Shown here piece by piece: positions 1-64,000 of a DNA stretch of 64,000 bases. A model generated the notes under the pieces. It saw only the letters and a program-made list of their open reading frames with translations. It did not search any database and was not told where the DNA came from. The DNA comes from Alcanivoracaceae bacterium (GTDB taxonomy: Bacteria > Pseudomonadota > Gammaproteobacteria > Pseudomonadales > Alcanivoracaceae). The first letter of the stretch is position 1. Every line of letters begins with the position of its first letter. The DNA lies in NCBI GenBank assembly GCA_029210325.1, contig JARGPU010000001.1, positions 816,126 through 880,125 on the forward strand, read 5' to 3'. A program made the translations under genes and the position numbers.

Positions 1-559
1 CCCGGTTATACAGATCTGCCAGCATGCATAGTGGTGTGCCGCCGTCCTGTTCGATCAGGGCATTGAAGTGTGGCAGCAGGACATCCTCGCGAACGATATT
101 GGGCGCTGCCTCAAATCCGGGAAATAAAACTGGCCGGCGCTCTGGAGGCAGGGAGAAACCAGTGCCGGTATGAATGGCAGGAATGGACAGTGCGCGGGCC
201 ATTAGCAGGGCGCCGGGACTATGATCGGCAATTAGCACGTCGGGCTTTAGCAGCGCGGCCAATTGGCGCCAGGCATGGTGTCGGCCTTGCAGGCTGTCCA
301 GATCAAGAAAGCCATTCATTGCCAATAAATCAGCGGCCCCCTCTGCCGGTCGGCCAAGGCTATAGCGCCGGTCTGCGACCATAGGTGCTTGTACGATGGT
401 TGTCGCAACATGGCCAAGTGCAGCCCGTGCGCTACGCAAATCAGTTGCTGCCACTAGCAGTTGGTGACCGTTCTCGACCAGCCTTTCAAGCACTGGCCTC
501 ATCGGCATCAGGTGGCCGAGACCCTCACCCATTTCCCAGGTAAACAGTATTCTGGCCAT
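1..559 (-). CDS. Glycosyltransferase, MurG/YjiC-like fold (3' part outside window)
   Basis: The reading frame starts at an ATG at 559 and runs off the window start, so only the first 186 codons are seen. The N-terminus (MARILFTWEMGEGLGHLMP) has the first Rossmann strand followed by a Gly-rich turn and a GxGH motif at residues 13-16. This is typical of GT-B enzymes that transfer a nucleotide sugar and act in the cytoplasm on a lipid or small acceptor. The start lies 14 bases after the stop of the helicase gene on the same strand, so the two may be cotranscribed. The acceptor and the donor-binding C-terminal half cannot be judged here. Confidence 0.7.
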   Translation of the reverse strand, partial: MARILFTWEMGEGLGHLMPMRPVLERLVENGHQLLVAATDLRSARAALGHVATTIVQAPMVADRRYSLGRPAEGAADLLAMNGFLDLDSLQGRHHAWRQLAALLKPDVLIADHSPGALLMARALSIPAIHTGTGFSLPPERRPVLFPGFEAAPNIVREDVLLPHFNALIEQDGGTPLCMLADLYNR

Positions 560-573
560 AGACAGCTGCCTTG

Positions 574-1884
574 TTACTTTTTCTTCTTGAGCGGCGCCAT
601 GCCACCAGGATTCGCTACTGCGGGTGCTTTCGGTTTGCGTGCTGGCTTTTTGGCCGGTTTGCCCTTGCTCTTCGCCGCATGGCTATCTTTTTTCTTTTTC
701 TTGGCGCCTACAGTTTTACCGGACGCCTTCAGTTTTTTCGGGCCTTGAAAACTGCCCTTAAGCTCCTTGATAACCCGCAGCTCGAACTTTTGCTTTAGAT
801 AGCGTTCGATGCTCGCCATCAGATTCCATTCGTTGGTCAGCACAAAAGAAATGGCCAGACCACTAGCGCCGGCGCGACCGGTGCGGCCGATGCGGTGAAT
901 ATAGTCGTCACCGCTACGGGGCATATCAAAGTTAATCACTAGATCAAGGCCGCCAACATCTATGCCCCGAGCGGCCACATCGGTGGCCACCAGTACATCG
1001 ATATCGCCATTGCGTAATCGGTCCATGGCCTGCTTGCGATCTTTCTGGTCTTTCTCACCATGCAGCACGTAGCTGCGGATATTCGATGCCACCATCACGC
1101 CGCCTAAACGATCGGCCTGGACGCGTGTGTTAGTGAAGATAATAGCCTTGCGATATTCCTCGTGGGCGAGCAGCCATTGCAGCAAGCGCTCTTTGTGGCT
1201 GATATCGTCGGCGGTGATGATTTGCTGGCCGATGTGGATATCCAGCGAACGAACATCATCAAGGGTTAGCTGTTCCGGTTCACGAAGAACCTGCTGGGCA
1301 ACATGATCAAGGCCCGGGCCACCGCTGGTGGCAGAGAACAGCAGGGTTTGCCGTTCGGCATTACACAGGCTGGCCAGCTTGAGCACATCTTCGGCAAAGC
1401 CCATGTCGAGCATGCGGTCGGCTTCGTCCAGCACCAGCACTTCAAGATCGCCCAGTTCCAGATGACCGGCGTTGAAATGCTCGATCATGCGTCCCGGCGT
1501 GCCAATCAGGATGTCCGGGTTGCGTCGCATGCGTGACGCCTGAATGCGGAAGTCTTCACCGCCGGTGACAAGCTCGGCCTTGATAAAGGTGTAGCGGGCA
1601 AATTGGGTAACCTGCTTGAGCGTCTGCTGGGCTAATTCACGGGTAGGTAGCAGGATCAGCGCACGGGTGGCGGTGCGCGGTTTTGGGTCGCCATATAGCT
1701 TGTGCAGCATGGGTAGCAGGAAAGCAGCGGTTTTTCCCGAGCCAGTGCGGGCAATGGCGCGCAGGTCGCGATTATTCATAATCACCGGGATGGCGGCTTG
1801 CTGGACCGGTGTCGGCTCATTGAAGCCAAGTTCGGTAACGACGCGCAGCAGGCGCTCATGCAGGGCAAAATCGGTAAATATCAT
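574..1884 (-). CDS. DEAD-box RNA helicase, SrmB-like
   Basis: ATP-dependent RNA helicase of 436 residues. A Q motif lies near residues 19-31, motif I (ARTGSGKT) at 45-52, DEAD at 153-156, SAT at 184-186 and the C-terminal HRIGRTGR motif near 325. The last 60 residues are a Lys/Ala/Pro-rich basic tail, probably for RNA binding. The text around SAT and the C-terminal core resembles E. coli SrmB, which acts in early 50S ribosome assembly, but RhlE-type function is possible. I start at the ATG at 1884 because the product then begins with the normal family N-terminus; the frame stays open further upstream to 2274 without family-like sequence. Confidence 0.92.
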   Translation of the reverse strand: MIFTDFALHERLLRVVTELGFNEPTPVQQAAIPVIMNNRDLRAIARTGSGKTAAFLLPMLHKLYGDPKPRTATRALILLPTRELAQQTLKQVTQFARYTFIKAELVTGGEDFRIQASRMRRNPDILIGTPGRMIEHFNAGHLELGDLEVLVLDEADRMLDMGFAEDVLKLASLCNAERQTLLFSATSGGPGLDHVAQQVLREPEQLTLDDVRSLDIHIGQQIITADDISHKERLLQWLLAHEEYRKAIIFTNTRVQADRLGGVMVASNIRSYVLHGEKDQKDRKQAMDRLRNGDIDVLVATDVAARGIDVGGLDLVINFDMPRSGDDYIHRIGRTGRAGASGLAISFVLTNEWNLMASIERYLKQKFELRVIKELKGSFQGPKKLKASGKTVGAKKKKKDSHAAKSKGKPAKKPARKPKAPAVANPGGMAPLKKKK

Positions 1885-1960
1885 GTCGTTATTCCAGTGA
1901 GCTGGGCCGGGTATTGGGCGATAGTGCAGTGAGGGGCAGTTTACCCGTATCCGCATGGAT

Positions 1961-1990
1961 TTGGGCTGTTTCTCTGAGCAAGGGCATAAT
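1961..1990 (+). promoter_or_regulatory. Candidate sigma70 promoter for the DUF2058 gene
   Basis: TTGGGC at 1961-1966 and CATAAT at 1985-1990 are separated by 18 bases and lie about 30 bases before the DUF2058 start codon. The -10 box matches the consensus at five of six positions and the -35 box is weak. This is a pattern match only. Confidence 0.35.
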
Positions 1991-2022
1991 GTCCCGGTTA
2001 TTACCGTTACTGTGGAGTGGAG

Positions 2023-2556
2023 ATGGCCGGTTCCCTGAAAGATCAGCTGCTCAAAGCGGGCCTGGCAGACGCCAAGAAGGCTCGTCAGGCAGAGCATGCC
2101 AAGCGCCAGCAGGCCAAGCAGGTCGCTCGGGGTGAGGCGCAAGACCCGGCGCAAGCAGTCCGTCAGGCTCGTGAAGCTCAGGCGGAGCGCGACCGAGCAT
2201 TGAATGCGGAGCGTCAGGCGCAGCAGCGTCATAAGGAGATTGCGGCTCAGATTCGCCAGCTGGTTGAGGCCCACCGAGTTGACCGTCGTGGCGCAGAACA
2301 GTCATTTCAGTTTGTCGACGGCAAAAAAATCCAGAAGATTTATGTCAGCGCGCTGATAGCAGATCAACTAGCTCGCGGCATGCTGGCAGTGGTGCGTTTA
2401 GCCGATGGCTTTGAAGTGGTGCCCACGGCTATTGCGGACAAGATTGCTGAGCGAGATGCAGCCGTTGTAGTGGTACGTCACGAGCGCGATTCTGGCCAAC
2501 AGGTGGACGACGACCCCTACGCAGACTATCCAATTCCGGATGACCTGATGTGGTAA
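2023..2556 (+). CDS. DUF2058 family protein (YaiL-like)
   Basis: A 177-residue protein beginning MAGSLKDQLLKAGLADAKKA, the usual start of DUF2058 proteins. The first 90 residues are very rich in Ala, Lys, Gln and Arg and should form a long charged helix or coiled coil. The C-terminal half is a compact mixed domain ending in Asp/Pro-rich sequence. No catalytic motif is visible and the function is unknown; related proteins have been linked to nucleoids or ribosomes without firm proof. The ATG at 2023 is preferred over an in-frame GTG at 2017 because GTGGAG just upstream gives a binding site. It is divergent from the helicase gene. Confidence 0.85.
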   Translation: MAGSLKDQLLKAGLADAKKARQAEHAKRQQAKQVARGEAQDPAQAVRQAREAQAERDRALNAERQAQQRHKEIAAQIRQLVEAHRVDRRGAEQSFQFVDGKKIQKIYVSALIADQLARGMLAVVRLADGFEVVPTAIADKIAERDAAVVVVRHERDSGQQVDDDPYADYPIPDDLMW

Positions 2557-2570
2557 GGCTCGCCGCTATA

Positions 2571-3392
2571 CTATTTGTGTTTGCGGCAGTCGCACTGGAA
2601 GCGTTGCTGATCCTCCAGTCGGAACGCAGTTAAAAAGCCATCCCAGACACAGCCACTGTCCAGCGCTTCAACGCCATCAATGGCAACGTCGCCGGCCAGC
2701 GCGGCCCAGTGACCAAACAGGATGCGGGTGCTGCCGTGAATTCTTTGGGGGTGGTCAAACCAGGGGAAGTAACCGGGCGGCGGCGCATCTGCTTCGCCTT
2801 TGGTCTGTAGCTCAAGTTCGCCAGCTTGATTGATAAAGCGCATGCGGGTGAAGTGGTTGGTGATGACGCGCAGCCTGTCGGCGCCATGTAGGTCGTCTGA
2901 CCAGCCGGCCGGCTCATTGCCATACATATTATTAAACAGCTCGTTGCAATGATCACCGTGCAACACGGCTTCCACTTCTCTGGCCCGGCTACGCGCCTGG
3001 TCTAGTGTCCATAGAGGCGGAATGCCGGCATGGGTCATTACTGCATCAAACTCTGGGATATCAATCATCAGTGGCTGCTGTCGCAGCCAGCTAAGCAACT
3101 CATCGCCATCAGGGGCGTCAAGAATAGCCTGCAGGTCGTGATCCTTTTTCTTTAAAGACGCGGCACCATGAGCAACGGCCAACAGGTGCAGGTCGTGATT
3201 GCCCAGAACACAGCGAACATGATCGCGCAGCGCATAAACTTTACGCAATGTGCCAACAGAGTCGGGCCCCCGAGCCACCAGATCGCCAGCCAGCAATAGT
3301 CGATCTTCGCCAGCTTTGAAGTTGATTTGTTCGAGCAGCCTTTCAAAGGCGCCAAGGCAACCCTGCAGATCTCCGATGGCGTAGGTGCTCAC
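2571..3392 (-). CDS. apaH: Diadenosine tetraphosphatase (symmetrical)
   Basis: Hydrolyses Ap4A symmetrically to two ADP and also decaps Np4-capped RNA in bacteria where this was tested. Metallophosphoesterase motifs are clear: GDLQGC at 7-12, GDLVARGP at 36-43 and GNHD at 64-67. Its 273 residues are close to the 280 of E. coli. It is the last gene of the lptD-surA-pdxA-rsmA-apaG-apaH run, an order shared with many gammaproteobacteria. It starts 9 bases after the apaG stop codon, so cotranscription is very likely. Confidence 0.97.
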   Translation of the reverse strand: MSTYAIGDLQGCLGAFERLLEQINFKAGEDRLLLAGDLVARGPDSVGTLRKVYALRDHVRCVLGNHDLHLLAVAHGAASLKKKDHDLQAILDAPDGDELLSWLRQQPLMIDIPEFDAVMTHAGIPPLWTLDQARSRAREVEAVLHGDHCNELFNNMYGNEPAGWSDDLHGADRLRVITNHFTRMRFINQAGELELQTKGEADAPPPGYFPWFDHPQRIHGSTRILFGHWAALAGDVAIDGVEALDSGCVWDGFLTAFRLEDQQRFQCDCRKHK

Positions 3393-3401
3393 GCTGGCTC
3401 C

Positions 3402-3785
3402 TCAGTGCAGGCTATGTGGTGGAGCCAAAGTAAAGGCGGGGATATCGGCATTAAAGCAGTGTCCATCTTCAGCTAGCATCTGGTAGCTGCCATGCATGCT
3501 GCCGACGCTGGTTTCCAGTACGCAGCCGCTGGTGTATTCAAAGGCCTGGCCTGGCGCCAGATTAGGTTGTTCGCCAATCACTCCCTCTCCATGCACTTCC
3601 TGAACTCGCTCATCGCCATCGGTGATAACCCAATGACGGGTAAGTAGTTTGGCGGCCTGCTCGCCCTCGTTGCGGATGGTGACGTGATAAGCAAATACCC
3701 AGCGATGTCCGTCTGGGTCGCTTTGCTCAAGCAGATACTCGGGTTGTACAAACACGCGAACGCGGTAGCGTGAATCATCCTGCAT
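3402..3785 (-). CDS. apaG: ApaG (Co2+/Mg2+ efflux-associated) protein
   Basis: A 127-residue single-domain protein with a fibronectin-type fold, almost the length of E. coli ApaG (125). Family sequence is clear in the middle, with a Gln/Glu-rich strand pattern and the LLTRHWVITDGDG-like stretch near residues 46-58. Its biochemical role is uncertain; mutants in other species affect cobalt resistance and Ap4A levels. The ATG at 3785 gives the canonical N-terminus and overlaps the 3' end of rsmA by 11 bases, which argues for translational coupling. An upstream in-frame extension to 3860 lies inside rsmA and is not family-like. Confidence 0.95.
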   Translation of the reverse strand: MQDDSRYRVRVFVQPEYLLEQSDPDGHRWVFAYHVTIRNEGEQAAKLLTRHWVITDGDERVQEVHGEGVIGEQPNLAPGQAFEYTSGCVLETSVGSMHGSYQMLAEDGHCFNADIPAFTLAPPHSLH

Positions 3786-4590
3786 CGTGGTTGTCCGGTT
3801 GGGCGGCTGAAGACAGCCGGCTGACTTGGTTGGCCAGAGACACAAAGCCAGCCAGACCAATACTGTCTGGACGTAGGCCAGGGTCTACGCCGGCCGCTGC
3901 AATCTGCTCGCTGGTGAGAAAAGACTTAAGGCCATTGCTAATCACCTTGCGGCGCTGGGTGAAGGCCTGGGCCACCACCCGGCGCAATACGTCGATGTCA
4001 TCCGCCGGGTGAGGTAACTGGCGATACGGGGTCAGCCGCACCACTGCCGAGTCAACCTTGGGAGGTGGTGAAAATGCACTGGGCGGTACAAAAAAAAGAT
4101 AATCATTCTGGCAGTAATATTGAATCATCACAGACAGGCGGCCCCAGTCAGCGGTGCCCGGGGAGGCAACCAGTCGATCGACAACTTCTTTTTGTAGCAT
4201 AAAGCACATGTCTTCGATGGTATCGACCTGATCAAGCAGGTGGAACATCAGTGGCGTGGAAATATTGTAGGGCAGGTTGCCCACCACCCGGACTCGCTGA
4301 CCATTTTTTGCCAACGAAGAAAAGTCGAATTTCAGGGCGTCGGCGCTGTGAATGGTAATTCGCTGGTTGGCGATGCGGCGTTCCAGCTGGGTGATCAGGT
4401 CACGATCCAGTTCGACTACCTGCAGGTGCTGAATGCGATCCAGCAGCGGCAAAGTGAGGGCGCCTTGGCCAGGGCCAATTTCCACCACAATTTGCTCGTC
4501 AGTGGGAGCAATGGCACGAACCATTTTTTCTACCAGAGCGGTATCGGTCAGAAAATGCTGACCGAAACGTTTGCGTGCCTGATGTTGCAT
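3775..4590 (-). CDS. rsmA: 16S rRNA dimethyladenosine transferase
   Basis: RsmA (KsgA) dimethylates two adjacent adenosines in the 3'-terminal helix of 16S rRNA, a late quality step in 30S assembly. The SAM-binding motif VEIGPGQGALT is near residues 37-47 and the NLPYNISTPL motif IV is near 105-114. At 271 residues it has the family's length. I chose the ATG at 4590; a GTG at 4596 overlapping the pdxA stop is also possible and would add two residues. The tight packing with pdxA and apaG indicates one transcript. Confidence 0.97.
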   Translation of the reverse strand: MQHQARKRFGQHFLTDTALVEKMVRAIAPTDEQIVVEIGPGQGALTLPLLDRIQHLQVVELDRDLITQLERRIANQRITIHSADALKFDFSSLAKNGQRVRVVGNLPYNISTPLMFHLLDQVDTIEDMCFMLQKEVVDRLVASPGTADWGRLSVMIQYYCQNDYLFFVPPSAFSPPPKVDSAVVRLTPYRQLPHPADDIDVLRRVVAQAFTQRRKVISNGLKSFLTSEQIAAAGVDPGLRPDSIGLAGFVSLANQVSRLSSAAQPDNHDAG

Positions 4591-4592
4591 AT

Positions 4593-5582
4593 TCACTGTT
4601 CCCGAGTGTTTTTTTGCCGCGCCAGTCTGGCAGCGAGCCGGGTGGCGGCAATCAGGCTGCCTGACTCAGCGCGGCCGGTGCCGGCCAGGTCAAAGGCGGT
4701 GCCATGGTCCACCGAGGTGCGGATAAATGGCAGCCCCAGGGTGATGTTGACTGCTTCGCCGAAGCCAGCGTGCTTGAGTACCGGCAACCCTTGATCATGG
4801 TACATCGCCAGTACCGCATCATGACCTTGCAGATGGCGTGGGGTAAAGGCGGTATCTGCCGGCAGAGGGCCGGTCAGCTGTATGCCCTGACGGCGTAATT
4901 GATCCAGTACCGGAATAATGATGCGCTGCTCTTCATCGCCAAGATGACCGTTTTCACCGGCGTGGGGGTTTAGCCCCAGTACCATGATGTTGGGAGCCGC
5001 TATGCCGAAATGGCTGCGCAAGTCATGATCCAGAATTTGTATTGTTTCGTTCAGCGCCGTGCTGTTGATGGCGTCTGCCACTTCACGCAGAGGCAGGTGA
5101 GTGGTGGCGAGGGCGACGCGTAGTTTGTCCGCCACCAGCATCATTACTACCCGTGTTACTCCAGCGCGAGCGCAAAGGTACTCGGTGTGGCCGGTGAAGT
5201 CCGGCTGAGCGCCTTCACGGATTACGTGCTTGGCTAGTGGCGCGGTGACCATGGCAGAAAAAATACCATCCAGACAGCCGTCGGCGGCGCGGTCCAAAGT
5301 GGTCAGAATACTGGGCGCCGTGGCCGGGTTGGGTTGGCCAGCATATACAGTGGCACCGCTGTCACAGTGCCATACGGCAAGGCAGTCAGGCAGCGATGGG
5401 TCGCCAGGTTGCCAGTCCCGTAGTGACACATTCAGGTGAAGCTGGCGGGCCCGCTCCTCAAGAACAGCCAGATCGCCGAGCACAACCATGGCGGTGTCGG
5501 GAAGCCGTTGCTGCAACTGCAAAATCAGGTCCGGTCCAATGCCGGCCGGGTCTCCACAAGTTACTGCAACAGGGGCGTTCAT
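4593..5582 (-). CDS. pdxA: 4-hydroxythreonine-4-phosphate dehydrogenase
   Basis: NAD-dependent enzyme of the DXP-dependent vitamin B6 pathway that oxidises 4-phosphohydroxythreonine, with later condensation by PdxJ. At 329 residues it matches the E. coli enzyme. Conserved stretches include VTCGDPAGIGPDL at the N-terminus, DFTGHTEYL, GLNPHAGENG and MYHDQGLPVLKH, which hold the metal-binding histidines. The start at 5582 overlaps the surA stop in ATGA; the open frame upstream lies inside surA and is not family sequence. The gene sits between surA and rsmA as in many relatives. Confidence 0.97.
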   Translation of the reverse strand: MNAPVAVTCGDPAGIGPDLILQLQQRLPDTAMVVLGDLAVLEERARQLHLNVSLRDWQPGDPSLPDCLAVWHCDSGATVYAGQPNPATAPSILTTLDRAADGCLDGIFSAMVTAPLAKHVIREGAQPDFTGHTEYLCARAGVTRVVMMLVADKLRVALATTHLPLREVADAINSTALNETIQILDHDLRSHFGIAAPNIMVLGLNPHAGENGHLGDEEQRIIIPVLDQLRRQGIQLTGPLPADTAFTPRHLQGHDAVLAMYHDQGLPVLKHAGFGEAVNITLGLPFIRTSVDHGTAFDLAGTGRAESGSLIAATRLAARLARQKNTREQ

Positions 5583-6865
5583 CAGAGGCGAATATCCACG
5601 TACGCTTCCTGACGCAGCTCCGCCAGCCACAGCTCCAGCTCCTCCGCAAAGCGACGCTGGTGCAATGCCTGCCGAGCACGCATCCGTCGGTACTCCTCGC
5701 TCATGTCTGCGCGGCGCACCTGTTCAACTCGCAGGATGTGCCAGCCGAACTCGGTACGGAACGGGTCACTGATCTGGCCTGCGGGGATCGACTGCATCTG
5801 CTGGTCAAACTCGCCTACCATTTCACCTGGGGATACCCATTCAAGGCTGCCGCCGCTGCGAGCGCTACCAGGGTCGTCGGAAAACTCCCGTGCCAGACGG
5901 GCCATGTCTTCACCTTGAATAATGCGGTCGTGCAGTTCGTCGCTCAAACGCTGGGCTTCTTCGTTGCTACGCAATGTAGTGGGTCTGACCAGAATATGCC
6001 GCACCAGATATTGATCCACCAATTGCTGCTCATCGCCGCGTCGATCGATCATCTTCAAAATGTGAAAGCCGTTGCTGGCGGATAGTGGCCCAGCCAGCTC
6101 CCCCGCCTGCAGGTTGATCACCGCATCAGCAAATAGGGAGGGCCACTGGGCAGCTGGTCGCCAGCCGAGATCGCCGCCCTCAAGAGCGGACTGGCCATCA
6201 GAAAACTCGGCGGCCTGGGTGGAGAAATCGGCGCCGTCCCGCAGCCGGCCCAGGATGTCATTCGCGCGCTTTTCCGCGCTGCGCTGCTGATCTTCAGAGG
6301 CGCCATCCGGAATGGCCACCATGATGTGGCCGAGACGAAACTCGGCTTCAAATAATTGGCGCCCCTGCTCGGAGCTGATGAATCGGTCGAGTTCGCCGTC
6401 GGTGATGCGGATGCGTTGGCTAACTCTGCGCTGGCGCAACTGATTGATTGCCATTTCACTGCGCAGCTGTTCTCGGAAGGCTGGCCACTGATAGCCTTCG
6501 GAGGTCAGGTGCGCGGCAAACTCTTCCAGACTGAAACCATTCTGCCGGGCGATGCCTGTAAGGGCTTCGTTCAGGCTGGTGTCATCAATACGGATGCCCA
6601 GGCGATTGGCTTGATCTGCCTGAATGCGCTCGACAATCATGCGCTCCAGCACCTGAGTGCGAAGAATGTCGTCCGGTGGTGCAGGGCGACCCTCCGCGCT
6701 GATGTTACGGCGAATATCTGCGACGCGGGCGCTGAGCTCGCTGGCCATGATGACGCTGTCATCTACCACTGCGGCAATCTTGTCCAGCGTGACAACCTCG
6801 GCATTGGCGGATTGGGAAAATGCCAATAGCGACAGGATCAGGGTAAGGCTGGCAAATCGGATCAT
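5582..6865 (-). CDS. surA: Periplasmic chaperone / peptidyl-prolyl isomerase SurA
   Basis: Periplasmic chaperone that escorts unfolded outer-membrane proteins, including LptD, to the BAM complex. A signal peptide ends near residue 22 (SANA followed by EVV). It is followed by the SurA N-terminal chaperone domain and two parvulin domains, each with the FRLGHIMVAIP/VRHILVRPT-type core and a G-x-GWR or GSLEWV stretch. The length is 427 residues (E. coli 428). The gene overlaps lptD upstream by four bases and pdxA downstream by one codon, so translation is coupled to its main client. Confidence 0.97.
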   Translation of the reverse strand: MIRFASLTLILSLLAFSQSANAEVVTLDKIAAVVDDSVIMASELSARVADIRRNISAEGRPAPPDDILRTQVLERMIVERIQADQANRLGIRIDDTSLNEALTGIARQNGFSLEEFAAHLTSEGYQWPAFREQLRSEMAINQLRQRRVSQRIRITDGELDRFISSEQGRQLFEAEFRLGHIMVAIPDGASEDQQRSAEKRANDILGRLRDGADFSTQAAEFSDGQSALEGGDLGWRPAAQWPSLFADAVINLQAGELAGPLSASNGFHILKMIDRRGDEQQLVDQYLVRHILVRPTTLRSNEEAQRLSDELHDRIIQGEDMARLAREFSDDPGSARSGGSLEWVSPGEMVGEFDQQMQSIPAGQISDPFRTEFGWHILRVEQVRRADMSEEYRRMRARQALHQRRFAEELELWLAELRQEAYVDIRL

Positions 6866-9135
6866 TGGGTTCTCCTGTAGCCTGGAATGCCGCGTTCCAG
6901 CAGCGTGTCGACGGTGCCGCCAAAACCACCCAGGCCGACCATCTGAATCTGTAGCAGTGTGGTGCGCTCCGGATCGAGAGTGGTATCGCCATCCCGGTCG
7001 CTCAGTTCGCGCAGGTTGATCAGACGGATGCGCCAGCAGCAGTCGCGATACTCAATGCCGGAAACGTTCTCTAAAGAGCGTCGCTCGCCAAGATCATGCA
7101 GCCAGCGACCGATCAGGCTCCAGTTGCGGTGGACAGGAATCATGGCTGCGAGTTCCGTCTGGCGGATATTATCAATGGGCCGGTACTGGTAGCCGGCATG
7201 CAGATGTAGACGGCTGCGGTCGCTATAGGCAATGCGCAGACTGTTTTGCTCGCGGCGATCCTTTTCAGAGTTCCACTGGGTTTCGGCAAACATCGACCAA
7301 CGCTGATCAAGCTGCAGAGTAGCGTCTGCCACTACCGCCGACTGTTGCAAAGTGTTGGCGGGCAGGTCCACATTGCCTGACTCTACCACCCGGTCGCGAC
7401 GATGGAATTTCTGTGCGGCACGCAGCGTTAGCAGATCATCGCCGCGTTGTGGGTCGACAAAGCGGGAAGTCAGGCCAAGCGTGCCGCTCTGTTCATCGCC
7501 GATACGGTCGTAGCCGGTAAAACGGTTCTCCCGAAACAAGGTATCCCATGACGAGGTTAGTCTGCCGCTGTCGAAGTCCGGCAGGTCAAACTGCTCTTCC
7601 TGTTCGACATGGTTCAGGAAAATGCGGGGCTCCAGAGTTTGCAGCAGTTGACGCCCGGCAAAGGTGAAGGGCCGCTCAAGGAACAGGCCGCTATCAAGAT
7701 TGGCGCCCCACAGCGAGCGGGTCGGTGTATCTGATGGCAGGGTGTCGACGCCGCTTAGCGAATAGGCGGTCTCGTAGAAACGTACTCTTGGGCGTAGATA
7801 ACCCCAGGAGGTTTCCAAAGGCGCTGTCAGTGCCGGTTGCAGATGAATACGCTGGCCACGGATATCGTCTGTCAGCACCGAAGCGTCTCGGTCGAATACG
7901 GTGACGTCACTGGCCCAGTCCAGAGCTAGCGGTCCGCCAATGGGTTGCAAGCCGGTTAGACTAAGTTGAGGCAGGCGGCGGTAGGGCAGGTCGTCATCGG
8001 CCAGCGTTGGGTCGATGGTTTGCCAGGCTTGCAGGCGTGCAAGAAAGCGCCAGTGCCGCCCGAAATATTCCGCCTGGCCTTCTCGCGGCAGGTGAGTGAG
8101 TGAGGCAACTTCCAGACCGGTGTCCAGATCCTTGAAGTAGAAATCATCGGAGACATAATTGACGTCGGTGCTGAACAGCCAGCGATCCAGGCTGCCCTCA
8201 TGGTTCCAGCTGGCAACTACCCGGTCTTCATCGTTGAATAGTTTGTCTTCTCTAAGTAAGCCGTACACCAGGTCGCCCTGACCGAGGTCGGTCAGGTAGC
8301 GGAACTCGGTATCAATGCCATTGCCACGACCATCAATATAGCGCGGTGCCAAGGTGCCATCCGCTTGGGGATGAAGGTTCAGGTAGAGCGGCTGGCTGAC
8401 ATCGAAGCCACCACTATCCGAGGTGCCGAAGGACGGGAAAAGCAGGCCGGTTTTGCGTCGGTCATCGATCGGAAATGTAATCCAGGGGATGTATACCAGT
8501 GGTACATTTTCTACCCGCAAAACCACATGGCGTGCCTCGCCCCAGCCTTTCTCGCGGTCCAGATCGATCCTTCTGGCATTCAGCCTCCAGCCGTCGGAGC
8601 CCGGCGCGCAGGTAGTGTAGCTACCACGCTCAATAACAATCTGCTCGCCGTCCTGGTCAATCTTTTCTGCGTCTCCCCGGGCGTTCTGCTCGTATAGCGC
8701 ATAGCGGGCGCTGAGCAGGTTGGCTTGACGGGTTTTCATATTTCCGCTCAGAGACTCGGCGCGAAAGCTCAGGCTGTCGGTGTCCAGCTGGATGTCTCCG
8801 TCCAGGGAAAAATCACCGCTGCTCTGATTGTAGCGAGCGAAGTCGGCGCTCAGTGTGCGGCCGGGTTGTTCGATGATTACCCGGCCTTCCAGTACGGCAT
8901 CGCCATCCATCTCGAACTGGGAGCGTTCTGCGCTGATCAGGGTGTCGCCAGAGGTCGCCGGGTTGGCGAGCGCCGGATTATAATAGGTGCCACTACACCA
9001 GGCAGGGATCGGCTGTTGCAGCTCCTGTGGCAGGGATTCCATTTCCTTGCGTTTGACCCAGTTCAGGTCGTCAGCCAGCACCGGGCCTGCCAGCAAACTG
9101 GTAATCAGCAGGAATCGGGTGGGGCGCAGTGGCAT
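6862..9135 (-). CDS. lptD: LPS-assembly outer membrane protein LptD
   Basis: Large outer-membrane barrel that, with lipoprotein LptE, inserts lipopolysaccharide into the outer leaflet. The 757-residue product has a signal peptide ending about residue 21 (VLA|DD), a periplasmic OstA-type jellyroll near 65-190 and a C-terminal barrel of about 550 residues. I find four cysteines in the mature part: one near residue 45, one near 175 and an adjacent pair in YRDCCW near the C-terminus. This matches the E. coli pattern of two non-consecutive disulfides needed for function. I prefer the ATG at 9135 to a TTG at 9141. It is divergent from amgK. Confidence 0.97.
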   Translation of the reverse strand: MPLRPTRFLLITSLLAGPVLADDLNWVKRKEMESLPQELQQPIPAWCSGTYYNPALANPATSGDTLISAERSQFEMDGDAVLEGRVIIEQPGRTLSADFARYNQSSGDFSLDGDIQLDTDSLSFRAESLSGNMKTRQANLLSARYALYEQNARGDAEKIDQDGEQIVIERGSYTTCAPGSDGWRLNARRIDLDREKGWGEARHVVLRVENVPLVYIPWITFPIDDRRKTGLLFPSFGTSDSGGFDVSQPLYLNLHPQADGTLAPRYIDGRGNGIDTEFRYLTDLGQGDLVYGLLREDKLFNDEDRVVASWNHEGSLDRWLFSTDVNYVSDDFYFKDLDTGLEVASLTHLPREGQAEYFGRHWRFLARLQAWQTIDPTLADDDLPYRRLPQLSLTGLQPIGGPLALDWASDVTVFDRDASVLTDDIRGQRIHLQPALTAPLETSWGYLRPRVRFYETAYSLSGVDTLPSDTPTRSLWGANLDSGLFLERPFTFAGRQLLQTLEPRIFLNHVEQEEQFDLPDFDSGRLTSSWDTLFRENRFTGYDRIGDEQSGTLGLTSRFVDPQRGDDLLTLRAAQKFHRRDRVVESGNVDLPANTLQQSAVVADATLQLDQRWSMFAETQWNSEKDRREQNSLRIAYSDRSRLHLHAGYQYRPIDNIRQTELAAMIPVHRNWSLIGRWLHDLGERRSLENVSGIEYRDCCWRIRLINLRELSDRDGDTTLDPERTTLLQIQMVGLGGFGGTVDTLLERGIPGYRRTQ

Positions 9136-9191
9136 TCGCAATCCGGAACAGGTAAAAAGCCGGACGGCAGTTTACTGGATAGAGGGTGGCA

Positions 9192-10214
9192 ATGCAGCCG
9201 GCGACAGAGACAGGGCAGATCGGTACTAAAACCGGTCAGGATGAGCGCAAATCGGCGCTGGATGAGTGGGTTTCTGCGCAAATTGGCCGGCCGCTCAGTG
9301 GTCAGCCGGCGTCCGCAGATGCCTCATTTCGGCGGTATTTTCGTTACAAATTTGTCGATGGTGATGTTGAGCGCAGCCTGATTGGTATGGATGCGCCGCC
9401 GCCGCAGGAGGATTGCCGGCCATTTGTACGCATTGCCGGGTTGTTTGCTGATGCCGGGGTGCATGTGCCGCATATTCTTGCCCAGGACCTTCACAGGGGC
9501 TTCCTGCTGCTGCCGGACATGGGTACCGAGACCTGGTTGACGGTGCTTAACGACGACAATGCAGAGCAGCGTTTCAGTCGCGCCATTGATGCCCTTATCC
9601 GCATTCAGCGTGTCAGTCAGCCCAATGTGCTGCCGGTCTACGATGAAGCCTTGCTGCGTCGTGAACTGGAGCTGTTTCCCGAGTGGTACCTGAAACGCCA
9701 CCTCGGCATCGACATAGATGCCGGCTTGAGGGCGGAGCTGGATGCTGTCTTTGATCAGCTGGTGGCGCGAGCGCTGAGTCAGGGTCAAGTCTATGTCCAC
9801 CGGGACTATATGCCACGCAATCTGATGGATAGTGACCCCGATCCCGGCATTATCGATTTTCAGGACGCCGTGTACGGGCCGGTGAGTTACGACGTCACCT
9901 CGTTGTTCAAGGATGCTTTTATCAGTTGGCCGGAGCAGCGGGTGTTGGGCTGGCTTCAGCTTTATTGGCAGCGAGCGCGGTCAGCTGAGTTACCGGTGCC
10001 GGCGTCGTTTGAGCAATTCCTGCAGGACTGCGACCTCATGGGCGCTCAGCGGCATCTCAAGGTTATCGGTATCTTTGCCCGCATCTGCCACCGTGACGGC
10101 AAGCCAAAGTACCTGCAGGATGTGCCTCGCTTCGCGGCCTATCTACGTACCGTGATTCGCCGGCGAGAGCAGTTGGCACCGCTGGGCGCTCTGATGGATC
10201 GTGTCGGCCTGTGA
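9192..10214 (+). CDS. amgK: N-acetylmuramate/N-acetylglucosamine kinase (anomeric)
   Basis: APH-fold kinase that phosphorylates the anomeric carbon of MurNAc (and GlcNAc) in the peptidoglycan recycling route first described in Pseudomonas. The 340-residue protein has the kinase catalytic loop HRDYMPRN near residues 198-205 and the metal motif DFQD near 215-218. The start is the ATG at 9192 with GAGGGTGG just upstream; a GTG at 9186 is less likely. Its stop overlaps the murU start by four bases, and that partner supports this function rather than aminoglycoside resistance. In Pseudomonas this pathway bypasses de novo UDP-MurNAc synthesis and gives intrinsic fosfomycin tolerance. Confidence 0.92.
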   Translation: MQPATETGQIGTKTGQDERKSALDEWVSAQIGRPLSGQPASADASFRRYFRYKFVDGDVERSLIGMDAPPPQEDCRPFVRIAGLFADAGVHVPHILAQDLHRGFLLLPDMGTETWLTVLNDDNAEQRFSRAIDALIRIQRVSQPNVLPVYDEALLRRELELFPEWYLKRHLGIDIDAGLRAELDAVFDQLVARALSQGQVYVHRDYMPRNLMDSDPDPGIIDFQDAVYGPVSYDVTSLFKDAFISWPEQRVLGWLQLYWQRARSAELPVPASFEQFLQDCDLMGAQRHLKVIGIFARICHRDGKPKYLQDVPRFAAYLRTVIRRREQLAPLGALMDRVGL

Positions 10215-10873
10215 AAGCCATGATCCTCGCCGCTGGTCTCGGCACCCGGATGCGGCCGCTGACCGACCATACTCCCAAGCCATTGCTGGCTGCGGGCGGC
10301 AACAGTCTGATTGAGTGGCACATTGAGCGTTTGCAGCAAGCCGGCTTTCGCGAGCTGGTGATCAATACCGCCTGGCTCGGTGACAAGCTTGAAACCGCGC
10401 TGGGTGATGGTAGTCGCTATGGTGTATCGATCGAGTGGTCCCGTGAGGGCACGCCGCTGGAGACCGCTGGCGGTATTCGTCGGGCACTGCCACTGCTGGG
10501 TGATGCGCCGTTTGCCGTTATTAATGGTGATATCTGGACAGACTTTGACTTTACCCGGCTGCATGAGCCGGCCGGTCTTGCTCACTTGGTGCTGGTGACT
10601 AACCCGGAGCATCACCCGAACGGTGACTTTGGTTTGGATTCTGACGGTCTGGTCCGTGACAATGGCAATCCGAGGCTGACTTTTTCCGGGATTGGCGTGT
10701 ATCGCCCGGCTTTGTTTCATGAGCTTGCCGATGGCGAGGCGAAACTGGCACCGCTGTTGCGCGCGGCAATGTGCCATGATGCGGTCAGTGGCGAGCACTT
10801 CACCGGAGTCTGGTGGGATATCGGCACTCCCCAGCGGCTTGAACAACTGGATGCGTATTTGCGCGCGAACTGA
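10211..10873 (+). CDS. murU: N-acetylmuramate alpha-1-phosphate uridylyltransferase
   Basis: Makes UDP-MurNAc from MurNAc-1-phosphate and UTP, the step after AmgK in cell wall recycling. The product is 220 residues with the sugar nucleotidyltransferase signature [13 protein letters not shown] near residues 6-18, PKPLL just after it, and a metal-binding GD in INGDIW. It starts with GTG at 10211, overlapping the amgK stop. The pair is arranged as in Pseudomonas, next to lptD. Other sugar nucleotidyltransferases share these motifs, but the coupling to amgK makes MurU the best reading. Confidence 0.92.
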
Positions 10874-10889
10874 TTTTTCGGGGGTTTTT

Positions 10890-11567
10890 ATGGCCAAGCA
10901 GGACTACTGGATTGCTCCGTCGATTTTATCTGCTGACTTCGCCCGGCTCGGTGCAGAAGTCGATGCGGTGCTTAACGCCGGCGCCAATGTGGTGCACTTC
11001 GATGTGATGGACAATCACTATGTGCCCAACCTGACTATTGGCCCGATGGTGTGCAAGGCGCTGCGTAGCTATGGTGTGACCGCGCCGATTGATGTGCATT
11101 TGATGGTTAGTCCGGTGGACTCCCTGATCAATTCGTTTGCCGACGCTGGCGCCAGCATCATCACGTTTCACCCGGAAGCCAGTGATCATGTTGACCGCTC
11201 GCTGCAACTGATCCGCTCGCGGGGCTGCAAGGCGGGTCTGGTGTTGAACCCGGCAACCTCGCCAGATTGCCTTGAGTATGTGATGGACAAGCTCGACATG
11301 ATTCTGCTGATGAGCGTCAATCCCGGCTTTGGCGGTCAGTCGTTTATTCCCGGCACGTTGAACAAAGTCGAGAAGGTTCGTCGTTTGATTGATGACAGTG
11401 GTTTAGCCATACGCCTCGAAGTAGATGGCGGGATTAGTGAGAACAATATTGCTGAGATTGCTGCCGCCGGTGCGGATACTTTTGTTGCCGGTTCAGCGAT
11501 CTATGGGCGTCCGGATTATGACGTGGTGATTGATGCCATGAGAGCGGCATTAGCATCGGTTAGTTAG
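10890..11567 (+). CDS. rpe: Ribulose-phosphate 3-epimerase
   Basis: TIM-barrel enzyme of the pentose phosphate pathway that interconverts ribulose-5-phosphate and xylulose-5-phosphate. The 225-residue product begins [21 protein letters not shown], and shows [21 protein letters not shown] and [10 protein letters not shown], which hold the metal and catalytic Asp residues. The ATG at 10890 has GGGGG a few bases upstream. In Pseudomonas rpe is followed by gph and trpE; here gph is absent and four other genes separate rpe from trpE. Confidence 0.97.
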
Positions 11568-11584
11568 CCCCTGGGGAGTAGAGA

Positions 11585-12145
11585 ATGATTCGTAAAAACC
11601 CGAGCGGCGATTTGCCCGTGGTGGCGGAGTCTGCGTTCGTGGATCCGACGGCGATCATCTGTGGCAAGGTGATCATTGGTGAAAATGTATTCATCGGCCC
11701 TTATGCGGTGATTCGTGCCGATGAGGTTAATGCCGAAGGCGGTATGGAGCCGATCGTTATAGGGGATAATTCCAATATTCAGGATGGCGTGGTTATTCAT
11801 TCCAAGTCAGGTGCCCGAGTCGAGATCGGTGAGAATACCTCAATTGCCCATCGCTCCATTGTCCATGGCCCGTGCAAGGTCGGTAGCAGTGTGTTTATCG
11901 GTTTCAATTCTGTGCTGTTTAACTGTGAAGTCGGAGCGGGTTCTGTGGTGCGGCACAACTCTGTAGTGGAGGGAGTGGTAATTCCGGAGAATTTCCATAT
12001 TCCATCTACTAGCAATATCCGCAAGCCAGCGGACCTTGCCACCATCAAACCGGTACGCGCGGATGCATCCAGTTTTTCTGAAGACGTGGCGCAAACGAAT
12101 TTGCGTCTGGTGCAGGGCTACAAAAGGATTCAGAACGAGCTTTGA
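11585..12145 (+). CDS. Gamma-class carbonic anhydrase (Cam/CamH-like)
   Basis: A 186-residue left-handed beta-helix protein made of hexapeptide repeats. The zinc ligands of the family appear as H72 (VVIHS), H89 and H94 (SIAHRSIVHGP), with R44 and D46 in the position of the conserved Arg/Asp pair. The SIAHRSIVHGP stretch is close to archaeal Cam rather than to the shorter YrdA-type proteins, so reversible hydration of CO2 is plausible. Most YrdA-like relatives have no measured activity, so activity is inferred. It has a good binding site (GGGGAG) and follows rpe by 17 bases, probably in the same transcript. No signal peptide is seen, so it should be cytoplasmic. Confidence 0.82.
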   Translation: MIRKNPSGDLPVVAESAFVDPTAIICGKVIIGENVFIGPYAVIRADEVNAEGGMEPIVIGDNSNIQDGVVIHSKSGARVEIGENTSIAHRSIVHGPCKVGSSVFIGFNSVLFNCEVGAGSVVRHNSVVEGVVIPENFHIPSTSNIRKPADLATIKPVRADASSFSEDVAQTNLRLVQGYKRIQNEL

Positions 12146-12157
12146 TGGAGCATGAAG

Positions 12158-12595
12158 TCAGTTAGTGGCAATCGCTACTTGATGTAGTTTCAGCGCTTGG
12201 CCGTCGGCGTCGAGCACCTGCAGTGGTTGCACCGGTCGGGCGCTGGCCCGGTCGACCAGCAGCAGCGGTGGCTCGTTCTCGAATACCCATTTATCGGCCC
12301 ACTGCCGCAGGGCAGTGAGCACTACGAAAAGATCCCGCCCCTTGTCGGTCAGGCGGTACTCGAAGCGGGTGCCATGTTCGCCGGCGTCGACTTTGCGCAG
12401 AATGTCCCGCTCGACCAGCTTGTTGAGTCGGTCGCTAAGGATGTTGCGGGCAATGCCGAGATTCTGCTGGAAGTCAGAGAAGCGGCGGGTGCCGTACATG
12501 GCCTCGCGGATGATCATCAGCGACCACCAGTCGCCGACCTCGGCGAGGCCGCGGGCGAGGGAGCAGGGGTCCGTGGTAGGGTCTGGTCGGTGCAT
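12158..12595 (-). CDS. HxlR-family transcriptional regulator
   Basis: A 145-residue winged helix-turn-helix protein of the HxlR type, with the typical Cys near the N-terminus (DPCSLARGLAEVGDWWSL) and the recognition region RNILSDRLNKLVERDIL. Many members sense reactive electrophiles or oxidants through that Cys, or flavin-linked signals. The start is the ATG at 12595. It is divergent from an old-yellow-enzyme gene, and two near-identical 15-base inverted repeats lie between them, so it most likely controls both genes. A further C-terminal 45 residues beyond the winged helix are not explained. Confidence 0.87.
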   Translation of the reverse strand: MHRPDPTTDPCSLARGLAEVGDWWSLMIIREAMYGTRRFSDFQQNLGIARNILSDRLNKLVERDILRKVDAGEHGTRFEYRLTDKGRDLFVVLTALRQWADKWVFENEPPLLLVDRASARPVQPLQVLDADGQALKLHQVAIATN

Positions 12596-12617
12596 ATGAG
12601 CCAGCTTCGGTAATATG

Positions 12618-12632
12618 GTTGCAAAAAGCAAC
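12618..12632. promoter_or_regulatory. Operator 1 for the HxlR-family regulator
   Basis: GTTGCAAAAAGCAAC is a perfect inverted repeat that extends by one G/C pair on each side. It lies 23 bases upstream of the HxlR start codon and matches the second site 28 bases away. A dimeric winged-helix protein binding here could block its own promoter. Confidence 0.6.
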
Positions 12633-12645
12633 CTTAATCAATAAG

Positions 12646-12660
12646 GTTGCAAATCACAAC
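12646..12660. promoter_or_regulatory. Operator 2 for the HxlR-family regulator
   Basis: GTTGCAAATCACAAC repeats operator 1 with 12 of 15 bases identical and the same GTTG-N7-CAAC spacing. It lies 27 to 42 bases before the two possible starts of the old-yellow-enzyme gene, where it could overlap that promoter. Confidence 0.55.
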
Positions 12661-12686
12661 TTAATTCCGGGCGTCTATCGCCCCTG

Positions 12687-13808
12687 ATGTCGAGGTTTTT
12701 CGTGACTGATACCAGCCCGCTGTTTCGTCCGTTCGAGTGCAAGTCCCTGCATCTGGCCAACCGCGTTGCCATGGCGCCGATGACGCGCATGCGTTCGCCA
12801 AATTACATTCCCAACGACGAGGTGGTGGCCTATTACCGTCGCCGTGCGGAGGCCGGGGTTGGTCTGCTGATCACCGAGGGCACTACGGTTAACCATACGG
12901 CAGCCAACGGCTATGAGCAGGTGCCAGCGTTCCATGGCGCGGCCCTGGATGGTTGGAAGAAAGTGGTTGAGGCGGTGCACGCCGCTGGAGGCAAGATTAT
13001 TCCCCAGCTCTGGCATGTCGGCTCCGTGCGTCGTCCCGGCATTGGCCCGGATAAGGATGTGCCGGGCTACAGCCCTTGCGGTATGGCCAAGCCGGGCAAG
13101 GTGGTTGGCCATGCCATGAGCAAGCAGGATATTGATGATGTGGTGCGGGCCTTTGCCGATGCCGCCCGTGACGCCAAGGCGCTGGGTTTTGATGGTGTGG
13201 AGATCCATGGTGCCCATGGCTATCTGATCGACCAGTTCTTTTGGGAGGCCACCAATCAGCGTGATGATGAATACGGCGGTTCGCTGGAAAATCGCGGTCG
13301 TTTTGCCGTAGAGATCGTCCGTGCGGTGCGCCAGGCAGTGGGTGAAGATTTCGCTATCGTGCTGCGCTATTCCCAATGGAAGCAGCAGGACTACAGTGCC
13401 CGCCTGGTGCACAGCCCGGAGGAGCTTGGTCGTTTTCTGGCGCCGCTGGTGGAAGCCGGCGTGGATATCTTCCATTGCTCCACGCGGCGCTTCTGGGAGG
13501 CTGAGTTTGAGGGTTCGGAGCTGAATCTGGCCGGCTGGACGAAAAAGCTGACCGGAAAACCGACCATGTCCGTGGGTAGCGTTGGTCTGGATGACGACTT
13601 TATCGGCGAGTCCGGCATGGCCATGGGTGGTGAAGCCGCGCCGGTGGGGATAGATGAACTGCTGCGCCGCATGGCGGCGGATGAATTTGATCTGGTCGCG
13701 GTTGGTCGCGCCCTGCTGCAAGATCCGCAGTGGCTGGAGAAGATTCGTGATGGTCGCAATGATGAGCTGACACCGTTCAGCAAGATGTCGCTGGCTAACT
13801 ATTATTAA
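12687..13808 (+). CDS. Old yellow enzyme family NAD(P)H:flavin oxidoreductase
   Basis: FMN-dependent TIM-barrel ene-reductase of 373 residues that reduces activated C=C bonds in enones, nitro-esters or similar electrophiles. Family motifs are NRVAMAPMTR near residues 25-34, the HGAHGYLIDQFFW stretch and QRDDEYGGSLENR, which binds the FMN phosphate region. The ATG at 12687 is used here, but a GTG at 12702 preceded by GAGG has the better binding site and would shorten the product by five residues. Divergent from an HxlR regulator with paired operators, which fits an electrophile-stress function. Confidence 0.92.
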   Translation: MSRFFVTDTSPLFRPFECKSLHLANRVAMAPMTRMRSPNYIPNDEVVAYYRRRAEAGVGLLITEGTTVNHTAANGYEQVPAFHGAALDGWKKVVEAVHAAGGKIIPQLWHVGSVRRPGIGPDKDVPGYSPCGMAKPGKVVGHAMSKQDIDDVVRAFADAARDAKALGFDGVEIHGAHGYLIDQFFWEATNQRDDEYGGSLENRGRFAVEIVRAVRQAVGEDFAIVLRYSQWKQQDYSARLVHSPEELGRFLAPLVEAGVDIFHCSTRRFWEAEFEGSELNLAGWTKKLTGKPTMSVGSVGLDDDFIGESGMAMGGEAAPVGIDELLRRMAADEFDLVAVGRALLQDPQWLEKIRDGRNDELTPFSKMSLANYY

Positions 13809-13837
13809 ACTTGCCGGATATCGGCTGGGAAGGCGGA

Positions 13838-14374
13838 ATGACCATGACAGGAACTCTGACCAATTTACTCGTTTCTGCGGCCTTGCTGCTGGGCATGTAT
13901 CTGGCTATGAGGTTGTTGCGCCGGCTATTCCGCAAGTTTGCCCGGCGCCACGACTATGGCCCGGGGCGTGTATTTCAGGTGCAGGCGCTCAGTAACGCCC
14001 TGATTGTGCTGGTAACATTGATTTTGCTTAGCTTGGTGTGGGGCTTCTCCGGACAAGGGTTTGTAGTGTTCGCCTCTTCGTTGTTCGCGATTGTCGGCAT
14101 AGCCCTGTTTGCTAGCTGGTCGATTCTGAGCAATCTGACAGCGGGGCTGATACTGTTTTTTGGGGCCCCCTTCCGAATTGCTGACCGTGTCCGCGTGCTG
14201 GATGGAGATAACACGGTGACAGGACGGGTGGTGCAGATGGGCTTGATCTACCTTGGTCTGGAGGACGATGACGGGCACTTCTATACCCTGCCTAATAACG
14301 TCCTGCTGCAAAAGACAGTGATTCGCCTGAAGAGCGGTAAGGAAGTCCCCGTCGACAAGAAACACTGCCGTTAA
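13838..14374 (+). CDS. Small MscS-like mechanosensitive channel protein
   Basis: A 178-residue membrane protein. It has hydrophobic segments near residues 5-23, 50-68 and 73-95, then the MscS hallmark around NLTAGLILFFGAPFRIADRVRV, the pore helix followed by the first strands of the beta domain. It ends soon after that domain and lacks the large C-terminal vestibule of E. coli MscS (286 residues), so it is a minimal member. A soluble conductance role is not proven. The ATG at 13838 follows AAGGCGG. It lies 29 bases after the old yellow enzyme, possibly in the same transcript. Confidence 0.75.
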   Translation: MTMTGTLTNLLVSAALLLGMYLAMRLLRRLFRKFARRHDYGPGRVFQVQALSNALIVLVTLILLSLVWGFSGQGFVVFASSLFAIVGIALFASWSILSNLTAGLILFFGAPFRIADRVRVLDGDNTVTGRVVQMGLIYLGLEDDDGHFYTLPNNVLLQKTVIRLKSGKEVPVDKKHCR

Positions 14375-14454
14375 CAGGGCTTTTGCCGGAGCTGTCTCTC
14401 TGGTAGCCGCCTTGTGCCAATGCCGCTACAATTCTGACTGTTACTTTCTGAGAG

Positions 14455-14535
14455 ATGAATCAGGATACGTCGGTGGCCCACTTTCCGGTTTCAACAACCT
14501 GCCTGACCGTCATCCCCGTCCGTTGGCGATGGTGA
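14455..14535 (+). CDS. trpL: Candidate trp leader peptide (trpL)
   Basis: A 26-codon frame starts with ATG at 14455 and ends with the codons Arg-Trp-Arg-Trp followed by TGA at 14533-14535. Two Trp codons in the last three sense codons, just before a strong hairpin and 70 bases upstream of trpE, are the layout of a trp attenuator leader. A -10-like TACAAT lies at 14427-14432, which would give a short leader start. The Shine-Dalgarno (GAGAG) is very close to the ATG, so initiation may be weak. trpE attenuation with a leader peptide is known from Pseudomonas; its presence here is inferred from sequence only. Confidence 0.6.
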
Positions 14536-14544
14536 CCTGAGCCC

Positions 14545-14561
14545 TGCCGGGTTTCCCGGCA
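14545..14561 (+). promoter_or_regulatory. Leader hairpin of the trp operon
   Basis: TGCCGGG-TTT-CCCGGCA is a perfect 7-base-pair stem with a 3-base loop, starting 10 bases after the trpL stop codon. It lacks a clear run of T after it, so it is not a standard intrinsic terminator. It may be one arm of the leader fold or a pause site coupled to the ribosome on the Trp codons. Confidence 0.45.
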
Positions 14562-14605
14562 AGACCGTCTGTGCATGCCCTTCAAAGCGGAATACCGGAA
14601 TACTT

Positions 14606-16105
14606 ATGCCATCGAATACTACTTATCCACTTAGTGCGGAACAGCTCCACACTTACCTTGAAGCAGGTTTCAACCGCGTGCCCGTGGTGCGTGAAGTGCT
14701 GGCGGATCTTGATACCCCGCTGTCCGCTTACCGCAAACTTGCCGCGGGGCCCTATACCTACCTGTTTGAATCCGTTCAGGGAGGTGAGCGCTGGGGCCGC
14801 TACTCGATGATTGGCCTGCCGGCGACGGAAGTGATTCGGGTCTACGGCGAGCGCATCGAGATCAGCAATGGTCTGTCCACGCAAACCGTGCAGGGCGATC
14901 CGATTGCCTTTATCGAGAACTACCGCCAGCAATTCCGTGCCCCCGAAGTAGAAGGGTTGCCGCGCTTTAACGGCGGACTGGTAGGATATTTTGGCTACGA
15001 CAGCGTGCGCTACTTCGAGCCACGACTGGGCCCGGCAAAAGGGCGCGACACCATCGGCGCGCCAGATATTCTGCTGATGCGTTCCGAGGAAATTGTCGTG
15101 TTCGATAACCTGCGCGGCAGTCTGTTCCTGTTGGTGCTGGTCGATCCCAATGAGCCCGGTGTACTGGCTCAAGCCAGCGAGCGGCTTGACGTTCTGGAGC
15201 GAAAACTGCGAGCGCCATTGGCAGAGCCTGAGCCACACCGTGCGGAGCAATTGTCAGAGCAAGAGTTTGTTTCCGAATATCCGGAGGAAGACTTCAAGGC
15301 CGGGGTAGAGCGCATTCGTGAATATACGCTGGCAGGGGACATCATGCAGGTGGTGCCGTCCCAGCGTATGTCGGTGCCGTTTGATGCCTCGCCGCTGGAT
15401 CTATATCGGGCGCTGCGTTACCTGAATCCGTCGCCATATATGTTCTATCTGGATCTGGATGATTTTCATATCGCTGGGTCGTCGCCAGAAATTCTCACCC
15501 GGGTGGAGCATGGCATGGTGACGGTACGGCCGATTGCCGGCACTCGCCGGCGTGGCCGTACTGCTGAGGAAGATCTGGCGTTGGAACAGGAGCTACTGGC
15601 CGATCCTAAGGAGATCGCCGAGCACCTTATGCTGATCGACCTGGGCCGGAATGACGTCGGCCGCATTGCAGAACCGGGTACTGTCCGGGTTACCGAGAAC
15701 ATGCGGGTGGAGCGTTACTCCCATGTTATGCATATCGTTTCCAATGTCGAAGGCAGACTGAAAAAAGGCTTCGGCCCGCTGGAAGTGCTGAAGGCGACGT
15801 TCCCGGCCGGCACTTTGAGTGGGGCACCGAAAATTCGTGCCATGGAAATCATTGATGAACTGGAGCCCGTTAAGCGCGGCGTTTACGGCGGCGCTGTCGG
15901 CTACATTGGCTTCAATGGTGAAATGGATACTGCTATTGCCATTCGTACCGCAGTGATTCGTGATGGTCGCCTGTATGTGCAGGCAGGAGCTGGTGTGGTT
16001 GCCGATTCTGTGCCGGCACTGGAGTGGAAGGAAACCATGAACAAGGCGCGGGCCATTTTTACCGCCGTCAATATGGTGCTGTCCGGTCTGGAGGTGCGCT
16101 CATGA
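14606..16105 (+). CDS. trpE: Anthranilate synthase component I
   Basis: Catalyses anthranilate formation from chorismate with ammonia supplied by TrpG, the first committed step of tryptophan synthesis. The 499-residue protein has the chorismate-binding core near the C-terminus: [23 protein letters not shown] and [20 protein letters not shown]. The LLES-like tryptophan feedback site appears as [11 protein letters not shown] near residues 49-59. The start follows a likely leader peptide and its stop overlaps trpG in ATGA. Confidence 0.97.
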
Positions 16106-16692
16106 TTCGCGTGCTGATGATCGATAACTATGACAGCTTTACCTACAACATCGTCCAGTATCTGCAGGAGCTTGGCGCCGAAGTGGTGGTCAAGCGCAAC
16201 GATGAGTTATCGCTGGATGATATTGTTGCGATAGGAGCGGATCGGCTGGTGATTTCACCGGGGCCGTGCACGCCCAACGAGGCGGGTATTTCCATGGCGG
16301 CGATTGAGCAATTCGCGGGCGAGCTGCCGATTCTTGGTGTCTGCCTTGGTCATCAGAGTATGGGGCAGGTTTTTGGCGGCAAGGTGATACGAGCCCGTCA
16401 GGTGATGCATGGCAAGACTTCGCCGATCTATCACAATGGCGAGGGCGTGTTTCATGGCCTGCCATCACCCTTCACAGCAACTCGCTATCATTCGCTAGTA
16501 GTGGAAAAAGACAGTCTTCCAGACTGTTTTGAGATCACCGCCTGGACGCAACATGATGATGGCAGCGTCGACGAGATCATGGGGCTGCGCCATAGGACGA
16601 TGGATGTGGAAGGGGTGCAGTTCCATCCCGAGTCGATCCTCACCGAGCATGGCCATGCCATGTTGAAGAACTTTCTCGACGGAGCACGTTGA
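16102..16692 (+). CDS. trpG: Anthranilate synthase component II (glutamine amidotransferase)
   Basis: Class I glutamine amidotransferase that hydrolyses glutamine and channels ammonia to TrpE; in many relatives it also serves p-aminobenzoate synthase. The 196-residue protein has the nucleophile Cys at about residue 81 (LGVCLGHQS) and the His/Glu pair in [14 protein letters not shown]. The ATG at 16102 overlaps the trpE stop by four bases, and its own stop overlaps trpD by one base. Confidence 0.97.
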
Positions 16693-17744
16693 TGGATATT
16701 CGCGAAGCACTGGGGCGGGTGGTTGAGAATCTTGATTTAACTCTGGAAGAAATGCGCGAGGTGATGCGCCAGATCATGACCGGCGCCGCCACTGACGCAC
16801 AGATCGGCGCCTTCCTGATGGGCATGCGCATGAAAAGCGAGTCCATCGACGAGATCACCGGTGCTGTTCAGGTAATGCGTGAGCTGATGACCCCGGTAGA
16901 AGTTGGTGAGCTACCTTATTTGGTGGATATCGTCGGCACCGGTGGTGATGGTGCCAACCTGTTCAATATTTCCAGTGCATCTGCTTTTGTTGCCGCGGCA
17001 GCGGGCTGCCATGTGGCCAAGCATGGCGGCCGCTCTGTCAGCTCTAAAAGTGGAGCGGCTGACGTATTAGAGGCGGCCGGAGTGCGTCTCGACCTGAATC
17101 CAGCGCAAACTGCTCGTTGCGTGCGAGAGGTTGGCGTTGGTTTTATGTTTGCACCTAATCATCACAGCGCGATGAAGTACGCTGTGGGCCCGAGACGTGA
17201 GCTAGGGTTGCGCACCATTTTCAATATTCTTGGCCCGATGACTAATCCGGCGGGTGTGAAGCGGCAGGTGGTTGGGGTGTTTTCTTCGCGCCTGTGCCGG
17301 CCCATTGCCGAGGTGCTTGGCCGTCTTGGTGGCGAGCACATCATGGTGGTGCACGGCATGGATGGGCTGGATGAGTTTAGTATTGCAGCCAGCACCCATG
17401 TGGCCGAGTGGCGTAATGGTGAGCTTAAGGAGTACGACGTCACCCCGGAAGATGTGGGCCTGACGTCGGCCTCGCTGGTTGGCCTGAGTGTTGCTGATGC
17501 GGCGGAGTCCTTGGCGCTGATTCGCGATGCTTTCGGCAAGCGTAGCAATGACGCAGCAAAGAAGGCTGCCGATGTGATTTCCATGAATGCAGGTGCTGCT
17601 ATCTATGTGGCGGGTGTGGCTAATTCGCTGAAAGATGGCGTGCGTATGGCGGAAGACCTGGTGCATAACGGCGAGGCCCGTGAGCGCATGAACCAGTTGC
17701 GCGATTTCACCGCGCTGCTGAAGCAGCAGGAAGACACTCAGTGA
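16692..17744 (+). CDS. trpD: Anthranilate phosphoribosyltransferase
   Basis: Transfers phosphoribose from PRPP to anthranilate, step two of the tryptophan pathway. The 350-residue protein carries the PRPP and Mg site [14 protein letters not shown] near residues 82-95 and the [19 protein letters not shown] stretch shortly after it. The ATG at 16692 shares its first base with the trpG stop; a TTG three bases upstream is possible but unlikely. Confidence 0.97.
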
Positions 17745-18541
17745 AGATGACCGGTACCGTGCTGGATCGCATTCTGCTCCGTAAGCAGGAAGAAGTGGCG
17801 CAGCGGCTGAAAGTAAAGTCGCTTGAGCAAATACAGCAGCAGGCTCGCGAGCAGTCCCCGGCGCGCGGCTTTATCCGTGCCCTGCAGAGCAAGCTGGATC
17901 AGGGCTTGCCGGCGGTGATTGCCGAGGTAAAAAAGGCGTCGCCATCGAAGGGCGTGATTCGGGAACACTTTGTCCCTGCGGAGATTGCTGCCAGTTATGA
18001 AAAAGGCGGTGCCGCCTGTCTGTCGGTGCTGACGGATCGAGATTTTTTCCAGGGCCATGAAGATTATCTGCAACAGGCCAGAGCGGCCTGTTCGCTGCCA
18101 GTACTGCGCAAGGATTTTACCATTGACCCGTATCAGGTTTGGGAGGCCCGTGCCATTGGCGCCGACTGTATCCTGCTGATCGTCGCCGCATTGGAAGACG
18201 ACACCATGGCCGAGCTGTATGCCGCTGCCAATGAAGCCGGCCTGGATACGCTGGTGGAAGTGCATACCGGCGAGGAGCTGGATCGCGCCCTGAAACTTGG
18301 CGCGCCGATGATTGGTATCAATAACCGCGATCTGCATACCTTCGAGTTGTCACTGGAGAATACCTTCAAGCTGCTCGACCGTGTGCCTGAGGACCGATTG
18401 TTGGTGACAGAAAGTGGCATTCTTGATCCGACGGATGTGGCTGCCATGCGCCAGCGCCAGGTTAATTCGTTTCTGGTAGGCGAGGCGTTTATGCGCGCTG
18501 TCGATCCGGGCGCCGAGCTGAAAAGATTTTTTTCCCTGTAA
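17741..18541 (+). CDS. trpC: Indole-3-glycerol phosphate synthase
   Basis: TIM-barrel enzyme that closes the indole ring from CdRP, here as a monofunctional TrpC without a TrpF fusion. It is 266 residues long with [42 protein letters not shown] and VTESGI motifs. I use the GTG at 17741, which overlaps the trpD stop and has AGGAAG seven bases upstream; the ATG at 17747 is the alternative. trpF, trpB and trpA are not in the window. Confidence 0.97.
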
Positions 18542-18583
18542 CGGTGCTGCGGTTAAGCAGCTCTGAGGCCAGTCGGATTCTTC

Positions 18584-19348
18584 ATGGTGACAGCTAGCTC
18601 CCCGGTTTTAGTATTCGACTCCGGCGTCGGCGGTCTTAGTGTCGCCGCGGAAATTCGTCGCCGCCTGCCGGGTCTGCCGCTGCATTACCTGATGGACAGT
18701 GCCGGCTTTCCCTATGGCAACAAGGATGACGTTACCCTTGTCGAACGGGTAGTGAAGGTATGTGCCGAGGCAGTCGCTGAGCAGCAGCCCCGCCTGCTGG
18801 TGGTGGCTTGCAATACGGCCAGCACGCTGGCATTGCCAGCGCTGCGTGGGGCGCTGGATATTCCGGTGGTGGGCGTGGTGCCGGCGCTGAAAGTGGCTGC
18901 TGCGGCCAGCACCAGCGGTCAGATCGGTTTGCTGGCTACGCCGGCCACGGTCAATCGAACCTATACCGATAACCTGATCCTCGACTTCGCTGGCGGTTGC
19001 GACGTGCGCCGATTCGGCAGTGTCGAATTGGTCCAATGGGCAGAGGACTGGATTGCCTTCGGGCGTGAACCGTCAGGGTTGTTTGAGCATCTGGACAGCT
19101 GGCTCAGTCAGCCGCAGCCGCTTAGCCATGTGGTGTTGGGTTGCACTCATTTCCCCCTGCTAAGGCCGATGCTTGAACGATTCTGGCCAACTATCTGCTG
19201 GGTGGATTCCGGTGAGGCAATTGCTCGTCGGGTGGAGCAGCTCGTTGGCGGACAGGAGCCAGGTCTGCAACCGGGCGTAGTGACACTTTCCTGGACGGGA
19301 GAGCGAGCTCCGACCGAAGCAGTGCGGCGGTATGTTGCCGGGTTTTGA
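18584..19348 (+). CDS. murI: Glutamate racemase
   Basis: Converts L-glutamate to the D-glutamate of peptidoglycan by a two-base mechanism without a cofactor. The 254-residue product has the N-terminal FDSGVGGLSV motif near residues 11-20 and both catalytic Cys motifs, VACNTAST near 74-81 and LGCTHFPLL near 185-193. It starts 42 bases after trpC and could be read from the same transcript. In Pseudomonas it is not at this position, so it looks like an insertion between trpC and crp. Confidence 0.95.
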   Translation: MVTASSPVLVFDSGVGGLSVAAEIRRRLPGLPLHYLMDSAGFPYGNKDDVTLVERVVKVCAEAVAEQQPRLLVVACNTASTLALPALRGALDIPVVGVVPALKVAAAASTSGQIGLLATPATVNRTYTDNLILDFAGGCDVRRFGSVELVQWAEDWIAFGREPSGLFEHLDSWLSQPQPLSHVVLGCTHFPLLRPMLERFWPTICWVDSGEAIARRVEQLVGGQEPGLQPGVVTLSWTGERAPTEAVRRYVAGF

Positions 19349-19372
19349 GCTGCTGCGAGCTTGGGCTGAAAT

Positions 19373-19405
19373 GTTCTGCCCAGGCCAATCGGGCTCGGGC
19401 AGAAC
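19373..19405. terminator. Hairpin between convergent murI and yceI
   Basis: GTTCTGCCC at 19373-19381 and GGGCAGAAC at 19397-19405 form a perfect 9-base-pair stem around a 15-base loop that can pair further. It lies between the two convergent stop codons. No T-run follows on either strand, so termination strength is uncertain. Confidence 0.5.
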
Positions 19406-19417
19406 CAGATACTGCGA

Positions 19418-20047
19418 TTACTTCATGCCTTCCAGTTTTTTCAGGTAGCCCTGAGTCTCAATAGCTTCCAGGGTGATCGTCACAACCAGTTCGTCACTGA
19501 CGGCGGGGGCATAGTTGCCCATGCCGAAGTCGGAACGCTTGATCGTGGTTTCCGCACTCAATCCAAGCGCGCGGGCGTTGTCCCACATGGGGTGCTCGCC
19601 AATCTTGTTCACCTCCGTATCCAGTACCACTTCCTTGCTGATGCCATTTACCGTCAGGGTGCCGACCAAGTCGAACTCCTTGGCATCTCGATCCACATTG
19701 GTAATAGCGGTGCTCTTGAAGCTGATGGAGGGATGCTCCTTAACCTTGAAGTATTCCGGCAGGGTCAGCAGATGCTCGTTAAGCAATGGCACCCCGGTTT
19801 CGATGCTGTCTACCTGAATGCTTACTGATACGGAGGACTTTTCCGGGGTGGTTTCATTGGCCAGAATCTCGCCTTCGACCACCTTGAATATCGCGCCCGG
19901 CGAAGAGAAGCCGAAGTGATCCCAGCTAAACAGAACCTGAGTGTGCATCGGGTCGAGAGTAAAAGAGGTGACCTTGTCAGCGGCATGGACGCCGCTGGCC
20001 ATCACACCGGCTGCGGAAAGCAGGGTGGCGAACATAAACTTGCGCAT
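19418..20047 (-). CDS. YceI family periplasmic protein
   Basis: A 209-residue lipocalin-like protein with a signal peptide (MRKFMFATLLSAAGVMASGVHA) cleaved near residue 22. The YceI pattern is clear: a DPMHTQVLFSWDHFGFS stretch, then SVSIQVDSIETG and a series of beta strands to the C-terminus. Family members bind long isoprenoid or amphipathic ligands in the periplasm, and some are induced by acid or base stress. The ligand here is unknown. It stands alone, convergent with murI and upstream of a separate crp gene. Confidence 0.9.
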   Translation of the reverse strand: MRKFMFATLLSAAGVMASGVHAADKVTSFTLDPMHTQVLFSWDHFGFSSPGAIFKVVEGEILANETTPEKSSVSVSIQVDSIETGVPLLNEHLLTLPEYFKVKEHPSISFKSTAITNVDRDAKEFDLVGTLTVNGISKEVVLDTEVNKIGEHPMWDNARALGLSAETTIKRSDFGMGNYAPAVSDELVVTITLEAIETQGYLKKLEGMK

Positions 20048-20125
20048 CGGAAAACTCCTGTGTGGTCATAGGGTTTCCATTGTGGGGGCGGGGCTAAGGA
20101 AGAAACAGAAGCGGATTGTGCGGGG

Positions 20126-20174
20126 TATCATCGAAAAATTAGATGATAGCCCGGCGGCCTTCAGCTAACCGGGC
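20126..20174 (-). terminator. Two-hairpin terminator candidate after crp
   Basis: Reading the minus strand after the crp stop there is a GCCCGG/CCGGGC hairpin at 20149-20174, then TATCATC/GATGATA at 20126-20148 whose loop holds a T-rich run. Together they could end crp transcription. The order of hairpin and T-rich loop is unusual, so confidence is moderate. Confidence 0.4.
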
Positions 20175-20201
20175 GTTCTTCCCGCGGACCGAGGTCAAAG
20201 A

Positions 20202-20831
20202 TCAGCGAGTGCCGTACACCACCATGGTCTTACCTTTCACCGATACCAGCCCCTGATCTTCCAGGTTCTTCAGTACCCGGCCGACCATCTCACGGGAACA
20301 ACCGACGATGCGGCCGATTTCCTGGCGGGTCACCTTGATCTGCATACCATCCGGGTGGGTCATGGCGTCGGGCTGCTTGCACAGCTCCAGCAGGGTGCCG
20401 GCAACCCGGCCGGTGACGTCGAGGAAGGCGAGATCGCCGACCTTGCGGGTGGTGGCACGCAGGCGCCCGGCGATCTGGGCGGATACGGCAAACAGAATCT
20501 CTGCGTCTTCCCGGGCCAGCTGGCGGAACTTGGCATAGCTGACTTCAGCAACTTCACACTCGGTTTTGGCTTTGACCCAGGCAGATCGTGCCGCCTCTTC
20601 AAATAGACCCATTTCCCCAAAGAAATCACCTTCATTGAGGTAGGCCATGATCATTTCGCGGCCGTCGTCGTCCTCGATCATCACGGTGACCGAGCCCTTG
20701 AGGATGTAATAGAGCGCGTCAGATTCATCGCCCGCGTAGATAATAGTGCTCTTCGCCGGGTACTTGCGGCGATGGCAGTGGGCCAGGAAGTGGTCCAGAT
20801 TGGGGATGATCTTGTTGAAGATCTCTGTCAT
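20202..20831 (-). CDS. crp: cAMP-activated global regulator (CRP/Vfr)
   Basis: A 209-residue orthologue of E. coli CRP and Pseudomonas Vfr. The cAMP pocket is kept in [15 protein letters not shown] (Glu, Arg and Ser contacts) and the recognition helix in [27 protein letters not shown] is almost the E. coli sequence, so it should read a TGTGA-type site. I place the start at the ATG at 20831, which gives the family N-terminus; an open frame to 20912 is not family-like. It is divergent from an OsmC-like gene, as is E. coli crp from yhfA. I could not find a strong CRP site in the shared 186 bases. Confidence 0.95.
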
Positions 20832-21017
20832 GGGGATCCGATAAGGCTTCACAGTGGTGACAATGGGCCGAGTTTGCCCGTTTTCACCCCCTCTGCCAAG
20901 GGAGCACATCACACCTTTTTCTTAGGGCGGGGCGATTGCTCCTGGATGTGGGTAGATACTGGGTGACGCGGCAGGGTTGTGTTAATCTGCGCGCCCTTCG
21001 GCATGTCGAGGTGGCTG

Positions 21018-21446
21018 ATGAAAGCTGTAGTCCGTTGGCAGGGTGATGTGTGTTTCGAGGCTGAGTCCGAAACCGGTCACAAAGTACTGATGGATGGGCC
21101 GTCGGATCATGGTGGTCAGAATCGTGGCGCAAGACCCATGGAGATGATCCTGATGGGGGTAGGTGGTTGCGCCTCTTTTGATGTGGTGCATATCCTGAAG
21201 AAGGCCCGCCAGGAGGTTACCGATTGCCGCTGCGAAATGAGTGCGGAGCGTGCTCAGGATCAGGTGCCGGCGGTATTTACACGCGTCCATATGCATTTTG
21301 TGGTGCGCGGCCGCAGCCTGAAGGAAACGCAGGTGAAGCGCGCGGTGGAGTTGTCCGCCGACAAATACTGTTCTGGTTCAATCATGCTGTCCCGTGCTGG
21401 TGTCACTATCGAGCATAGTTTCAGTGTGGAGCAGGAAGATGCTTGA
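21018..21446 (+). CDS. OsmC family protein (YhfA-like)
   Basis: A 142-residue OsmC/Ohr-fold protein. The two family cysteines are in GVGGCASFDVV near residue 54 and in DKYCSGSIML near residue 117, consistent with a thiol peroxidase-like site, though YhfA-type members have no proven substrate. The ATG at 21018 follows GAGGTGG. It is divergent from crp and overlaps the start of the next gene by eight bases, giving a likely two-gene or longer unit. Confidence 0.9.
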   Translation: MKAVVRWQGDVCFEAESETGHKVLMDGPSDHGGQNRGARPMEMILMGVGGCASFDVVHILKKARQEVTDCRCEMSAERAQDQVPAVFTRVHMHFVVRGRSLKETQVKRAVELSADKYCSGSIMLSRAGVTIEHSFSVEQEDA

Positions 21447-21861
21447 GCGACCAAAGCATGCCGGGTTGCGCCATGTGGCGCTGTTCTGTCGTGACTTCGA
21501 AGCAAGCGAACGATTTTATGTCGACCTGATGGCTATGCAGGTCGAGTGGCGACCTGATCCGGATAACGTCTATCTGTGCTCAGGGGCCGACAATCTGGCC
21601 CTGCATCGCTGGCAGGAGGGAGATTTCTCCGCCGCCCAGCGACTGGATCATATTGGTTTTATTGTGGATCAGCCGGCAGATGTGGATCAGTGGTTCACCT
21701 TTCTGCAAGATGCCGGCGTCAAGATGAAATCGGAGCCGCGTACGCATCGGGACGGTGCGCGCAGCTTCTATTGTCTGGATCCGGAGGGTGTGGTGGTGCA
21801 AATCATCTATCATCCTCCGATCTCCGGTGGTCGCTTTGTCCGTGAACCGGCGGGTGGCTGA
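21439..21861 (+). CDS. VOC (glyoxalase/bleomycin resistance) family protein
   Basis: A 140-residue vicinal-oxygen-chelate protein with paired beta-alpha-beta-beta-beta modules. Likely metal ligands are His near residue 11 (GLRHVALFC), His in RLDHIGFIV near 71 and Glu in DPEGVVVQIIY near 121. Members include glyoxalase I, dioxygenases and resistance proteins, and the substrate cannot be assigned. The start at 21439 overlaps the OsmC stop by eight bases, which suggests coupled translation. It is an insertion relative to the osmC-speD order I remember from Pseudomonas. Confidence 0.85.
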   Translation: MLERPKHAGLRHVALFCRDFEASERFYVDLMAMQVEWRPDPDNVYLCSGADNLALHRWQEGDFSAAQRLDHIGFIVDQPADVDQWFTFLQDAGVKMKSEPRTHRDGARSFYCLDPEGVVVQIIYHPPISGGRFVREPAGG

Positions 21862-21916
21862 TATCCATGGGGTGCCGTTGGTGGCTCCCCGCTCTGGCGA
21901 GTAGAGAAGGAAAACA

Positions 21917-22720
21917 GTGAAAGATCTCAACCCCAAGATCCGGCTTCACGGCTTTAACAATCTGACCAAGTCGCTGAGCTTCAATATCTTTGATATCAGC
22001 TATGCGAAGACAGAGCAGCACCGCAAGGAGTACATCGAGTATATCGATGAGCTATATAACGCCGAGCGGTTGACTGAAATTCTGACCAACGTCACCAAAA
22101 TTATTGGTGCCAATATTCTTAACGTGGCACGGCAGGACTACGATCCCCAGGGCGCGTCTGTGACTATGCTGATTGCAGAGCACGAAACGCCGCCTACTGA
22201 TCCGGACTTCGATGAAGAAGCGCCAGGCCCCTTGCCGGATACCATTGTTGCTCACCTCGACAAGAGCCACGTGACCGTGCATACCTACCCGGAGTCCCAC
22301 CCGGATAATGGTATTTCCACATTCCGTGTTGATGTTGATGTGTCCACATGTGGTGTTATTTCACCGCTGCGTGCCCTGAACTATCTGATTCACAGCTTTG
22401 ACTCGGATATCGTTACCATTGACTACCGCGTGCGTGGCATGACCCGTGATGTGGATGGTACCAAGCACTACATTGATCATGACATCAACTCGATACAGAA
22501 CTTCCTCACCGAGGAAACCCGTAACGCGTATCAGATGATCGACGTTAACGTGTATCAGGAAAACATCTTCCACTCGAAGCTGTTGCTGAAGGACTTTGAT
22601 ATCGATAATTATCTGTTCGGCGCCGGCCGTGAAGAGTTCTCCGATGCGGAACTGGCGGATATCGAGCACCGCTTGAAGAAAGAGATGCTGGAGATTTTCT
22701 ACTCCCGCAACCTCGACTGA
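21917..22720 (+). CDS. speD: S-adenosylmethionine decarboxylase proenzyme
   Basis: Makes decarboxylated SAM, the aminopropyl donor for spermidine. It is of the E. coli-type long bacterial class, with 267 residues (E. coli 264). The self-cleavage Ser that becomes the pyruvoyl group is in [16 protein letters not shown] near residue 118, and the proton-donor Cys is in [10 protein letters not shown] near 146. It starts with GTG at 21917 after GAAGGAAAA. Its stop lies six bases from the convergent coq7 stop. No speE is in the window. Confidence 0.97.
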
Positions 22721-22726
22721 TTTGCT

Positions 22727-23377
22727 TCAGACTCGGTATGTGCTCCAGGTCATCACCTTGCTCATTAAGGACATCATGTTGCGGATCGGCGGTGGCAGGG
22801 CTGCGCCGCCGGCACCCTCTGCGGTGACTGCATGCTTGAGCTCGTCTACGCGCATCTGCTCCAAAATGGCTCGACTACGCTGGTCGTCTGCGGGTAGTTG
22901 TTGCAGATGATCCTCCAGATGGCGCACCACCTGATGTTCGGTTTCGGCAACAAAACCAAGGCTCCAGCGGTCCCCGGCCAGTCCTGCCAGTGCGCCAATG
23001 CCGAATGACATGGCGTAAAACAGGGGGTTCAGTTTGCTGGGTGCGCTATTGAGTTCGCTCAGGCGGTCCTCGCACCAGGCCAGATGGTCTTCTTCCTCAC
23101 GGGCCGCCTGCTCCATGGCGTGGCGAACGTGGGGTAGGCTGGCGGTGCTGGCTTGCCCCTGATATAGGGCCTGAGCACACACTTCGCCGGTATGGTTGAT
23201 ACGCATCAGGCCGGCAATGTGGTGCCTGTCCGGGTCTTTCAGAGCGGCCGCAGGGGCGTCATCCCGTGGCTGGCGTTCTGCCTTGGTGGTGCCCGGTGTA
23301 AGGGTGCGCAGGGCGTTGTCGGCGCTGCTTAGCAACTTGTCGACTGGGCTGAGCTGCCGGCTTCGTGGCCTGTTCAT
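22727..23377 (-). CDS. coq7: Ubiquinone biosynthesis hydroxylase COQ7
   Basis: Di-iron monooxygenase that hydroxylates 2-polyprenyl-3-methyl-6-methoxy-1,4-benzoquinol, the penultimate step of ubiquinone synthesis, in place of UbiF. The 216-residue protein has the ferritin-like ligands in [24 protein letters not shown] and the later [14 protein letters not shown] and [10 protein letters not shown] start at the ATG at 23377, giving the normal length; the frame is open far upstream (to 23647) but that overlaps the AraC gene and is not family-like. Convergent with speD, an order shared with Pseudomonas. Confidence 0.95.
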
Positions 23378-23437
23378 GATGCTGTCCGGTGTCTGTGCGT
23401 CGCGTGCTAGGATACCGCCAAAACGGGGGGAATTGGC

Positions 23438-23551
23438 GTGAAAGAAGTGAAAGATCTGCGGTTGCTGATTGATTCCCGCTATCCCGTCATTGTTATCGAA
23501 GTCTGGGAAGCGCTGGCTGAAACCATGGCGATAGCCGGAGATGCTCAGTGA
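23438..23551 (+). pseudogene. Remnant of an AAA-family ATPase N-terminus
   Basis: A 37-codon frame starts with GTG at 23438 and its first 20 residues ([19 protein letters not shown]) look like the N-terminus of Ycf46-type AAA ATPases, which normally continue for some 450 residues. Here it goes out of the family pattern after VIE and stops at 23549-23551, where the AraC gene begins in an overlapping GTGA. From memory, an AAA ATPase gene lies near coq7 in Pseudomonas, so this is best read as the stub left by a deletion or rearrangement. A functional short leader ORF coupled to araC is the alternative. Confidence 0.5.
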
Positions 23552-24594
23552 CGTCACCTCGTGCGCCGTTAAATCCAGATATCGCCGGGACGGATCGTAG
23601 TCTGTCTGTAGCCTATCTGACCTCAATCCTGCCTGCGCTGGCAACACACTATGAGCTTGATGTGAGCGAGCTGTTGGCCGAGGCAGGACTGCCTGCGGAC
23701 TTGCTTGGTCGCGTCGATGGCATGTTGCCGTTGGTGGACGTGATGCGGCTGTTTCTGGTGTTGCTCAACCGCTGCGGTGACTCGTGTATGGGGTTTGAGG
23801 TTGGCCGACTGGTCCGGGCGCGCTCTTATCAGGTGCTTGGCTATGTGATTCTTGCCAGTGCGGATATCGGCGAAGCAATTGATAAGCTGATCCGTTTCGA
23901 AAAGCTTAGTGGCAATCTGGGGCGCGCCGAAGCTCAGATGGAAGATGATTTGCTGCGGTTGGTTTGGCACTGTCCGCTTGCGGGTGAGCCTGGGCGCTAT
24001 CTGGTTGAAGCAGCAATCACTGGCTGGGTAACGTTTGCCCGGCAACTGATAAATGTGCCTGCGGCACCATTGCGAGTCTGCTTTCGCCATCAAAAGCCGG
24101 CGGAAACTGTCCGCTATGAAGAGTACTTCGATTGCCCGGTAGAGTTCGATGCTTCGTTTGACGGTTTAGAGGTGTCGCGAGCTTTGCTGTCCTTACCTTT
24201 ACGCGATGCAGATCCGGGCTTGAGTGGGTTAATGGAGCGCGAGGCCAGCCAGTTGATGGCTGACTATGACAGCGGCACCAATCTGATCGCCGCAGTGCGC
24301 CGCGAAATTTACCGCTTGTTGGCAGAAGGGGAGCCAACCCTTGAGCAGGTTGCATCACGCCTGCAGATGGCAGAGCGCACGCTACAGGGCAGGTTGCGCA
24401 AGCAGGGTCAGGGCTTCCAGGAAGTATTGGATGGTTTGCGCAGAACGCTGGCGGAGCTTTACCTGCAGGACCACAAGTTGTCGCTAACCGATATCGGCTT
24501 GTTGCTTGGCTTTGCCGAGCAAAGCTCTTTTACTCGGGCATTTCGTCGCTGGTTTTCCCTGTCCCCGGTGCAGTATCGCCAGCGTCTGAGTTAG
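23548..24594 (+). CDS. AraC-family transcriptional regulator
   Basis: A 348-residue regulator with an N-terminal ligand domain of the arabinose-binding-like type (PF12625 pattern, [13 protein letters not shown] and the conserved [13 protein letters not shown] region) and a C-terminal double helix-turn-helix ([21 protein letters not shown] and [20 protein letters not shown]). Regulators of this class often sense fatty acids or other lipids. It starts with GTG at 23548 overlapping the stop of the AAA remnant. Its 3' end overlaps the convergent hybrid kinase gene by 65 bases, an unusually long overlap. Confidence 0.92.
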
Positions 24595-27343
24595 CTGTTT
24601 TCGCCTTGCGGGTGAACCTGATAATGATCTCCGCCAAGTTGCCAAGCTCGACAGGTTTGCCCACATGGGCATTCATTCCTGCACTCAGGGCTCGCTGGCG
24701 ATGTTCGCTCAGCACATGGGCGGTCAAGGCAATGATTGGCACTGAGGGCTTACCGCTTTTCCGTTCCAGTTCACGGATGCGCTGGGTGGCCTCGAAGCCA
24801 TCCATCTCCGGCATTTCGCAGTCCATCAGAATCAGGTCGTAGGGCTTTTCACCGAACGCTATCAATGCCTCGACACCATTACTGACAACATTGGCTTCAA
24901 GTCCCAGTTTGCCGAGCATGCCACGGATTACTTTCTGGCTAAGCATATGATCTTCAGCCACCAGAATTCTTAATGAAGGGTCCGGCATGGATGGCTCTTC
25001 GTGAGTGCTGTCCGGGCCAGACAGTATGCCCAGGGCCTCGCTGAGCGCATGGCGCAGGACTCGACCAGAAACCGGCTTGGTCAGGACTTTATGAATGCCG
25101 ACATTACGAGCCAGGTTGGTGGTTGGTGCATCCTGTACGCCGGTGAGCATCACCAGCACCAGAGGATGAACGATAAGTAGGTCTTCGTGAATTCGGGTGG
25201 CCAGTTGCATGCCGTTCATGCCCGGCATCAGATGATCAAGAAGGACAATATCATAGGGGTCTTTCAGGTTGGCCTGCATGCGAATACTGGCCAACGCCTC
25301 ACGCGGATCGTGACATACGGTAACGCGCATTCCCCAGCTTAACGCCTGATGGCGAATGACTCGGGTAACGGTACTGGAGTCGTCAACAACCAGCATGTGC
25401 CGTCCCGCCAATCTGGAGGTGTTGTCTTCCGACTCCTCCGGCTGCTCGGAGTAGACCTCAGGCAGTGGTACGGCGACCCAGCATAATTGGCCGTTGCGTC
25501 CTTCGCGCAGACCACAGCGGCCACCGATGGCCTCGCTGAGCTGGTGAGCAATATTGAGGCCAAGGTCCGTGGCGTCGTGCTGACCGAGACTATCCCGGTC
25601 CTGAAGCGCATTGAGACTACCATCGATGTGTTTAAGCGCCGAGCCTTCGAACTCGAAGCGTAGGTGATCTGCCCGCCCTGATGGGTCACGAGAGACATCA
25701 ACAACCAGTTCGCCGGCGCCAGCGTGGCGCACACAGGCGGCTAGAATGTTGGTCAGAATCTGCCGGAGCCTGCCTGGGTCACCTTCCACCGTGGATGGCA
25801 CGTTGGAATGGATGTGGGCGATCAGTTCGATTTGTTTTTCTTCAGCACGCTCACGAAATAGCTCCAGAGCTGCCATGACAAGCTCACCCGGATCAAAGCG
25901 CTCCAGATTGAGGTCGCTACCGCTTTGTTCGATACGTGAGTACTCAAGAACGTCATTGATGATACGTAGCAAGTTTTCCCCGGAAGAGTGAATCGAGCGA
26001 ACGCACTCTTTCTGGTTGGGGGTTAGTGGGGTGTCCTCAAGGAGTTCTGCCATGCCCAAAATGCCGCTCATGGGAGTACGGATTTCATGGCTGACGCGCG
26101 ACAGCGTATCGCTACGGGTGCGCCACATTGAATCATCCAGCATCTGACGCTGCTGCTCGAGCAGCTGTTCGCGCAGGGACTGCTCGCGGTGCATCATCAG
26201 GCCGATGGCAAACAACACGGCCTCTACGGACATGGCGCACAGTATTAACAGGGAGAAAGGCATGTTCATGGGAATCACGCCAAACGCGGCGAGCAAGGAA
26301 ATAGTGACCACCGCGAGCAAGCTGCCTCGGCCAAGCAGATACAGGCTTGCTCGCGGCAAGTTGACATAAAGCGCAGCGATGCCTGTGGCAGCCATCATCA
26401 ATGCGCCAAGTAGCCAGGCGGAGTAGGCCAGTATTCCGGCATTCATGATTGGTAGTGACAGGCTGAATAGGGCCAGCGCAGGAAACACCATGGCGGTCAT
26501 GCGCAGAGCCAGATCCATTCTCGGTAGCTTCTGCGCAGGTTTGAGAAACTCTCGCGTAAACAGAGCGGCAAAAGAAAGAGCGACTAACTCTGTGAAGGTT
26601 TCTATGCGTGGCTGTAAACCCGGGCTATAGCAGCAGAGTAGACCAAGAAAGCCGGTGCCGGCGGCAATCGCGACCAGTGCACTGGACTGAAAAAGAAAGT
26701 AATGCAGATACAGTGACTGACGGGTGTAGAGCCATAGCCCTGCGGACAGAATGATCAGTCCGAATACCAATCCACCCAGCACCAGGTAGGGCGTATTTCT
26801 GCTTAGCTGGCGAGCTGCCTGTTCGGTGATATCGTGCAGGTGCAGGGAAAATCCAAACGACAATGTTGGCACGATGCGAATGTAGTAGAGTCGGGTTTCC
26901 GCAGCAGGCAGGTCAATTAGAAAAAGCTGGTCTCGACTGCGCAGATCTGCCCATGGAGGGGTGTGGTCCGTGCCGCTTTGCCTCCCTCGGTAGGCGCCTT
27001 CCGATGCTTCATAAAAGGTAATACTGGAACCAAACCCTGGGGATAATTCCAATACCCGCTGTAGTGCCACGTCAGTGTCGTTGCGAATGGCCAGACGAAG
27101 CCAGTATGGGTTTTTATGAAAGCCCAGTCGCTCGGTGCCTCGTCGCGCTGGAATAAATTGATCGTCGAATACGCCACTGCGTATATCATCCAGAGTGAGC
27201 GCTGCATCTACGTCGGCGAGATATTCGGCATAGATAGTAATCCGGGCGCTGTCAGTGGGATCATCAATGGCATAAGGAGGAGGGGTAGAAGCCAACGCGA
27301 TACCGCTGGCCAGCCATAGCACGACGGCCAGATTCCAGCTCAT
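24530..27343 (-). CDS. RetS-like hybrid sensor histidine kinase
   Basis: A 937-residue membrane protein with a signal peptide, a periplasmic 7TMR-DISMED2-like beta domain, about seven transmembrane helices (residues about 180-400), HisKA, a HATPase region and two receiver domains. The phospho-acceptor His is in RVSHEIRTPMSGILGM, and both receivers keep their Asp (VLLDHLMPGMNG and LILMDCEMPEMDG). The ATP-binding part is degenerate: the N-box reads LAACVRHA where NLLGNAIKF is usual, and the G1 box reads FEGSAL without the DxG. Domain order and position after purD match Pseudomonas RetS, which blocks GacS by direct binding. I start at the ATG at 27343, seven bases after the upstream stop. Confidence 0.88.
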   Translation of the reverse strand: MSWNLAVVLWLASGIALASTPPPYAIDDPTDSARITIYAEYLADVDAALTLDDIRSGVFDDQFIPARRGTERLGFHKNPYWLRLAIRNDTDVALQRVLELSPGFGSSITFYEASEGAYRGRQSGTDHTPPWADLRSRDQLFLIDLPAAETRLYYIRIVPTLSFGFSLHLHDITEQAARQLSRNTPYLVLGGLVFGLIILSAGLWLYTRQSLYLHYFLFQSSALVAIAAGTGFLGLLCCYSPGLQPRIETFTELVALSFAALFTREFLKPAQKLPRMDLALRMTAMVFPALALFSLSLPIMNAGILAYSAWLLGALMMAATGIAALYVNLPRASLYLLGRGSLLAVVTISLLAAFGVIPMNMPFSLLILCAMSVEAVLFAIGLMMHREQSLREQLLEQQRQMLDDSMWRTRSDTLSRVSHEIRTPMSGILGMAELLEDTPLTPNQKECVRSIHSSGENLLRIINDVLEYSRIEQSGSDLNLERFDPGELVMAALELFRERAEEKQIELIAHIHSNVPSTVEGDPGRLRQILTNILAACVRHAGAGELVVDVSRDPSGRADHLRFEFEGSALKHIDGSLNALQDRDSLGQHDATDLGLNIAHQLSEAIGGRCGLREGRNGQLCWVAVPLPEVYSEQPEESEDNTSRLAGRHMLVVDDSSTVTRVIRHQALSWGMRVTVCHDPREALASIRMQANLKDPYDIVLLDHLMPGMNGMQLATRIHEDLLIVHPLVLVMLTGVQDAPTTNLARNVGIHKVLTKPVSGRVLRHALSEALGILSGPDSTHEEPSMPDPSLRILVAEDHMLSQKVIRGMLGKLGLEANVVSNGVEALIAFGEKPYDLILMDCEMPEMDGFEATQRIRELERKSGKPSVPIIALTAHVLSEHRQRALSAGMNAHVGKPVELGNLAEIIIRFTRKAKTANSDAGDTAPGTGKTSDEMPE

Positions 27344-27350
27344 GCTGGTG

Positions 27351-28421
27351 TTAGCCTTGATCAGTGTTGTCCGCAGTATTTTCCGCAACATCCTTTGCCT
27401 TGGGTCGGTCCAGCACATAGGCATCGAGGCCAGCCTCGGTGAGCAGATAGGCTCCTAGCTCGCTGCGCCTGCCTCCATCACAGCACAGCACATAGACAAA
27501 CGCCTTTTGCAGGGATCGTATCTGTCGGCGCAGTTCATTCAACGGGATATTGCGCGCGCCAGAACTGCGGTCATGACGGAATTCCATGGGCAGACGGACA
27601 TCAATCAGTACAACGGCGCGGTCTCCGTCTTCCTCCATGCTGTCCACTTGCTCCTGCGAGATGCGCCGGATAACGGAGTCCTGCAGCAACGAGCGAAAAT
27701 CATCTTTACCCAATGCCATCAGGATGCCGTCGCTAGTCATGGTGACCGTGGCATTACGTGGCGCATCGGAGATCAAGGCGTCTTCGCCAAAGAAGTTTCC
27801 AGTAGTCAGAGCAGCAAGAGTTTCCTGCTTGCTACCCTGGGTGCGGCTGACCATGGCTTTGCCCTGTTTGATGACAAAGAAGGTGTCGCCCGGTTCTCCC
27901 TCGCGAATTACCTGCTCCCCGAGTTTGACTTCCCGCTCCGCAAATTTCACAAACAGGGACTGGATTTTCTGTGGTGGGATCTGTGCGAACAAGTCTGATG
28001 CCAGCAGCGCATCCATCCAGTCGCGCTCCGAACTATCATCATCTTCGTCGAGCATGGACTCCGCGGCTTGGGTCCAGGTCATCAGTAAGTCGAGTTTGTC
28101 CCGCTCAATGGCATAGACCACGGAAGACTCGGTGCTGATTGCGTTGACGCTGTGCTGGGCATAATTGTCGATGGCGAGGTAGTTTTCGTCATCTTCTGCG
28201 GGAAACTTACGTACCTGAAAGCTGGCATCAATCAGGTCAAGTGCGCCTGAAATCAGGAAGTAGGCCAAGTCCGAGCTTTCGCCCCGTTTGAAAAGAACTC
28301 TGGCCGGAGCCAGGTTCAGTACCTGAATCTGGCCGGCGATATCACGCAGGTGGGACTCAGACAGGCAGTCGAAAGGAATGAAGTCGTGCAGCCTTTCCAG
28401 ATTAATGCCCGCATCTGCCAT
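27351..28421 (-). CDS. Double cyclic-nucleotide-binding domain plus rhodanese protein
   Basis: A 356-residue cytoplasmic protein with two cNMP-binding domains (about residues 15-120 and 145-255) and a C-terminal rhodanese domain (about 265-345). The second cNMP domain has the canonical phosphate loop GNFFGEDALISDAPRNATV with the Arg, so ligand binding is plausible. The first is degenerate, with no Glu/Arg pair. The rhodanese keeps a Cys in VLCCDGGRRS, the active-loop position. There is no DNA-binding domain. It lies between purD and the RetS-like kinase, seven bases from the latter, which suggests a joint signalling role. Confidence 0.87.
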   Translation of the reverse strand: MADAGINLERLHDFIPFDCLSESHLRDIAGQIQVLNLAPARVLFKRGESSDLAYFLISGALDLIDASFQVRKFPAEDDENYLAIDNYAQHSVNAISTESSVVYAIERDKLDLLMTWTQAAESMLDEDDDSSERDWMDALLASDLFAQIPPQKIQSLFVKFAEREVKLGEQVIREGEPGDTFFVIKQGKAMVSRTQGSKQETLAALTTGNFFGEDALISDAPRNATVTMTSDGILMALGKDDFRSLLQDSVIRRISQEQVDSMEEDGDRAVVLIDVRLPMEFRHDRSSGARNIPLNELRRQIRSLQKAFVYVLCCDGGRRSELGAYLLTEAGLDAYVLDRPKAKDVAENTADNTDQG

Positions 28422-28496
28422 GATATTCCCGCCCCCTGATAAGTCTGAACCCGATTATGAAAGTGATAATGGTGACAAGTCCAACCCTTGAGCGCC

Positions 28497-29786
28497 TCAG
28501 GAGGGCATCTCACGAGCAACAGCCTGATAGCCAATATCGCGACGGTATTGGCAGTCCGCCCAATGAATCCCCGCCAGCCCCTGATAAGCGCGCGCCTGTG
28601 CGGCTGCTACTGAGTCACCTAGTGCGGTGACACATAGTACCCGCCCACCATGGGTGAGCACCCGACCATCCTGCTCCACGGTACCTGCATGAAATACTTT
28701 CAGGTCGCTGCTATCTGCGCCCTGCAGGCCGTCAATGCGGTCGCCCTTGCGATAGTCGTCCGGGTAGCCTCCTGCGGCCATAACCACGCCCAGTGCCGGG
28801 CGTGGGTCCCAATCCGCTTCGACGGTATTCAGCTTGCCGTCAATCGCGGCCAGACACAGCTCCGCCAGATTCGAACGCAGACGCATCATGATGGGCTGGG
28901 TTTCCGGGTCGCCGAAGCGGCAGTTGAACTCGATTACCTTGGCGGCACCAGTAGCATCAATCATCAGGCCGGCATACAGGAAGCCGGTGTAGGGGTTGCC
29001 CTCCGCAGCCATGCCGCGCACGGTGGGATAGATCACTTCGCGCATAATGCGGTCGTGGATATCCGCAGTGACAACCGGTGCAGGAGAGTAAGCCCCCATA
29101 CCGCCGGTGTTAGGGCCGGTGTCGCCATCGCCGACCCGTTTATGGTCCTGACTGGTGGCCATGGGCAGGACGTGCTCGCCGTCGACCATAACAATAAAGC
29201 TGGCCTCTTCACCTTGCAGAAACTCTTCGACAACCACGCGGTGGCCCGCGTCACCAAAACGGTTGCCGGCTAACATGTCGCGTACCGCGGCTTCGGCCTC
29301 ATCCATGGTCATGGCGACAATCACACCCTTGCCGGCGGCCAGTCCATCAGCCTTGATGACAATGGGCGCACCTTTTTCTTTCAGGTAGGCGAGAGCCTGG
29401 TCGAGGTCGGTGAAGTTGCCGTAACCGGCGGTGGGAATATTGTGGCGGGCGAGAAAGTCCTTGGTGAATGCTTTCGAGCCTTCAAGCTGGGCGGCACCAC
29501 GGGTCGGGCCAAAGCACTTCAGGCCTTTGGCTCTAAAGTAATCCACCAGACCGTCCACCAGAGGTGCTTCTGGGCCAACTATGGTCAGGGCGATGCCTTC
29601 TCTAATGGCTAGCTCTGCCAGTGCCTGCTTGTCCAGGGCATCAATGGCGACATTTTCCACCTTGGCTTCTCGGCCGCTACCCGCATTGCCAGGAGCCACG
29701 AAAACCTTGCTGACATCCGCAGACTGAGCCACTTTCCAGGCCAGTGCATGCTCGCGCCCACCAGAACCGATAATCAAAACTTTCAT
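28497..29786 (-). CDS. purD: Phosphoribosylamine-glycine ligase (GAR synthetase)
   Basis: ATP-grasp enzyme that makes glycinamide ribonucleotide, step two of purine synthesis. At 429 residues it has the E. coli length. Typical sequence includes MKVLIIGSGGREHALAWK at the N-terminus, KADGLAAGKGV near residues 147-157, and GPNTGGMGAYSPAP with CRFGDPETQ in the catalytic core. It lies 28 bases after purH on the same strand. Confidence 0.97.
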   Translation of the reverse strand: MKVLIIGSGGREHALAWKVAQSADVSKVFVAPGNAGSGREAKVENVAIDALDKQALAELAIREGIALTIVGPEAPLVDGLVDYFRAKGLKCFGPTRGAAQLEGSKAFTKDFLARHNIPTAGYGNFTDLDQALAYLKEKGAPIVIKADGLAAGKGVIVAMTMDEAEAAVRDMLAGNRFGDAGHRVVVEEFLQGEEASFIVMVDGEHVLPMATSQDHKRVGDGDTGPNTGGMGAYSPAPVVTADIHDRIMREVIYPTVRGMAAEGNPYTGFLYAGLMIDATGAAKVIEFNCRFGDPETQPIMMRLRSNLAELCLAAIDGKLNTVEADWDPRPALGVVMAAGGYPDDYRKGDRIDGLQGADSSDLKVFHAGTVEQDGRVLTHGGRVLCVTALGDSVAAAQARAYQGLAGIHWADCQYRRDIGYQAVAREMPS

Positions 29787-29814
29787 CGCGTTGTTCTCCG
29801 GTCAGTGGCGGCTG

Positions 29815-31383
29815 TTAATGTCGGAAATGACGCATGCCGGTGAACACCATGGCCATGCCATGCTCATCGGCGGCAGCGATGGTTTCAGCATCGCGCATTG
29901 ATCCGCCCGGCTGGATCACGCAGGCAATGCCGTTGCTGGCGGCGTTATCGATACCGTCACGGAACGGGAAGAAGGCGTCAGAAGCCATCACCGCACCTTG
30001 TACTACTAGCCCGGCGTGCTCGGCCTTGATCGCCGCGATGCGTGCTGAGTTAATGCGGCTCATTTGGCCAGCACCAACGCCGATGGTTTGACGGCCTTTG
30101 GCATAAACAATGGCGTTCGACTTGACGAATTTGGCCACCTTCCAGGCGAATATCATGTCGTGCATTTCTGCTTCGCTGGGCACTCGCTTGGTGACTACCT
30201 TCAAGTCGCTTTCCGTAATCATGCCGTTATCGCGATCCTGCACCAGCAGGCCGCCATTGACGCGCTTATAGTCGAGGCCGGCGATACGCTCCGTGCCCCA
30301 CTCGCCACACTCCAGTACGCGCACATTCTGCTTGGCCGCAGTTACTTCGAGGGCTTCTTTGGAAACCTTCGGAGCAATGATTACTTCAACAAACTGACGA
30401 TCAACAATTAATTTTGCAGTGGCCGCATCAAGCTCACGGTTGAAGGCAATAATGCCACCGAAGGCGGATTCCGGGTCGGTCTGATAGGCCAGCTCATAGG
30501 CTTGGCCGATGCCATCAAGACTGACCGCTACGCCACAGGGGTTGGCGTGCTTGACGATGACACAGGCTGGCTTGACGAATGACTTGACGCATTCCAGCGC
30601 TGCATCGGTGTCGGCGATGTTGTTATAGGAGAGCTCTTTTCCTTGCAGCTGCCGGGCAGTGCTGATGGATGCTTCGGCCGGGTTTTCCTCGGTGTAGAAC
30701 GCCGAATTCTGATGCGGGTTCTCGCCGTAGCGCATGTCCTGGGTTTTGTTGAAATTCAGGTTGATGGTGCGTGGAAAATTGGCATTGCCGTTACCCACCA
30801 GCTTGCCAAAGTGATTGGCAATAGCGCTGTCGTAGGCCGCGGTATGTTCGAATGCCTTGATGGCCAGATCAAAACGGAACTCAAGGCTCAGCTCGCCGTT
30901 GTTACTTTCCAGCTCCGCCACTACTCGGGCGTAATCCGATGGGTTGGTGACGATGCCGACATGGGCATGATTCTTGGCCGCCGAGCGGACCATGGTGGGG
31001 CCGCCGATATCGATATTTTCGACTGCGTCCTCAAGAGTACAGTCAGGCTTGGCCACGGTCTGCTTAAACGGGTACAGGTTGACCACTACCAGGTCAATCC
31101 GGCCGATGTCGTGTTCGGCCATGACTGTGTCGTCCTGGCCGCGGCGGCCAAGGATGCCGCCGTGGATTTTCGGATGCAGGGTTTTTACCCGGCCATCCAT
31201 CATTTCCGGAAAACCGGTGTAGTCCGACACTTCCTGCACAGCAATCCCGGCATCCTTCAGGGCGCGGAAGGTGCCGCCGGTGGACAGCAGCTTGATGCCG
31301 CGGGCGGCGAGGGCGGCAGCAAAGTCCACTAGCCCGGTTTTGTCGGAAACGCTGATCAGCGCGCGTTCTACAGCCTTGCTCAT
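29815..31383 (-). CDS. purH: Bifunctional AICAR transformylase / IMP cyclohydrolase
   Basis: Performs the last two steps of IMP synthesis. The 522-residue protein has the MGS-fold cyclohydrolase domain at the N-terminus ([36 protein letters not shown]) and the larger transformylase domain beyond residue 200 (with [10 protein letters not shown], the catalytic Lys-His pair). It follows a strong terminator that closes the dusB-fis unit, so it probably has its own promoter in 31384-31408. purH-purD order is conserved in gammaproteobacteria. Confidence 0.97.
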
Positions 31384-31408
31384 CGGAAAATCCTGATCGT
31401 GGTTGGTT

Positions 31409-31438
31409 GAAAATGAAAAGGGGCAGAAAATCTGCCCC
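31409..31438 (-). terminator. Rho-independent terminator of dusB-fis
   Basis: On the minus strand GGGGCAGA-TTT-TCTGCCCC forms a perfect 8-base-pair stem (31420-31438) followed at once by TTTTCATTTTC. It lies 20 bases after the fis stop codon. This is a classic intrinsic terminator. Confidence 0.9.
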
Positions 31439-31457
31439 TCGGGTCGTCGGGCCGCTG

Positions 31458-31769
31458 TTACAGCAGGCCGTATTGCTTCAGTTTCTTACGTAGGGTGCCG
31501 CGGTTGAGGCCGAGCATCTCGGCCGCTCGTGTCTGATTGCCGCGGGTGTATTCAAGCACCTTTTCCAGCAGCGGGATTTCCATTTCGGCAAGCACCGTAT
31601 CGTACAGTTCGCTGACATCTTCACCATCAAGGTTGCGGAAGAAGTCGTTCAGTGAGCGGCGTACACAGTTGCGCAAAGTATCGCGACTGTCTGCTTGAGC
31701 CAGGGTCAGCTCTGGCTTGCGTTGTTCGGGGGCATCAAGTGAGTCAAATTTACGTACTGCTGAGGTCAT
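31458..31769 (-). CDS. fis: DNA-bending regulator Fis
   Basis: Nucleoid protein that bends DNA and controls rRNA, tRNA and growth-phase genes. Its 103 residues end in the helix-turn-helix [27 protein letters not shown], nearly the E. coli sequence. The start overlaps the dusB stop in ATGA, the conserved dusB-fis arrangement. Its dosage normally peaks in early exponential growth. Confidence 0.96.
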
Positions 31770-32821
31770 GCGGCCTTTGCTCCGTTCTGGTCACCGCCGC
31801 ATCCATCGGCGAGAGATACTTCACCGTACCGACCAAAGCGAACCCGGTCAGTGACAGTATTGAGATTGTGAAAAAAATGCGCGACTGCGCGTTCCTGCGC
31901 TCCAGCATCGTCAATACGGTTGAATTGCTGACGGAAATTTTCTCCGCCTGGCAAGTTGGCCGTGTACCAGCCCAGATGCTTGCGGGCGATCCGGACACCG
32001 GCGGCGATGCCATAAAACTCGTGCAGCGAATGCAGGTGTTCTGTGACCAGAGCCTGCACCTCTTGCACCGTCGGGGCGGGAGGCAATGTACCTGTTGCCA
32101 GCCATTCGGCGGTGTCGCGAAAGATCCAGGGGTTACCCTGAGCTGCGCGGCCGATCATGATACCACCGGCTCCGGTGGATGCCAGTACTTTGCGGGCCTT
32201 TTCCGGAGAGTCGATGTCACCATTGGCAAGTACTGGAATTGACACGCTTTTTACTACCTCGGAGATGCTCTCGTACTCGGCCTCGCCGTTGAAGCGGCAG
32301 GCTCGGGTGCGGCCATGCAGGGCCAGCGCCTGAATGCCACAGGCCTCGGCAAGCTGGGCAATACGTACCGCGTTGCGTGTTTCCGGGGTCGGCCCGGTGC
32401 GGAACTTCAGGGTCACCGGGACGCTGACAGCCCCGACCACGGCCTCAAGTATTCGCTCCACCAGTTGCTCGTTCTGGAGTAATGCGGAGCCAGCCTGTCT
32501 TTTGCAAACCTTCTTGGCAGGGCAGCCCATATTGATGTCGATAATCTGGGCGCCGAGATCAACATTTTGACGGGCCGCTTCGGCCATCATGGCCGGGTCT
32601 CCTCCGGCGATCTGGATAGATACCGGGCCCGGCTCATCAGCATGCGGTAAACGACGCATGCTTTTTCTGGAGTGCCATAGTGACGGATCGCTGGTGAGCA
32701 TTTCTGACACGATCAGGCCGGCGCCCTGTCTACGACATAGTTGGCGAAACGGTAGATCGGTGACGCCAGCCATGGGCGCCAGCACCAGATTGTTACGCAG
32801 CTCATACGGGCCGATCCGCAT
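31766..32821 (-). CDS. dusB: tRNA-dihydrouridine synthase B
   Basis: Flavoenzyme that reduces U17 in tRNA D-loops (position known from E. coli). The 351-residue TIM barrel has [20 protein letters not shown] near residues 15-34, [10 protein letters not shown] with the catalytic Cys near residue 103, HGRTRACRF and the GDIDSPEKA region. It is about 25 residues longer than the E. coli protein, with an added C-terminus. It starts the dusB-fis operon. Confidence 0.96.
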
Positions 32822-32904
32822 CTTCGTACTCCGTTGCCGGAAGGCTTGAAGGGGCAGCGATAATAGACAAGCAAAGGCGCAGGGGAAAGCGGCGTTTGTG
32901 GTCA

Positions 32905-32921
32905 GCGGCCCGGTGGGCCGC
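32905..32921 (-). terminator. GC-rich hairpin after the DUF3426 gene
   Basis: GCGGCCC-GGT-GGGCCGC is a perfect 7-base-pair stem with a 3-base loop just eight bases past the stop codon. There is no T-run after it, so it may need Rho or serve mRNA stability. Confidence 0.4.
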
Positions 32922-32928
32922 AGTCTGC

Positions 32929-34278
32929 TTAGCCCTGCTCGGGTAGCGGTAGCAGGCGCAGGGTGTAGTTCTGGGCGTCACTGCCCGGGTCAAGTATCTC
33001 CAAAGACAGGCGCACCGGAACGCCTGGCGGCATTTCTGTCATGTTGCTGATCTCGCCGCGCAGATACTCATCCGGCTGAAAGCGTCGACTGGCTATGGCG
33101 CGGCCGTTCAGGTCGGTAAAGCCCAGCTCAATTAGCGGGAAGGGCTGTGCGTAGCGGCCGTCATTGAACACGATAACGTCAACTACCAGTGCACCCTGGG
33201 CCCGTGGGTGAGCGCGCACTATCAAGTTAGAGCCACGTAATTCAGAGACGTTGGAAAGATTAGGCAGGCTGCAGCCAACGGCGCCGCAAATGTTGGCGTA
33301 AAACGGTCGCCACGCTGGTGTACGCGATAACTCGTTGAAGTTGAAAATCAGATACTGGCTGGCGAACACCAGCAGGGCGGCCAGCGACAGGGCGCCCCAT
33401 TTGAGCAGCTCACCGCTTTGCTCGGCGATGCTTTCCAGGGGCAGGCTTACTTTACCGGGTTTGCGTTCTTCAATCGCCGGGACATCAATGGCCGCGATGT
33501 CATCACCGTCATCAATGCCATCTGTCAGCGCGCCTAGCGAGTCATCGTTAAAAAAGTCTCCTGAGTCCATGGCCCAGTCAGGCATGTCAGTGGATTTTTT
33601 CTGGCTGGCTTCACTGGTGCGCTGCTTTTTCTGTTCCTTCTGCTCCCTGCGCTGCTGATCTTCTGAGCGCTCGGTGAGCGACAGGTTATCGGCCTGCACA
33701 TCAACTGGGGCGGGCTTGTCTTCCAGCTCTTCCAGCAGCTTTTCAGCCCAGGACTCGTCGCTGTCCTCGCTCTGCATCTTTTTGCCGGCGCCAGCCATAT
33801 CGGAGAAGTTTTCATCCCGCAGGCTGTCATCATCGTCGCTGTCCAGCGACATAAAGGAGTCGCTCAGTTCCAGCCCGCCCATCGATAGACGGGTATCGTT
33901 GGATGGAATGTTGGAGGGTGGCGGTTCATCCACCAGCTTCTCTGGCATTGCGTCGTCGATGTCGTCACTAAGATCGTCATCCATTGACCAGCGCTTGGCG
34001 GCGGGAGCGGCCTCACTGGCCGGCGCTGATGACAGATCCTCGGTCATGCTCCATTTTTGCTCAGCGGGCTTTTCTGCTGGTGGGGCTGCGGGCTTGGCGC
34101 TTTTCGCCGGGCTTGCTGGTTTCGCTGCGGGCTTGCCCTCAATCAGGTGATCGGTGGCCTGAAAAACCTTCAGACAGGAGCCACAGCGCACCGCACCCTT
34201 GGCCTGAGCCAGATGCTGTTCGCTGATACGGAACTGAGCGCCGCAGTGTGGGCACTGGGTCTTGTATTGCGCTGCCAT
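32929..34278 (-). CDS. Zinc-ribbon DUF3426 membrane protein
   Basis: A 449-residue protein with an N-terminal zinc ribbon (C9-x2-C12 and C32-x2-C35, the MJ0042-type pattern). A long low-complexity stretch rich in Asp, Ser, Ala and Glu follows (about 45-280), then one transmembrane helix (about 291-313) and a C-terminal DUF3426 domain on the far side. In Pseudomonas the same gene lies between prmA and dusB, so it is part of a conserved neighbourhood of unknown role. The low-complexity linker is weakly conserved in general. Function unknown. Confidence 0.87.
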   Translation of the reverse strand: MAAQYKTQCPHCGAQFRISEQHLAQAKGAVRCGSCLKVFQATDHLIEGKPAAKPASPAKSAKPAAPPAEKPAEQKWSMTEDLSSAPASEAAPAAKRWSMDDDLSDDIDDAMPEKLVDEPPPSNIPSNDTRLSMGGLELSDSFMSLDSDDDDSLRDENFSDMAGAGKKMQSEDSDESWAEKLLEELEDKPAPVDVQADNLSLTERSEDQQRREQKEQKKQRTSEASQKKSTDMPDWAMDSGDFFNDDSLGALTDGIDDGDDIAAIDVPAIEERKPGKVSLPLESIAEQSGELLKWGALSLAALLVFASQYLIFNFNELSRTPAWRPFYANICGAVGCSLPNLSNVSELRGSNLIVRAHPRAQGALVVDVIVFNDGRYAQPFPLIELGFTDLNGRAIASRRFQPDEYLRGEISNMTEMPPGVPVRLSLEILDPGSDAQNYTLRLLPLPEQG

Positions 34279-34372
34279 GCCGTCGACAGACTCCCTCTTC
34301 GGTGATTAAACGCAGTGTTACCCAAGCTGGGCGCCGCCGGCAAGCCGCGTGATCAGGATGCGGTGAAATTTC

Positions 34373-35245
34373 TCAGCGGCGTACCCCATGAATGCGAACC
34401 CAATCATTTTTTTGAGCCACGGCGGACAGATCAAAATGGTCACGGTAGGCCGCCAGTACCGACTCGGCCTGGTCGGCGAGAATGCCGGATAGCACCAGAT
34501 CGCCGCCGGGACGGCAGTAGCTGGTTAGTACTGGCGCCAGTTCCACCAGTGGTCCGGCAAGGATATTGGCCAGCACCAGATGGTAATCGCCCGCTGGCAT
34601 GGCTTGCGGAAGATAGCAGCTCAGCTTGCCGTCGATGCCGTTAGCAGCGGCGTTGTCGCTGGTTGCCAGCAGCGCCTGCGGGTCCAGATCGCAGCCGACA
34701 GCGCTTTCTGCTCCGAGTAGTAGCGCTGCAATCGCCAGAATCCCGGAGCCGCAGCCGAAGTCCAGCACCTGCTTGTTGGCGACATTGGCGCTATCCAGCC
34801 AGCTTAAGCAAAGCGAAGTGGTTTCATGGGTTCCGGTGCCGAATGCGAGGCCAGGATCGAGCCTTATGTTGACTGCCTGCGGGTCAGGAGCCTCGCTCCA
34901 GCTGGGTACGATCCAAAGACGCTGACCAAACTGCATGGGCTTGAAATCAGCCATCCAGGCTCTTTCCCACGGCTGGTCCTCAACCATCTCGTGGTGGAAG
35001 TCTGCCAATGGACCCATAGCAGACTCAATCGCGGCATGCAGCAGGGCGGCATCGGTATCCCTATCAAACAGGGCGGTGACCACGGTTTGCTGCCACAACG
35101 GCGTGGCACCTGGAGGTGGCTCGAAAATCGGTTGGTCGGCAGCGTCGGTGCAGGTCACCGCTTCAGCACCCAGTTCGGCGAGCAGGTCCTGCAAGGGCTC
35201 GGCGTGGCCGGCGTCGGAGGGGATATGAATTTGCAGCCAGGCCAT
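34373..35245 (-). CDS. prmA: Ribosomal protein L11 methyltransferase
   Basis: SAM-dependent enzyme that trimethylates ribosomal protein L11. The 290-residue protein has the family N-terminal substrate domain and the catalytic core with GLAFGTGTHETTSLCL near residues 130-145, VLDFGCGSGILAIAA and NILAGPLVELAP. The ATG at 35245 has GGGAG upstream. The order accC-prmA is conserved; here a strong hairpin separates them. Confidence 0.95.
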   Translation of the reverse strand: MAWLQIHIPSDAGHAEPLQDLLAELGAEAVTCTDAADQPIFEPPPGATPLWQQTVVTALFDRDTDAALLHAAIESAMGPLADFHHEMVEDQPWERAWMADFKPMQFGQRLWIVPSWSEAPDPQAVNIRLDPGLAFGTGTHETTSLCLSWLDSANVANKQVLDFGCGSGILAIAALLLGAESAVGCDLDPQALLATSDNAAANGIDGKLSCYLPQAMPAGDYHLVLANILAGPLVELAPVLTSYCRPGGDLVLSGILADQAESVLAAYRDHFDLSAVAQKNDWVRIHGVRR

Positions 35246-35280
35246 GGGAGCTCCCAATAATCAGCGAGGCGCGATTATGC

Positions 35281-35318
35281 CATGGTTCATCCGCACCGGT
35301 ACGGACGGATGAACCATG
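35281..35318 (-). terminator. Long hairpin between accC and prmA
   Basis: CATGGTTCATCCG and CGGATGAACCATG form a perfect 13-base-pair stem around a 12-base loop, five bases after the accC stop. No T-run follows, so it may be a Rho-assisted terminator, an attenuator or an mRNA 3'-end stabiliser that lowers prmA relative to accBC. Confidence 0.5.
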
Positions 35319-35322
35319 AGTG

Positions 35323-36669
35323 TTACTGGGTACGCAGCTTTTTTTCCAGATAGTGGATATCGATACCACCGGCTGCGAAGCCCTTGTCGCGGAAAATCTT
35401 GTCGCGATGCAGGGGGATATTGGTCTTGATGCCTTCCACTACCACTTCTTCCAGTGCGTTACGCATGCGGGCAAAGGCGGTGGCCCGGTCCGGTCCCCAG
35501 GTGATCAGCTTGCCGATCAGGGAGTCGTAATAGGGCGGCACCGTATAACCGGAATAGATGTGCGAGTCGACGCGCACGCCATTGCCGCCCGGAGCATGGA
35601 AGTAGCTGATCTTGCCAGGGCTCGGGGTGAAGGTATGGGGATCTTCAGCATTGATTCGCACTTCGATAGCATGGCCGTTCATAACCACATCAGACTGGCG
35701 AATCTGCAGAGCCTGTCCACCGGCAACCAATAGTTGCTGCTTGACGATATCCACACCGGTGATCATTTCGCTGACTGGGTGCTCCACCTGTACTCGGGTG
35801 TTCATCTCAATAAAGTAGAACTGGCCATCTTCGTAGAGGAACTCGAAGGTGCCGGCGCCACGATAATTGATCTCCAGACAAGCACGGACACAGCGTTCCG
35901 CAACTTCTTGCTTGATGTCATCAGGTATGCCCGGCGCTGGCGCTTCCTCTACCACTTTCTGGTGGCGACGCTGAAGGGAGCAGTCACGATCCCCGAGGTG
36001 CACCACATTGCCCTGGCCGTCAGCCAGCACCTGGATTTCAACATGGCGCGGATGCTGGAGAAATTTCTCCATATATACGGTGTCGTCGCCAAAAGCGTTT
36101 TTTGCTTCCGAGCGGGTCAAGGTGATGGCGTTGAGCAACTGGTGTTCACTTTCCACCACGCGCATGCCGCGGCCACCACCACCTGCTGCTGCTTTGATGA
36201 TGACCGGGTAGCCTATCTCCCGACCAAGGCGCAGTGCTTCATCAGCATCTTCACCCACCGGGCCGCCTGAACCAGGCACCGTTGGCACACCGGCCTTCTT
36301 CATGGCTTCAATGGCGGAAACCTTGTTGCCCATCAAGCGAATGGTTTCCGCGCGCGGGCCGATAAAGGTAAAGCCGGAGCGCTCAACGATTTCTGCAAAG
36401 TCTGAGTTTTCGGCAAGAAAACCGTAGCCAGGGTGGATGGCATCCGCATCCGTTACTTCGGCGGCGCTGATTATGGAAGGAATATTCAGGTAGGACTGGC
36501 TGCTCGGTGCCGGGCCAATGCAAACCGCTTCATCTGCCAGGCGAACATGCATCAGGTCGCGGTCCGCTTTCGAATAGACGGCCACGGTGCGAATACCGAG
36601 CTCGCGGCAGGCGCGTAAAATGCGCAGGGCAATTTCGCCGCGGTTAGCAATCAGGACTTTCTCTAGCAT
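35323..36669 (-). CDS. accC: Acetyl-CoA carboxylase biotin carboxylase subunit
   Basis: Carboxylates the biotin on AccB with bicarbonate and ATP, first half-reaction of malonyl-CoA synthesis for fatty acids. The 448-residue ATP-grasp protein shows [30 protein letters not shown] (glycine-rich loop), [24 protein letters not shown] and the C-terminal carboxylase domain. It follows accB by 14 bases and is typical of the accBC operon with aroQ upstream. Confidence 0.97.
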
Positions 36670-36683
36670 GACGTATCTCCCCG

Positions 36684-37142
36684 TCAGACGATGCTGAACA
36701 GGGGCTGGTCAAACTCCACCGGCTCACCGTTTTCCACCAAGATGGCTTCTATAGTGCCGGACTTGTCCGCTTCGATCTGATTCATCATTTTCATCGCTTC
36801 GATGATGCATAACACATCACCTGCTTTGACGGCTTTGCCCACTTCCACGAAGGATGGCGCTTCCGGGGACGGAGAGCTGTAGAAGGTGCCTACCATGGGG
36901 GAGCGAACCTTGTGGCCAGCTGGTTGGCTGGCGGTCTCTGCTGCAGTCGGGGCAGCAGCCGGGGGCGCCACTGGCGCAGCTGCGGGAGCGGGCGAGTAAT
37001 AGGCTTGCTGCATGGGCATGGCGGCTGCACTGCGATTGTTACGGCTGATGCGAACGGACTCTTCGCCTTCGCGGATTTCCAGCTCATCAATGCCTGATTC
37101 TTCCAGCAGCTCAATGAGTTTTTTGACTTTACGAATATCCAT
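36684..37142 (-). CDS. accB: Acetyl-CoA carboxylase biotin carboxyl carrier protein
   Basis: Carries the biotin between AccC and the carboxyltransferase. It has 152 residues: an N-terminal helical domain, an Ala/Pro-rich linker (about 38-75) and the biotinyl domain, with the modified Lys at residue 118 in [12 protein letters not shown]. The flexible linker is long but normal for the family. It lies between aroQ and accC. Confidence 0.97.
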
Positions 37143-37177
37143 GTCCAGTTCCTGTCGTTCAGTTCGGTTTATTCAGT

Positions 37178-37621
37178 TCAGTGTTTTTCGAGTCTGCTGA
37201 GTGCCGCATCAAGGGCCAGGCGGTAACCGTCTGCGCCCAGGCCAACGATGACGCCCTCGGCAATATCGGAAAAATAGGAGTGGTGCCGAAATGCTTCGCG
37301 ACCATGCACGTTGGACAGATGCACTTCGATAAACGGGATGGCCACAGCCAGCAGGGCATCGCGTAATGCCACGCTGGTATGAGTAAACGCCGCCGGATTG
37401 ATGAGGATGAAATCCACCCCCTCGCTACGGGCAGCCTGAATCCGGTCGACCAGTTCGTACTCAGCGTTGCTCTGCAGGTTTAACAGGTGGTGTCCGCGGG
37501 CCTTGGCCTGATCCATCAGAGACTGGTTGATCTGCGCCAGAGTCAGGTGGCCATAGGTGTCCGGCTCGCGAGTGCCGAGCAGGTTGAGGTTGGGGCCATG
37601 AAGTACCAGAATCGTCGCCAA
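37178..37621 (-). CDS. aroQ: 3-dehydroquinate dehydratase, type II
   Basis: Third step of the shikimate pathway. The 147-residue flavodoxin-like protein has the family N-terminus [19 protein letters not shown] with the essential Tyr (near residue 24) and the catalytic His in [19 protein letters not shown] near 101-107. It is the first gene of the aroQ-accB-accC unit and follows the dsbD terminator. Confidence 0.96.
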
Positions 37622-37669
37622 AGTGGCTGCTCCCGGGCAAAAGTTCGTTAATTGTGCTGAACTTGGAGG

Positions 37670-37696
37670 AAAAAGGAGCCGAATCGGCTCCTTTTT
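37670..37696 (-). terminator. Bidirectional rho-independent terminator after dsbD
   Basis: AAAAA-GGAGCCG-AAT-CGGCTCC-TTTTT is a perfect hairpin with an A-run and T-run on its two sides, at 37675-37691 plus flanks. On the minus strand it separates dsbD from aroQ. Confidence 0.9.
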
Positions 37697-37763
37697 CTAT
37701 ATGACCGGGAAGTCTAGGGGGAAACGCCCAAAGGTGGAAGGGCTTTACAAGGCTAGTTACAAA

Positions 37764-39611
37764 TCACTGCGTGTTCGCTGCAGATACCTTCGTGTTCATG
37801 TGTGAAATAAAGGACTCCGGTCCCATTTCGCCCAATATGCGGCTACCAGCAATCTCATTACCATCGCCATCAAAGAAAATCAGGCAAGGCAGGCCGATAA
37901 TCCCAAAGCGCTGCATGATTCCCTGATTGTCACGGTTGACCTCGGTGATATCGGCCTTGATCAGGCGGTAGTTCTGGTTTGCCAGAGCCGCAAGCACATC
38001 GCTCTGATTGAGGGTTTTCTCTTCCAGAACCTTGCAGGCTGCGCACCAGTCGGCATAAAAGTCCACCAGTACAGGCTGGCCATCGCGCCGGGCCTGATCC
38101 AGCTGCTGCTGCAATGCATCTGAACCGTTAACCTTCAGCCAAGCCCCGTGCGCCGCAGTAGCGGTCGCACCGCCCTCGGCAACAGTGGCGGGTCGATCAA
38201 GCGGTTGTAGCGGGTCAGTGCCGCCCCCGGCGGCGCCCACCAGCATGATGGCGCCGTACAGTGCCATCACCAGGGCCAAGGTTCGCTTGAGCCGCGACTG
38301 TCCCGCCTGAACTGGTTCCAGTGCGCCAAGCCAGACTCCATAGCTGGTTAGTAATAGGCCGTACAGTGCCAGAGTCAGGCTGGCTGGGATGACCCGGCCA
38401 AGCAGCCAGACGGCCACGCCGAGCATCAGCACGCCAAAAAAGCGTTTGATATCTTCCATCCAGGCGCCCGCTTTAGGCAGCAAGTGTCCGCCCCCGGTAC
38501 CGAACATAATCAGCGGGAAGCCCATGCCCATGGATAGCGCAAACAGGCTAAGTGCTCCGGTGAGGGCATCGCCGCTGGCGGCAACGTAGACCAGTGCGCC
38601 GGCCAGAATGGGTGTCACACAAGGGGATACTACCAAGGCGGAAATTGCGCCAATCAGTCCGGCGCCCCAAAGCGATCCGCCGTTGCGACCTTCGCCCATG
38701 GAGTTCAGTCGGTTGCGCAGTGCTGCCGGCAGTTGCAGCTCGTAAAGGCCGAACATGGCCAGCGCCAGCACCACAAAGATAATGGTCGAAACAATAATAG
38801 CTGCCGGTTGTTGGAGTATGTACTGCAGGTTCATGCCGGCGCCGAACATGGCGACCAGCAGGCCTGCGACCGTGTAGGGGACGGCCACGCCAAGCACGTA
38901 GGCACTGCTAAGCATGAAGCCGCGGCCTGCTCCGGGATTGTCCGCGCCGGCGATGATCCCGGACAGAATTGGGATCATGGGGAAAACACAGGGGGTGAAA
39001 GCGAGTAGCAGGCCACCGGCAAAAAACAGCAGTAGCACCATGCCCAGACCGTGGCTGCCCATCCAGTCACTGAAGGCGCCGGCATTGTCTGAAGTAAGAG
39101 TATCCATAAAGCTGATTTGAGCGCTGCTGGCGGTAACTACCACTGGCTCCGGTTCGGCAACAAATACCAGCGGAATGCGAGCGGTCTGCGGGGTGTAGCA
39201 CAGCACATTCTCAAGGCATCCCTGATGGTCCAGCTCCAGTATTGTGGCTACCAGCGGCACGCTATCCAGGGAAACAGTGAATTCCAGTTGGTCGTAGTAG
39301 ACCTCTACGTCGCCAAAAATCTCATCGACCTTGGACTTGCCGGCAGGGGGCTGAAAGTCAGCAAAGTCGTTTAGCAGGTTGCCGTTTTCGTCCAGCAGGC
39401 GCAGGCCCAAGCTGTGCTGATACAGGTAAACGTCCGGGTAAAGGTCCACTACCACGCGAATCTGCTGCTGCTCAGGCTCAGCAAAGGCGCTCACCTGCAT
39501 GGCATCGCTGGCCAGCGGTATATCGTCTTGAGTGCCGGAAAAAGGGCTGCCGTGAACCTGCCCGATGAACAGAAGCATGCTGGCGGTGATGGCAAGTAAA
39601 AATCTGTACAT
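37764..39611 (-). CDS. dsbD: Thiol:disulfide interchange protein DsbD
   Basis: Moves electrons from cytoplasmic thioredoxin across the inner membrane to periplasmic thiol proteins. The 615-residue product has a signal peptide, an N-terminal alpha domain with a Cys pair (HQGCLENVLCYTP), eight membrane helices whose electron-carrying cysteines sit in FTPCVFPM and VSPCVTPI, and a C-terminal thioredoxin domain with CAAC (DWCAACKVL). The ATG at 39611 with GGAG upstream is chosen; an upstream in-frame extension is not family-like. It is divergent from a TlpA-like thioredoxin operon with shared operator-like repeats, which makes that operon its likely client. Confidence 0.95.
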   Translation of the reverse strand: MYRFLLAITASMLLFIGQVHGSPFSGTQDDIPLASDAMQVSAFAEPEQQQIRVVVDLYPDVYLYQHSLGLRLLDENGNLLNDFADFQPPAGKSKVDEIFGDVEVYYDQLEFTVSLDSVPLVATILELDHQGCLENVLCYTPQTARIPLVFVAEPEPVVVTASSAQISFMDTLTSDNAGAFSDWMGSHGLGMVLLLFFAGGLLLAFTPCVFPMIPILSGIIAGADNPGAGRGFMLSSAYVLGVAVPYTVAGLLVAMFGAGMNLQYILQQPAAIIVSTIIFVVLALAMFGLYELQLPAALRNRLNSMGEGRNGGSLWGAGLIGAISALVVSPCVTPILAGALVYVAASGDALTGALSLFALSMGMGFPLIMFGTGGGHLLPKAGAWMEDIKRFFGVLMLGVAVWLLGRVIPASLTLALYGLLLTSYGVWLGALEPVQAGQSRLKRTLALVMALYGAIMLVGAAGGGTDPLQPLDRPATVAEGGATATAAHGAWLKVNGSDALQQQLDQARRDGQPVLVDFYADWCAACKVLEEKTLNQSDVLAALANQNYRLIKADITEVNRDNQGIMQRFGIIGLPCLIFFDGDGNEIAGSRILGEMGPESFISHMNTKVSAANTQ

Positions 39612-39662
39612 CAGTGTCTCCGTTGTCGACCCGGTGGACATCCCGGTAGCAGACAAGTTTCC

Positions 39663-39721
39663 GTAACTTGGCTTAACGGTATCTTAACAGTGACGGGCCG
39701 GCCCTTAAGATTGCGTTAAGG
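39663..39721. promoter_or_regulatory. Phased TTAAC/TTAAG half-sites between dsbD and the TlpA operon
   Basis: The divergent intergenic region holds CTTAAC-N5-CTTAAC at 39672-39688 and CTTAAG-N5-GTTAAG at 39704-39720. A further GTAAC lies at 39663. The half-sites start at 39663, 39673, 39684, 39705 and 39716, so their spacing is 10, 11, 21 and 11 bases and they fall on one face of the helix. This is the direct-repeat pattern bound by PmrA/QseB-type OmpR-family regulators (YTTAA-N6-YTTAA), and such a regulator is encoded in the operon on the right. Confidence 0.65.
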
Positions 39722-39762
39722 CAGCCGACTGAAACTGGGGCTGTTCTGAATTGGAGCCCATC

Positions 39763-40251
39763 ATGCGTCGACTACGTTTTCCAGGAATCTTGAATGTCTG
39801 TATCGCCCTCACTGTGGCTGCTGCTGCCCTGCCCGCATTGTCGGCTGAGCAAGAAATGTCGGCGGACCAATTTTCCCCATCACTGTACCCGCAGGCAAAG
39901 GTTATCTATCTGGATTTCTGGGCCAGCTGGTGCGTGCCCTGCCGGCAGTCCTTTCCCTGGTTGAATGAGATGCAGGCGAAGTATGCCGCACAGGGCCTGC
40001 AAATTGTTGGAATTAATGTTGACCGTCGTCACGCAGATGCCGAGCGCTTTCTTGCCGCGCATGCAGCCCACTTTCCTTTAGTGATGGATCCAGCGGGCGG
40101 CTTGGCAGAGCAGTATCAGCTGCAAGGCATGCCCTCCGCCGTGTTGATTGGCCCGGATGGTAAGGAGTTGGAGCGCCATATTGGCTTTCGTGCTGATCGT
40201 ACCGATGAATATGAGGCCGAGCTGCGCCGGCTGCTAGAGGAGCAGAAGTGA
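39763..40251 (+). CDS. TlpA-like periplasmic thioredoxin
   Basis: A 162-residue exported thioredoxin with a signal peptide (about residues 1-27, ending PALSA) and a TlpA/ResA-type fold. The active site is WCVPC in DFWASWCVPCRQSFPWL near residue 53, and the cis-Pro loop is GMPSAVLI near 122. It would reduce disulfides or metal-thiol sites in the periplasm with electrons from DsbD, encoded divergently. The start at 39763 follows TTGGAG. Its stop overlaps the next gene (TGATG), so the two are translated together. Confidence 0.87.
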   Translation: MRRLRFPGILNVCIALTVAAAALPALSAEQEMSADQFSPSLYPQAKVIYLDFWASWCVPCRQSFPWLNEMQAKYAAQGLQIVGINVDRRHADAERFLAAHAAHFPLVMDPAGGLAEQYQLQGMPSAVLIGPDGKELERHIGFRADRTDEYEAELRRLLEEQK

Positions 40252-40469
40252 TGATGCGTTTGATTGTGGTGGCAAGTTGTTTGCTGGTACTGGCTGGTTG
40301 TCAGAATCTTGGGGTAAACCCCTGGGAGCGTGATGTGCTGGCTCGTGAAGCGATGATTCCTGGTGAGGCAGATGGTCTCGATGATGCTTTCGATGACCAT
40401 ATCTATTTCTCTAAGGAAGGCTCCAGTGGTGGTCGTGGATTTGGTGGAGGTGGCTGCGGATGCAACTGA
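40251..40469 (+). CDS. DUF4266 small lipoprotein with Gly/Cys-rich tail
   Basis: A 72-residue lipoprotein. A short signal ends in a lipobox LAGC near residue 17, then NPWERDVLAREAM, the DUF4266 core and HIYFSKEGSSGGRGF, and it finishes with GGGGCGCN. The C-x-C pair at the very end of a Gly-rich flexible tail is striking and looks like a metal, haem or thiol-redox handle, but nothing in sequence proves it. The gene overlaps both neighbours, thioredoxin and DUF3570 barrel. Function unknown; exposed on the membrane surface if the lipobox is used. Confidence 0.8.
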   Translation: MMRLIVVASCLLVLAGCQNLGVNPWERDVLAREAMIPGEADGLDDAFDDHIYFSKEGSSGGRGFGGGGCGCN

Positions 40470-41758
40470 AAAAGCAAAATCAATCAACGGCTTGTGCCGG
40501 CTCTGTGGCCAAGACTCTGGCGCTAGCCAGCTGCGCTTTGCTGGGAGTCCCTGCGCTGGCAGCGGATGCGCCAGTGGATCAGTGGAAGGTAGACGGCACG
40601 GTGTTGCTCTACTCGGAAACCGATCGTGTCTCTGCAATTGAGCCGGTCATTAAAGCCAGCCGTACTTTCGAGAACGAGAGCAAACTGGACCTGAAACTGA
40701 CGGTGGATTCGCTGACCGGCAATTCACATAACGGGGCCGCAGTGTTGGCTGCGCCACAAACCTTTACTAGCCCATCGGGTAAAGATGTCTATCAGGTTAA
40801 TGCCGGCGATGTGCCTCTGGATGATTCATTCAAGGACACCCGTGTGGCGGTGAGCGCCCAGTACAGCTGGCTGCTTAATCGCAACCTGCGGGCTACCAGC
40901 GGGCTCAACTTTTCCAATGAATATGATTTCTTCTCGGTCGGCGCCAATGCAGGTCTGAGCCTGGATCTGAATCAGAAAAACACCACGCTTTCATTCCTGC
41001 TTGGTCTGGAAAGCGACACCATCGAGCCGGTTGGAGGGGTTCCAGATCCGCTGACGGTGCAGAGTGATGGTCTGCGTGTGGACAGTGGTGAGTCTCGCAC
41101 GGTGACTGATGCGTTGCTGGGCTGGACTCAGGTGATGAACCGCCGCTGGGTCATGCAGCTTAATTACAACTTGTCAGCGGCCAGCGGTTATATGACAGAC
41201 CCCTATAAGGTTGTGACGCTGATTGACGAAGTGACGGGCCTACCTTTGGAGGCGGAAGATCTGGGTGGTGCGAATATTGGTCCTGGCGATGGTCAAGTGT
41301 ATGAGCTGCGCCCGGATTCACGCACCAAGCACGCGCTTTATTGGGAGAACCGGTATGCCCGGGAGAACGATGATGTGATTGCTGTGGGTTACCGGTTTAT
41401 GACCGATGACTGGGGTATCAGCTCTCATACTCTCGACCTGAAGTATCGCTGGCAGTTGGAGAATGGCTGGTTCGTTCAGCCGCACGTGCGCTACTACACC
41501 CAGAGTGAGGCGGACTTCTGGTATGAATCGCTCACCGAGGTCGACTACAACGCGATTGTTGCCAGTAACGATTACGCCAGTGGTGATTACCGCCTGGGCA
41601 AGCTGACCGATACCACTGTAGGGGTGAAGTTTGGTCGTGAACTGGCTAATGGACGCAGGTGGGATACACGACTTGAGTTCATGCAGCAATCCGGTGACAC
41701 CGATGCTGCGGATGTCAGCGCCGTGATTGGTCAGGTAGGCTATCGCTTCTACTGGTAA
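40460..41758 (+). CDS. DUF3570 family outer-membrane barrel protein
   Basis: A 432-residue exported protein with a signal peptide ending ALAAD near residue 36 and alternating beta-strand sequence to the C-terminus, which ends in Tyr-Arg-Phe-Tyr-Trp, a typical outer-membrane C-terminal aromatic. About a dozen amphipathic strands are visible, so a barrel is likely. No pore or ligand motif is recognised. It follows the DUF4266 gene with a 10-base overlap, a pairing I remember as common but uncharacterised. Residues 83-89 read DSLTGNS, which loosely resembles an ApbE target motif. Confidence 0.78.
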   Translation: MQLKKQNQSTACAGSVAKTLALASCALLGVPALAADAPVDQWKVDGTVLLYSETDRVSAIEPVIKASRTFENESKLDLKLTVDSLTGNSHNGAAVLAAPQTFTSPSGKDVYQVNAGDVPLDDSFKDTRVAVSAQYSWLLNRNLRATSGLNFSNEYDFFSVGANAGLSLDLNQKNTTLSFLLGLESDTIEPVGGVPDPLTVQSDGLRVDSGESRTVTDALLGWTQVMNRRWVMQLNYNLSAASGYMTDPYKVVTLIDEVTGLPLEAEDLGGANIGPGDGQVYELRPDSRTKHALYWENRYARENDDVIAVGYRFMTDDWGISSHTLDLKYRWQLENGWFVQPHVRYYTQSEADFWYESLTEVDYNAIVASNDYASGDYRLGKLTDTTVGVKFGRELANGRRWDTRLEFMQQSGDTDAADVSAVIGQVGYRFYW

Positions 41759-41772
41759 GCAGAGATGGGGCG

Positions 41773-42651
41773 ATGGCCGGAGAAACCCGACTGAGTCGCA
41801 CCCGCGAGGGCTGGATTGGCCGATTTGAAGCCATGGCCAGCCCTTGCGAGGTGCAGTTGCGTGATGTCAGCAGGGTGCTTGCCCAGCATGTGACCGATCT
41901 GGTGGCGGAGGAGGCGTGGCGAGTCGAGCAGCGCTTTTCCCGTTACCGTGATGACAACATTATTGCTCAGATCCGTGACGCCAATGGCAAGTGGGTGACG
42001 CTGGACGACGAGCTGGAACGCTTGCTGGATTACGCCCACAGCTGCTGGCAACTCAGTGAGGGACGCTTTGATATCACCTCTGGAGTGTTGCGCCGGGTTT
42101 GGCGCTTTGACGGTTCCGACCGAATTCCCTCCGCTGAGGAAGTGGCACAGCTATTACCGCTGATAGGCTGGGATAAGGTTGAGCGAGAGCAAGGCCGTTT
42201 GCGTATGCCCGCCGGCATGGAGGTCGATCTTGGCGGCATCGGTAAAGAGTATGCGGTTGATCGGGCGCTGCTGCTTACCCGCCAGCACACCTCCGCTGAC
42301 CTGCTTATCAATTTTGGCGGCGACTTGGTCGCTTGTGCACAAAAGCCATGGCAGGTTGGCATTGAAAACCTTCGTAATGACGGCGTCGTGGGGCAGATAT
42401 CCTTGAGTCAGGGTGCCGTCGCCACCAGCGGTGATACCCGCCGTTTTCTGCTGCGCGCTGGCAAGCGCTATAGTCATATTCTTGATCCGCTCAGTGGCTG
42501 GCCGATTGAGGGTGGGCCACATTCCATTACTGTAGTTGCTGCCCGTTGTACCGAGGCCGGAATGTTGGCCACTCTGGCGTTGCTGCGTGGCAAAGATGCC
42601 GAGGCCTTTTTGCAGGCCCAGAATGTGCGCTATTGGGGTCTTTGGGACTAG
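41773..42651 (+). CDS. apbE: ApbE-type FAD:protein FMN transferase
   Basis: Transfers FMN from FAD to a Ser/Thr of a target protein (ApbE family, Mg-dependent). Of its 292 residues, the core shows VDLGGIGKEYAVDRA near 154-168, NFGGDLVA near 180-187 and GAVATSGDTRRF...SHILDP in the C-terminal part, the FAD and metal-binding stretches. Unlike most ApbE proteins there is no obvious signal peptide or lipobox (N-terminus MAGETRLSRTREGWIG), so it may act in the cytoplasm. It is in the DUF4266-DUF3570 operon, the most likely place to find its target. Confidence 0.88.
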   Translation: MAGETRLSRTREGWIGRFEAMASPCEVQLRDVSRVLAQHVTDLVAEEAWRVEQRFSRYRDDNIIAQIRDANGKWVTLDDELERLLDYAHSCWQLSEGRFDITSGVLRRVWRFDGSDRIPSAEEVAQLLPLIGWDKVEREQGRLRMPAGMEVDLGGIGKEYAVDRALLLTRQHTSADLLINFGGDLVACAQKPWQVGIENLRNDGVVGQISLSQGAVATSGDTRRFLLRAGKRYSHILDPLSGWPIEGGPHSITVVAARCTEAGMLATLALLRGKDAEAFLQAQNVRYWGLWD

Positions 42652-42673
42652 CCAGTATCAAGAGGAATGGGCA

Positions 42674-43333
42674 ATGCGGATTCTGCTGGTCGAAGATGAT
42701 CAACTGCTTGGCGATGGTTTGCAGTGTGCTTTGCGGGCGGATCATTTCACCGTTGACTGGATCACCTCAGGTAGTGAAGTGGAAGGAGCCTTGAAGAATG
42801 GCCACTTCGACCTGGTGCTGCTAGACCTTGGCCTGCCGGGGATGGATGGCTTGCAGGCACTGCGTCGCTTGCGGGCCAGCGACAACCCGGTACCTGTGCT
42901 TATCCTTTCTGCCCGTGACCAGTTGCCGGACCGTGTGGCCGGTTTGGATGCAGGCGCTGACGACTATCTGGTGAAGCCCTTCGAGATGGATGAACTGCGC
43001 GCCCGTATTCGTGCGCGCATGCGACGTCTTGCGGACCAGTCCGTGCAGCAGATTGTGGTGGGCACGCTGGCCATCAATAGTGACACTCTTGAGGTGATCT
43101 TAAATGGTGAGCCGGTGGCTTTGTCGCGTCGTGAAACAGTGCTGTTGATGGCGCTAGCCCGTGAGGCCGGACGGGTGCTGACTCGGGATCGCCTGGAGCA
43201 GGAGCTGTACGGCTGGTCGGAGGACGTCGAGAGTAACGCGCTGGAAGTGCATATCCATCATCTGCGTAAGAAACTCGGCACTGATCTGATCCGCACCGTT
43301 CGCGGAGTTGGTTATCAATTGGTGGCACGCTGA
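42674..43333 (+). CDS. OmpR-family response regulator (QseB/PmrA-like)
   Basis: A 219-residue regulator with a receiver domain (phospho-acceptor Asp at residue 51 in LVLLDLGLPG) and a C-terminal winged helix ending in SNALEVHIHHLRKKLG, the signature of the QseB/PmrA subgroup. Its stop overlaps the kinase start. That subgroup binds direct TTAA repeats of the type found upstream of this operon, so it is the best candidate for autoregulation. Confidence 0.93.
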   Translation: MRILLVEDDQLLGDGLQCALRADHFTVDWITSGSEVEGALKNGHFDLVLLDLGLPGMDGLQALRRLRASDNPVPVLILSARDQLPDRVAGLDAGADDYLVKPFEMDELRARIRARMRRLADQSVQQIVVGTLAINSDTLEVILNGEPVALSRRETVLLMALAREAGRVLTRDRLEQELYGWSEDVESNALEVHIHHLRKKLGTDLIRTVRGVGYQLVAR

Positions 43334-44688
43334 TGTTCTCTATTCGACGCTTTCTTATTTTTTCGCTGACGGCGGTTTTGTTCGCTGCGGGGGTTCTTGT
43401 CACCTCGCTGGTTTACTGGATTGCCGGGCACCAAGTGGAAGAGCTGTTTGATGGCCAGCTGGTTCAGCGTGGTCGATTGTTGGCCAGCTGGCTGGAGCAA
43501 AGCGATGCTGAAGCAGCGTTGACAGTGCGGGTTCTACCAGCGCCCGGGCATAGCTATGAGCGCTATGTGGCAGTGCAGCATGTTTCTGCACAGGGTGAGC
43601 TGCTGTTCAGCACATCCGTGGCGCTTGATGAAGTGCTGGGCCCCCTTGTGCCTGGGGTGTCCGTGCAGACTGTGGGGCAGCGCCACTGGCACGTCTTTTC
43701 CCAGCCGTTGAGCGACGGCAAGTGGCTTATGGTGGCCGAAGAGCAGCATGTCCGTGATGAGTTGTCCAACGAGGCTATGCTGGCAATCGTAACGCCATTT
43801 CTATTGGTGTGGCCTTTCCTGATTATCGCTCTGCTGTGGGCTTTGCGCCGTGGATTGCGTCCATTGACAGAGCTTGAACAGGCTCTCCGTGAGCGTAACG
43901 AGCGGCATCTGAAAGCACTTGAATACGGTAGTGACGTGGCCGAACTGCATTTGTTTGTCAGGGAGCTCAATCGTCTGTTGGCGCGTATTGATGAAGTGCT
44001 GGCGAGGGAGAAGCGGTTTACTGATGACTCGGCCCATGAGCTACGCACGTTGCTTAGCATTCTTCAGCTGCATGCAGAAAATGCCAAGAGGGCCGAGTCA
44101 ACTGCCGAGCGGGGGCATGCTCTTGGCCAGTTGCAGGCAGGAATAGATCGGGCAGCCCGTACGGTGAAGCAGCTGTTGTTTCTCGCCCGTTTAGATGCAG
44201 ATATTGCGGTTGAGAGTCGTCCCGTTGCGGTGATGCCAGTACTGCGTCAGGTGCTGGCCGATATGCTCTCGCACGCCGATGCTGCCGGGCAGGAGTTAGC
44301 TCTGGAGCCTGAAGGCGTTGAGAAGATTGAGGTTCGGCTAGATCCAGAGCTGCTTGCCACCCTGCTGCGTAACCTGATTGATAATGCCATTCGCTACTCT
44401 CCATCTGGCAGCCTGGTTGCGGTTAAGGCAAAAGTGGATGGCGGGATGCTAGATCTGCGTGTTGAGGACGGCGGCCCTGGCATGCCGGCGCAAATGGCAG
44501 GCCGTGAGGGAGAGCGCTTTTTGCGCGGTGATCATGGTGTATCAGGTACCGGGCTGGGGCTGTCGATAGTGCGCAGAATCGTTGAGTCCTGTGCCGGACA
44601 AGTCAGTTTTCAGCCCCGCCAGGAGGGGCTTGCGGCAGCGGTGGTGATCCGTTTGCCTGTTGTCATAGAAGCCTCTGGGGTAGTCTAG
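43333..44688 (+). CDS. Sensor histidine kinase (QseC-like)
   Basis: A 451-residue membrane kinase with transmembrane helices near residues 7-31 and 150-170, a periplasmic loop of about 120 residues between them, then a linker, the phospho-acceptor His at 235 (DDSAHELRTLLSIL), an N-box (NLIDNAIRYS) and GxG boxes (GGPGMPAQMAGREGERF, GTGLGLSIV). The residue after the HELRT core is Leu where Pro is usual, an oddity that may alter the HisKA helix. It overlaps the regulator gene in TGATG and is the last gene of the TlpA/DUF3570/ApbE unit. Confidence 0.92.
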   Translation: MFSIRRFLIFSLTAVLFAAGVLVTSLVYWIAGHQVEELFDGQLVQRGRLLASWLEQSDAEAALTVRVLPAPGHSYERYVAVQHVSAQGELLFSTSVALDEVLGPLVPGVSVQTVGQRHWHVFSQPLSDGKWLMVAEEQHVRDELSNEAMLAIVTPFLLVWPFLIIALLWALRRGLRPLTELEQALRERNERHLKALEYGSDVAELHLFVRELNRLLARIDEVLAREKRFTDDSAHELRTLLSILQLHAENAKRAESTAERGHALGQLQAGIDRAARTVKQLLFLARLDADIAVESRPVAVMPVLRQVLADMLSHADAAGQELALEPEGVEKIEVRLDPELLATLLRNLIDNAIRYSPSGSLVAVKAKVDGGMLDLRVEDGGPGMPAQMAGREGERFLRGDHGVSGTGLGLSIVRRIVESCAGQVSFQPRQEGLAAAVVIRLPVVIEASGVV

Positions 44689-44718
44689 GCGTTATTCAGG
44701 ACAATCAGCAGGAGCAAC

Positions 44719-45687
44719 ATGAAACTTCCAGACAATATGACCGAGACAGTGGGTGACAGATTGCTGGACCCGGGCAATAACCGCGTCTGGCGGGCGGTGG
44801 TGGGGTTGGTCGTCCTGCTGCTGCTAGTGGATGCCGGGCTGGGATGGTACTGGAGTCAGGAGCCGGATCTCGCGGTGGTGGAGGTGGCACCGGATGCTGT
44901 GACGGGTGATGCCACCACGTCGGCTCTGATCATGGTTGCGGAAACTCTGCTCGATAAGCCGGGTGGCTATCTCAGCAATGACATGCTGCCGCACCGTTTA
45001 TGGCTGGACAATATGCCTGGCTGGGAGTTTGGTGTGGTGGTGCAAATCCGTGATATGACACGGGTGATGCGCCGCGATATGAGCCGCTCTCAGTCACAGA
45101 GCGAGGACGATGCTGACCTGATGAGGGCTGAGCCACAGTTCAACTTTGATAACGCCAGCTGGGCCATCCCTGCCACCGAGCGTGAGTATCGACGCGGCAT
45201 CGATGCGCTGAAACGTTATCGGGCACGGCTGGGTGAAAATGAGTCACGCTTCTATGCCCGGGCAGATAACTTGTCCTACTGGCTGGGGGATGTTCAGAAT
45301 CGGCTCGGTGCCATGTCCCAGCAGCTCAGCCAAAGTGTTGGTCAGGAAGCCATTGAGGGCCAGGTTGATAGCAAGCGTGAAAAAACTCCGTGGATGGATA
45401 TTGATGATGTGTTTTACGAGGCTCGCGGAGGTTGCTGGGCGTTGATTCATTTTCTCAAGGCAGCGGAACATGACTTTGCTGATGTGCTGGCCAAGAAGAA
45501 TGCGATGATTAGCTATCAGCAGGTTATCCGCGAGCTGGAGGGTACTCAGGAAACCATCTGGAGCCCGATGATTCTGAATGGCTCGGGCTTCGGCGTATTG
45601 GCCAACCACTCTTTGGTGATGGCTAACTATATTTCCCGGGCCAATGCGGCATTGCTTGATCTGCGCCAGCTGCTGTCCCAGGGCTGA
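44719..45687 (+). CDS. DUF2333 family protein
   Basis: A 322-residue protein with one N-terminal transmembrane helix (about residues 27-47, WRAVVGLVVLLLLVDAGLGWYW) and a large helical periplasmic domain of the DUF2333 type. The region is rich in Arg/Asp/Glu helices and lacks known catalytic motifs. It follows the two-component pair by 30 bases and is convergent with the next gene. Function unknown. Confidence 0.82.
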   Translation: MKLPDNMTETVGDRLLDPGNNRVWRAVVGLVVLLLLVDAGLGWYWSQEPDLAVVEVAPDAVTGDATTSALIMVAETLLDKPGGYLSNDMLPHRLWLDNMPGWEFGVVVQIRDMTRVMRRDMSRSQSQSEDDADLMRAEPQFNFDNASWAIPATEREYRRGIDALKRYRARLGENESRFYARADNLSYWLGDVQNRLGAMSQQLSQSVGQEAIEGQVDSKREKTPWMDIDDVFYEARGGCWALIHFLKAAEHDFADVLAKKNAMISYQQVIRELEGTQETIWSPMILNGSGFGVLANHSLVMANYISRANAALLDLRQLLSQG

Positions 45688-45693
45688 TATATC

Positions 45694-45717
45694 GGCGGGC
45701 CGTTTCAGCGGCCCGCC
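45694..45717. terminator. GC-rich hairpin between convergent genes
   Basis: GGCGGGCCG-TTTCAG-CGGCCCGCC is a perfect 9-base-pair stem between the convergent DUF2333 and ABC1 stop codons. It has no T-run on either side. A shared terminator is the simplest reading. Confidence 0.5.
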
Positions 45718-45720
45718 ATA

Positions 45721-47049
45721 TCAGCTCACTTCGGCGAGTGTTTTCTCCACATTCTCGCGAAACGCATAGTTCACCCCCAGCCGCTTCAACGTCCAGTAAT
45801 GGCCACCCAGTACACGGTTAATTAACAGAGTGCGCGGCGATGGCTGGAATGACTCCAGATATTTCCAAGGCACGGTGCGAGTGTGTTTGACTAGCTCGAT
45901 ATGCAGCCGTGAATTGGCGAAGTCGAACGGTTCGTTGCCAAAAGCAGGTAGCAGCATTTCAACCCATGGGCGGTAGAAGTCACCGCCCACCCGGGGGCCA
46001 TCATCCTTACGCACATCCAGAGCCACTAACAGTTTATCCAGTGCCTCGTAGTCACCCTGATAGGCGGCCAGGGTGAGGTCCCTGAGTGCTTTGATGTCTT
46101 CTTCGGGAATGCGTTTCACGGCACCGAAATCGTACATCACCACACTGCCATCCTGCCTGAAGGCAAAATTGCCCGGGTGAGGGTCACAGTGTACTTCTCT
46201 CAGTACAAACATTTCCCGGCCCATGGCATCAAATAGCCGTGAGCCAAGCTGATTACGCAGTGCTTGATCGTAGGCATCACTGTGTTCGACGGTGTCCAGA
46301 TCGTCGCCCGGCTCATAGCGCAAGGTGAGTACCTGCTCCGAGCTTAATTCATCGACCACCTCGGGAATAATGATCCATGGCTCAGGGCGGTGAAATTGGC
46401 GAAACTTTGTCAGGTTGGCAGCTTCTTGAATGTAGTCCAGTTCTTCCTCGAGCTGTTCGCGAATCTCGCTGAAGATGGCATCCAGAGTTACTTCGTTAAC
46501 CTTGAACAGGGCGCCAAGTCGGAGGATGCGTCGCAGCTGTCGCATATCTGAATCAATGGATGACTTGACCGCCGGATACTGCACCTTGACCACCACCTCG
46601 CTGCCATCTTGCAAAGTGGCTCGATGTACCTGGCCGATTGAGGCGGCGGCGAAAGGCTTTTCTTCAAAGCTGGCAAACAGGTTGGCCGGGTCGTCGCCAA
46701 GCTCCTTCTTTAGCTGACGCTTGATAATGGAAAAGGGCATAGGCGCAGAGGCCTTTTGCAGTACTGTCAGCGCCTCCGCAATTTCCGCAGGAAGCAGATC
46801 CTGCATCTGCGAGGCGATCTGCCCGACCTTCATCACTGCGCCTTTCATCTGGCCCAGTGTTTCCGCCACCTGGCGGCCCACATCGCGCATCAGCTTTTCT
46901 CTGTCGCGCTGTTGCGCTGCCTCATCCTGAAACAGCTTTTTAACCTGATGGCTGGCCACCCGTGAGGCAATGGAAGTAGTCATGCCGGTCAGCTTTAGCA
47001 GTCGGCCAGCATGGCTGGTGGCGCCGAAGGGTTTTTTTTCTTTTGCCAT
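45721..47049 (-). CDS. ABC1/UbiB-like atypical kinase
   Basis: A 442-residue ABC1-family protein. It has the family KxGQ motif in MKVGQIASQ, the Ala-rich loop AAASIGQVHRA in place of a P-loop, ESYEPGDD-like sequence, and HCDPHPGNFAF plus YDFGAVK in the kinase core. Such proteins (UbiB, Coq8) act in quinone or lipid metabolism, usually as ATPases. No membrane helix is obvious, so this member may be soluble, and it need not be UbiB. The ATG at 47049 follows AGGA; the frame is open upstream into the terminator region, but that is not family-like. Confidence 0.87.
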   Translation of the reverse strand: MAKEKKPFGATSHAGRLLKLTGMTTSIASRVASHQVKKLFQDEAAQQRDREKLMRDVGRQVAETLGQMKGAVMKVGQIASQMQDLLPAEIAEALTVLQKASAPMPFSIIKRQLKKELGDDPANLFASFEEKPFAAASIGQVHRATLQDGSEVVVKVQYPAVKSSIDSDMRQLRRILRLGALFKVNEVTLDAIFSEIREQLEEELDYIQEAANLTKFRQFHRPEPWIIIPEVVDELSSEQVLTLRYEPGDDLDTVEHSDAYDQALRNQLGSRLFDAMGREMFVLREVHCDPHPGNFAFRQDGSVVMYDFGAVKRIPEEDIKALRDLTLAAYQGDYEALDKLLVALDVRKDDGPRVGGDFYRPWVEMLLPAFGNEPFDFANSRLHIELVKHTRTVPWKYLESFQPSPRTLLINRVLGGHYWTLKRLGVNYAFRENVEKTLAEVS

Positions 47050-47109
47050 GATCTGGTCCTGTGGCGCTGGCGGATGATCCATCTTAGCCGCTAGCGCCGC
47101 TCCGCGGGC

Positions 47110-47136
47110 AAAAAAAAGAGGGGCCAGAGGCCCCTC
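47110..47136 (-). terminator. Rho-independent terminator of the phasin gene
   Basis: On the minus strand GAGGGGCC-TCT-GGCCCCTC makes an 8-base-pair stem (47118-47136) followed by a run of eight T (47110-47117). It lies 29 bases after the phasin stop and separates it from the ABC1 gene. Confidence 0.9.
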
Positions 47137-47164
47137 AAAACGGAGATGTTCAGTCAGGCAAGAA

Positions 47165-47593
47165 TCAGGCGCGTTGCTCGCCGGTAGCAACCAGCTCGTT
47201 GAACAGTTTTTCGCTCTCTTCGCGGGCGGTCTGTACTGCGCCCAGACCTGCCAATACGAATTCATTGGTCTCAGCAGCTTTCTCGCCACGCTGGCCACGG
47301 CCGGCGTCAACAAAGCGCTCGTACAGGGCCTTGCGCTTCTCTGGAGCGGCGTCGAGCAGCTCGCGAGCAGCGGCCAGAGCACCACGGCTAGCCAGCACCG
47401 CCTTGGGCTTGCTGTCTGCAGCTTCGCCGAACTCGGCGGTGCCGCGGGCAACGTATTCTTCAAGAAGCTCGTTCGAGGTGGCTTCGGCCTTGGTCACAGC
47501 GCCCAGACCAGCCAGATACAGTTTGTTGCCCAGTTCGCGGGCTCGGTTGACCAGGTTTTCCTGCTGTGCGCGGATATCTTTCAGTTCGCCCAT
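47165..47593 (-). CDS. Phasin-like protein with an internal repeat
   Basis: A 142-residue helical protein rich in Ala, Glu, Lys and Leu. The unit LAGLGAVTKAEATSNELLEE near residue 27 recurs as LAGLGAVQTAREESEKLFNE near residue 113, both followed by a short Val-Ala-x-Gly tail. This is the phasin (PhaF/PhaI) pattern of proteins that coat polyhydroxyalkanoate or other lipid granules. It is a likely accessory of carbon storage. Divergent from an unknown gene, with a 232-base region between them. Confidence 0.72.
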   Translation of the reverse strand: MGELKDIRAQQENLVNRARELGNKLYLAGLGAVTKAEATSNELLEEYVARGTAEFGEAADSKPKAVLASRGALAAARELLDAAPEKRKALYERFVDAGRGQRGEKAAETNEFVLAGLGAVQTAREESEKLFNELVATGEQRA

Positions 47594-47777
47594 GATGGCT
47601 CCCTCGTAAACGGTTAAGAAAATTGGCTGCGTTTGCAGTGAGGGCAGGATAGGGTGGATAGCGGATTGGGCTGGCTTTGCCTGTCAGACAATTGGGCACC
47701 CGAGAAAAATGTTAAAGACCTCGTTAGTGTGAACCAGGTCAACTTTATCAGGTCGGTCAGTGCACGGTATGGGGTTG

Positions 47778-47793
47778 GCATAATGATTTATGC
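47778..47793. promoter_or_regulatory. Inverted repeat upstream of the 126-residue gene
   Basis: GCATAA-TGAT-TTATGC is a perfect 6-base-pair inverted repeat with a 4-base spacer, centred about 41 bases before the start codon at 47826. It could be an operator. The remaining phasin/unknown intergenic sequence shows no other strong signal. Confidence 0.35.
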
Positions 47794-47825
47794 TGACGTT
47801 AACTTTGATCTAAGGTGATGCTGCG

Positions 47826-48206
47826 ATGATCGATAAACATATTTCCGATGTGCCCGCGCGAATCTGGGAAGAGGGTCGCCCAGCCAAGCTGCGGATTTGG
47901 GAGGCGGAGTTCAATGTGGCCAGCTGGATCAAGGTGATGGGCGCCACGGGCGAGGTAAGTCTGCTGGTGCGTTATGACGACGAGTCCGGTGAGCATGATT
48001 GTCTGGTCGATCGATCTTCGGTCACCGGCGAGTCCAGTAATCTTATGTCCGGGCTTGTGCGGATGCGCTTTACTGGCAAAGTCGGCAGGGTTCAGGTGCT
48101 GCTGCGCCTGTCAGACCCGTCCATGCGCTTTCATGTAGACGAGCTGTTTGTACAACGCCGGGGCAACGCCTTGCGACGCGAGGACAAACTGATTTCCAAC
48201 TACTGA
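47826..48206 (+). CDS. Unknown 126-residue protein
   Basis: I do not recognise this protein. It starts MIDKHISDVPARIWEEGRPAK and has mixed beta-rich sequence with no signal peptide or membrane helix; a Ser/Asp/Gly-rich middle (residues 50-75) and a C-terminal VDELFVQRRGNALRRED. It has some look of a PilZ-like small beta barrel but lacks the RxxxR and D/NxSxxG motifs. Codon use matches neighbouring genes, so it is likely real. It stands alone between two minus-strand genes. Confidence 0.55.
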   Translation: MIDKHISDVPARIWEEGRPAKLRIWEAEFNVASWIKVMGATGEVSLLVRYDDESGEHDCLVDRSSVTGESSNLMSGLVRMRFTGKVGRVQVLLRLSDPSMRFHVDELFVQRRGNALRREDKLISNY

Positions 48207-48207
48207 A

Positions 48208-48402
48208 TCAGACGCTGGCGCTACGCCGGGCCAGCGCCAGCACCGTGCCCTTGTGGCACTGGCGTTCAGCCTTATCCTCATCCTGTGCGGTCAGACCCAC
48301 CAGCGACTCAGGCCAGTGATCGAATACCAGCCCCGTCATACGATTTAGTGCTTCTACGGCGCGCTGCGGCGACTTGCTGCCTAGCTTGATAACGTTGCTC
48401 AT
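48208..48402 (-). CDS. Small unknown protein (64 residues)
   Basis: A short frame beginning MSNVIKLGSKSPQRAVEALN and ending in LALARRSASV. It is hydrophilic, with no known domain. I prefer the ATG at 48402 to a GTG at 48411 because AGGTGA lies six bases upstream. The binding site is inside an 11-base-pair inverted repeat (48404-48445), so translation may be regulated by RNA structure. It is convergent with the 126-residue gene, whose stop is two bases away. Confidence 0.5.
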   Translation of the reverse strand: MSNVIKLGSKSPQRAVEALNRMTGLVFDHWPESLVGLTAQDEDKAERQCHKGTVLALARRSASV

Positions 48403-48403
48403 G

Positions 48404-48445
48404 CGCTTCACCTGTTCAGGTTCGTTTGCCTAATCAGGTGAAGCG
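48404..48445 (-). promoter_or_regulatory. Hairpin sequestering the ribosome binding site
   Basis: CGCTTCACCTG at 48404-48414 and CAGGTGAAGCG at 48435-48445 are a perfect 11-base inverted repeat with a 20-base spacer. On the minus-strand mRNA the 3' arm is the Shine-Dalgarno (AGGTGA) directly before the ATG of the 64-residue gene, so the fold should hide it. Confidence 0.6.
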
Positions 48446-48570
48446 AGATCCGTGCCAAAAGCCTTTTATTATCTTTTTCTTTTAAAACAATGCGTTGTGA
48501 GCCCCCGGGGCTGGCGTGAGTAATCCGGCTGGCAGCGTGGGGCGTAGCCTGACACTTTTTGTCAGGGGAA

Positions 48571-49398
48571 TTACAGGAAGAAGTCTGGCATCAGCTGGTC
48601 TTCCCGCAGGCTCGGATCGACCTGATAGGTACGGAAGTCCGTTACCCCTTCACTGCGCAGCAGATCCTCATCAATAAAGAAGTTACCCGAGCAACTGCGG
48701 GCATCCCGGCACAGGATGGCATGGGCCGCGTCCGCCATGATGGCTGGCTGGCGGGCATGGGTGACCTCGGCGATGCCTCCAAGCTGGTTCTTGACCGCAG
48801 CAGTATTAATTACGGTTTTCGGCCATAGGGCATTGAAGGCAACCTTGCCCTTGAACTCCTCTGCCATGCCTAGCACGCAAAGACTCATGCCGTACTTGGC
48901 CATGGTGTAGGCCACATGGCGGCCGAACCACATCGGGCTCATATTCAGAGGTGGAGCCAGATTCAGCACATGTGGGTTGGCCGCTTTGCGCAGATGTGGC
49001 AGACACAGGCGGCTGGTCATGAAGGTGCCGCGGGTATTGATCTGGTGCATCAGATCATACTTTTTCATATCCGTGCTTTCGGTGCCCGTCAGGGAAATGG
49101 CGCTGGCATTGTTGATCAAAATATCGATGCCGCCGAAGGTTGCCAGAGCGCTCTCCACTGCCGCAGCAACCTGATCTTCTTCGCGTACGTCGCCGACGCA
49201 CACCAATGCCCTGCCGCCTGCCTTCTCAATATCCTCAGCGGCGCTGTACAGCGTGCCGGGCAATTTAGGGTGTGGCTCGGTGGTTTTCGCAAACAGCACG
49301 ATGTTGGCGCCATCGCGGGCGGCGCGTTCACCGATGGCCTTGCCAATGCCGCGACTGGCACCGGTGATAAACAGTGTTTTGCCGGACAGATTAGCCAT
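48571..49398 (-). CDS. SDR family oxidoreductase (HSDL2-like)
   Basis: A 275-residue short-chain dehydrogenase with the NAD(P) motif TGASRGIGKAIGE near residues 11-23, NNASAISLTG, and the catalytic YTMAK in HVAYTMAKYGMSLCVLGMAEEF. The whole text is close to HSDL2-type reductases linked to fatty acid metabolism. I start at the ATG at 49398 to give the normal N-terminus; an upstream frame to 49458 is not family-like. Substrate unknown. Confidence 0.87.
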   Translation of the reverse strand: MANLSGKTLFITGASRGIGKAIGERAARDGANIVLFAKTTEPHPKLPGTLYSAAEDIEKAGGRALVCVGDVREEDQVAAAVESALATFGGIDILINNASAISLTGTESTDMKKYDLMHQINTRGTFMTSRLCLPHLRKAANPHVLNLAPPLNMSPMWFGRHVAYTMAKYGMSLCVLGMAEEFKGKVAFNALWPKTVINTAAVKNQLGGIAEVTHARQPAIMADAAHAILCRDARSCSGNFFIDEDLLRSEGVTDFRTYQVDPSLREDQLMPDFFL

Positions 49399-49447
49399 TG
49401 GAAAGTCCTCTCTCGGTGCGGGAGAGGCAACGCTATCAAGGGGATTG

Positions 49448-49484
49448 GTGAACGGCACTGACGAAAAAGATCAGTGCCGTTCAC
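49448..49484 (-). terminator. Hairpin after the PF10118 hydrolase gene
   Basis: GTGAACGGCACTGA and TCAGTGCCGTTCAC form a perfect 14-base-pair stem with a 9-base loop, six bases past the stop codon. There is no T-run after it on the minus strand, so it is a terminator of uncertain type. Confidence 0.5.
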
Positions 49485-49489
49485 GGATG

Positions 49490-50329
49490 TCAGTCGCGAG
49501 CGATAACACGGTCCTGCAGTTCGTCCTGCAGCGGTGCGATCAATGCCCGGTTGTCGTGCTGCCAGGGATGAAAGTTGGGGCGGAAGTAGTCCAGATATTC
49601 AGGGATCAAGCGGCGCAGCGGCCCCGGGTTGCCGACCAGCCACCAGCCACCGCGCAGCATGCGCATCAGGCCGCCATTGCCTTCGCTTTTCAGGTAGGCA
49701 TGAGTAATTGCGGTGATGCGCATCCAGAACAGCATGGTGATTTGAACCATTACTAATACCCGGTTCCAGTAGCCGCCACCGGTGGCCTGATAGACATCGT
49801 AGGCCACCGCCTTGTGCTCGGTTTCCTCTACAGCATGCCAGCTGAACAGGGCGCGGATCTCCGGGTGTAACGCTGCGGAGATTTCCGGCCGGGTAAGGAA
49901 CTGATTGGCCATGATGGCAGTGAAGTGCTCCAGAGCCAGCGTCATTGCCAGTTGCTGGCGCGGTCCCAGGCGCTGGCGGGCCATGTTCAGGCCATCCTGG
50001 ACCTGCTGTAGCACCGGGGCGATCGGGTAACCTTTTTCTTCCAGCCACTCATTGAAAGCTTCGTGCTCCTGACCGTGATGGGCTTCCTGACCGATAAACT
50101 TACGCACCTCGCTGATCAGGTTCGGGTCGGAGAGCTCCTTCTGGTAGCGCCGGACCGAATCAATGAAAAAGCGCTCGCCGTCCGGAAATACGGTGGACAT
50201 GGCGGCGTAGAAGGCGCTTAGAAAGGGATCATCACCAAAAAAATGTTTCGGTACGCTGGCGCTGATTTTCAGGCCAAGGCGGCGCACCTGTATGGCCGGT
50301 CGGGAAAACACTGCAGCATGAGCGGTCAT
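49490..50329 (-). CDS. PF10118 metal-dependent hydrolase-like protein
   Basis: A 279-residue protein with a ferritin-like helical arrangement. Candidate di-metal ligands are in IGQEAHHGQEHEAFN, LEHFTAIMANQ and WHAVEETEHKAVAYDVY, i.e. repeated E/H motifs in three helices. PF10118 is annotated as a metal-dependent hydrolase, but di-iron oxidases have the same layout, so the true reaction is not clear. It is divergent from an AraC regulator over 128 bases, which probably controls it. Confidence 0.8.
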   Translation of the reverse strand: MTAHAAVFSRPAIQVRRLGLKISASVPKHFFGDDPFLSAFYAAMSTVFPDGERFFIDSVRRYQKELSDPNLISEVRKFIGQEAHHGQEHEAFNEWLEEKGYPIAPVLQQVQDGLNMARQRLGPRQQLAMTLALEHFTAIMANQFLTRPEISAALHPEIRALFSWHAVEETEHKAVAYDVYQATGGGYWNRVLVMVQITMLFWMRITAITHAYLKSEGNGGLMRMLRGGWWLVGNPGPLRRLIPEYLDYFRPNFHPWQHDNRALIAPLQDELQDRVIARD

Positions 50330-50346
50330 AACAAATCTCCCCGATA

Positions 50347-50409
50347 TGTGACATTAGGTCCAGTTTGCCTTGCAGGAGGCAATGGGCCGAGGTTATCTTG
50401 TGTCATTAG
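50347..50409. promoter_or_regulatory. Direct repeat in the AraC/PF10118 intergenic region
   Basis: TGTGACATTAG at 50347-50357 and TGTGTCATTAG at 50399-50409 match at 10 of 11 bases and are 52 bases apart, close to five helical turns. AraC-family regulators often use direct repeats, so these may be its binding sites. Confidence 0.4.
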
Positions 50410-50457
50410 CCGGTCATTTTGCGCCATGCGTTGGCGCCGACTTAGAGAGTTCACTGC

Positions 50458-51471
50458 ATGACCATTCTGAAAATGAACCCGGATGAGTATTCCGTCTCTA
50501 CTGAGTACGCGCCGTTATTGTTAGCCACGGTTGAGCGTTATGGGGTGAAAGCGGCGGACCTGTTGCCAGATGGTGCCAGCCAGTCGGATTTTCGTGACCC
50601 ATCTGCACGACTGCCTTTGCAGGATTTTGTCGATGTAGTGCGGCGTGCCATGAAGCTGACCGGCGCGCCCTGGCTTGGTTGGGATTTTGGCGCCACTCTG
50701 ACGCTGTCATCCCACGGCTTTCTTGGCTACGCCGCAATGAGTAGCGAGACACTGCGTGATGCGGTGGAGCTGGCGGTAAAGTTTTTTCGCACTCGTACAA
50801 CTATCGTTGACCTGCAACTCAAGGTGGAAGGCGATACGGCGATACTTGAGTTGGATGAGCTGGTGGCACTGAACGACCTGCAGCCATTCGTGGTGGAAAG
50901 TCTGTTTAGCAGTTTTCACTTTATGGGGCTGAAGTTACTGGGTGAAGTGCCTATGGATGGTGAGTTGAGGTTTGCCTTCCCTGAGCCGGATTACTACGAG
51001 CGCATGAAGCCGCTGATTCCGGTGCCGGTGCTGTTCGATTGTGCATATAACCAGATGCGTTTTCCTGCATCTAGGCTGGAACAGAGGCTACGTTTCGCCG
51101 ACCCTCGTTTGGCAAGAATGGCGGAGGCCCAGTGCGAGCAGGAGATGGCGAACATCAAGTCGCCACCAAAGCTACTCAATCAGGTGCGGCGGATCATTCT
51201 GGCGCAGTCAGGTCGCTTCCCCTCCGTGGATGAGGCCGCTTCCGATCTGCACATGTCATCACGGACCTTAAAGCGCAAGCTGCAGCAGCTGGGTACCAGC
51301 TACCAGAAAATTCTCGACGATCTACGCAAGGGACTGGCCGTTGAATATCTGACCCAGACGGAAATCACCGTAGATGATATTGCAGTACAGCTTGGCTATT
51401 CTGACGCGTCCAATTTCGCCCGGGCGTTTCGCCGCTGGACTGGCCGCAGCCCTTCCGACTATCGCCGCTGA
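50458..51471 (+). CDS. AraC-family transcriptional regulator
   Basis: A 337-residue regulator with an N-terminal arabinose-binding-like domain (residues about 15-190) and a C-terminal double helix-turn-helix (DLHMSSRTLKRKLQQLGTSY and IAVQLGYSDASNFARAFRRWTGRSP). It resembles fatty-acid-responsive OruR/OlpR-like regulators. It is divergent from the PF10118 gene and lies 53 bases upstream of a dienoyl-CoA reductase-like SDR, so either side could be its target. Confidence 0.9.
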   Translation: MTILKMNPDEYSVSTEYAPLLLATVERYGVKAADLLPDGASQSDFRDPSARLPLQDFVDVVRRAMKLTGAPWLGWDFGATLTLSSHGFLGYAAMSSETLRDAVELAVKFFRTRTTIVDLQLKVEGDTAILELDELVALNDLQPFVVESLFSSFHFMGLKLLGEVPMDGELRFAFPEPDYYERMKPLIPVPVLFDCAYNQMRFPASRLEQRLRFADPRLARMAEAQCEQEMANIKSPPKLLNQVRRIILAQSGRFPSVDEAASDLHMSSRTLKRKLQQLGTSYQKILDDLRKGLAVEYLTQTEITVDDIAVQLGYSDASNFARAFRRWTGRSPSDYRR

Positions 51472-51524
51472 ACTGGCATCACTGAACTGACAGTGCCACT
51501 AGGGCGCTGGCAAGGAGATGGATA

Positions 51525-52325
51525 ATGCATAGTCTGTATCTTCCCCGGGATATGTTGGCCGGCGAAACTGCGTTGATCACTGGTGCCGGCAGTGGAATTA
51601 ATCAGGGTATTGCTCGCATGCTTGCCGCTCACGGGGCTCGCGTGGTGATGGTCGGCCGCCGGCTGGAGAAGCTTGATGAAACCCGGGAGATGATTGAAAA
51701 AGCCGGTGGAGAGGCAATCGGCTTTTCAGCAGATGTCCGCGACGCAGAGGCAATGAATGAAGCTGCCCAAAAAGGTGCTGAGCATTTTGGTGCATACGAA
51801 ATCGTTGTTGCCGGCGCGGCTGGTAATTTTCTCGCTCCTGCGGAGGCCATTAGCAGCAACGGATTTAGTGCGGTGGTGGATATTGATTTGAAAGGAACAT
51901 TTCACACCTTCAAGGCAGCGCACCCCCATCTGGCTGGCAGCAACGTAAAGATGCTTGCCATCACGGCGCCGCAATCGCAGATGCCGATGCCCTATCAGGC
52001 TCATGTTTGCGCTGCAAAGGCCGCTGTCGACATGCTGGTAAAGACCCTTGCTATCGAGTGGGGCAAGCGCGGTGTGCGAGTTAATGCCCTGTCTCCGGGT
52101 TATGTTGCTGGCACGGTTGGTGGCGACCTGTTGGCGGCAGACAAGGGTGATGAGATTCGCGCCCGGCTACCGCTTGGCCGGTTCTCCATGGTGGATGAAA
52201 TGGCTCAGATGGCGATGTTGATGGTTAGCCCGCTAATGGGCTACATGACCGGGCAGGTGGTTGCTCTGGATGGTGGCGTATCATTGCTGGGTGGTTCTGC
52301 AATGCTGGACATTGTCAGTGGCTGA
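51525..52325 (+). CDS. 2,4-dienoyl-CoA reductase-like SDR
   Basis: A 266-residue short-chain reductase with TGAGSGINQGIA near residues 20-31. The usual YxxxK is replaced: QAHVCAAKAAVD keeps the Lys but not the Tyr four positions before, as in mammalian peroxisomal DECR2 (QVHAGSAKAAVD-like). AAGNFLAPAEAIS and VDIDLKGTFHTFKA also match DECR. It should reduce 2,4-dienoyl-CoA from unsaturated fatty acids. It overlaps the HIT gene by eight bases, and the enoyl-CoA isomerase-like gene is three genes downstream. Confidence 0.85.
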   Translation: MHSLYLPRDMLAGETALITGAGSGINQGIARMLAAHGARVVMVGRRLEKLDETREMIEKAGGEAIGFSADVRDAEAMNEAAQKGAEHFGAYEIVVAGAAGNFLAPAEAISSNGFSAVVDIDLKGTFHTFKAAHPHLAGSNVKMLAITAPQSQMPMPYQAHVCAAKAAVDMLVKTLAIEWGKRGVRVNALSPGYVAGTVGGDLLAADKGDEIRARLPLGRFSMVDEMAQMAMLMVSPLMGYMTGQVVALDGGVSLLGGSAMLDIVSG

Positions 52326-52731
52326 GTTGCATCCTCGTCTGCTGGCGGATACCGGGGCCCTTGGTGAGACGCCGCTTTGCTGGATTCGCTGGATGAATGA
52401 CCAGCGCTTTGCCTGGCTGGTGCTGGTGCCGAAGCGCGATAATATTCGTGAGTGGTATGAGCTTGATGCTGACGAGCAGCATGAGCTGCTTGATGTTGTG
52501 AATCGCTGTGCGCTGCACCTGCAATCGTTGACCGGTGCGCTGAAAATGAACATCGGTGCTCTCGGTAATCTGGTGCCACAGTTACATATTCATATCATCG
52601 CCAGACAAGAAGCTGATCCCTGTTGGCCAGGCCCGGTGTGGGGCAATGGCGCGCTTGTGTCGTGGCCTGAGGGTGGTCAGCCAGATTGGATCAAACCGTT
52701 ACGTGAACGCCTGAGTTACCGCTGTGCTTGA
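52318..52731 (+). CDS. HIT-domain protein
   Basis: A 137-residue HIT-superfamily protein that binds nucleotides. The motif is QLHIHIIARQ, with two of the three usual HIT histidines; Ile takes the third place, as in some family branches, so catalysis is uncertain. The Trp-rich C-terminus ends WPGPVWG and a short tail. It starts with GTG at 52318 inside the end of the SDR gene. From memory, a HIT gene is next to the coq7 region in Pseudomonas, so it may have moved here. Confidence 0.8.
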   Translation: MAELHPRLLADTGALGETPLCWIRWMNDQRFAWLVLVPKRDNIREWYELDADEQHELLDVVNRCALHLQSLTGALKMNIGALGNLVPQLHIHIIARQEADPCWPGPVWGNGALVSWPEGGQPDWIKPLRERLSYRCA

Positions 52732-52909
52732 GAGTGTGTTTTGTGATTGCCCCTACTGTGGAGAGTCGATCGAATTACTGATCGATTGCTCGGTATCGGA
52801 GCAGAGCTATATCGAAGACTGCAGTGTCTGTTGTAGTCCCATTAATATCAGTGTCTGCGTCGCGGATGACGGGATGCCGCAGGTATCTGTGGGCACTGAT
52901 CGAGACTGA
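52724..52909 (+). CDS. CPXCG-motif Cys-rich protein
   Basis: A 61-residue protein with CPYCG near residue 9 and a second Cys pair near 33-37 (DCSVCCSP), consistent with a small zinc or iron site. These proteins are widespread, unnamed and often next to HIT or ATPase genes. It starts with GTG at 52724, overlapping the HIT stop by eight bases. Confidence 0.75.
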   Translation: MLESVFCDCPYCGESIELLIDCSVSEQSYIEDCSVCCSPINISVCVADDGMPQVSVGTDRD

Positions 52910-52918
52910 GAGAGAGTA

Positions 52919-53695
52919 ATGACCGAGTGCAAAGAAATCGTTGTCAGTGAGAGTGGTGGTGTGTTGGAAGTTTCCATCCAGCGGCCGGATCGCAAGAACG
53001 CCCTGACCCATGCCATGTACACCGCAATCAACAAAGCGTTTGACCGGGCCGAGGCTGACCCGTCAATTCGCGCATTGCTGATTACTGGTACTCAGGAGTG
53101 TTTTACTGCTGGTAACGATATGGTGGATTTTCTACAGAACCCGCCACTTGGTGAAGATGCGCCGGTAATGATTTTGCTTGCTAAACTGGCGGTTTTCCCG
53201 AAGCCATTAATTGCTGCCGTTAATGGTCCCGCAGTAGGTGTTGGCACTACGCTACTGTTGCACTGTGATTTGGTCTATGTGGGTGAGTCCGCCAAATTGC
53301 AGATGCCGTTTACCTCGTTGGGGCTGTGCCCGGAAGCGGGCTCCAGCTACCTGCTGCCGTTACTGATTGGACACCAGCGGGCCGCCGAGCTGCTTATGCT
53401 GGGTGAGACCATTGATGCCGAACGTGCATGTCAGTTGGGCATTGCCAATGCCCGTCTGTCCGATGATCAGTATCTGCAGCATGCTCGCCAGCAAGCAGCC
53501 AGAATCGCTGCCCAGCCGGCCGCAGCGGTGCGTTTAACCAAACAGTTGATGCGCGCGCCATTTGATGAGCGCTTGCGCAGTCATATGGCCATTGAAGGTG
53601 ATGCCTTTGCCAAGCGTCTGGTATCACCGGAGGCGCGAGAGGCCATGCAGGCATTTATGCAAAAGCGTAAGCCGGACTTTAGTCAGTTCGACTGA
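52919..53695 (+). CDS. Enoyl-CoA hydratase/isomerase (ECI-like)
   Basis: A 258-residue crotonase-fold protein. The N-terminal RPDRKNALTHAMY and the oxyanion stretch ECFTAGNDM fit the family, and PEAGSSYLLPLLIG is the form seen in delta3,delta2-enoyl-CoA isomerases (ECI2) rather than classic hydratases. With the dienoyl-CoA reductase-like gene upstream it suggests breakdown of unsaturated fatty acids. Its 3' end overlaps the convergent sulfotransferase by 17 bases. Confidence 0.85.
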   Translation: MTECKEIVVSESGGVLEVSIQRPDRKNALTHAMYTAINKAFDRAEADPSIRALLITGTQECFTAGNDMVDFLQNPPLGEDAPVMILLAKLAVFPKPLIAAVNGPAVGVGTTLLLHCDLVYVGESAKLQMPFTSLGLCPEAGSSYLLPLLIGHQRAAELLMLGETIDAERACQLGIANARLSDDQYLQHARQQAARIAAQPAAAVRLTKQLMRAPFDERLRSHMAIEGDAFAKRLVSPEAREAMQAFMQKRKPDFSQFD

Positions 53696-54857
53696 AGCTA
53701 TTTTGGTGAGGGCGGCCGGCTAGTTGAAAGTAGTCTATTGCCGGATGAAATTTTTCCCCTATTTCAGCGGCATTAATTCCCAGTTTGTTTGCTGTGTATT
53801 GGTGCCCGCTGCGGTAGCTTCTGGCTTTATCGTCTTCATTTTCAAGCCAGTGCTGATACTGCCCGTCCATGTGCCAGCCAAAGTTTTTGTAGAGCTCGCC
53901 GATTGATGCCATCGGCGCGCTGGCAAGCTGCTTCATCTTGATGATCTGAATCTCTTTCTCAGACCACTGTTGATGGCGCTGCATTAGTACCTCGTAGTAA
54001 TGCTGCAGCATGCTGGTTAGTCCATCCCGCCACCAGTTTAGATCTAGCTTCCCGGAAAAGATCTTGGCACCGGGTAATATGGAGCTGATCTGCGAGGGTA
54101 AAGCTTGATGGGGAGAGCGAATGCAGGCAATAAAGCGGCTGTCCGGGAACTCTTCTTTCAGGCTTTCCATCCAGGGCGTAAAAGAAGGATTTTTTGACAG
54201 GAAAGTTTTGTTTCTGCCATGAACATAAAGGTGTCGCTGGATTAGCTGACGGTACAGGCCTGTTAAGCGTTGGCGCTGTTTCTGGTCGGCGTCTCTGTCC
54301 AGATAGGCCAGCCTCCACAGGGCGGCGTCACCAAATGGCAGGATTAGTAAAAAACAGCCCAAATGCGGGGCGAGAGCCAAGTAGTCCTCCTCTGGGTCCA
54401 GTAGTCCGGTTTTGTGGATGCCATCCAAACCACCAAGTGCTCTGCGCTCCAGAAAATGCAGCAGACGGGAGCATGGTCTGCCCAGTTTGCCATCGAGGTG
54501 GGCAAAAGCGAGCCAGAAGCGGCGCTGCAAAATGGAGGGGGCGAATATCAGCTCCCATAGTGCGGTGGTGGTAAAGCGTTCGTTGTCCCCCGCCAGTAAC
54601 CTGTGCAGAAAGGTTGTGCCACTACGTGGGATGCCAACAACGAACACCGGTTGATAAACCTCAACGTTGCTAAATCCTGGAAATAGCAGGGTGTCGAGCC
54701 ACAGGCATAGACGATTGAGTAGCGTTATTGTGAGAAATGTTGGCCAGAACAACAGCATTATTGCTACCCGCTGCAGGGAGAGCTGTTGGTAGGCGCTGTG
54801 TCTATCGGGGAAAAAGCTTCGCCAGAACAGGTGCCAGAACGAGAGCGGGTTGGTCAC
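53679..54857 (-). CDS. Sulfotransferase family protein
   Basis: A 392-residue PAPS-dependent sulfotransferase. The 5'-phosphosulfate loop GIPRSGTTFLHR is at residues 75-86, preceded by a hydrophobic N-terminal stretch (about 30-58) that may anchor it to the membrane. The 3'-phosphate region appears as RFIACIRSPHQALPS. The acceptor is unknown; a lipid or surface polysaccharide is likely next to the desaturase gene. Confidence 0.85.
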   Translation of the reverse strand: MTNPLSFWHLFWRSFFPDRHSAYQQLSLQRVAIMLLFWPTFLTITLLNRLCLWLDTLLFPGFSNVEVYQPVFVVGIPRSGTTFLHRLLAGDNERFTTTALWELIFAPSILQRRFWLAFAHLDGKLGRPCSRLLHFLERRALGGLDGIHKTGLLDPEEDYLALAPHLGCFLLILPFGDAALWRLAYLDRDADQKQRQRLTGLYRQLIQRHLYVHGRNKTFLSKNPSFTPWMESLKEEFPDSRFIACIRSPHQALPSQISSILPGAKIFSGKLDLNWWRDGLTSMLQHYYEVLMQRHQQWSEKEIQIIKMKQLASAPMASIGELYKNFGWHMDGQYQHWLENEDDKARSYRSGHQYTANKLGINAAEIGEKFHPAIDYFQLAGRPHQNSFSRTD

Positions 54858-54909
54858 GATATAGTCCCATGCCGGTCGTCAAAGATGACAAGCATGGGAC
54901 TAAAACAAG

Positions 54910-55791
54910 TCAGGCAGATGACACTTCGTTTTTTATCCGGTCCGGCTGCAGAGACAAGGCTCCCACGGTGGACGGGTTATGGCTTTCATGGAACTTCTGC
55001 CGGGCATTCCACAGGCGTCGGTAACGATAGAACGGCACCGTCGGGTAAAGATGGTGAACCAGATGGTAGTTCTGCCATGCCATTAGCGGGGTCATTAGCC
55101 AGTCCAGGCCACGACGCATATGGGTGGCTTGATAGGGGGCATCGTTGTGGGCGATATCATGGGGATAGTGGGGCAGATACATAAATACCAGCGCGATTGT
55201 CCACGCCATCATCCTTGACGGGATCAACCACAGGAAGATCACCTCCATCGGATAGAACCAGCCGACAGCCAAGGCAATGGTCCATACCATGATGGTGTCG
55301 CGTAACGGATGGCCAACGTACATCCTGGCGAACCGCTCCTTGTTGCGCAGGTAGTAAACCAGATAATTGAAGTCCCAGAAGAACCAGATCCACAGCGCCG
55401 GCAGGGGGGCTGTCATGGTGAAATGATCCGGATCCTTCTCCGGTTCGTTGGCAAAGCGATGGTGCATCATGTGGCCGACCCGCAGCATCTGGCCATCAGA
55501 GAACGGTACGATCGGCAGCAGAATCAGGTAGACAAAGAACTGATTGATCTTGTCGTTGGTGCTCATCGCATGATGGATGGCATCGTGGATCGGGCTGAAC
55601 AGGAAGTACATGGCGATACTATTTGCCAGACAGCCAGCCCACAGCGGCATCTGGTCCATCAGCACCAGTGCCCAACTGGAAAAAATCACCGTATGGCAGG
55701 TCAGCATCAGGATCACCGTTGGCCAGGCGATGTAGGGGCGCTTCTTCAGAGCATTGAACAGCTCCGTATTATCGGTTGGCAGGCTTGCCAT
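54910..55791 (-). CDS. Fatty acid desaturase
   Basis: A 293-residue integral membrane di-iron desaturase with three His boxes: HDAIHH at 69-74, GHMMHH at 106-111 and HLVHH at 243-247, plus four to six transmembrane helices. It could make a double bond in acyl chains or act on a sterol, carotenoid or sphingoid-type lipid. It is divergent from a TetR regulator, which probably controls it, and 52 bases downstream of the sulfotransferase start. Confidence 0.9.
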   Translation of the reverse strand: MASLPTDNTELFNALKKRPYIAWPTVILMLTCHTVIFSSWALVLMDQMPLWAGCLANSIAMYFLFSPIHDAIHHAMSTNDKINQFFVYLILLPIVPFSDGQMLRVGHMMHHRFANEPEKDPDHFTMTAPLPALWIWFFWDFNYLVYYLRNKERFARMYVGHPLRDTIMVWTIALAVGWFYPMEVIFLWLIPSRMMAWTIALVFMYLPHYPHDIAHNDAPYQATHMRRGLDWLMTPLMAWQNYHLVHHLYPTVPFYRYRRLWNARQKFHESHNPSTVGALSLQPDRIKNEVSSA

Positions 55792-55836
55792 TGGGGTCGC
55801 TCCGGGACAAAGTAAACACCCTATTTATGGCAAAGA

Positions 55837-56463
55837 GTGGCGACTGTGACACGCGACACCAACGGCGAACTGTCAAGTGGCCCCGCGCAAGGTGCGGATG
55901 AGCGCACCCGCGCGGTGATTCGCCAGAGCTTTATCCGGCTGGCGGCAGCCCACGGCTACCGCGGGGTGAAGATGGCTGAGGTGGCCGCAGAGGCGGGCAT
56001 GTCGAGGCAGAACCTGTATCGCTACTACCGCAATCGGGAAGAGCTTTATCGGGCCACGCTGGACGAGCTGTTCGATGGTTTCTGGCAGCAGGCCGAGCCG
56101 CTTTTCCAGAACTTCGACGATAGTCTGTCCGAGCAAATCAATCTGATGGCCATGGTGGTGGCCAGCCAGCACCCGGATATCCTGCGTTTGCTGGCAGATC
56201 CGGGCCAATCGGATCTGAGTCTGTCCCTGCTGCGCCGTTATTTTGCTCGGGTGCTGGGGGCGCTGCTGCGTCAGCGAGGTGTCCAGCCGGTGGATCGTCA
56301 GCAGATGGAGATTGTTGTCAGCATGGTATCAGGAGCTTCGTTGGCGGGGCTGCGCCAGTGGATTGCCAGCGACATGCAGGTGGCGGCACCGGAGATGGCC
56401 AGAATCATGAGCCATGTATTTAATGGCCGCCTGGTGGAGCTGGTGGACGGCTCATTGCCGTGA
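55837..56463 (+). CDS. TetR-family transcriptional regulator
   Basis: A 208-residue TetR protein with the N-terminal helix-turn-helix (VIRQSFIRLAAAHGYRGVKMAEVAAEAGMSRQNLYRYYRNREEL) and a long helical ligand domain. The start is GTG at 55837; a GTG at 55846 would shorten it by three residues. It lies 45 bases from the desaturase gene on the other strand, a typical layout for self-regulation with a lipid-related enzyme. The effector is unknown. Confidence 0.88.
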   Translation: MATVTRDTNGELSSGPAQGADERTRAVIRQSFIRLAAAHGYRGVKMAEVAAEAGMSRQNLYRYYRNREELYRATLDELFDGFWQQAEPLFQNFDDSLSEQINLMAMVVASQHPDILRLLADPGQSDLSLSLLRRYFARVLGALLRQRGVQPVDRQQMEIVVSMVSGASLAGLRQWIASDMQVAAPEMARIMSHVFNGRLVELVDGSLP

Positions 56464-56532
56464 ATATATTTGCTAACACTCTAACCCATCGCTGTCATAT
56501 TTTCGGAACATGGCCGGGCCACACTGGCGGCC

Positions 56533-57702
56533 ATGAAAACCAGCGAACTTCGAATTCTTTTTGTCGTGGATGCCATTCAGGGACGCAATGGTGTCGGCAC
56601 TTATTTTCAGGACCTGGTGGCACACCTTGAGACGCGGGTTGCGCAGGTGGAGCTGGTGTCGCCACGAATGAATCAGCCGCATCCGTGTCAGGGTTTGTCG
56701 CTGCCCATGCCCGGCGATCCCACGCAACGTTTGTTCTTGCCTAGAATGCGCTGGCTGACCCAGCGGATCATGACCATGAAGCCCCACGTTATTGTTATTC
56801 CCGGCCCAGGGGTTTTTTCTTTTGCTGCCAGCTGGATTGCAGCCCGTCTCGGTATTCCGGTGTGCGTAACCCACCAGACCGACTATTACAGTCTGGTAAA
56901 TCTTTACTGGCGTGGCTGGTTCGCTGGTATGGCGCGCCGTGCTCTGGGATGGCTTAATCGGTGGATGTTCCGGCGCGCGGCATCGGTGGCGACGATCAGT
57001 GAACCGATGATGAACCAGCTGCGTGAGCTGGGCATTTTCAGTCCTCACCTGGTTGGCACGCCGTTAGCGCCGCAGTTTATTCAAACGCCGATAACTGAGC
57101 CGGCTGGGCAGGTCAGGCGGGTGCTGTTTGTCGGCCGGTTGGCGGCGGAAAAAAATCTGGATCAGTTCTTGGCATTGTCTAAGGCGCGTCCGGATCTGCA
57201 GTTTTCTGTAGTTGGTGATGGGCCGTTGCGGGCCATGGTTGAGCGTCATGTGCGCCAGCAAAGCAATCTAATATTCCACGGTTGGTGTCCTCGTGAAACG
57301 GTGGTCCAGCAAGTGGATGAACATGATTTGCTGATCTTGCCATCCGCCGTAGAAGCTTTCGGCACTGTTGCGCTGGAGGCCATGGCGCGGCGTCGATTGG
57401 TCATGGTGACGCCGGCCTGCGGCATTAACGATTGGCCGGAGCTGGCTGGCGGTCTTTTTGTGATGCGCACCCATGAGTCTCCAGTGCTTGCGTTGCGGCG
57501 GCTTGAGCAAATGCCACAGGAAGCGCGGCGGCAAATGATGCTGGAAGGTGAGCGGGCGGCACGGGAAATAAACGAGCAGAGCCTTGGTCAATGGTCGCAG
57601 GTGTTGCGTATCGCTGCGCGTCAGGCGGCGCATTTGCCTCGTCGTCTGCCATCGCCAACCTTCGCCCTGCTGCGCCGTCTGGCGGCCACTGCGGAGATCT
57701 GA
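56533..57702 (+). CDS. GT4-family glycosyltransferase
   Basis: A 389-residue retaining GT-B enzyme. The N-terminus ILFVVDAIQGRNGVGTYFQDL and the C-terminal VVGDGPLRAMVER plus LPSAVEAFGTVALEAMA (E-x7-E) are typical of GT4, which uses UDP- or GDP-sugars. Its stop shares a base with the next gene. A 7-base inverted repeat (56510-56534) overlaps its start codon and could influence translation. Confidence 0.87.
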   Translation: MKTSELRILFVVDAIQGRNGVGTYFQDLVAHLETRVAQVELVSPRMNQPHPCQGLSLPMPGDPTQRLFLPRMRWLTQRIMTMKPHVIVIPGPGVFSFAASWIAARLGIPVCVTHQTDYYSLVNLYWRGWFAGMARRALGWLNRWMFRRAASVATISEPMMNQLRELGIFSPHLVGTPLAPQFIQTPITEPAGQVRRVLFVGRLAAEKNLDQFLALSKARPDLQFSVVGDGPLRAMVERHVRQQSNLIFHGWCPRETVVQQVDEHDLLILPSAVEAFGTVALEAMARRRLVMVTPACGINDWPELAGGLFVMRTHESPVLALRRLEQMPQEARRQMMLEGERAAREINEQSLGQWSQVLRIAARQAAHLPRRLPSPTFALLRRLAATAEI

Positions 57703-58439
57703 TGCGCGCGCTACTGTCTATCCATGATGTGATGCCGGAGTCACGGCCTGCGATCAGCGCCGTGCTGACTCAGCTTTTTGTCTCTATACCCGGGTTAAAG
57801 CCGCAACATATCACCCTGCTGGTGGTGCCTGGCAGGCAGTGGTGTGCGGATGATTTGGCATGGTTGCGACGCTTGGCTGCGGCGGGGCATCCATTGGCGG
57901 GGCACGGCTGGGATCATCGGGCACAAAAAAGCCGCTCTGTGTTTCATCACTTCCACAGTGTGATGTTGTCCCGCGATGCGGCGGAGCATCTGTCCCGTCC
58001 TTCCCATGAGCTGATGGCATTGATACTGCGTTGTCATGCCTGGTTTGCCGAGCATGATCTGCCTCTGGGGCCGCTGTATGTGCCTCCGGCCTGGGCGGTC
58101 GGTCGGCTCAACAGGGCTGAGCAGCAGGCACTGCCGTTTGCCCTGATGGAAACACTAAGCGGTGTGGTTCGGTTGGCTGATCAATGTCATCAGCGCTTGC
58201 CGTTGACGGGCTACGAAGCCGATAGCGCCATACGAACGGCGTTTCTGTCAGCAAGTAATCGACTGAATGTGACGTTGGCCAAGCGCGCGGGCAACATGTT
58301 GCGAGTCGGGCTGCACCCGTTTGATCTGCAACACCGTCTTGCCGGGTGCTTGATCAGCGATCTGCAGCAGGTGACGCAGTTCTGTGACTATTCCGAATTG
58401 CTTCAATCCCGAGCTGAAACGCCCACGGTCGCGGCATAA
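57702..58439 (+). CDS. DUF2334 polysaccharide deacetylase-like protein
   Basis: A 245-residue protein of the DUF2334 branch of the CE4-like fold. The N-terminus has the metal-binding Asp in ALLSIHDVMPESRP, and AGHGWDHRAQ supplies the His pair, as in polysaccharide deacetylases. The start at 57702 overlaps the GT4 stop (TGATG), so they should act on the same glycolipid or polysaccharide. Activity not proven. Confidence 0.8.
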   Translation: MRALLSIHDVMPESRPAISAVLTQLFVSIPGLKPQHITLLVVPGRQWCADDLAWLRRLAAAGHPLAGHGWDHRAQKSRSVFHHFHSVMLSRDAAEHLSRPSHELMALILRCHAWFAEHDLPLGPLYVPPAWAVGRLNRAEQQALPFALMETLSGVVRLADQCHQRLPLTGYEADSAIRTAFLSASNRLNVTLAKRAGNMLRVGLHPFDLQHRLAGCLISDLQQVTQFCDYSELLQSRAETPTVAA

Positions 58440-58476
58440 TCAACGGTCGCTGTCCGGGCTGAAGGTCACAGTGATT

Positions 58477-59067
58477 TCAAAGGCGGGCGATCTGTCGGTC
58501 ATGCCACTTCCCCAGTCCCAGTAGTGCTGCAATCGAGCCGAGCAAGGCCATGAACATGTCCGACTGGGTGTCCCAGACATAACCCTGCGTGCCGAGGAAA
58601 GATTCGGCGGCTTCTTCGCTAAGTAAAGCAACCCACCATTCAATCAGTTCATAGGCAGCGCTGATGCCGAGCACGCTGAGCACGATCAAAGCGAAGCGCC
58701 AGCCAGCACTGCTCACTACTTTCAGGCGAATAAACAGCTCTCTGGCGACCATGGCTGGAACAAAGCCCTGAGCCAGATGGCCGAGCTTGTCGTAGTTATT
58801 ACGTGACCAACCGAACAGCTCTGATACCCAGTCCCCGGCAGGAACCAGCGCATAGGTATATTTTCCACCGATCATCAGAATGATGCAGTGAATCAATATC
58901 AGGGTGTAAAGCATTGGGGTGAAAGCAAAGCGCTTACCAGTGCCAAGCAGAATGGCCCAGGCGATCAGCGCCGGTGCGACCTCCAATGCCCAAGTGGCCT
59001 GGTCGAAGGGCTGCCAGCCAGACCAGATCAGGGTCAGCCAGAACAGCCCTTGCCAGGTCATGCTCAT
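58477..59067 (-). CDS. DUF2238 (YjdF-like) membrane protein
   Basis: A 196-residue protein with five or six predicted membrane helices and the family core RNNYDKLGHLAQGFVPAM near residues 88-105 and AAYELIEWW near 136-144. Function unknown. It overlaps the preceding lipoprotein gene by four bases, so they are translated together. Confidence 0.82.
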   Translation of the reverse strand: MSMTWQGLFWLTLIWSGWQPFDQATWALEVAPALIAWAILLGTGKRFAFTPMLYTLILIHCIILMIGGKYTYALVPAGDWVSELFGWSRNNYDKLGHLAQGFVPAMVARELFIRLKVVSSAGWRFALIVLSVLGISAAYELIEWWVALLSEEAAESFLGTQGYVWDTQSDMFMALLGSIAALLGLGKWHDRQIARL

Positions 59068-59651
59068 GGGGCGGTAATGCTGCCGCTAAGGAAGGTCAGC
59101 AGTTTGTCATCCGCCAGTAGCTGGCGCAGGGCACGGTCGAGCACTTCGTTAAGCATCATCATGTTGCGTTTGGCCGATGGCGTCAGTGGTTGCTCGTAGG
59201 TGTTGCCGGCACGATACACGCCTCGAAATTCATCGCCCTGATTGTTGAGGGCGACGGCATGTATTTCAGTTTTTACATCTACCCGGTTGACCACCGATCC
59301 TTCCTCCGGGATATAGCTGAACTCAACAACACGGACTTCCAGGGCACTGGCGCTGTCAGCCGGGTTATAAGCATTGAAGCCCTGTTGTTGCAGCCCCTGA
59401 CGTACCGCCAGTGTGATTGCACCGGTCATGTCATTGCTGGCGCGCAGCAGGCTGGTTTCGCCATATACGCCACCGCGGGTGCCGAATTCCGGATTGCTGC
59501 GCTGGTCCACGGTGGATACGCTGACGGCCTGATTATTGCCGGCATTGCGGGTTACCACCTCAGGCTTGGGCACGATATCGATCATCTGCGGGCTCAGGGC
59601 GCAGGCGGACAGGGTGCTGGCGAGCAGGGCGGCACAGATCAGGCGAATCAT
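59064..59651 (-). CDS. YajG-like lipoprotein
   Basis: A 195-residue lipoprotein with a lipobox (LLASTLSAC) near residue 17 and the YajG core around RVVEFSYIPEEGSV and DVKTEIHAVALNN. The ATG at 59651 has a perfect AAGGAG seven bases upstream; an open frame to 59759 overlaps ispB and is not family-like. YajG is an abundant outer-membrane lipoprotein of unknown role. It follows ispB by 31 bases. Confidence 0.85.
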   Translation of the reverse strand: MIRLICAALLASTLSACALSPQMIDIVPKPEVVTRNAGNNQAVSVSTVDQRSNPEFGTRGGVYGETSLLRASNDMTGAITLAVRQGLQQQGFNAYNPADSASALEVRVVEFSYIPEEGSVVNRVDVKTEIHAVALNNQGDEFRGVYRAGNTYEQPLTPSAKRNMMMLNEVLDRALRQLLADDKLLTFLSGSITAP

Positions 59652-59682
59652 GGTGGTGGCTCCTTTGTCATCCGGGTGGTCA

Positions 59683-60657
59683 TCAGAAATGACGGTTAAC
59701 GGCCTCGCGGGCCAGTGCTTCAAGAGACTCACGGTAGGCAGAGGCGGGCAGTCTGACAAGTGCGGCCAAGGCTAGTTCAGTTTGCTCGCGGGCCTTGGCC
59801 ATGGTGTATTCGAGACTGCCGCTGTCGCGCACCACGGCGAGAATTTCGTCGAGCTTATCCAGACCACCCTTGAGGATGGCGTCGCGGATCATTGATGCCT
59901 GTGCCGGGGTGCCCTGACGCATGGCATGAATCAATGGCAGGGTCGGCTTGCCCTCGGCAAGATCATCGCCCACATTTTTGCCCAGCTCGTCTGCATCGCC
60001 CACATAATCAAGGACATCGTCCACCAGCTGGAAGGCAATGCCCAGATGGCGGCCGTAGGCGGCCAGGTCGTCGCGCAGTTCTGGCTGTTGTTTGCCAAGA
60101 GCCAGCGCTGCACCGGTTTCCGCGGCTGACTCGAACATTTTCGCGGTTTTATGGTGGATCACGCGCATATAGCGCTCTTCGCTGGTTGCCGGATCGCGGC
60201 AGTTGATCAGTTGCAGTACTTCGCCTTCGGAAATGATGTTGGTGCTGTCGGCAAGGATATCCATCAGGGTCAGGTCGCCGACCTCAACCACCAGCTGGAA
60301 GGCCCGTGAGATCAGGAAGTCGCCCACCAACACGCTGGCAGCATTGCCCCATACGGCGTTTACCGTTGGCCGGCCGCGGCGCAGGCTGGATTCGTCCACC
60401 ACGTCGTCATGCAGCAGGGTGGCTGTGTGCAGAAACTCGATGATGGCCGCCACGTGGATATGCTTGTCAGCGGTGTAGCCACAGGCGCGGGCTGACAGGA
60501 TGGCCACCAGTGGCCGCAGACGCTTGCCACCGGAGCCAACGATGTACTCGCCGACTTCCCTGATCATCGGCACATTGGTGTTCAGGCGGTCGCTGATAAA
60601 GCGGTTAACCGAGGTGAAATCGTCGGCTACAACGGCGTAGATATCTTTGAATTCCAT
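59683..60657 (-). CDS. ispB: Polyprenyl (octaprenyl) diphosphate synthase
   Basis: Makes the long isoprenoid tail of ubiquinone from FPP and IPP. The 324-residue protein has both Asp-rich motifs, LLHDDVVDES near residues 81-90 and LVDDVLDYVGD near 213-223, and KTAKMFESA after the first. Divergent from rplU-rpmA, a layout common in gammaproteobacteria. Confidence 0.96.
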   Translation of the reverse strand: MEFKDIYAVVADDFTSVNRFISDRLNTNVPMIREVGEYIVGSGGKRLRPLVAILSARACGYTADKHIHVAAIIEFLHTATLLHDDVVDESSLRRGRPTVNAVWGNAASVLVGDFLISRAFQLVVEVGDLTLMDILADSTNIISEGEVLQLINCRDPATSEERYMRVIHHKTAKMFESAAETGAALALGKQQPELRDDLAAYGRHLGIAFQLVDDVLDYVGDADELGKNVGDDLAEGKPTLPLIHAMRQGTPAQASMIRDAILKGGLDKLDEILAVVRDSGSLEYTMAKAREQTELALAALVRLPASAYRESLEALAREAVNRHF

Positions 60658-60728
60658 GGGGGCATCCGGATTAAGTGCGGCAATGCTAGCAGGGGTGGGA
60701 GGCGCGTCAAGGTGAAAGGGCGCTACCG

Positions 60729-60758
60729 TTGCCTTTCGGGGTGCAGATGGCCTACAAT
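60729..60758 (+). promoter_or_regulatory. Promoter of rplU-rpmA with GC-rich discriminator
   Basis: TTGCCT at 60729-60734 and TACAAT at 60753-60758 are 18 bases apart and followed by CCGCGCCCC. A GC-rich discriminator is typical of ribosomal promoters under stringent control. It lies 85 bases before rplU. Confidence 0.55.
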
Positions 60759-60842
60759 CCGCGCCCCTGAACTCAATCCGTCGCCGTGGCTCGTCAAGTG
60801 ACCCGTAAGGTCCGCCGCCGGGGGCTATGTAAGGAAAGTGTT

Positions 60843-61154
60843 ATGTACGCAGTAATCAAGACCGGTGGCAAGCAATACCGCGTCGAGCAGGGCGATGTCC
60901 TGCGCATTGAAAAGCTTGAAGTAGGCACTGGCGAAAACGTTGATTTTGACGAGGTTCTGCTGGTCGCTGATGGTGACAACATCAACGTGGGTCAGCCCCG
61001 TGTTGCTGGCGCCAAGGTAACCGCCGAGGTGGTTTCCCAAGGGCGTCACGACAAGATTCGCATCGTGAAGTTTCGTCGCCGTAAGCACTACCGTCGCCAG
61101 GCTGGCCATCGCCAGTGGTTTACGGAAGTTAAAATTACCGGCATCAAAGCCTGA
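60843..61154 (+). CDS. rplU: Ribosomal protein L21
   Basis: The 103-residue product matches E. coli L21 in length and in motifs [18 protein letters not shown] and [21 protein letters not shown]. It binds 23S rRNA in the 50S subunit. The ATG at 60843 gives the canonical start; an upstream frame is not family sequence. It is followed by rpmA, obgE and proB. Confidence 0.97.
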
Positions 61155-61181
61155 TCGGCGATCCGACGGAGGATATGAACA

Positions 61182-61442
61182 ATGGCACATAAGAAGGCAG
61201 CGGGCTCCAGCCGTAACGGCCGCGACTCAGAAAGTAAACGCCTTGGCGTCAAGCGCTTTGGCGGCCAGCTGGTTAATGCCGGTGAAATCATCGTGCGTCA
61301 GCGTGGCACCCAGTTTCACACCGGCGTGAACACCGGCATTGGCCGTGATCACACCATCTTCGCTACTGCCACCGGCCGAGTGAAGTTTGAAGTGAAAGGA
61401 CCAAACAACCGCAAGTTCGTTACCATCGAACCGGTTGCCTGA
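61182..61442 (+). CDS. rpmA: Ribosomal protein L27
   Basis: The 86-residue product starts [20 protein letters not shown], the E. coli-type N-terminus that reaches the peptidyl transferase centre. It lies 27 bases after rplU and is followed by a strong terminator. Confidence 0.97.
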
Positions 61443-61464
61443 CATCTGGTTGAAGAAAGTGAAA

Positions 61465-61496
61465 AGCCCCGTCAGGTAATCCTGACGGGGCTTTTT
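61465..61496 (+). terminator. Rho-independent terminator after rpmA
   Basis: AGCCCCGTCAGG-TAAT-CCTGACGGGGCT is a perfect 12-base-pair stem, preceded by AAAA and followed by a T-run (61492-61496). It separates rplU-rpmA from obgE, so obgE needs readthrough or its own promoter. Confidence 0.92.
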
Positions 61497-61535
61497 CGTA
61501 TCAGACAGTTCCATTGGGTAGCAAGGCGGAAGTGA

Positions 61536-62741
<1,206 letters not shown>

Positions 62742-62755
62742 TAAACGGAGTGGTT

Positions 62756-63862
62756 ATGGAGCGTCGCGGACGCTGGGTAATCAAAATTGGCAGCGCCCTG
62801 CTGACCAACAATGGTCAGGGACTGGATCGGGCGTTGATGCAATTGTGGGTCGACCGGATGGCCGATCTGCGTCAGCGTGGTATTGAAGTAGTGGTGGTGT
62901 CTTCCGGCGCAGTTGCCGAAGGCATATCCCGTCTTGGCTGGAAAAACCGGCCGGAGTCTGTGCATGAGTTGCAGGCTGCAGCAGCGGTAGGGCAGATGGG
63001 CCTGGTGCAAGCCTGGGAGACCTGCTTCCAGACTCACGGCATGCATACTGCTCAAATTCTGCTGACCCACGATGATCTGTCGGATCGCAAGCGCTATCTG
63101 AATGCCCGTTCTACCCTGATGACCTTGCTGGGGCTAGGGGTGATTCCGGTGATCAATGAAAACGATACTGTGGTCACAGATGAAATCCGTTTTGGTGATA
63201 ACGATACGCTGGCGGCGTTGGTGGCCAATCTGGCGGTGGCAGAGCGTCTGGTAATTCTGACGGATCAGGATGGTTTGTATGAGCGTGATCCTCGCTCTGA
63301 TCCTTCGGCGCCAATGATTCGTGAGGCGCTGGCCTCGGACCCGCATCTTCAGCAAGTGGCTGGCGGCTCTGTCAGTGGTTTGGGCCGTGGCGGCATGATC
63401 ACCAAGGTTCGTGCCGCTGAGCTGGCTGCGCGTTCTGGTGCGCGCACTCATATCTGCTCCGGCCGCAGTCCTGATGTACTGACAGCCCTTGCCGAGGGCG
63501 CAGCGCCTGGAACCACGCTATTGCCGGATACTTCAGTGTTTAATGCGCGCAAGCAATGGTTGGCCGGCCACCTGCAGATGCGCGGTAGTCTGGTGCTGGA
63601 TGGCGGAGCGGTATCGCGCTTACAGGAGTCCGGTTCGAGTCTGCTGCCGGTTGGCGTGGTGGAAGTATTTGGTGAGTTTTCCCGGGGCGAAATGGTGTCC
63701 TGCGAAGATGAAAGCGGCAAGCGTGTTGCCTGCGGGCTGGTGAATTATGATGCTGAAGAGGCGTTGCTGATTCGGCGGCGCAAGAGCAGCGAGATTCAAG
63801 ACGTGCTTGGTTACGTCAGTGAGCCAGAGTTGATCCATCGGGATAATATGGTTGTCTTTTAA
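62756..63862 (+). CDS. proB: Glutamate 5-kinase
   Basis: First step of proline synthesis. The 368-residue protein has the amino acid kinase core ([52 protein letters not shown]) and a C-terminal PUA domain (about 275-365). The ATG at 62756 follows GGAG; it starts 14 bases after obgE, so the two are probably cotranscribed. Confidence 0.96.
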
Positions 63863-63887
63863 TTCTTTTTTGTGTGGTGCAGCCATA

Positions 63888-63916
63888 AAAAAACCGGCCA
63901 CATGGGCCGGTTTTTT
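63888..63916. terminator. Bidirectional terminator between proB and rpsT
   Basis: AAAAAACCGGCC-ACATG-GGCCGGTTTTTT is a perfect hairpin with A and T tracts on its two sides, placed between convergent proB and rpsT. It can terminate both strands. Confidence 0.92.
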
Positions 63917-63938
63917 ATTCCCGATTCGGGCAGTGATA

Positions 63939-64000
63939 TCAGGCGGCAGCCTGACCCATTGCCTTGATCTTCGCGTTCAGGCGGCTCTTGTGACGAGCAG
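63939..64000 (-). CDS. rpsT: Ribosomal protein S20, C-terminal end
   Basis: The minus strand from 64000 to the stop at 63939-63941 encodes ARHKSRLNAKIKAMGQAAA, the end of a gammaproteobacterial S20, which binds 16S rRNA in the 30S subunit. The rest lies beyond the window. It is convergent with proB. Confidence 0.9.
   Translation of the reverse strand, partial: ARHKSRLNAKIKAMGQAAA

Follow-up and report, generated by a model that had tools for sequence, protein, structure and literature searches.

The window, by which we mean the whole 64,000-nucleotide stretch of DNA analysed, contains a compact plus-strand cassette in the order tlpA–DUF4266–DUF3570–apbE–response regulator–histidine kinase (39763–44688), facing a minus-strand dsbD gene (37764–39611). 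We consider it an even call whether these genes encode a two-component-controlled, thiol-driven flavin barrel for outer-membrane electron transfer to the cell surface. The module itself is not new, as such gene clusters were described in 2021 under the name 'DsbD systems' (Méheust et al., eLife, PMC8238504). Beyond that work, the present analysis contributes the paired operators, the barrel prediction, the ApbE subfamily and a TGNS motif under purifying selection.

Gene order and its conservation

The sequence-only reading described six packed plus-strand genes opposite dsbD, and all of them were present, with family matches and with the overlaps and small gaps it had claimed. The reading frames of tlpA (39763–40251) and DUF4266 (40251–40469) overlap, and DUF4266 and DUF3570 (40460–41758) share 10 nt (40460–40469). 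Gaps of 14 nt and 22 nt separate DUF3570 from apbE (41773–42651) and apbE from the response regulator gene (42674–43333), respectively, and the latter overlaps the histidine kinase gene (43333–44688) by 1 nt. The interval given for the system in that reading, 39611–44688, holds the cassette genes but not dsbD, since it begins at the dsbD start codon. The identity of the operators, the unusual ApbE and the changed flavin-acceptor motif of this genome were overlooked there. A DUF2333 gene (44719–45687, plus strand) downstream of the cassette is syntenic mainly within the same bacterial family and probably stands outside the system.

DsbD was recognised by its profile matches (PF02683, 2.9e-82; DsbD_N, 7e-19; NF001419, 530 bits at a cutoff of 330), and its cysteines are kept in the nDsbD pair (QGCLENVLCYTP), in the transmembrane segments (FTPCVFP, VSPCVTP) and in the WCAACK thioredoxin domain. 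The TlpA/ResA-like periplasmic thioredoxin (AhpC-TSA, 1e-16) carries WCVPC and, by inspection, an N-terminal signal sequence. The DUF4266 lipoprotein (PF14086, 6.5e-21) has the lipobox LAGC and a conserved C-terminal tail, GGGCGCN, whose CGC was kept in nearly all full-length copies read. The features that define a DsbD system were thus found at this locus: DsbD (PF02683) within five genes of DUF3570 and ApbE, a thioredoxin-like protein together with a DUF4266 ending in CXC, and a signal peptide on ApbE, DUF3570 or both (here on DUF3570, by inspection). The [S/T]GA[S/T] motif is a described feature of these systems and not a genomic criterion of PMC8238504. While the five protein families, their neighbourhood and the proposed electron source are the same as in DsbD systems, the locus here adds a two-component system and conserved paired operators, and it differs in its TGNS acceptor and in an ApbE that lacks a signal peptide and has an altered metal site.

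The divergent order, with dsbD facing tlpA-DUF4266-DUF3570-apbE and the two-component system, recurs across the order in many further genomes, and synteny was conserved over several families. Among 185 genomes surveyed, every DUF4266-bearing genome also carried DUF3570 (42/42, Fisher p 2e-38). Because the divergent order recurs and DUF4266 is restricted to DUF3570-bearing genomes, the arrangement is not a product of chance, and the co-conservation check proposed earlier failed to refute the cassette. Comparison of two congeners indicated purifying selection on every cassette gene (dN/dS 0.02–0.17). Together with the intact cysteines of DsbD and TlpA and the conserved operators between the transcripts, this conservation of gene order gives good support to the earlier proposal of an envelope redox system with its own sensor.

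Paired operators and the two-component system

The repeat-rich promoter region noted between dsbD and tlpA was confirmed: at 39656–39736, two direct repeats CTTAAC-N5-CTTAA[C/G] stand in inverted orientation to each other. Half-pair 1 (39672–39688, plus strand; CTTAACGGTATCTTAAC) is a PmrA-box-like direct repeat with an 11-nt period, and half-pair 2 (39704–39720, minus strand; CTTAACGCAATCTTAAG) has the opposite orientation. PmrA boxes read CTTAAG-N5-XTTAAT (PMC3973317), and the two CTTAA-type half-sites with their 11-nt period agree with this as a sequence match alone. An operator TTAA-N7-TTAA was present in 18/18 divergent dsbD/tlpA intergenic regions examined, at a density of 8.1/kb against 0.01/kb elsewhere in the same loci, i.e. 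about 800-fold enriched over the flanks, which ruled out chance occurrence of the repeats. A stricter form of the operator gave three matches in the 3.03-Mb genome, two of them at this locus. Since the operator occurs in all 18 loci and is so much denser there, control of both the dsbD and the cassette transcripts by the two-component system is very probable.

PmrAB and QseBC provided the nearest NCBIfam models for the OmpR/PhoB response regulator (PmrA/QseB-like) and the sensor histidine kinase (QseC/PmrB-like), and the direct repeat has the period of PmrA boxes. However, both proteins scored below the equivalog cutoffs (for the regulator, PmrA 243.7 of 330 bits and QseB 234.5 of 345), and the genes that they are predicted to control are dsbD and those of the flavin cassette. 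The kinase has a periplasmic sensor region flanked by two transmembrane segments, and no ligand could be deduced from an alignment of this domain. Sigma-70 promoters and terminators were predicted no more frequently than in shuffled sequences.

The predicted barrel and its putative flavin transferase

The DUF3570 protein (PF12094, 4e-115), which by inspection starts with a Sec-type signal, is predicted with high confidence to form a 16-strand outer-membrane barrel. Its model (pLDDT 90, 16 strands) matched outer-membrane porins with a Foldseek probability of 1.00 and OmpG with a VIA Z of 17.5, and the fold search identified it as an outer-membrane barrel without favouring any particular barrel family. 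The aromatic C-terminus, YRFYW, is likewise in keeping with an outer-membrane barrel. Short and long turns alternate in the model, the long loops following odd strands only (3, 7, 9 and 13). The text of PMC8238504 contains neither the word barrel nor porin and mentions the outer membrane solely in connection with TonB receptors. In the model, acceptor residue 89 opens a 37-residue loop after strand 3, and the flavin motif should therefore lie at the start of an outward-facing loop. The cell-surface placement suggested previously thus has the predicted barrel topology as its single line of support, and from this topology the flavin may be placed at the surface.

The acceptor motif (approximately 40706–40726) reads DSLTGNS (D83 to N88-S89) here and DSLTGAS in relatives. 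TGNS is shared by this genome and its congener, TGAS by family relatives, and the motif falls outside both [S/T]GA[S/T] and D-x-x-[ST]-G-A-[ST]. In another protein, an A-to-V change at the acceptor motif gave about 50% flavinylation (PMC12052999). In the model proposed below, Ser89 would be flavinylated here despite TGNS. A degenerate or dying operon, which the motif might suggest, was ruled out by the low dN/dS of every gene. The sequence-only reading had treated the DUF4266/DUF3570 pair as one of unknown function, but PMC8238504 had already characterised it in part. There, the cognate ApbE was shown to flavinylate the DUF3570 of C. luteolum at two [ST]GA[ST] sites, the only case of covalent FMN on DUF3570 shown, and a hybrid electron chain of DsbD, thioredoxin, DUF4266 and flavin was proposed. 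Our literature search for DUF3570 and DUF4266 yielded no later paper naming either.

The cassette ApbE (PF02424, 3e-66; best solved-structure match T. maritima TM1553, 1vrm, 3.6e-39) shares with canonical ApbE, FmnB and Ftp the PF02424 fold, the catalytic Ser219 and His235 and the FAD-binding Lys158. It differs from them in having neither signal peptide nor lipobox, whereas most ApbEs are secreted. Furthermore, Gly263 stands in place of the Mg-ligand and triad residue Asp301 of FmnB, and Glu159 in place of the Gly that follows the AK motif (Lys190-Gly191 in FmnB). The N-terminus is not hydrophobic, residues 6–30 being predicted strands of the fold. A misannotated start masking a signal peptide was ruled out, as 41773 is the first start of the reading frame and the N-terminus is predicted to consist of structured strands. 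DUF3570-linked ApbEs form a single clade without recognisable signal peptide (KE/AG subfamily, here KE-type), in which the Glu beside the FAD-binding Lys was gained in 79/79 sequences; at the position of the Mg-binding Asp, Gly was found in every one of the 79 KE sequences for which this column was aligned. Mutation of the Mg-ligand Asp to Ala in FmnB greatly reduced or abolished activity (PMC8906456). A single-protein scan aimed at finding the Chlorobium ApbE returned only eight relatives, all from gammaproteobacterial records, and a plasmid tblastn search gave only ApbEs below 60% identity; in the two that were checked, the flank retrieved contained no DUF3570.

A model of the system and its alternatives

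According to the proposed model, cytosolic thioredoxin would reduce DsbD, DsbD the periplasmic TlpA-like protein, and TlpA the Cys-X-Cys in the C-terminal tail of DUF4266, a lipoprotein of the outer membrane. This lipoprotein would hand the electrons on to FMN attached covalently to DUF3570, close to the end of the barrel that faces outward, and the flavin would reduce an acceptor outside the cell. The signal-peptide-less ApbE would load FMN onto the barrel chain in the cytoplasm, prior to export. The kinase and its regulator would sense a signal in the envelope and work through the paired operators of the dsbD–tlpA intergenic region, which would couple the response of the membrane supply to that of the cassette. 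We infer both the order and direction of electron flow and the cytoplasmic loading. Reduction of a flavin by thiols is chemically possible, and the partner pair here is our proposal. DsbD may also perform general thiol reduction and simply share its promoter region with the cassette. Like the multihaem porin-cytochrome conduits of extracellular electron transfer, the cassette would lead electrons across the outer membrane via a barrel; in contrast to these, it would use thiol carriers and a flavin instead of haems, and it contains no cytochrome. More tentatively, we propose that the cassette ApbE represents a distinct cytoplasmic branch of flavin transferases with a relocated metal carboxylate (Asp lost at 263, Glu159 gained), which would load the barrel before export, the barrel then displaying a thiol-fed, haem-free covalent flavin outwards in a thiol-to-flavin envelope route.

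It is rather unlikely that the thiol branch is primary and the flavin secondary, i.e. that DsbD, TlpA and DUF4266 serve thiol delivery or metal handling, in which case the CGC tail would bind or reduce a metal at the outer membrane, the barrel would act as a pore, and flavinylation would be reduced or lost in the genus. DUF4266 is indeed the most constrained gene (dN/dS 0.019) with a near-invariant C-terminal tail, the flavin motif is changed in both congeners, some DUF3570 clusters contain the VIT1 iron transporter (PMC8238504), and a paralogous cassette without ApbE exists in the same genome. Nevertheless, purifying selection acts on ApbE in both species (dN/dS 0.077), the standard [ST]GA[ST] motif is kept by 64/69 relatives whose DUF3570 has a KE-type ApbE in view, and neither a metal transporter nor a metallochaperone could be recognised in the cassette of the window.

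The missing signal peptide and the uniform Asp-to-Gly change would also fit an ApbE that modifies a cytoplasmic protein, or is no flavin transferase, and neighbours DUF3570 through shared regulation only. A cytosolic Klebsiella ApbE flavinylates soluble fumarate reductase (PMC12052999), and one genome (G531) has a KE-type ApbE with no DUF3570 detected. We nonetheless find this improbable, given that 22 of 23 genomes with KE-type ApbE also have DUF3570 (Fisher p 4e-15), that 68/79 such genes have DUF3570 inside the fetched flank, that the catalytic Ser and His and the FAD-binding Lys are retained, and that the Chlorobium pair expressed in E. coli yielded flavinylated DUF3570, mostly in the pellet (PMC8238504). 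As for regulation, QseBC/PmrAB-like systems are widespread and the third operator-like match of the genome lies at C19:124684, but synteny over several families, operators in all 18 loci and their near absence elsewhere make it very improbable that a general QseBC-like regulator lies downstream by chance and has its main targets elsewhere.

These findings offer several handles, namely the regulator and its defined operator, a flavin loop predicted to face outward, and a checkable active-site swap that marks the enzyme subfamily. If confirmed, the attachment of flavin in the cytoplasm to a barrel bound for the outer membrane would be a new route to a redox protein at the cell surface, one that needs neither haem nor the export of FAD.

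Gene layout and conservation of the cassette

All genes named in the sequence-only reading were found in the window. On the plus strand lie genes for a TlpA-like protein (39763–40251), DUF4266 (40251–40469), DUF3570 (40460–41758), ApbE (41773–42651), an OmpR-type regulator (42674–43333) and a histidine kinase (43333–44688), neighbours overlapping or standing at most 22 nt apart, with dsbD divergent on the minus strand (37764–39611). The interval assigned to the cassette, 39611–44688, covers these six genes but leaves out dsbD, at whose start codon it begins. Redox cysteines are intact in both DsbD and TlpA, and DUF4266 combines a lipobox with a C-terminal GGGCGCN. In same-family loci having the regulator pair, the kinase is followed by a DUF2333 gene (44719–45687 in the window), absent from this position in most other families.

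The literature match for the DUF3570 and DUF4266 family names was Méheust et al. 2021 (PMC8238504), who defined 'DsbD systems' with exactly the same protein families; the module was therefore already known. They counted 227 DsbD-system clusters with DUF3570 and 221 with DUF4266, plus another 316 clusters where DsbD is not adjacent, remarked on the CXC tail, and called the function uncertain. The expected conservation of these genes as a group was borne out: several families share the divergent layout, regulator pair included, and among 185 genomes of the class DUF3570 occurred in 45 and DUF4266 in 42, every one of the latter (42/42) also having DUF3570. Within the order, DUF3570 was present in 71 of 195 genomes. 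The original observation is correct, and the system is of an already known kind. Judging by dN/dS, which is low in every gene between the window and a congener (DUF3570 0.034, ApbE 0.077, DUF4266 0.019, none above 0.17), the cassette is in use.

Several variants were also seen. In G023, TlpA-DUF4266-DUF3570 is duplicated in tandem as near-identical copies (L041:6976-10788). One same-family genome (G216, 3,120,143 bp) has its type-A DUF3570 broken into overlapping ORFs of 255 and 202 aa (L114:4493-5865) beside an apparently intact ApbE and regulator pair, reflecting either a genuine frameshift or a sequencing error. DUF3570 ORFs of ~900-970 aa, twice the normal length, in G114, G141, G314 and G663 (e.g. 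L053:8379-11246) are possibly fusions. Finally, the window's own genome has, outside the window, a second cassette without ApbE (G000:C13:769951-775899; L036:9952-15900). Its large protein (899 aa) combines two CxxCH haem motifs with a middle domain of the hydrazine-synthase-alpha type (PF18582). Two small barrel-like proteins come next, followed by TlpA, DUF4266 and a divergent DUF3570 whose motif is DKVSAAS. A similar order was found in L067-L072, L074 and L115, the large protein having two CxxCH in 8/8.

Putative operator and adjacent regulator

The repeat-rich promoter is confirmed as an inverted pair of direct repeats (39656–39736): CTTAAC-N5-CTTAAC from 39672 on the plus strand and CTTAAC-N5-CTTAAG at 39704–39720 on the minus strand. 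The PmrA box consensus is CTTAAG-N5-XTTAAT (PMC3973317), and the regulator's top NCBIfam models are PmrA and QseB, both scoring under their equivalog cutoffs. TTAA-N7-TTAA was present in 18/18 dsbD/tlpA intergenic regions, which share ancestry and are not 18 independent events; among them the motif is constant though its spacing and position vary. Its density there was 8.1 per kb versus 0.01 per kb in the remainder of the same loci, and it occurred upstream of 4/30 cassettes of other arrangements. A stricter pattern had three matches genome-wide, two in the dsbD/tlpA region and one at G000:C19:124684-124700.

Predicted DUF3570 barrel and ApbE subfamily

An AlphaFold2 model of DUF3570, from a 46-sequence alignment, is a 16-strand barrel (pLDDT 90.1, pTM 0.83) resembling solved outer-membrane porins (Foldseek probability 1.00), including OmpG (VIA Z 17.5, 263 residues, rmsd 4.2). 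Porins of this type have both termini in the periplasm, so loops after odd strands point outward. All long loops of the model, after strands 3, 7, 9 and 13, agree with this rule. The flavin motif D83–S89 closes predicted strand 3 (75–87) and enters a 37-residue loop (88–124), which would place it at an outward-facing loop. The words barrel and porin are absent from the text of PMC8238504.

A hydropathy search found no hydrophobic N-terminus in the cassette ApbE (peak 12-residue mean 0.78 versus 2.7–3.0 in the genome's two other ApbEs), and in the predicted model (pLDDT 92.8) residues 1–30 are mostly strands of the fold. When aligned to Listeria FmnB (7esa; numbering set by the DLGAIAKG and DGLST motifs), Ser219, His235 and Lys158 match Ser257, His273 and Lys190. 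However, two positions differ: Gly263 stands in place of Asp301, a ligand of both Mg ions at which an Ala substitution abolishes activity or lowers it greatly (PMC8906456), and Glu159 replaces the Gly after Lys190. The two substitutions are linked: 79/79 Glu-bearing ApbEs have the Gly, whereas Asp accompanies Gly after Lys in 9/9 of a small canonical control set and likewise in four aligned solved ApbEs. The KE/AG enzymes (Glu after Lys, Gly for Asp) form one side of a branch with support 100/96, and profile scores drop from 301 to 217 bits between groups. Read most simply, the metal-binding carboxylate would have been relocated and the enzyme would act before export.

Possible flavin attachment and proposed electron route

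This pre-export reading appears to fit the Chlorobium pair in E. coli, where flavinylated DUF3570 was found mainly in the pellet (PMC8238504). The paper states signal-peptide-truncated constructs for its other pair and calls the cloning strategy used for the Chlorobium pair 'similar'; the Chlorobium ApbE may be a KE/AG enzyme. It is possible instead that ApbE acts on a cytoplasmic substrate. DUF3570 lay inside the fetched flank for 68/79 KE/AG ApbEs and occurred in 22/23 genomes with such an enzyme (Fisher p 4e-15), and the DUF3570 of C. luteolum carries flavin, attached by its own ApbE, at two [S/T]GA[S/T] sites (PMC8238504). G531 (L172) is the sole sampled genome with a KE/AG ApbE where DUF3570 was not detected, and the substrate of its enzyme might point to an alternative target.

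In the proposed chain, electrons would pass from thioredoxin to DsbD, TlpA, the DUF4266 CXC, the flavin on DUF3570 and an external acceptor. The first two steps accord with known DsbD biochemistry. The DUF4266 role and the flavin step are proposals, both of Méheust et al. and of this analysis. A system for delivering thiols or metal, in which the flavin is dispensable, is also possible. The motif known for flavinylation reads D-x-x-[ST]-G-A-[ST]; in another protein, replacing its A with V left flavinylation at about half (PMC12052999). Type-A DUF3570s read from same-family cassettes have DSLTGAS or DTLTGAS, but the window, in which Ser89 is the putative acceptor, and the congener (97% identical) have DSLTGNS. 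The standard [ST]GA[ST] occurs in 64/69 DUF3570s with a KE-type ApbE in view; the other five have N, P or S at the A position. In the literature searched, no earlier description was found of the regulatory, topological and enzymatic features of the system, all of which are easily testable.
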